From the NCBI GenBank assembly GCA_900128395.1, contig LT649491.1:1-23293 (forward strand): a DNA stretch of 23,293 nucleotides. The letters run 5' to 3'. The notes under the pieces were generated by a model. The model was given only the letters and a program-made list of their open reading frames with translations, was not told the origin of the DNA and did no database searches. Within the stretch, counting starts at the first letter, position 1. Each line of letters opens with the position of its first letter. The translations under genes and the position numbers were made by a program. Below, one piece after another: positions 1-23,293 of the stretch. This DNA is from Stramenopiles sp. TOSAG23-2. Taxonomy: Eukaryota > Sar.

Positions 1-614
1 GAGATTTAACATTTTTTGTTTTGTTTGATCAACAACACAATAATATCTTTTCTATGTAGCTTCTTCTTCCTGTCTCTATTATATTAATTTCAATTAATTA
101 TATGGTAGACCTAAAATGTGAAAATGTGTCTTGCACACACATGTGTGTGTGTATGTGTGGTGTTACTCCGGGTACCTGAGCATATAAACTTAGCATTGCA
201 AGCGAAGCGTATATACTCAGGATCGCTTTGGCAGAACTATTGCCAGATGCACCCTAATCCTAACCCGACCTTCCAAAAATATGTTAAAAAAGACGGATAT
301 TTCTAAGATATATTGAAATTTAAGTAAATGTTTTGGCTTTTTAGAAAATTAAATTGGAAATACAAATTACCACCGGTGCATTTAGAATAAAATTACACCA
401 TGTGTAGATTACCACCAGTAGGATAGAAAGATACACATTGATAGAAATAAAAATATTACACATTATCACCTGTTTGTAGATACCTATATATTATCTAAAC
501 ATTGCATGTATGTGTGTATATATGTGCTACATTTATCTTAATGACAGAGGATATTAAACATTAAAAAATATTAATGTATATATATATGTTATATATGTAT
601 ATATATATAACCTT
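1..614. other. Gene-poor A+T-rich stretch with microsatellite and short degenerate repeats
   Basis: No convincing gene is seen. A CA/TG dinucleotide tract lies at about 133-159. A short motif of the form ATTAYCACCNGT recurs at about 366, 408 and 462, suggesting a degenerate ~40-55 bp tandem repeat. TA-rich tracts fill about 570-610. The 62-codon open frame at 118-306 is built on the microsatellite and has no recognisable protein features. Confidence 0.6.
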
Positions 615-617
615 TAG

Positions 618-1120
618 AAATATAAATATTATGGTGTAATAATTGCTGCAGTTTGTGATAGAAAATGGTATGTTTGTGACCAAAATGACCCTGATTGTCG
701 ACGGTATGCTGGTACGACACTTTGTACCTTAGCAACAGCATGTCCAACTCGTTTGAAAATAGTCGAAAATGGTGGTTTAGTACCTTTAGTGAAAATGGAA
801 GCATTGGTATTTTTAGAATGCCAACGTGCATCTGCACTAGCATTGTTCAATTTATCATGCTCTCCACAAAATCAAATCTCAATTACTGCAGAGAATGAGG
901 GAACCACACAGTGATGTTTGGTAAAGATGTTGTGAAACGCGTAATCCAATTGGCACAGTTGCTGTTTTTTAATCAACAAGGAAATGCCAAGCGCAATATT
1001 TTACTTGGAAAATGTAAATCAAAAGATACAACAGCACCAAAGATAATTATTCTTGTGAGTCAGATGCCGGGTGCTTTCTTATTAGCGAAAGATCACAACT
1101 ACGTGTGTTGCTTTTGTTAA
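618..1120 (+). pseudogene. Armadillo-repeat gene remnant or terminal exon
   Basis: The frame open from 618 to the TGA at 912-914 has no usable early ATG but translates to clear armadillo (ARM) repeat sequence. It contains CRRYAGTTLCTLA, then RLKIVENGGLVPLVKM, then CQRASALALFNLS followed by NQISI. This matches the ARM pattern of a small residue-rich helix, a GG-L-PLV helix and an AL-NLS helix. Just after the stop, another frame (about 911-1120) stays open with a weaker helical pattern (VVKRVIQLAQLL), as expected after a frameshift. ARM proteins are protein-binding scaffolds, many of them ciliary or membrane associated. A CTTTAG acceptor-like site at 612-617 abuts the open frame, so a last exon of a spliced gene is the alternative. 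The lack of a start, the stop and the frame change make a decayed copy more likely. The family is well supported; the gene status is not. Confidence 0.6.
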
Positions 1121-1370
1121 AGTTTGTGGGTTTTGTGGTCTCGCTATAATTATCTTAAACGGAATTGTGCAAAATGCAGATGGAGGGAATATTTAAGATA
1201 GGTTTTAATCAATTTTTATTTTTTATATAAGATGAAAATACTCTAAGTTACGAGTATTTTTTATTTGAAATCAAAATAATTGTTTGTTTGTAATATTTCT
1301 TTATTAATGATGATATATGTGTGTATGATATGATATGATATATAAATATGCATTATGCATATATTTATAT
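1121..1370. other. A+T-rich spacer with a near-palindrome beside the element
   Basis: No gene is seen. A GATAT-type short repeat lies at about 1325-1340. The last ~30 bases before the inverted-repeat element form a near-perfect palindrome around ATGCATTATGCAT. It is a candidate insertion target or part of the element's flank. Confidence 0.4.
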
Positions 1371-1395
1371 TGAGAGCGCTGAGCTAAGAGTCAAT
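1371..1395 (+). repeat. Left terminal inverted repeat of the 1371-2067 element
   Basis: These 25 bases are the exact reverse complement of 2043-2067. The match stops sharply on the inner side, which marks a defined repeat boundary. Confidence 0.85.
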
Positions 1396-1445
1396 GAGAG
1401 GGTTAGAGAGTAGGGTATAAAAATTAACAATAACCATCATTGACC

Positions 1446-1573
1446 AAGTCATTCATTTACTCTCAAAAAAAGATAACCATGTCAAAAATGTGCTAGTTTT
1501 TCACGTTTTAAGTCATTCATTTACTCTCTTTTTGAGACAACCATGTCAAAAATGTGCTAGTTTTTCACGTTTT
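1446..1573 (+). repeat. 64-bp tandem duplication inside the element
   Basis: Two units, 1446-1509 and 1510-1573, share AAGTCATTCATTTACTCTC at the start and a common second half ending TTTTTCACGTTTT. They differ mainly in a short A-rich versus T-rich middle (AAAAAAAGATAA against TTTTTGAGACAA), which itself looks like a local inversion of base composition. Confidence 0.85.
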
Positions 1574-1711
1574 ACGAATTTGGAAAAAAAAATTTCAAAA
1601 AAAGAAAAACGTAGGAACACGGAAGCCCCGGGCTTGCATGTTCCTACGTTTTTTGTTTTTCGATTTTTTCCCGCATAAATCCGTAAAACGTGAAAAACTA
1701 GCACATTTTTG
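1547..1711. repeat. Foldback hairpin with 30-bp and 15-bp perfect stems
   Basis: 1547-1576 and 1682-1711 are exact reverse complements over 30 bases. Nested inside, 1605-1619 pairs perfectly with 1639-1653, and AAGCCC (1623-1628) pairs with GGGCTT (1630-1635) around a single-base loop. The G+C-rich tip stands out in a very A+T-rich region. It could be a foldback transposon core or, if transcribed, a long hairpin RNA. The sequence does not show which. Confidence 0.85.
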
Positions 1712-2042
1712 CCATGTTTGTCTATTTTTGGCAAATGTGTCCCTCAGACGAAAAAATTGATGGTCGTACCACATAATTCCATATAAAACACTATTATTGT
1801 TGTATGTTGTGAGTTAATGTTAGTTCATATTTAAAATATACATACTTAGTGAACATATTAATGAAGTTTAAACGCACAGATATCATTTTTTCATAATTTT
1901 TTGTGTAAAACATGTGTGTCGTACACACTTCCATGAAGCATTTCAAACGACTTTGAAGGGCTAAAACAATGAGAAATAAAGTGTAATTATGTAGTGAATT
2001 TTTACCTTAAATTAACACTGACACAGCAGTGGATATTTTTAC

Positions 2043-2067
2043 ATTGACTCTTAGCTCAGCGCTCTCA
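2043..2067 (-). repeat. Right terminal inverted repeat of the 1371-2067 element
   Basis: Exact reverse complement of 1371-1395 over 25 bases. It ends in CTCTCA next to a TTAAATATTTAT flank. Confidence 0.85.
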
Positions 2068-2172
2068 TTAAATATTTATTATAATATCATAACACATTTT
2101 TTCCTTTTGAAATTATTAAACCGGTATCATGTTATCAATTATTATTGAAATATTTAATCCGTATGTCGGTAA

Positions 2173-2604
2173 TCATTTGCTTGGGCTTCCTTCAACGCTA
2201 TAAAGTGTTCCATGTGACGATGCAATACTAACATTGGAGGGTGTGCGCGCAGGTAAGGAAACATTAGTATTTCGGAATATCTCTTCATATGCAATATCTA
2301 CATCATCATCCATGTTATTGTTTGCATTTGCATCTACTGCCATATCATGCATCATGTTATCATTTGTATTTGCATTTACTGTCTTCTTGATTTTTTTATC
2401 AATATAATACGTTTCTTTCCAAGCGCGTGTTATATCATATTTGGTTCGATTTGGTAGTAATTTTAAGTCCTTCTTACCGTAACGTACTACTAATCGTTCA
2501 TGTTGTAATAGTTGCCAAATCAATAATGAACCATTGCGCTTATGTAAGGATTTATTTGTAATACCATTTGATTCTACAATAGATGCAAGTGATTCTCGTA
2601 ACAT
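2173..2604 (-). CDS. Hypothetical protein, 143 aa, Asn/Asp-rich centre
   Basis: Not recognised. The frame runs from an ATG at 2604 to TGA. The first ~70 residues look like a small folded domain: two or three helical segments (LRESLASIVESNG, SLLIWQLLQHERLVV) followed by a basic strand-like stretch and RAWKETYY. Residues ~75-105 are low-complexity Asn/Asp/Met-rich, like the linkers of other genes here. The C-terminus is Ser/Pro-rich. The compositional contrast between the domain and the linker argues for real coding sequence rather than a chance frame. It is divergent from the glycolipid-transfer gene, with a ~600-bp shared upstream region. It could be a short complete protein or one exon of a longer one; no splice sites decide this. 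Confidence 0.55.
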   Translation of the reverse strand: MLRESLASIVESNGITNKSLHKRNGSLLIWQLLQHERLVVRYGKKDLKLLPNRTKYDITRAWKETYYIDKKIKKTVNANTNDNMMHDMAVDANANNNMDDDVDIAYEEIFRNTNVSLPARTPSNVSIASSHGTLYSVEGSPSK

Positions 2605-3210
2605 TTTATACAGTTTTTATGTATATAATCACTTTACGTTACAATCAGTATTGTGTTATTCTGCTTTATATACAGTTCTTGACCACACTCTTGTCGTATA
2701 TATAATTTCTACCATCTTCGTGTAAGTTTCAGTATTATAGTATAAATATTATTATATAATCCCCTTCTCTCATCATATTGATGCAAAAAATTACATTCAT
2801 TCATTTTCAAAGGTGGATTTTTTTTTCCTGAAAATAAAAATTTTTCTCGTAGTGGTATTACGGCCTAAATGACGTAATGCTATTCACCTACTATATATTT
2901 AAGGTTATTCTCATCTGGCAGAAGGTCTGCCATTAGATTATCGAGTAGTATGTTGTATGTTGTATACTAGCTATAGCTATTGCTGGCTGGCCCAGCTGGA
3001 TTGCCAATGCACCAATCATCCTGGTGTGGTGGTTGCACAACAATAATAATATTTATTCATTATATTTATATTACAAACATTTAAAAGAAGAAACTAAAAA
3101 TATCATTATAATATTCTACAAAGAAAAAAAAGCGCATTTATCCAATACTGACCACATTCTTTGATCTAACAACCCAATCAGAAACTATAAACTACAATCC
3201 TAGAGAAAGT
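2605..3210. promoter_or_regulatory. Divergent upstream region between 2604(-) and 3211(+)
   Basis: No gene is seen in these ~600 bp. The region contains TATACTAG at about 2963, a motif class that recurs in the other divergent upstream regions. It also has a G+C-richer patch (about 2975-3005) with GGCTGGCCCAGCTGG. The last 100 bases before the ATG are A-rich, as for other genes here. It is presumed to hold both promoters, but no specific core element can be assigned. Confidence 0.4.
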
Positions 3211-3951
3211 ATGTCAGCACTTGCACAAGAAACAAATGAAAGCAAACCTGTGGTCACTGAAGGTGGTTTAGCAGAAGATGTTGCAAAATTATCTGTGAGT
3301 GAGGATAAACCTTTATCCGAATCTTGGCTTGATCAAATGACATTTCACGTTGGCAAAATTAAATTAACAGCAGAGGGTGAAATACCAACAGATCAATGGC
3401 TAAACGCGTTTTGTGATCGGGCAGATAAATGTTATGATATTTTATTTGGCGGAGGAATGTTAGCTGGTCAATTAAAAGGTGATATAAACAATAGTCTTAC
3501 TACTGTTAAAAAACAATATGATGCAAATAAGGATAAATTTGTTACCATCGAACAGATGATTGAAATCGAAGTGAAAGCACGAGGAAAAAAAGATTGTTTT
3601 AAAGATAAGACATCTGCATGTATCGGGCAACTTTGGACATACAGAGCATTGAATTTCTTATGTACATTTATGGAATATATGGTAAAAGGTAACTTAACAC
3701 CTAGTCAGTGTGGCAAACAAACATATAAAGATTGCTTGGAAAGGTATCATGGATGGCTAGCACGTACTGCTGTTGGTAATGCAATGGGTTGGTGTCCAAC
3801 ACGGGAAAAAATCATCGAAAGCTTTCTATTTAAGACACAAGAGGAAATGGCTGAAGCAGCAAATCGTTATATTGCAGTATTACGCCCATTATTGAACCAA
3901 GTTATTGCAATTATGGATAAAAACGATGTTAATTTTCCTGATAAAGTTTAA
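3211..3951 (+). CDS. Glycolipid transfer protein (GLTP) domain protein, 246 aa
   Basis: A GLTP-fold lipid transfer protein, which moves sphingolipids between membranes in the cytosol. Residues ~40-246 align from memory with human GLTP throughout: GDINNSLTTVKKQYD, the LW-YRALNFL helix, KDCLERYHGW and a C-terminus ending in KV. Of the known headgroup residues, Asp48 (here D91), Trp96 (W142) and His140 (H180) are kept. The Asn52 and Lys55 positions hold Ser95 and Thr98. Residues 1-38 are a Ser/Glu-rich disordered-looking extension with no signal peptide; GLTP itself is ~209 aa. The ATG at 3211 follows an in-frame A-rich leader. The gene is intronless and converges on the BAR gene, with a repeat block between. 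The family call is firm. The lipid specificity is open because the sugar-binding pair is changed. Confidence 0.9.
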   Translation: MSALAQETNESKPVVTEGGLAEDVAKLSVSEDKPLSESWLDQMTFHVGKIKLTAEGEIPTDQWLNAFCDRADKCYDILFGGGMLAGQLKGDINNSLTTVKKQYDANKDKFVTIEQMIEIEVKARGKKDCFKDKTSACIGQLWTYRALNFLCTFMEYMVKGNLTPSQCGKQTYKDCLERYHGWLARTAVGNAMGWCPTREKIIESFLFKTQEEMAEAANRYIAVLRPLLNQVIAIMDKNDVNFPDKV

Positions 3952-3962
3952 TAATTTTTACT

Positions 3963-4848
3963 TATATATATATATGACTAGACCCCATCAATGACCCCGT
4001 TTTTTTTCTAAGCGAGAGAGAGGACTTCCAGTTGTCAAATAAATTTAGTATACTAATAAGTACAAATTACATATATTTTACTATCAAACCTCGTGCATTA
4101 TAATTCCTAGATCTTGCAAAAAATCATGAATTTTTGGAAAATTTGTATCATTTTTATTTTTAATCCAAGAAGATGCGATAAACGCACTCTGGAAATTGAG
4201 CATTTTTATAAAGGGCATGACGGTGATTTTATACATATAAAGAATATTTTTTTTGATCAACAGAAAGTGAAATGACACAATGGTGAAGTTATATAATATA
4301 CATCTCCATTAATGAAATTAAGTAATCTGGTAATCCATCATCAGACGGTGATTTTATACATATAAAGAATATTTTTTTTGATCAACAGAAAGTGAAATGA
4401 CACAATGGTGAAGTTATATAATATACATCTCCATTAATGAAATTAAGTAATCTGGTAATCCATCATCACACAAAACACAAAAGTTACATTGGTTTAAGGT
4501 TACATTTTCACCCTTTCCCATCCGATCATATTTACATGTTTTTTTTTATTTTTTAATTTAAATTATTATGTTTTTTTTATTTTCCCCTCAATATTGGTTG
4601 AAATCTCTGGTCTAAGTACGGAGTAGTTGTATACTAGAAATATTTACCTATATAATATGTTATTTATCAATATCGGCCAGAAAAGTCCTCTCTCAGATAC
4701 ATGGGGTCATATATATATCAATTTTTTATTAATCTCTGGTCTAAGTACGGAGTAGTTGTATACTAGAAATATTTACCTATATAATTTGTTATTTATCAAT
4801 TTAGGGCCAAAAAAGTCCTCTCTCAGATACACCGGGTCATATAAATTA
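3963..4848. mobile_element. Repeat block with inverted ends between convergent genes
   Basis: The left edge (about 3963-4026) has an (AT)n tract, GACCCC, then GAGAGAGGACTT. This is found reversed at 4685-4716 and again at 4815-4848 (AGTCCTCTCTCAGATAC, then GGGTCATATA). The block therefore looks like an element of ~0.9 kb with imperfect terminal inverted repeats whose right end has been duplicated. It contains the 125-bp and 129-bp tandem duplications. A related copy of the 4501-4665 part lies at 8876-9040. No transposase is present. A short minus-strand frame (about 4084-4230, ending DFLQDLGIIMHEV) looks faintly coding and might be a gene scrap. Confidence 0.55.
4219..4468 (+). repeat. Perfect 125-bp tandem duplication
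   Basis: Copies 4219-4343 and 4344-4468 appear identical base for base, starting GACGGTGATTTTATAC and ending CCATCATCA. Lack of divergence means a recent duplication, or a possible assembly effect. It is non-coding and lies within the repeat block. Confidence 0.9.
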
Positions 4849-4855
4849 TAATCAA
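4602..4855 (+). repeat. Diverged ~129-bp tandem duplication carrying the element's right end
   Basis: AATCTCTGGTCTAAGTACGG begins at 4602 and again at 4731. The two units continue in parallel through ACTAGAAATATTTACC to CCTCTCTCAGATAC. They differ at several bases (ATGGGGTC against ACCGGGTC), so this duplication is older than the neighbouring 125-bp one. A third relative lies at about 8973-9040. Confidence 0.85.
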
Positions 4856-4894
4856 TATATATCATACATATGTGTCATACGTTTTAACGCCGCA

Positions 4895-6646
4895 TTAAAA
4901 ATCTAGAAACGGATTACTACCACCACTACCATTGCCAGTATTATTGTTGTGAGCACTTGGTTTACGAGGTGCAGGTTTACTAGGAGGCAAGCTGGTATTG
5001 TTTCCGCCATTGTTATTATGCATATTATTATTATTATTAACATTGAAAAACGGATCCATTCCACTATTATTATTAAAGTTATTTTGATTTTGCGATGGTG
5101 CAATACCAAATATGTCTTGGCTGTTACTATTAACATTATTACCTATTTCACCAAATGCATCAGTCGAGACACGCGTGTTATTTTTTTGATTGTTTGGCAT
5201 ACCTGAAAATCCAAAATCATCACCAAACGCATTCATTTCTGTTTTATTATTATTATTATTATCATTATTATTACTACCAAAAAAATTATCTTCCTGGTTT
5301 ACCTCAAAATGACCAAAAGTAGCGGCTGCAGGTGATGGCCAAGCATCGGTTGAATTAGCACGTTTAGCAGTATCGTCTAAAGACTTAGAGATATTCATAT
5401 CAGGGGACGAATTCCATGGGTCATAAGATTGATCGTTATTGGGACTTGAAGACGATGACGTTCTTGTTGTTGTTGTTGTTATATTTGGAGCGGTCGTGTC
5501 CCAGCCACTACCAAATGCATCATCACTGCTAAAATCAACATGATCAGTTACAATCTTGTCGTTGTTAACATTATTATTATTATTATTATACTCAACATTG
5601 CTGCCATTGGTATCGTCGTTGTTAAAGCTTGATGTATCGCCGAAACCCCAATCATCATCATTCCCGCCAACATCGGTGGAATCATTTTGAATATTAAAAA
5701 CATCTGCACCCCAATCGTCGTCATTATTATTATCATTTCCCATTGTATTAACCTTCTCGTTTCTTTTCAATCCTAGACTTGACCTTGATTTTGGTTTTTT
5801 CGGCAATTTTTTCAATGTGCTTGTTTTGTTACTGTTAATACTATTATTTGCTTTCGGCATTTTTTTCTTCTTGTCGGTATTTTTATTCATAGCCTCAAAA
5901 CGCTTTTCCATATCAGATAAACGCTTTTCTAGAACATAATCGCCTTCCCCTATAGTATCTTTTTTTAGTTTAAAAGCATCGCGCCTTAATTTCTCTTCCA
6001 ATTCCGTATGGTCCAAAAGATTTTTGACTGCACCATCTAATTTTCCAGTTGCAGTTCCTAATTCTTTAAATAGTTGGGTCTCAAATTGTATCAGTCGAGC
6101 GACACATGTTCTCATCACTTTGCAGTGCTCCATGCGAAATTTGCGAGTTTCCTCAACAGCTTTTAATTCTGCTGTTGCATATTGTTGCTTCCACTGCTTA
6201 AGCTTCTCTTCGTTTTTACGAAGATACTCTACCTTTGCCTTGCCTTTGGCTAGTTTGTCCTTAATGCCATTAATTTTCTTCTCATAATGATCCCTTTTCT
6301 TTTTTATTTCAATAAATTCTTTACTAGTTTTTTTTCGCTCTTTTACAACTTCAGTCCATTCGAGCAAAGGGTTTAGCACCAAATCATTAAACAATTTCGT
6401 CATGCGTTCTAAAGTTTTCGTTGCTAAATCTATATGCGCTTCGTCAAAACTCTTTAAATCTTCCATACCTACATCGATATCTTCAAAGACTTGCATCATT
6501 TGATTTGTATACCCTGTAAGGCTTGAACAGAATAGTTTTGTGCGCTGTGCGTATGTTTTCATTGACTCCCTGGCCCGCTTAGTGTTAATTACCGCTCTAT
6601 CAATAAAGGCATAACCCGCCATAATCTCAGCTTCTGGAGTTCCCAT
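4895..6646 (-). CDS. BAR-domain protein with DPF/DPW/NPF-rich tail, endocytic adaptor-like
   Basis: Residues ~9-210 form a helical, heptad-rich region with the shape of a BAR domain, a membrane-curving dimer. It includes the KKRDHYEKKINGIKDK helix and a closing helix around VARLIQFETQLFKEL. A basic stretch (255-295) follows. Residues ~300-583 are Asn-rich and disordered but studded with short acidic-aromatic motifs: DDWG (twice), DAFG (376, 496), DPW (409), DAW (434), NAF (472), DIFG (511), DPF (531), a PPSKPAPRKP proline stretch (554) and NPFLDF at the extreme C-terminus. In known endocytic proteins DPF/DPW bind the AP-2 appendage, NPF binds EH domains and PxxP binds SH3 domains. The likely role is a clathrin-coat accessory protein at the plasma membrane (inference). 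It is intronless, starts at ATG 6646, and is divergent from the SUMF2-like gene. Confidence 0.8.
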   Translation of the reverse strand: MGTPEAEIMAGYAFIDRAVINTKRARESMKTYAQRTKLFCSSLTGYTNQMMQVFEDIDVGMEDLKSFDEAHIDLATKTLERMTKLFNDLVLNPLLEWTEVVKERKKTSKEFIEIKKKRDHYEKKINGIKDKLAKGKAKVEYLRKNEEKLKQWKQQYATAELKAVEETRKFRMEHCKVMRTCVARLIQFETQLFKELGTATGKLDGAVKNLLDHTELEEKLRRDAFKLKKDTIGEGDYVLEKRLSDMEKRFEAMNKNTDKKKKMPKANNSINSNKTSTLKKLPKKPKSRSSLGLKRNEKVNTMGNDNNNDDDWGADVFNIQNDSTDVGGNDDDWGFGDTSSFNNDDTNGSNVEYNNNNNNVNNDKIVTDHVDFSSDDAFGSGWDTTAPNITTTTTRTSSSSSPNNDQSYDPWNSSPDMNISKSLDDTAKRANSTDAWPSPAAATFGHFEVNQEDNFFGSNNNDNNNNNKTEMNAFGDDFGFSGMPNNQKNNTRVSTDAFGEIGNNVNSNSQDIFGIAPSQNQNNFNNNSGMDPFFNVNNNNNMHNNNGGNNTSLPPSKPAPRKPSAHNNNTGNGSGGSNPFLDF

Positions 6647-7496
6647 GGTTCAAAAATAATATTATAAATATATATTTTAATTATACTATTAAAAAAAATA
6701 TTATATATATGAAGAAAGTTGTTTTTGATGCTCTATAATGTACGTATATATATATATATTCTTTTTCTTCTTCTTCTTCTTTGCAACTATACAGACAATC
6801 TATACTATGGTGATTAAAGTATAAATGTATAATATATGTATTATTTCCCTCTTGCTTTGTTTAATCTATAATATCTATCTTTGTTGTATATAAGTTGTTC
6901 ATGTTTTATCTCTCTCCTCCTTATAAAATTATTATATAAAATTGATAGACGACTATACTAGAGCTACTGTATGCCGCCTGCTACTGTAAGGCCTGGCGCT
7001 ATCCTGTCGCTATAATTTCAATAATAGTTTGCTATGTGCATATACATTTTCAGTACTCATATTAAATTATTTAATACTATTAATTTATTGTGCGATTATA
7101 TCCTTAATACAGTGCTGCAGTGCTACTGCCATGCTGTATAGCTACAGTATCTTTACAGTAAATCTCTGCTGTGGTTATTATTATGTGAAACCAGAGAGGA
7201 CTCTCGGACTCTCTCTGGTGAAACTATAATCGAATGAGGTCCAGGAGTGCTTAAGCAAAGCGTCGAGGCACTCGACTAGTCCAGGAGGATGTATAATAAT
7301 AACATTGAATACATCAGTATTAATACTTATATGCAAGAGATAACATAACATCATTACAAGAATTAGAAAGGATACAATTATCTTCTAAATCATAGTATCA
7401 ACAATCATAATAGTACATTGTCCTCTTTATATTGCTTATTTTGAACAAATAATATTGTTTCTTTTGATATTTTAAATGTAAATTAATTTCGATACA
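6647..7496. promoter_or_regulatory. Divergent upstream region between 6646(-) and 7497(+), with hairpins
   Basis: No gene is seen in ~850 bp. There is a TTC-rich tract at about 6762-6781, CTATACTAG at about 6953, and a G+C-richer patch at 6960-7010 with repeated CTACTG and GCCTG words. TGC/CTG-rich words continue at 7110-7175. The 7190-7289 part is structured and described separately. Both promoters are presumed to lie here. Confidence 0.4.
7190..7289. other. Cluster of short hairpins, possible structured RNA or regulatory palindromes
   Basis: ACCAGAGAG (7190-7198) pairs exactly with CTCTCTGGT (7211-7219). GTCGAG (7262-7267) pairs with CTCGAC (7271-7276) around a 3-base loop, and GAGTGC (7245-7250) can instead pair with GCACTC (7268-7273). 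GTCCAGGA occurs twice (about 7239 and 7280). The patch is G+C-richer than its surroundings. It does not fold as a tRNA that I can see. Confidence 0.35.
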
Positions 7497-8679
7497 ATGA
7501 ATTATGTACTTGTAATATTCGTTGTCATAAATTTGATTCTTTTACAAAAAGAAGTAAGAATGCTACATGCAAAGAAAAATAAAAGGAAACAGAAGAAAAC
7601 TAAAAAACGCCCTGGTTTAGGTATGGTTGGATTGTGCTCAAAGAATATTTGCCAATTTACAATGGGTGGAGATGAAAAGTCTGGATCACCTGGGACAAGA
7701 TACGTGGAATTACAAAGTTATAAAATTGATCGAACGTCGGTAACAAACCAAATGTTTCGAAAATATATCAAAGAAACGAAATATAAGACCGAAAGTGAAC
7801 ATTTTGGCTGGAGTTTTGTATTTGACCCGCTCGTGTCGGATCAAGTTAGAAAAGATAACCCACAGACGCTGGAAAAAGGAGGTAAGCATTGGAGAGCAGT
7901 AGGATCAGCATATTGGCGCAAGCCAGAGGGTGTGGACAGTAATTTGAAAGAAAGATGGGAATATCCTGTCGTCCATATTTCAAAAAATGATGCAGAAGAT
8001 TATTGCAAATATTATGGCTTGCGCTTGCCAACTGAGGCAGAATGGGAATATGCGGCTAGAGGTAAGTGAAACGCATAGCAAAAACTTTAAAGATGCCTAA
8101 TATATAACTAACCAATATTTATTTATAACTGTATTATTTTATTGATGTAAAGGTGGTATAGGTTTGTATCCATGGGGAGATGGTACAAAACCATTTTTGA
8201 ATAATAAATGGATGATGAATGTATATAATGGAACAGATTTTCCTAATGATGATACAGGAAAAGATGGTTTTGTAAATGTATGCCCAGCAACAGCATTTCA
8301 TCCGAATAATTATGAGATATACAATATGTTAGGTAACATATGGGAATGGACGCAATCAAAGTTCGTTACTCAGGATTCGCAAAGTAACCAATTTGTTTTG
8401 AAAGGTGGAAGTTTTATTGACTCTATTGACGGCTTAATCAACCACAAAGTCACTGCAACAACAAGAATGGGTAACACAGCTGATGCTGGGTCAAATAATG
8501 TAGGCTTCCGTTGTTGTAAAGGTCTAGGCGGCGGGCGTAAGGCACCGCCAGATCAAAAGAAAATTGAAAAGATCATGGCTGAAAGTGGTGTTGAAGGAGT
8601 TCAAGAATATTTGGCATCACAAGGTAGCAATATGCAAGCTATATCCGCGAAAGACATGGTGGACCAATATCAAAAGTAA
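7497..8679 (+). CDS. SUMF2/pFGE-like formylglycine-generating-enzyme family protein, 363 aa, two exons
   Basis: An FGE-sulfatase-fold protein made by joining 7497-8061 to 8153-8679. Domain landmarks run in order: [51 protein letters not shown] (across the splice), [33 protein letters not shown] and VGFRCC. True FGE (SUMF1) has two catalytic cysteines after the GGS motif. Here that stretch has no cysteine and instead reads like vertebrate SUMF2 (pFGE), which shares the SxID, DG, NH and TRMGNT pattern. SUMF2 is an ER-lumen paralogue that cannot make formylglycine and binds SUMF1. Residues 1-16 are a hydrophobic signal peptide or anchor, followed by an unusual lysine/arginine-rich stretch (26-38). 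A ~50-residue helical tail follows the domain. The family is firm; the SUMF2-type role is inferred. Confidence 0.88.
8062..8152 (+). other. Spliceosomal intron, 91 nt, phase 1
   Basis: The donor is G|GTAAGT and the acceptor is TGTAAAG|GTGG. A branch-like TAACTAAC at 8105-8112 lies ~40 nt upstream of the acceptor. Without splicing the frame stops at 8067. Splicing restores the family sequence [10 protein letters not shown]. It is the only intron clearly needed in this window. Confidence 0.92.
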
Positions 8680-8875
8680 AATGTGTATGCATATTTTGTA
8701 TGTCATATATATGACATTATATGAAAAAGCGCCTGCAAAGAAAAAAGGAAGTGAAAAGAGGAAGGCGCCTGTAAAGGACAGCAAACGTGCAAAGCAAACC
8801 AGTAAAAACGTCAAACGGGTGTAAATAATTCATCGCAAATAAAATCAATATATTTGTGTTTTATTGTTTTATTTG
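8680..8875 (+). other. 3' region of the SUMF2-like gene with an open basic frame
   Basis: In the frame shifted from the CDS, 8711-8824 reads ATG-led MTLYEKAPAKKKGSEKRK and continues very Lys/Arg-rich to a TAA, just before an AATAAAATCAAT stretch that may signal polyadenylation. KAP-type words occur twice. It may be chance, a tiny frame, or an alternative basic C-terminus reached by splicing (GT at 8676 to AG at 8751 would join the frames). Not established. Confidence 0.3.
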
Positions 8876-9040
8876 TACATTTTCACACATTCCCATCCGA
8901 TCATATTTACACATGTTTTTTATTTATTTATTATTAATTTTGATGCATGTTTTTTTCCCTCAAATATTGGTTGAAATCTCTGGTCTAAGTATGGAGTAGT
9001 TGTATACTAGAAATATTTACAACCCTATATAATATGTTTA
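8876..9040 (+). repeat. Dispersed repeat, homologous to 4501-4665
   Basis: It shares CCCATCCGATCATATTTAC, AATATTGGTTGAAATCTCTG and AGTTGTATACTAGAAATATT with the 4501-4665 block, in the same order and orientation, with scattered differences. It lacks the CCTCTCTCAGATAC right end. Like the first copy it lies between convergent 3' ends. Confidence 0.85.
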
Positions 9041-9219
9041 ATAATGTACAAATATAAAATAAATATATCTTAATATATACATACGATGTTCGTAAATTTT
9101 AACCACATATGATGTATATAAAAAATTCTCTTATTCATAATTTAAAGATTTTATTTACTCATAAATATATATAATATTATAATATAATATCATATGTAAA
9201 CACTAAAAACGATGGATAC

Positions 9220-9468
9220 TTATAATAATATGTCAAAAGCAATTTCATAAAATGGAAAAGATAATGCCACCATGTCCTCATGCAATTCCTTATATTGATT
9301 TCCGTCTTTAAAAAATCCCGTTATGCCCCGGTCATCATCATGGGAGTTCTCCATTCGAGTGTCGGTTTTTGTATTTGTTTTTGATTTAACCGTGTGACCA
9401 ATAGAGTCATTCCTGATGTGTTCCGTGTCATGATGTATATATATATTATCATTAATCCATACGTACAT
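9220..9468 (-). CDS. Possible small hypothetical protein, 82 aa
   Basis: Not recognised. The frame starts at an ATG (9468) and ends just beyond the 3' end of the larger minus-strand gene. Its second half (RMENSHDDDRGITGFFKDGNQYKELHEDM and on) has a mixed charged/aromatic composition unlike the A+T-driven Ile/Leu/Lys frames seen elsewhere, which suggests coding. No domain or signal peptide is seen. It could also be a terminal exon of the gene at 9502-11229, but no splice sites convincingly join them. Confidence 0.3.
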   Translation of the reverse strand: MYVWINDNIYIHHDTEHIRNDSIGHTVKSKTNTKTDTRMENSHDDDRGITGFFKDGNQYKELHEDMVALSFPFYEIAFDILL

Positions 9469-9501
9469 TTTAATACATATGTGTGTGTTTCTCTGTTCTT
9501 T

Positions 9502-11229
9502 TTACAAATTTTTTAAATTATTTTTTATTTCCTCTTTTTCCTTTCTAAATTTTTCCAACCATATATTTTCCTCTTCAGTACGACCATACTTTTCCTTTCT
9601 TTTAAATATTGTAGAGTGTGGCCTCAAACCGATACTTTGTCTATATCTTGCCTCCTCAGCTCGCTTCCGTCGCAACATCCCTTCAAGGCCTTTTCGTATA
9701 GTGTCCTTCTCATCGAGTGCTTGCAATGCCTTGCCTGTTGTTATTTCCTGTTCAATTTCTTCCTCCCATGCTTCTTCATCTCGTTGGCGCTTGTTTTTAA
9801 ACCAACGTTTAGACCGCTTTTCGTCGCGTTCTTTCATCCATTGCGGCTTTTCAAGCGGTTTTTCCATTTCATCTTCTTCTTCTTTTACTGCTTCTTCTTT
9901 CTCATCATGTAATTTATTAATAAGAGGCTCATCAATAATATTTTCATTATCTTCATTATTATTCGCATTGTCTATTGTTTCAGTCGCACTAACTCCTTTT
10001 GTTTTAACAGGTGTTAGTATATCTACGTTTCCCTCTTCATACTGCTTCAGTCTCTCTGCCATTGATAATTTACGATTCGGATCTTCTTTCTTTTCGCTCC
10101 CCTTCTTAATTCTGGAATCGCTAAATATGCTTTGATTTTTTTTTTTCTTATATGCCTCATACTCTTCAAGAGTCTCAAAAATGCGTCCTTCGTCCGGCGC
10201 ATCATCGCCGTTGACATCTGCTACATCATCAGCTTTACCATTACCTCTATTATCAAAATATTCCTCTTTCAATGCACGAATAGTATTGATCCATGTGTCA
10301 ATTGGATCATCGTCTTTATTTACATATTTTTGGTATGAGTATGAACCAACGAGAAGGACTCCTAAAGCCATGACAATATTGACGACATTCGAAGAGGAGG
10401 TCGATGTACCATTTAGCTCCACATTGCTACTACCATGCTCAGCTTTCTCTCCACCTTTGCTACTAGCAGATGAGTCTTTGTCTCTACCTTTTCCTCCTAA
10501 CGAAGTTTTATAATTAGATGCATTTGGGGAAGATGTTTTCCTTCGTGATTTTATTGGCGGTGGTAAAGGTTCGCCTTTTAATTTAGATTCTCGAATTTGT
10601 TTGTTTGTTTCTTGTCGTCGGGATGGTGCTTTAGCCTCGTAGAGTCGACGTTCCATTTCCTCTTTTGACATACCACCAACTCTTTTTCCTTTTTTCTTTT
10701 TGCGAGGTGGAGGTGGTGGTGGTGGTGAGTCGCCAGAATTGGCATCTTGTTCAGTAGATTTTGATGGTGTTGTGGAAGTGCTTGATGTTGTAACTTCTTC
10801 CTCTACTTTTAATTTGGCTTGTTTTTCCCCTGTCGTAACATTTACATTAATTTCAAGTCCTGGCGGTAGTATTTGTCCATCTTTCACAGTTTGCCATTCA
10901 GTTGTTGGAACAAATTCTTCAAAATCTGTATATTTCTTTTTATCAGAAAACAGCCTACATGGCAACATTGTTCTATTACAAGTTGTAACAGCATGGTAAT
11001 TCTTAAGTCTGTTTGACTTGTTTATATTATATTTACCACCGTTGAAATAAAAAAATTTATCATGATTTTGCGTTATAGATGAAAAATGATATTTTTTTAT
11101 GGATGATGACGTCGTCCTTCCACTAGTAACCATGGTACTTTTACGAAGTCCATTCTTCGCATGAATGCAACAAGGTCTCATATTGAAGAATCGATGAACA
11201 AACTTTATTGCTTCATTTATATGTTTCAT
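9502..11229 (-). CDS. Putative mitochondrial single-pass membrane protein with SIL1-like motif, 575 aa
   Basis: The start is taken as the ATG at 11229; the codon before it is TTG. Residues 1-96 are rich in Arg, Lys, Ser, Asn and aromatics, nearly without acids, and end in CRLFS before DKKK, like a mitochondrial presequence. Residues ~106-140 (FVPTTEWQTVKDGQ, then PPGLEINVN, then TGEKQAKL) match the conserved N-terminal motif of SIL1, the BiP nucleotide exchange factor. SIL1's armadillo domain is absent. A poly-proline/poly-basic segment (169-183) follows, then a hydrophobic helix (~282-300). Last comes a long, highly charged, helical, coiled-coil-like region containing MAERLKQYEEG and several Glu/Lys-rich helices. 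Location and role are inferred; no family is named. The gene is intronless. Confidence 0.75.
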   Translation of the reverse strand: MKHINEAIKFVHRFFNMRPCCIHAKNGLRKSTMVTSGRTTSSSIKKYHFSSITQNHDKFFYFNGGKYNINKSNRLKNYHAVTTCNRTMLPCRLFSDKKKYTDFEEFVPTTEWQTVKDGQILPPGLEINVNVTTGEKQAKLKVEEEVTTSSTSTTPSKSTEQDANSGDSPPPPPPPRKKKKGKRVGGMSKEEMERRLYEAKAPSRRQETNKQIRESKLKGEPLPPPIKSRRKTSSPNASNYKTSLGGKGRDKDSSASSKGGEKAEHGSSNVELNGTSTSSSNVVNIVMALGVLLVGSYSYQKYVNKDDDPIDTWINTIRALKEEYFDNRGNGKADDVADVNGDDAPDEGRIFETLEEYEAYKKKKNQSIFSDSRIKKGSEKKEDPNRKLSMAERLKQYEEGNVDILTPVKTKGVSATETIDNANNNEDNENIIDEPLINKLHDEKEEAVKEEEDEMEKPLEKPQWMKERDEKRSKRWFKNKRQRDEEAWEEEIEQEITTGKALQALDEKDTIRKGLEGMLRRKRAEEARYRQSIGLRPHSTIFKRKEKYGRTEEENIWLEKFRKEKEEIKNNLKNL

Positions 11230-11746
11230 CAAAATAGAAATTGAAATAAAAATAAAAATATATTATTGTAGGATAGATCTATTATTTTGTGTTATTTTAT
11301 TATTTTTTTTTATTTTTGCAGTTTTAAGTTGGGCTTTTATTATTTGTTCCATTTTTTTTTTTTTGAAGAATTGTTGTGTGGTGACAGTATAACAGCTCTA
11401 CGTACCTAGATCCTAGATCTAATATACTAGATCTACGTACTTTTCGTCATATTAATATGGTGGATACCTTATCAAGTAATGTACCTTAACCTACTAGTAT
11501 ACTGTAATTTGTAGTTAGGTATAACATCTATTAACAATTTACAATTTACAGACTACAGACGACTACAGACTTACAGACTTTTTTTTAAGTATAACAACAG
11601 TACCAGGAGTACGCCAGTACGCTCACATATACAGCTCGACACATTCAAAACACAGGGGCAAAGTGTTTATTTATATATAACCACTACAAACATAATTGTC
11701 GCAACAAAATTCAGTATCGCTTCAATGAACCATTGAATATAATAAT
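11230..11746. promoter_or_regulatory. Divergent upstream region between 11229(-) and 11747(+)
   Basis: No gene is seen in ~520 bp. T-rich tracts occur at 11300-11365. AGATCT/GTAC words at 11398-11440 form an imperfect palindrome (TACGTACCTAGATC against AGATCTACGTAC). ATACTAG-type words occur at about 11428 and 11494. ACAGACT-type short repeats lie at about 11548-11579. Confidence 0.4.
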
Positions 11747-12970
11747 ATGTCATCTTATGTGATAAAAAGGGAGAAAGTTGAGCAGCGGCAAACGGCTGAC
11801 AAAGATAAAGTTGATCATGATAAGCAAAAAAAATATATAGATAAAAAACCTGATATTGTCATTAATACAAACGGGGATGGTTCTATTAATATACATTCTC
11901 ATACTCTGTTCCCAGAACCAGCTGCAATATTTCAACAAAGCTTGTCAAAAATTGTATATGGTGGTGGTGAAATAAACGAAATGTTTACGGTTGCAAAAAA
12001 ATGCGGTAACGGAGGAAATACTAAATTGTGGTATAAATATTGGGATGCTTTAGCTTCAAAGACTTTTGACGATGCACAAGATAGGTTTTCTGTGAATCCA
12101 GTTGCTGCAAGTAAGACCTTTTTACGTGCTTGTACATATTTTCAAACTTCATCTAGGTTTTTATTTAATTGCTTCGATGAGAAATCGATTAAACAGCTTC
12201 GTAATGCATATAGTTGTAGTGATCTGGCATTCAATATGGCCATACCAAATTTACCATACGCTATGAAAAAATATTTGATACCACATACATCCAAATTAAT
12301 TAAGAATGCTATTAACTCATATTTTTTTTGTGCAAATCAAGCCTTGCATGGTTTTAAAGGTGCGCCATTGTTAATAGCAACTTCGGGTTACTATGGTGAT
12401 ATAGCAGAAACTTTTTTTCTTTCACGTGGTGCAATTGAATATGGGTTCCATTTGTTAATATTCGACGGTCCTGGAACAATTTGTGAAAGAGATGAAAAAA
12501 CTCGTCAAAATGAATGGGAAAAGAAAGCTTTACAAATGGTAATTAATTATGTCATAGATCAACGTGTTATTGATTTAAAAGATGGTATAATATGTTACGG
12601 AATGAATACTGGTGGAGTACCTATGATCTTACGAAATGCAATGATCGAGACTCGTCCAATTGCATATTTAATAGACTCTATAGTGCCTGATGTTGTCGAA
12701 TCATTACACAAGAAACATCTTAAAAAGAACAGCAAATTGAAACCTGAAGAGTTTGAAAAGTTGAAAGTTCCCGTATTTATCTGTGAAAACGGGCACGAGG
12801 AACATATAACGTATATAAAAAATGTTAAAAAATCATTGAAAAAAAGTATCGTTCAAAAAGAGAGTAATTGGGTAAAATCTGGTGCAACAAATGTTATCAG
12901 TCGAGAGTTGTTATGGGAAAATTATATTGACAAATTGTTGCCATTGTTAAAAAAGAAGATAAAACACTAA
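11747..12970 (+). CDS. Alpha/beta-hydrolase homologue (FrsA / pseudooxynicotine-hydrolase type), nucleophile absent
   Basis: A 407-aa protein. After a charged ~45-residue leader, residues 60-145 match the helical cap and N-terminal region of the FrsA-like / 2,6-dihydroxypseudooxynicotine-hydrolase group: GGGEINEMF, then LWYKYWDALA, then AASKTFLRACTYFQTSSRFL. The hydrolase core follows: PLLIATSGYYGD (oxyanion-hole strand), the GFHLLIFDGPGT strand, IICYGMNTGG (nucleophile elbow), a possible acid around YLIDSIVPD, and GHEEHI near the catalytic-His region. The elbow is normally G-x-S-x-G-G; here position 287 is Asn, so the usual Ser chemistry looks impossible. There is no signal peptide, suggesting the cytosol. 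It is intronless, with the ATG at 11747. It is probably a pseudoenzyme or has changed chemistry (inference). Confidence 0.8.
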   Translation: MSSYVIKREKVEQRQTADKDKVDHDKQKKYIDKKPDIVINTNGDGSINIHSHTLFPEPAAIFQQSLSKIVYGGGEINEMFTVAKKCGNGGNTKLWYKYWDALASKTFDDAQDRFSVNPVAASKTFLRACTYFQTSSRFLFNCFDEKSIKQLRNAYSCSDLAFNMAIPNLPYAMKKYLIPHTSKLIKNAINSYFFCANQALHGFKGAPLLIATSGYYGDIAETFFLSRGAIEYGFHLLIFDGPGTICERDEKTRQNEWEKKALQMVINYVIDQRVIDLKDGIICYGMNTGGVPMILRNAMIETRPIAYLIDSIVPDVVESLHKKHLKKNSKLKPEEFEKLKVPVFICENGHEEHITYIKNVKKSLKKSIVQKESNWVKSGATNVISRELLWENYIDKLLPLLKKKIKH

Positions 12971-13536
12971 GAAAGAGAATATAAAGAAACTTTATCCAAC
13001 CACATCTCATCGTCTTATTTCCACTTATACCGCTCGTATAGTATACGAGTACCCACATATACGTCTATCTATAATAGCCTAATGGACATAGACTTTGATG
13101 CTGTTTGTTTGTATAATAAATTTCGGAGAACAATATCGATTTTTGGAAAAAAATTTGGCTTCAAACTCTATTTATAATGCTATTCCCACGCTAATATTTT
13201 CGTTCAATGCCTTAAATACTTAATACTACGAATAATAATATAATAATAATAATATATAATAATATATAAATAATAAAGAAGTACTGTGTACGGACTGTAG
13301 CACAAATAATATTAATATATATCTTTTGTATCATAATATATAAACACGTATCCATAGATGCAAAGCTAAGAGTCAAGAATATATATAATATTTCATTCAG
13401 CTATAAATACTAATAGCTGTCGTCATAAGCAAAAAACGTATATTTAATTATTAACTTTTGCAAAGATATATAATATCATACACATATCATTACTTTTAAA
13501 AGTAAAAATTTTTGTTAAATAATTGTTTTTTATTAC
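12971..13536. other. Intergenic region before the FYVE gene
   Basis: No gene is seen in ~565 bp. CTCGTATA and TATACGAG form a perfect 8-bp inverted repeat at 13033-13049. AATAAT/ATAATA microsatellite-like sequence runs about 13230-13275. A GCTAAGAGTCAA stretch near 13366 matches part of the terminal repeat of the 1371-2067 element. The promoter of the plus-strand gene is presumed to lie here. Confidence 0.4.
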
Positions 13537-14313
13537 ATGGCGTCCTTGTTGAAGAAAATTAGTAGTGTTGCGAACAATAAGAGCAATAACATTGACACAT
13601 GGGTAGATGATGAAGATGCAAATGCTTGTTCAGTATGTAAAAAACAGATTATAGCAGGATTTATTTCATCTAATAAACACCATTGTAGAACGTGTGGTCT
13701 AGTCGTATGTGGTAATTGCTCTGCAAAAAAAGTTCAAGGTAAAAGATGTTGCGATATTTGTTTTTGCCAACTAGAACGCAAAGATAAATGTGAAAAATTA
13801 TATATACCGTTGTTAAAAAAGGGGGCCATTTTTCAAAAATTTCCAGGCAGTTCCAATGCGCTTAATCTTGGTGGGGGGGGGATAAATCCTAGATTTATAT
13901 ATTTAAATAATGAAATGAATGCAATATGTTGGAGTTCACCTAGTAAACCATCGCAAGTGAAAGGGTCTATTATGATTATAGATATCACAGCTGTAACAAT
14001 GGGTTGTGAAACACAAGCGTTTATTAAAGCTCGTGTGCCAATGAATAGGGTAAATGGGTGCTTTTCAATTATTAGTAAAGCACGTACTTTAGATTTAGAA
14101 ACACCTTCGCAGGAAATTAGAAATCAGTGGGTTAAAGCAATTGGTGAATATACTAAAAAATTTAAAGCAAAAGGTCCTCATCAAAGATATATGGAAGTAC
14201 AAGGAAATATACAAAATCAATTAATGAAGAAAGAAGAAATGTTAGCGAGGCAACAACGTGAACAACGAGCTGAAGCAATTAGGGCTAAATATAACTTGCC
14301 AAAGGATTCATAA
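13537..14313 (+). CDS. FYVE zinc finger and PH-domain protein, 258 aa
   Basis: Residues ~22-85 form a FYVE finger, which binds PI3P on endosomes. WVDDEDANAC is the W-x-x-D start. The four zinc pairs are C31/C34, C50/C53, C58/C61 and C72/C75, and the basic patch reads NKHHCR against the usual R-(R/K)-HHCR. The usual RVC motif is VVC here, so binding may be weaker. Residues ~90-206 look like a PH domain ending in the RNQWVKAIGEYTKKF helix with its conserved Trp. A Glu/Arg-rich helix (212-250) closes the protein. FYVE before PH is the opposite order to phafins. The likely role is an endosomal phosphoinositide-binding adaptor, fitting an endocytic system with the BAR protein nearby (inference). 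A 9-G run at 13873-13881 codes a Gly loop in the PH domain. Confidence 0.87.
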   Translation: MASLLKKISSVANNKSNNIDTWVDDEDANACSVCKKQIIAGFISSNKHHCRTCGLVVCGNCSAKKVQGKRCCDICFCQLERKDKCEKLYIPLLKKGAIFQKFPGSSNALNLGGGGINPRFIYLNNEMNAICWSSPSKPSQVKGSIMIIDITAVTMGCETQAFIKARVPMNRVNGCFSIISKARTLDLETPSQEIRNQWVKAIGEYTKKFKAKGPHQRYMEVQGNIQNQLMKKEEMLARQQREQRAEAIRAKYNLPKDS

Positions 14314-14704
14314 AAAAAATACGAAAAGTAGAGTGTACGTATACGAATTCGTATATACGAAAGTGCGCACGTATTGTGTATATTAAAATATTTTATAAAA
14401 TACGCATGATTTATTTTTTTTATTTCTAGCCGTGATTAATTCCTAAAATCTCTATTTAAATAAAAAGAATAAAAATGTAAAACTGAGAATTGAGAAAAGC
14501 AATAAATTAGTATTATGGATTGAGCATATATATCATTATAGTTTTTACTATAATATGCATACACGACTCACCAAATGCACAGTTTAAAGCAAAACGATTA
14601 TTATAAGCGCAAGTTTAATTATCGCGAGTTGTATATCTCTACATATAGTTGTGATAATTTAAAATGTGTGTGTCTGTATAACTCTTGGTAGAGGTCAGAC
14701 TCTT
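14314..14704. other. Convergent 3' region
   Basis: No gene is seen in ~390 bp. The perfect palindrome ATACGAATTCGTAT at 14341-14354 lies just past the FYVE stop codon; it could be a terminator-type or 3'-end structure. The remainder is A+T-rich with no copy of the repeat family found in two other convergent gaps. Confidence 0.4.
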
Positions 14705-16261
14705 TTACAATCCTTTTGCTTTCTTTTTCGTTGGGCCTTTCGCTCTTGTGGCCTCAATATATTTTACTTCTCGTGGATCCATCAACCCAGTAAGCTGTAA
14801 TTTTCCATGTTTATCTACATCGTAACATAAATCTTGTGGTGAACTGCCGCCATAAATAGCAAATAATGCTGCCCATACAAATCCTAGTGAACCAAAAATA
14901 TAAAATACAGGCTCCCATCCCAAATAATGCTCAATAAGTGGTACACACATCATAGCAATGACAATCCCAGCATACACACCATTTTCTGTAATAGTTACTA
15001 ATATATCCTCCTCATCTCGTGGGAACCATTCACTAAATAAACTATAAACCGCTGGAAAATTTACACCCTCACCGGTACCCATTAAAAATCGTACTAAAAC
15101 TATTAACCATGGATGCACTGCACTGGGAGGTGTTAAAATGGTAAACAGTGACCACCATATAACGCCGAAAATCAAAACGTTCTTTGCACCCCATCTATCT
15201 GATAAATAACCACCAATTAGATGAGATGCCATTAAGCCTAGGAAAAACACACCGAAACAGATTCCTTCAAAGGATTTTGTCCATCCATATTTCTTTGCCA
15301 TTGGGATCATCGTTGCGCTTATATTGGCACGATCCATGTAGCAAATCAAATCAGCCATGCAACAAAATATCATAATATTCCATCGTCTAGGCCAATATTT
15401 AGCCCATATGGAATTTTTTTCAACGTTGTTAAAGTCTTTGGTATCTTGATCTAAATTATTATAATGATCCTCTACAACTTCTTGTGGAAAAATTGGTGTA
15501 AAGGAACTAAATCCCATATATGAAATAAATGATACGATATTAACACCTAAGGCGACAGCAAATGCATTTTCATAATGACCTCTACGCTTTACTAATGCAC
15601 CAGTTATAACCGACGATAAAAAACCAGCACCAGTCGCAAATTCATGTGTCAATGCCATGATTGAACCTGCATATTTTGCACCTATATCAATAACATTTAC
15701 AGCTACACCAGCTATGAAGCTTGCATTTAAAACGTACATAATATTTACAACCCAAAAAGCAACCCATGGTTTACCCACAGGTATTCGTGTCAAAGCTGCG
15801 AAACATCCAATATTTCCTGTATAACATATGCATGCAAGCGTTCTGCGTGTTCGTTTTAATGACCATCGAAAAGATGCGTTTTTTGTCCCAATTGGCTTGT
15901 AAAGGTTCCTATTTGGATCGTCCTCAGCTCCTGCATGCAACGTATTCTTTAATATACCAAAAAATATTACGAATGGTACAGTTAAACCAAAAGGTACAGC
16001 ACTCATGTATGCAGCTGTATGCTCTTTCATACCCATTTCGTGCAAATATGAAGGTAACCACGTAACTATCATAAAAAACGAGTAGTAAAAGCCAAATTTC
16101 GCGATACCCAACGCCCAGACAGGAGTACTTGTTAATATTTCTCCCCATGGTACATCCTCCGAAGGAGTCACTTTTTCTGGATCTATGGTTTTCTCCGAAT
16201 GCATTGGGTTTTGAATGCTTTTTTTATCTATTAAGGAATCATTCTCCTCTTCAGTGGACAT
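14705..16261 (-). CDS. SLC17-type MFS transporter with its two halves in swapped order (circular permutation), 518 aa
   Basis: An anion-transporter-like MFS protein with ~12 membrane helices, but rearranged. Residues 38-258 match the second half of SLC17 proteins such as sialin: VPWGEILTSTPVWA (after the central loop), TWLPSYL, SAVPF, then DIGAKYAGSIMALTHEFAT (TM11) and TM12. Residues 290-475 match the first half: RRWNIMIF..ICYMDRANIS (TM1), GVFFLG..IGGYLSDRWGAK (TM2 plus MFS motif A), FTILTPPSA, RFLMGTGEGVNFPA (TM4), the loop before TM5, then WEPVFYIFGSLGFVW and SSPQ (TM6). Both ends lie in what is normally the central cytoplasmic loop, and a ~30-residue acidic linker (259-289) joins old TM12 to old TM1. 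The frame is unbroken and the start is ATG 16261. Substrate unknown. Tandem with Pus3. Confidence 0.88.
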   Translation of the reverse strand: MSTEEENDSLIDKKSIQNPMHSEKTIDPEKVTPSEDVPWGEILTSTPVWALGIAKFGFYYSFFMIVTWLPSYLHEMGMKEHTAAYMSAVPFGLTVPFVIFFGILKNTLHAGAEDDPNRNLYKPIGTKNASFRWSLKRTRRTLACICYTGNIGCFAALTRIPVGKPWVAFWVVNIMYVLNASFIAGVAVNVIDIGAKYAGSIMALTHEFATGAGFLSSVITGALVKRRGHYENAFAVALGVNIVSFISYMGFSSFTPIFPQEVVEDHYNNLDQDTKDFNNVEKNSIWAKYWPRRWNIMIFCCMADLICYMDRANISATMIPMAKKYGWTKSFEGICFGVFFLGLMASHLIGGYLSDRWGAKNVLIFGVIWWSLFTILTPPSAVHPWLIVLVRFLMGTGEGVNFPAVYSLFSEWFPRDEEDILVTITENGVYAGIVIAMMCVPLIEHYLGWEPVFYIFGSLGFVWAALFAIYGGSSPQDLCYDVDKHGKLQLTGLMDPREVKYIEATRAKGPTKKKAKGL

Positions 16262-16820
16262 ATTATAATATTATGTGGAAAAATCCTCGAAATAGAAAGA
16301 ACTTAATTTACGATAATGTTTAACATATGCATCTACTTGTTATGTCATTGTTATTCCTGTATAAAAAGTATATAATATATATATCTTATCATAGTTACAA
16401 TATTATAATATATGCTGGTCAGGTATTTGCGATGGATATTGAGAGGAGCTATACTATACTACTGTGTGCTGTAGTATTTGTTGTTGTTCCTCCTTTTGCC
16501 TTTTGCTTTTTGCCCTTCCGTTGTTCTATATAGGTAGATAGCTCTCCTCTAGACTACCACTAGCAGCAAATCTGTACCTCGGATAAAAATAAGTTACAGT
16601 TGATTCATCTGTATTTCATACTGTACCAGGTATAATTAAGGCTGAACCGCACATTTCGGCGTGTGCACGTGTTACCAAGTAGAGTTAGGGCTAATTTAAA
16701 TTTGCCCTATACTAGCTAGTATAGTTTTTTGAAATAACGTCGTGTTGTGTTCCGACTATATAAGCCTATATATACTATGATATTATTCGTACAAAGTTGT
16801 GAGATCCCAGGAGATATATT
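16262..16820. other. Intergenic region upstream of the transporter
   Basis: No gene is seen in ~560 bp between two minus-strand genes. CTATACTATACTAC lies at about 16451, and CTATACTAGCTAGTATAG forms a perfect palindrome at about 16708-16725. A G+C-richer patch runs 16480-16530. It probably holds the transporter promoter and the Pus3 3' end. Confidence 0.4.
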
Positions 16821-18338
16821 TTATACTCTATCTCTACCTCGTATAGCTCTTTCCCGTTCACTTAAAATGCCATTCTTAGCAATACCAATGGTTTTGCTTT
16901 TCTGTATCAATCGATTTCTTTCCTCAAGACGCTTTTCACTTAAATTATTGATTCGCTCTTCATACGACATTGCAGTCGTTCGATTTAATAAGCTTATATA
17001 TTCGCCACTACTTTCATGACCAGAAATATAATCTGACAATCGGGACTTTATAGGTTTTTTTGTAGAAATAAAATGATTCTCGTCATCATCATCATCATCA
17101 ACAACAAGAAGCTTATTATTGATTTTGGTATTCGTTGAAGAGGAAGTACTCTTGTTTACCGTTGTGCCTTCCTCGACAGCAACTTTACTAATACTTTTAT
17201 TGTACGATTTTTGTGCAACATTTATAAATTCTCGCATCATACAAGCTTTAACTGCATATTCATGCCATAAATCTTCATATCGTTTTAATAACCATTTCAT
17301 AGCATGTTCACTGGTATTAAATGACACTTCTTTATAATTAGTTTTATATAATACTAATGGACCTTCGTTTGACATGTTGTATTGTGGTCGCCTTGGGTGA
17401 TTTACAACATTTAATAATGTTGAAATTATCGGTGGATCTTCTTTACCACTTCCTACCAGAAATAAGACAGCTGTCATCATACGTACTTGATGCCATAAAA
17501 AGGCAGTACCTTCAATTTCAAACATATACATATCAGTGTCATTGATTCCATTCTCTTCATGACCAGTCGAACATTCATCTTCGTTGTTGCCATTAACTTT
17601 ACAGATATCAAATCTAAATATTTTACGTTTATAATTGCTAACGGCGATAACATTCATTTTACAAAAGTTACGAAAGTCATGCTCACCAATAAATAATTTA
17701 GCAGCAAGACGCATATCATTAATATTCATTTGACGTTTTGGAAAATAATATCTATATATGCGTGATAATGGGCTGAAACGTGCACTGAAATGAGCTGGAA
17801 TATCTGACCAAGCCAATATTTTTATATCGGTTGGTAAAAGCCTATTTATCATGTTTACATAATCTAACTCTTCGTGATGTGGTAATAAAGAATTGTTATT
17901 ATTATTGTTGCTATCATTATTGTTGTTGCTGTTATTATTATTGTTGCTGTTCTTTTCATTCGGATTATCATTGATTGATGAAGCAAGTTGTTTCGAACGT
18001 AAATAAATTGATATAACTTGCCCAACTGCACTTACTCCAGCATCTGTTCGGCCACTTAGTGAATACGAAGACGATTTCCTATCTACAATTAAACAAGTCT
18101 TTTTCAATGCCTCAAATAAATAATGCTCAATAGTTTCTGTAGTATCCGCTTGAGATGCATATCCACGATATTTATGTCCAAAATATGCAACATGCAGGGC
18201 GACATATCGTTTTTTATATTTCGTCACATCAAATTGTCTTCGTGTCTTTTTTTTCTTTTGCCTTTTCCGTGGTTTTCCATTATTACCATTATTCTTTCCG
18301 TTGGCATTATTGTAATTATTATTTGATGATCGCTTCAT
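16821..18338 (-). CDS. PUS3: tRNA pseudouridine synthase, Pus3/Deg1 type (TruA family), 505 aa
   Basis: Makes pseudouridine at positions 38/39 of the tRNA anticodon stem-loop (family knowledge). The TruA fold is complete: YVALHVAYFGHKYRGYASQ, the catalytic motif SGRTDAGVSA with Asp99, ILAWSDIPAHFSARFSP, YRYYFP, EHDFRNFCKMNV and GTAFLWHQVRMM followed by HPRRPQYNM. The NFCKM and HPRRPQY motifs favour Pus3 over Pus1. Eukaryotic Pus3 usually has Lys after the catalytic Asp; here it is Ala, as in bacterial TruA. The first 34 residues are Asn/Lys-rich and could be a nuclear targeting signal. A ~25-residue Asn/Ser run (127-150) and an Asp run near the C-terminal extension are low-complexity insertions in loops. 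It is intronless, with ATG at 18338, and is divergent from the DRC8 gene. Confidence 0.92.
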   Translation of the reverse strand: MKRSSNNNYNNANGKNNGNNGKPRKRQKKKKTRRQFDVTKYKKRYVALHVAYFGHKYRGYASQADTTETIEHYLFEALKKTCLIVDRKSSSYSLSGRTDAGVSAVGQVISIYLRSKQLASSINDNPNEKNSNNNNNSNNNNDSNNNNNNSLLPHHEELDYVNMINRLLPTDIKILAWSDIPAHFSARFSPLSRIYRYYFPKRQMNINDMRLAAKLFIGEHDFRNFCKMNVIAVSNYKRKIFRFDICKVNGNNEDECSTGHEENGINDTDMYMFEIEGTAFLWHQVRMMTAVLFLVGSGKEDPPIISTLLNVVNHPRRPQYNMSNEGPLVLYKTNYKEVSFNTSEHAMKWLLKRYEDLWHEYAVKACMMREFINVAQKSYNKSISKVAVEEGTTVNKSTSSSTNTKINNKLLVVDDDDDDENHFISTKKPIKSRLSDYISGHESSGEYISLLNRTTAMSYEERINNLSEKRLEERNRLIQKSKTIGIAKNGILSERERAIRGRDRV

Positions 18339-18345
18339 TATTTTC

Positions 18346-18391
<46 letters not shown>

Positions 18392-18972
18392 TAGATAGAT
18401 AGATATAATTGATATTATGACATACATTGTACATTATTATTTATTAAATTAATAATAATAATATGAGTAATAATAATGTGTAGATGAGTGATGATATGTT
18501 AACCTTTAAGTCATCATTTCAATCATTGAAATAAAGCAAATCAATCAAATAGATTAAATCCTATAAATCATCCTTAATTATAATCTTCTTAGCTACGTAG
18601 CTAGTACGTTTAATACTTTAATATACTAGTACGTATAAAATATAAAAGCAGTCGTGTATTCTACTTCTTAGTATAAGCAGGCCATTACCATAGACTATAA
18701 TATTGATCAGTGTGGTGGTAATAATATACCTGGGAGGCCGACAAAGGAATAAAAACTAAAAACGGCCACGCTCAGTTTAATGTACAGCAGTGCTACATAT
18801 CACTGAGCTGTGTGATAGTCGTTATGCACTTATATAATATATATATTTCACAAACCTTGTATAGCAAAGACACACGTAATATAATATATAACACTACAAA
18901 GAATACATATAGATAAATATCAGATATTACATTTAAACTAGATCAATTTTTTTTTAAGAAAGAAGGTAGAAA
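18339..18972. promoter_or_regulatory. Divergent upstream region between 18338(-) and 18973(+)
   Basis: No gene is seen in ~630 bp. A compound microsatellite abuts the minus-strand gene. ATACTAGTACGTA lies at about 18621. A G+C-richer patch runs 18700-18820, including GTGGTGG and CAGCAGTGC words. Both promoters are presumed to lie here. Confidence 0.4.
18345..18405. repeat. Compound (TA)n(GA)n(GATA)n microsatellite
   Basis: Continuous TA repeats (about 18345-18370) run into AG repeats (about 18371-18390) and then GATA units, seven bases upstream of the Pus3 ATG. It sits in the 5' leader or core promoter, so its length could affect expression. Confidence 0.95.
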
Positions 18973-19497
18973 ATGGCAGAGCAAAAAGTTGCACCAGTCG
19001 AAGTAATAAGCGAGGAAGTACTTGCAAAAAGAAAGAAAAAAATTGAAGAAGCATTTGCTTTATTTGATCCGGAAGGAAAAGGATGTTTAATACAAGAAGA
19101 AGTTAGTACAGCTATGAGGTATTTAGGTGCATTTCCAAGTGAGCGTGAAGTAGTTGAGACCGTTTTGCCAGACATGATGGAGGATGAGCCTACGGCATTT
19201 GTTACATATGAGAAATTTGAAAAAAAAATGTTAGAAGTTATGGCACAAAATTTATATGAACCTGATACAGATGATATTTTATTAGCTGCATTTAAAGCTA
19301 TTGATACCGATGAAAAAGGGTACATAGATGCTGACCGTATGCGTGAATTGTTATCGACTTATGGTACTGCATTTCGTCCGAAAGAAATCGATGGTTTCAT
19401 GAGTCGTGCAAAAGATATGGAAACAGGAAGAATTTATTTTGAAGATTACATAGCATTATTCTCACAAGAAGTGGAAGAGATGGAAAATGAAGCATAG
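18973..19497 (+). CDS. DRC8: EF-hand protein, dynein regulatory complex subunit 8 (EFCAB2) homologue, 174 aa
   Basis: A calmodulin-superfamily protein of the nexin-dynein regulatory complex in motile cilia. From memory it aligns along its length with human EFCAB2: KKKIEEAFALFD, YLGAFPSEREV, DEPTAFVTYEKF, YEPDTDDILLAAFKAID, KGYIDADRMRELL and GRIYFEDYIALF. It has two EF-hand pairs, but the loops look poor for calcium. Loop 1 (D32-E43) has Glu and Lys at positions 3 and 5, and loop 3 (D111-R122) has Lys at 5 and Arg at 12. That is typical of structural EF-hands. The start at ATG 18973 follows an A-rich leader. It implies a motile flagellum. Other calmodulin-like proteins are the alternative, but the YEPDTDDILLAAF-type signature favours DRC8. 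Confidence 0.85.
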   Translation: MAEQKVAPVEVISEEVLAKRKKKIEEAFALFDPEGKGCLIQEEVSTAMRYLGAFPSEREVVETVLPDMMEDEPTAFVTYEKFEKKMLEVMAQNLYEPDTDDILLAAFKAIDTDEKGYIDADRMRELLSTYGTAFRPKEIDGFMSRAKDMETGRIYFEDYIALFSQEVEEMENEA

Positions 19498-20061
19498 GTT
19501 ATTATATATATTTGATAAAAAATGGAGGAAATATCAAATATATTATTATTTTTATATAATAAAAAAATAATAAAGTGGTGCAGTCCAGCAGTGCATGCCA
19601 GCATGTACACGGTGCCCTCGTCTATTTCGTGCACTTAACTCTTGAGGAGCGAAGCGACGAATAGTAGCCAGCATGCAATGCACCAATAAAATAATATTTT
19701 TGCATTTTTTTTTATATTATTAAAACAAACACAGAATTTGTCCAGATCGATCACAAGCCATTTTTTACTTCCTCTCCATACTATTCTTATGCTAAATAAA
19801 CAGTGCTATGTTCTTGAAGACTACTTTTTTAAGGGTTCCGAAACAGATTTGTAAAACTTACGCCCAGATCGGTTAGCATGCAATAGCACTAAAACACAAA
19901 TGTAAACTTTCCGTCCAAGCTCAGGTACTTATTCAGAGAGAAGATATATTGTACACTACAGACAGATGTGCTATAAGATCGAAGAACAAAACAAACAAAA
20001 ATTTTAAATTGAAATCATATAAGATATAGATATATGTATTGATATTATAAGAAGAACACAC
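19498..20061. other. Intergenic region with a ~110-bp imperfect inverted repeat
   Basis: No gene is seen in ~560 bp. GGTGCA (19577-19582) and TGCACC (19679-19684) bound a G+C-richer patch in which TGCATGCCAGCATG and CAGCATGCAATGCA pair imperfectly. The patch could be a small inverted-repeat element or a structured RNA. GAGCGAAGCGACGA inside it resembles the GCAAGCGAAGCG near 198. The rest is A+T-rich and presumably contains the promoter of the next gene. Confidence 0.4.
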
Positions 20062-21063
20062 ATGACATCATTGAATCTTTTGTCGCGCCCACGGCGAAAC
20101 CGGGTAAATGACGCAATACGTAAATTTCATAGTGAAACATGGTTAGGTCCACAACACTTTGTATTGCCATTATTTATTCATGATTCGGAGGAAAATGTTC
20201 CTATATTATCGATGCCTGGATGCTCCCGTTTAAGTTTAAAAGGTATGATGGACGAGGTACGTGGAGCTGTAGAGGATGGAATCACTTCTATTGAATTATT
20301 TCCAGCTATTGCAGAAGAATTAAAAACTGCCGATGGCAAAGAATGTTATAATTCAAATGGTTTAGTTCCAACTGCAATAAAAATGTTGAAAAAGGAGTTT
20401 CCAAATATAGTGATCGTGACAGATGTAGCTTTAGACCCATATTCATCTGATGGTCATGATGGTATCGTTGATGCTACTTCAGGTAAAATTTTAAATGATG
20501 AAAGTGTCGCCGTCCTGTGCAAACAAGCCCTTTGTCATGCCAGGGCTGGTGCGGACATAATTGCGCCGAGCGATATGATGGATGGCCGTGTCGGTGCAAT
20601 ACGAAAAGCATTGGATAGTGAAAATTTCAAAGACATATTGATTTTATCTTATACCGCTAAATATGCATCTTCATTTTATGGACCATTTCGGGAAGCATTG
20701 GATTCAGCGCCTAAATTTGGTGATAAGAAAACATATCAAATGGATCCAGGGAATGCACGTGAAGCAATTCGGGAATTACAATGTGATGAGAGTGAAGGTG
20801 CTGATATATGTATGGTGAAACCAGCAATGCCATATTTAGATATTTTGCAACGACTTCGGCAAAATACGACATTGCCATTAGCTGCATATCAAGTAAGTGG
20901 TGAATATGCAATGTTAAAAGCTGCATCTCAAAATGGATGGCTAGAAGAAAAAAAAGTTGTAATGGAATCATTATTGTCCATACGACGCGCAGGAGCAGAT
21001 ATAATTTTTACATATTTCGCGAGACAAGCTGCAAGATGGTTAAAAGAAGACAAAATGTTTTAA
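20062..21063 (+). CDS. Delta-aminolevulinic acid dehydratase (porphobilinogen synthase), plant/algal type, 333 aa
   Basis: Condenses two 5-aminolevulinate molecules to porphobilinogen, the second common step of haem synthesis. The sequence is complete for the family: RPRRNR, FVLPLFIH, DVALDPYSSDGHDG, APSDMMDGRVGAIR, SYTAKYAS with Schiff-base Lys200, YQMDPGNAREA, MVKPA with Lys253, and AYQVSGEY. In the metal-site segment (121-134) animal and yeast enzymes have three cysteines; here there are Asp residues, as in plant and algal enzymes that use magnesium. The REALDSAP and QMDPGNAREA regions suit the form with the allosteric magnesium site. Only ~8 residues precede the conserved RPRRNR, so no plastid or mitochondrial leader is evident and a cytosolic location is likely (inference). 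Intronless, ATG at 20062, converging on the PRPP synthetase gene. Confidence 0.96.
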   Translation: MTSLNLLSRPRRNRVNDAIRKFHSETWLGPQHFVLPLFIHDSEENVPILSMPGCSRLSLKGMMDEVRGAVEDGITSIELFPAIAEELKTADGKECYNSNGLVPTAIKMLKKEFPNIVIVTDVALDPYSSDGHDGIVDATSGKILNDESVAVLCKQALCHARAGADIIAPSDMMDGRVGAIRKALDSENFKDILILSYTAKYASSFYGPFREALDSAPKFGDKKTYQMDPGNAREAIRELQCDESEGADICMVKPAMPYLDILQRLRQNTTLPLAAYQVSGEYAMLKAASQNGWLEEKKVVMESLLSIRRAGADIIFTYFARQAARWLKEDKMF

Positions 21064-21397
21064 AAATATGCGAGAATCGTATGAATATTAATACTCGTAT
21101 AATATAATATATATATTATATATATATCATTATTTTATGATATTAAAATATAAATGTACGCGTATTTTAATTTTTTATTCCTACTCATGACAATTCGAGT
21201 ATATATAATTAATGCATTAAAGCATATGATAACTTTCCTACTCTCATATTAATTAAAATACTATAATACTCATGAAGTACTACGCACGATTTTATATGAA
21301 ATCATGCGCACCAGAAAGAGGCTGACGCCGCAGACTACACACGCGTACGAAGTACTTTATTATTAAATAATAATCATTTTAGTATCCACATTAAATT
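21064..21397. other. Convergent 3' region
   Basis: No gene is seen in ~330 bp. An ATATAATATATATATTATAT palindromic tract lies at about 21100-21125. A small G+C-richer patch runs 21300-21350. No copy of the repeat family found in the other convergent gaps is present. Confidence 0.4.
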
Positions 21398-22957
21398 TTA
21401 CTCCTTTCCTTGTGCAGCATATCTATTTTCCCTATTTTGCGCTTGATATGCTGTAAATTTCTTTAAAGATTCTCGATCATGTATCCTACGTATACATTCT
21501 GCAACTACACCACCAATAGACACACGAACAATCCTATTATCAACCTTATTTTTTACTGCATGCCATTTCTCTTCTTCCGTTCGCAAATCAGGTATTGTAT
21601 TTGTAACTACTATTAAATCTAGCTCTTTCGCATTATTTAAACGTTCGTATGCATTTTCACTAAATAAACCATGTGTTGCAAAAGCAAATATACGCTTTGC
21701 ACCATTTCTTTTTAAATATGCAGCACGTTGTATTAAGCTCCTCCCTGTATCAATTAAATCATCAACAATGACAACGTCTTTACCTTTGACATTACCAACA
21801 AGATCAAGATTTGTTTTCAAAAGCTTTGGCTTATCACCATCTTCTACACCGCTAGCACTATTATCACTTCGTAAACGATGTGGGTATAAAACATCTGCCA
21901 TACGAAATTTACTATTGTCATCTCCTTCATGATCAGCCGTTTCTGGAATAAATAATGCAACACTAACATCCATTTTTTCCAGCTTGCCATCTTTCCAACG
22001 ATAACCACTACCCAATAAACCAGATTGAAAATCTCTAGTTTTTTTCGTACATGTTGGATTTGCACTAACTATCACAGCATCTTTGGAGACGATTGGTCTG
22101 AAATATTCGACGCCAGCATATGTTGCTTCAATACAATCAACCGGTGCACTATTTGCAAAAAAACCTTCAATTTCTCCTTGACCTGGTGGTTGTAGATCTA
22201 CCGAAACTATACGATCTACACCCATTGTTACCAACATTTGAGCTATATCCGCACTAGCAATTGCAGCAGTAGATTCTTTATTTTTGCTTCGTTGCATGCT
22301 TTGCCCACCTACTTCCAATTTGTAACCATAATATGGAATTACAGCCGTAATTCGTTTCGCAGATGCACGGCGAAAAGCGCTAACCATTAATAATAATTCC
22401 ATTAAATTATCATTTGTTGGTGGACAAGTTGGTTGTATAATGTAGCAGTCGCAGCCACGGACACTTTCACCAATACGTATATTAATCTCACCATCAAGAA
22501 ATTTGCCACTTTTTATATCTGACAAACGAGTCCCTAATTTTTTCGCAATTTCTTTTGCTAATTCTGGATTCCCACTACCAGCAAATAATTTAACGTGTGT
22601 ATCCATAATAGAAAATTTAGATTCACCAGTATCAGTTGAAGGAGATGGTGTTTCTATGACTGGTGATATCGCTTTGGCTGAGGTTAAAAAATTTCTATTG
22701 TCTGTGTCATTATTGTCGATGTCATTAGATTTCCAGTTGGAATATAACATACCTGATGAAGCTAAAGCAATAGCTGCGCCACCAATTATTATTTTTGTAG
22801 TATGATTATTAAAATTTGTATTTTTTTCATTACTAAAATATCTTTTACTATGTTTTACTTTTCTCTTCCGAAACAATTCCATGTTTCTATTCTTGTAACT
22901 ATAAACCCTCAGGGTTCTAATACTTTTCATGGGATACATATGTTTAAAAAACATCAT
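21398..22957 (-). CDS. Ribose-phosphate pyrophosphokinase (PRPP synthetase) with mitochondrial-type leader and membrane anchor, 519 aa
   Basis: Makes PRPP from ribose-5-phosphate and ATP for nucleotide, His and Trp synthesis. Residues ~122-519 are the PRPS fold: LFAGSGNPELA, KFLDGEINIRI, the P-T-C-P-P-TNDNLMELL region, IPYYGY, VDRIVSVDL, the PRPP loop DVVIVDDLIDTGRS (394-407), and VVTNTIPD. The first ~50 residues are basic with no acids until Glu27 (RTLRVYSYKNRN, then KRYFS), like a mitochondrial presequence. A hydrophobic helix follows at 54-72, then a flexible acidic linker. It is therefore probably anchored in a mitochondrial membrane (inference). Relative to human PRPS1, the active-site loop is rewritten (LEVGGQSMQRSKNKE), His130 aligns with Gln256 and Asp171 with Asn300. 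An insertion sits around 340-385. Normal PRPS is ~318 aa. Confidence 0.9.
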   Translation of the reverse strand: MMFFKHMYPMKSIRTLRVYSYKNRNMELFRKRKVKHSKRYFSNEKNTNFNNHTTKIIIGGAAIALASSGMLYSNWKSNDIDNNDTDNRNFLTSAKAISPVIETPSPSTDTGESKFSIMDTHVKLFAGSGNPELAKEIAKKLGTRLSDIKSGKFLDGEINIRIGESVRGCDCYIIQPTCPPTNDNLMELLLMVSAFRRASAKRITAVIPYYGYKLEVGGQSMQRSKNKESTAAIASADIAQMLVTMGVDRIVSVDLQPPGQGEIEGFFANSAPVDCIEATYAGVEYFRPIVSKDAVIVSANPTCTKKTRDFQSGLLGSGYRWKDGKLEKMDVSVALFIPETADHEGDDNSKFRMADVLYPHRLRSDNSASGVEDGDKPKLLKTNLDLVGNVKGKDVVIVDDLIDTGRSLIQRAAYLKRNGAKRIFAFATHGLFSENAYERLNNAKELDLIVVTNTIPDLRTEEEKWHAVKNKVDNRIVRVSIGGVVAECIRRIHDRESLKKFTAYQAQNRENRYAAQGKE

Positions 22958-23293
22958 TGTTTGTTATTGAGTATGGTGATTTATTCTTGTTGTGTAAATC
23001 ATATTACATTATATTATGTCCACATGAACATAGTATTTACGTCTATATATATATGACTTATTTTAATTTATTCAATAATTTAGAATAATAAATGCACCAA
23101 GCACCCAACAAAATTAAAAAAAAAATGCCTGAATGGTGCAATGCCAATAATTTCAATAATACTGATGTAACTATTAATATTAATGAAATTAATATATGAG
23201 TTATAAGAATGGAATAATACCAGGTATAATATTCGGACTCTCTCGAAACATCTCGGACTGTTCCCACTTTCTTATACTTGTTAGTATAAGAAC
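22958..23293. other. Right end of window, no gene identified
   Basis: This is the upstream region of the PRPP synthetase gene. A minus-strand frame at 23058-23267 reads two hydrophobic segments (SLILIVTSVLLKLL, FFLILLGAWCIYY) but has no ATG, so it may be an exon of a small membrane protein or a chance frame. TCTTATAC and GTATAAGA form an 8-bp stem around a 6-base loop at about 23270-23291, at the window edge. CGGACTCTCTC at about 23231 also occurs at 7205. Confidence 0.4.

Follow-up and report, generated by a model that had tools for sequence, protein, structure and literature searches.

Split and mix-and-match models of MFS evolution, which draw on co-expression of the N6 and C6 halves of lactose permease and on helix-triplet reordering between LacY and FucP, predict that halves or triplets can be re-joined in another order. 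These cases are laboratory splits or deep structural comparisons, however, and not natural exchanges of whole halves that are evident from sequence. VKOR and DsbB are, as here, membrane proteins related by permutation or helix reordering, but they are small helical-bundle enzymes and not MFS transporters. The pair is described as membrane oxidoreductases in the available text of PMC4555120. The nearest precedent found was the nicotinamide nucleotide transhydrogenase of Eimeria tenella, a natural circular permutant and likewise a reordered membrane protein of a protist; according to the available part of that source, its domains are separate subunits in bacteria, whereas the exchange here is between the two halves of one MFS fold (PMC3320104). 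The same part describes two main models of circular permutation: in one, a duplication is followed by the gain of a new start and stop; in the other, fission precedes fusion (PMC3320104). No natural MFS permutant was found among the matches listed from titles and abstract openings of the open-access literature on permutation, a body of work outside which subscription papers and most preprints lie. The available text of PMC12667903 lacked any word that starts with transporter, membrane, MFS, facilitator or permease, the permuted fold treated in the available part of PMC10927120 is not that of the MFS, and in the part of PMC9952236 that was available, permutation terms were confined to the reference list.

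The SLC17 or anion:cation symporter family includes VGLUT2, sialin, SLC17A9, plant PHT4-like proteins, and bacterial Na-phosphate and D-galactonate transporters (TIGR00894/TIGR00893), and both halves of the permuted proteins described below align with it. The permuted proteins keep the TM1 Arg, the TM4 Arg/Glu, and the central-loop and P.RW motifs of SLC17, and differ in having exchanged halves, an opened central loop and a new linker of 33 aa (74-116 aa in sub-clade 2).

The window, which is the whole stretch of DNA that was analysed (23,293 bases), carries a permuted MFS gene on the minus strand at 14705..16261, with an ATG at 16261, a stop codon at 14705-14707 and an uninterrupted product of 518 aa. 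The 518-codon frame (14708-16261, minus strand) codes for an MFS protein in which the halves are exchanged. The plus strand of 14705-16261 is full of stops, and in-frame stops were found upstream of the ATG at 16261; the single uninterrupted 518-codon frame described in a sequence-only reading of this DNA holds, on the minus strand. The frame matched MFS_1 (PF07690) with 130.7 bits, above the curated cut-off of 33.4, and is a member of the MFS. The best explanation overall was that it is, very probably, an SLC17-type (anion:cation symporter-like) MFS transporter that has undergone natural circular permutation. The order of the halves, the cut site, the family-level shared ancestry of the halves, the conservation of the order and the predicted fold were computed, and order and family are well supported.

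Profiles of the N-half and the C-half were built from 25 normal-order proteins (P0014-P0038). For residues 1-275 of the frame, the C-half profile gave 94 bits and the N-half profile -4; for residues 276-518, the N-half profile gave 199 bits and the C-half profile -0.7. A reversed assignment of the halves by way of pseudo-symmetry was ruled out by these cross-scores, which were near zero. With a single full-length profile of 428 positions built from the same 25 proteins (P0014-P0038), frame residues 28-255 fell on positions 218-424 and residues 286-477 on positions 9-201, while the permuted relative P0005 matched positions 206-428 and then 8-204 of 428. The frame and P0005 each cover one reference nearly in full, in exchanged order and with little overlap. 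When the halves were swapped computationally, the summed score against the full-length profile stayed within 3 bits. Judged by sequence, this two-piece exchanged match is the signature of circular permutation and not a partial or degenerate match. The N-bundle does not precede the C-bundle in the frame; the C-half comes first. In phmmer searches of PDB sequences, two main stretches aligned with sialin (residues 320-476 on 104-261 and residues 32-252 on 283-486), and VGLUT2 was matched in the same manner (residues 317-475 on 109-268 and residues 37-275 on 301-529). The sequence-only reading had placed the TM7-12 half first and the TM1-6 half second, which the half-profiles and the full-length profile bear out; the reversed placement on profiles, which it had named as grounds for refutation, did not occur, and the halves align as claimed. 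A contrary result came from MFS_1_like (PF12832), which aligns in chain order over both halves, with frame residues 141-418 on 66-335 at 21.0 bits (below the cut-off of 25.2) and residues 174-510 of P0003 on 11-336 at 25.6 bits (just above it). Because this match is far weaker than those with MFS_1 and the half-profiles, it is read as likely pseudo-symmetry between the halves.

Two word-based searches, both started from members of the permuted family (the best 120 of 147 and the best 120 of 152 matches), yielded 124 database proteins, of which 109 have the N-C order (25 of them used in the profiles), nine have the C-N order (P0001-P0009), three contain only an N-half and three only a C-half. 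The search of relatives for the same order, proposed with the sequence-only reading, thus returned it in 9 of the 124 listed matches and in two sub-clades. Sub-clade 1 consists of the window and P0001-P0004, with short linkers; sub-clade 2 consists of P0005-P0009 and the six single-half entries, with a CCCCC block and linkers of 74-116 residues (measured in P0005-P0009). P0001 differs from the frame by 2 substitutions over 518 aa and is another sequence of nearly the same gene. P0002 and P0009 begin inside the C-half and nevertheless span the junction. The 15 permuted or single-half entries carry ena, jgi and lgn as sources, and none carries NCBI, UniRef or EukProt. The few source names given to these proteins are 'MFS family permease' or 'sugar phosphate permease', and do not indicate the exchange.

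The window is a single short contig (C258) of a 793-contig, 17.45 Mb assembly, which is the kind of setting in which an assembly or library artefact might join parts of two genes, as the sequence-only reading had allowed. Such an artefact would have to be shared by nine database entries. P0001 and P0002 span the same junction on other contigs, and seven further, divergent proteins have the C-N order; six of these share 44-70% identity with the frame across 91-98% of its length, and residues on either side of the junction are conserved. An artefactual order is, in view of this recurrence, extremely improbable. A relic or pseudogene that no longer transports is highly improbable, given that the frame here is uninterrupted and that the permuted proteins of relatives are long and open, with extended invariant stretches across both halves.

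The frame begins with a new N-terminal tail (residues 1-37; 16151..16261, minus strand), which is mostly unstructured (pLDDT ~30 over residues 1-30 in the model) and ends directly before VPW, a motif that normal-order relatives have after the central loop. The ancestral C-half, TM7-TM12 (residues 38-257; 15491..16150, minus strand), was delimited by the half-profiles, the full-length profile, sialin 283-486 and the model; its helices in the AF2 model are residues 46-75, 80-109 (with a break), 135-157, 165-194, 198-223 and 231-251. A new linker (residues 258-290, 33 aa, net charge -4; 15392..15490, minus strand) joins old TM12 to old TM1. It is followed by the ancestral N-half, TM1-TM6 (residues 291-470; 14852..15391, minus strand), delimited by sequence alignment, the half-profiles, the full-length profile and the model, with AF2 helices at residues 292-325, 329-357, 359-380 (with a break), 384-412, 417-447 and 450-470. 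Alignment places the key residues of this half at R311 (TM1) and at R391 and E398 (TM4). The new C-terminal tail (residues 471-518; 14708..14851, minus strand) is the opening portion of the ancestral central loop, with the loop's short helix (DPREVKYIEATR), and has a model helix at residues 496-505.

After TM6, many normal-order relatives have SP..., then a short helix resembling E..YI, some variable sequence and, at TM7, (I/V)PW..IL..PVWA. Permuted proteins whose end is complete finish with SP...D.(R/K)E(Y/V).(Y/F)I.ATR.K or a near variant, and those whose start is complete open with a variable tail and then (I/V)PW..IL...VWAL. Because these end and start motifs match the flanks of the SLC17 central loop, the cut lies in the variable part of that loop, with both loop pieces surviving as the new ends. 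The breakpoint had been predicted to lie within the central loop, and the motifs at the new ends agree. At the new joint, the normal-order proteins P0015 and P0014 end in ..FASGEKQFD and ..ASATREFD, respectively, and the permuted P0005 reads ..FGSADPQFD before its linker, which starts at about the normal-order protein end. The linker ends in P.RW, the TM1 opening in three normal-order plant proteins. End-to-start joining of two gene copies would explain both the cut pieces and the boundaries of the linker.

The linker had been described as acidic and about 30 residues long; its site (~258-290, 15392-15490) and its charge in the frame stand, but acidity is not a family trait, since net charge ranged from -5 to +4 in the eight of nine permuted database proteins that were measured. 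The acidic linker is particular to the sub-clade of the window. Linker length in the same eight members was 32-116 residues, and much of the linker had low confidence in both models, features that might be expected if the chain were cut in the linker like a polyprotein, or acted as two half-transporters, so that the chain order had no structural meaning. Set against this, all nine C-N database proteins possess the linker, parts of which are conserved, F277 being invariant in alignments and an (S/T)P.F.R.CCCCC block being conserved in sub-clade 2; a cut chain is very unlikely. The cysteine block occurs in the linkers of P0005-P0009, is absent from the sub-clade of the window and is a candidate lipidation site.

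The AF2 model of the frame (pLDDT 76.9, pTM 0.77) is predicted to contain twelve transmembrane-length helices, two of them broken, in two six-helix bundles, and its linker forms two short helices of low to moderate confidence. The models rest on only 14 sequences, and the five models of the frame ranged in pLDDT from 56.8 to 76.9. In the model of P0005, DSSP merges two of the twelve helices at 163-206. Comparison with solved structures showed that the models of both permuted proteins, the frame and P0005, have the MFS fold, with Foldseek TM-scores that were moderate (0.51-0.63 by query length, among the best 50 matches listed). In an alignment that follows chain order, the C-half falls on the target's N-half and vice versa, and for this reason the structure matches show the MFS fold and are silent on the permuted correspondence, which comes from sequence. 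The suggestion that pseudo-symmetry would allow a swapped order to fold was upheld by these AlphaFold models, as a prediction.

Trees of the N-half, the C-half and the two combined were built with FastTree from 115 of the 120 two-half proteins, with FastTree local supports; five proteins with short halves were dropped, P0002 among them, and P0009 was kept although it is partial. Nine permuted sequences (without P0002) formed one clade with support of 1.0 in all three trees. A bipartition that groups them with P0014-P0039, three fish SLC17A9-like proteins, a paralogue from the same genome and P0083 had support of 0.978 (N-half), 0.969 (C-half) and 1.0 (combined), and no other listed bipartition was shared by the two half-trees; tighter ones reached 0.48-0.51 in the C-half tree. 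Because the same bipartition has high support in both half-trees, both halves derive from the SLC17/PHT4-type part of the superfamily, in a clade of the SLC17/PHT4/SLC17A9 type. The frame scored 147.3 bits with TIGR00894 (NCBIfam), below the curated cut-off of 626.45, as did the normal-order proteins P0014 (305) and P0016 (283). Immediate-parent supports were low (0.43-0.62), and the nearest normal-order relative was the bacterial-type P0014 for the N-half and the plant-like P0020/P0016 for the C-half. Owing to these low supports and the different nearest relative of each half, the trees are compatible both with one source gene and with two close paralogues.

The order would have a single origin, in a common ancestor of at least two protist sub-clades, and the protein would be an old, fixed permutant. 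By the most likely route, which we infer along with expression, transport and substrate, a normal-order gene was duplicated in tandem, the end of copy 1 was fused to the start of copy 2 and the outer halves were lost. Among the 126 proteins examined, none carried two N or two C domains at E < 1e-5, as a tandem (N-C-N-C) intermediate would. The same permuted protein could have been formed by another route, in which split half-genes, or halves of two SLC17-type paralogues, were later fused in the opposite order (fission-fusion or exon shuffling). MFS halves can function as separate chains, as in lactose permease, which favours this route, and the differing nearest relatives of the two halves (P0014 against P0020/P0016) point the same way. 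Single-half entries exist, with a C-half only in P0012, P0013 and P0122, and with a linker and N-half only in P0010, P0011 and P0121, and their breaks may mark an intron or two genes; they could equally be exons of intron-bearing genes. Moreover, both halves fall within one clade, and the linker begins at the normal-order end and keeps the P.RW start of TM1, as expected of tandem end-to-start joining. Fission and fusion is a possible but less likely origin, for which the six single-half entries leave room, and the tandem model fits the junction best.

Among the single-half entries, P0012 and P0122 depart from the family sequence immediately after ..PQ, and P0010 and P0011 join it at about that point; P0013 leaves earlier and P0121 starts later. 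Four of the six thus leave or join near the end of old TM12, which suggests an intron, or separate genes, near the new joint.

No left-over half-gene was found in the window, where the next best six-frame match had an E-value of 0.37. No close normal-order copy was found among the matches in the same genome, the nearest being an SLC17-like paralogue on contig C32 (L005 1810-3264, minus strand; 484 aa) with 26% identity over one half. This paralogue has the N-C order and serves as an in-genome control for half order. A search of the genome with MFS_1 scored nine matches of 82 first-look candidates, of which eight spanned nearly all of the profile, in order, and C667, the ninth, spanned 5-302 of 347; the gene in the window was not among the nine, so the search was blind to further permuted copies. 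When the half-profiles were applied to the eight MFS_1 loci, two gave clear two-half results, both N-C (one being the C32 paralogue), and the rest gave weak, single or no matches. Viral contigs gave no match, and no Rfam match at gathering scores was found in the window.

Ten neighbouring genes were scanned with Pfam, which identified GLTP, FGE-sulfatase, FYVE-PH, pseudouridine synthase, an EF-hand protein, ALAD and PRPP synthetase, with 3 of the 10 having no match. The gene set reads as eukaryotic. The FGE-sulfatase (sulfatase-modifying-factor-like) gene at 7497-8679 (plus strand) may consist of two frames in different phases, 7497-8069 (with the Pfam match) and 8164-8679, and a short intron is likely. 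ALAD (20062-21063, plus strand) begins without an obvious long leader, and its best PDB sequence match was 3obk, presumably a Toxoplasma structure. PRPP synthetase (21398-22957, minus strand) has an N-terminal extension of ~110 residues before the first Pfam domain. Among the best 120 of 7,933 matches to it, identities were 89, 82, 62 and 57% and then below 50%, and the organism-named matches (~38-41%) were mostly apicomplexans, with one Perkinsus, one Pythium and one labelled monkey. From these relatives, the host looks like a poorly sampled protist lineage. Together with the ALAD match, they are no more than a hint of an alveolate-like host.

In alignments, R391 and E398 corresponded to VGLUT2 R184 and E191 in TM4. 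R311 in TM1, the equivalent of VGLUT2 R88, aligned with sialin R57 through a weak stretch (-2.6 bits), and with P0014 by eye. According to the available text of the sources, VGLUT2 R184 is a luminal chloride-site residue, and neutralisation of the TM1 Arg (R88A) affects anion uptake (PMC6057745, PMC12240346). The available text further states that VGLUT2 R322 is conserved in the three VGLUT isoforms and that its loss abolishes currents (PMC6057745). VGLUT2 R322 (TM7) aligned with F58 and VGLUT2 H128 (TM2) with F336; because these VGLUT-type residues are replaced, the frame protein is unlikely to be a VGLUT. Sialin also carries a different residue at the R322 position, so the Phe counts against a VGLUT and not against membership of SLC17 as a whole. 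In the frame, V190 takes the place of the H in the TM10-11 motif NH.DIAP, and with F58, F336 and V190 the substrate and coupling may differ from those of known SLC17 proteins.

In the permutant, the C-bundle (TM7-12) would be made first and the N-bundle (TM1-6) second, with the cytosolic linker tying old TM12 to old TM1. Because the cut lies in the cytosolic central loop, all twelve helices could retain their in/out orientation, and the packing of the two bundles would be that of other MFS proteins. The protein most likely carries out H+- or Na+-coupled transport of an anion, probably phosphate or an organic anion, by an ordinary rocker switch with the linker as a tether.

It is likely that this is the first recognised natural MFS permutant, a single ancient exchange of halves that was fixed and diversified in an uncultured protist radiation, in which the C-bundle is made first and the tethering role of the central loop passes to a new cytosolic linker, whose Cys5 block in one sub-clade is a candidate for lipidation. 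Few transporters are as numerous as MFS proteins, and the 109 normal-order relatives listed share one half order; a family with the exchanged order would be evidence that evolution can rewire a very common protein fold. It is also a warning for transporter annotation, in which plain permease names hide the exchange of halves. The family would further provide a natural experiment on whether the N-half must insert first, what role the central loop plays and whether the two bundles are independent modules.
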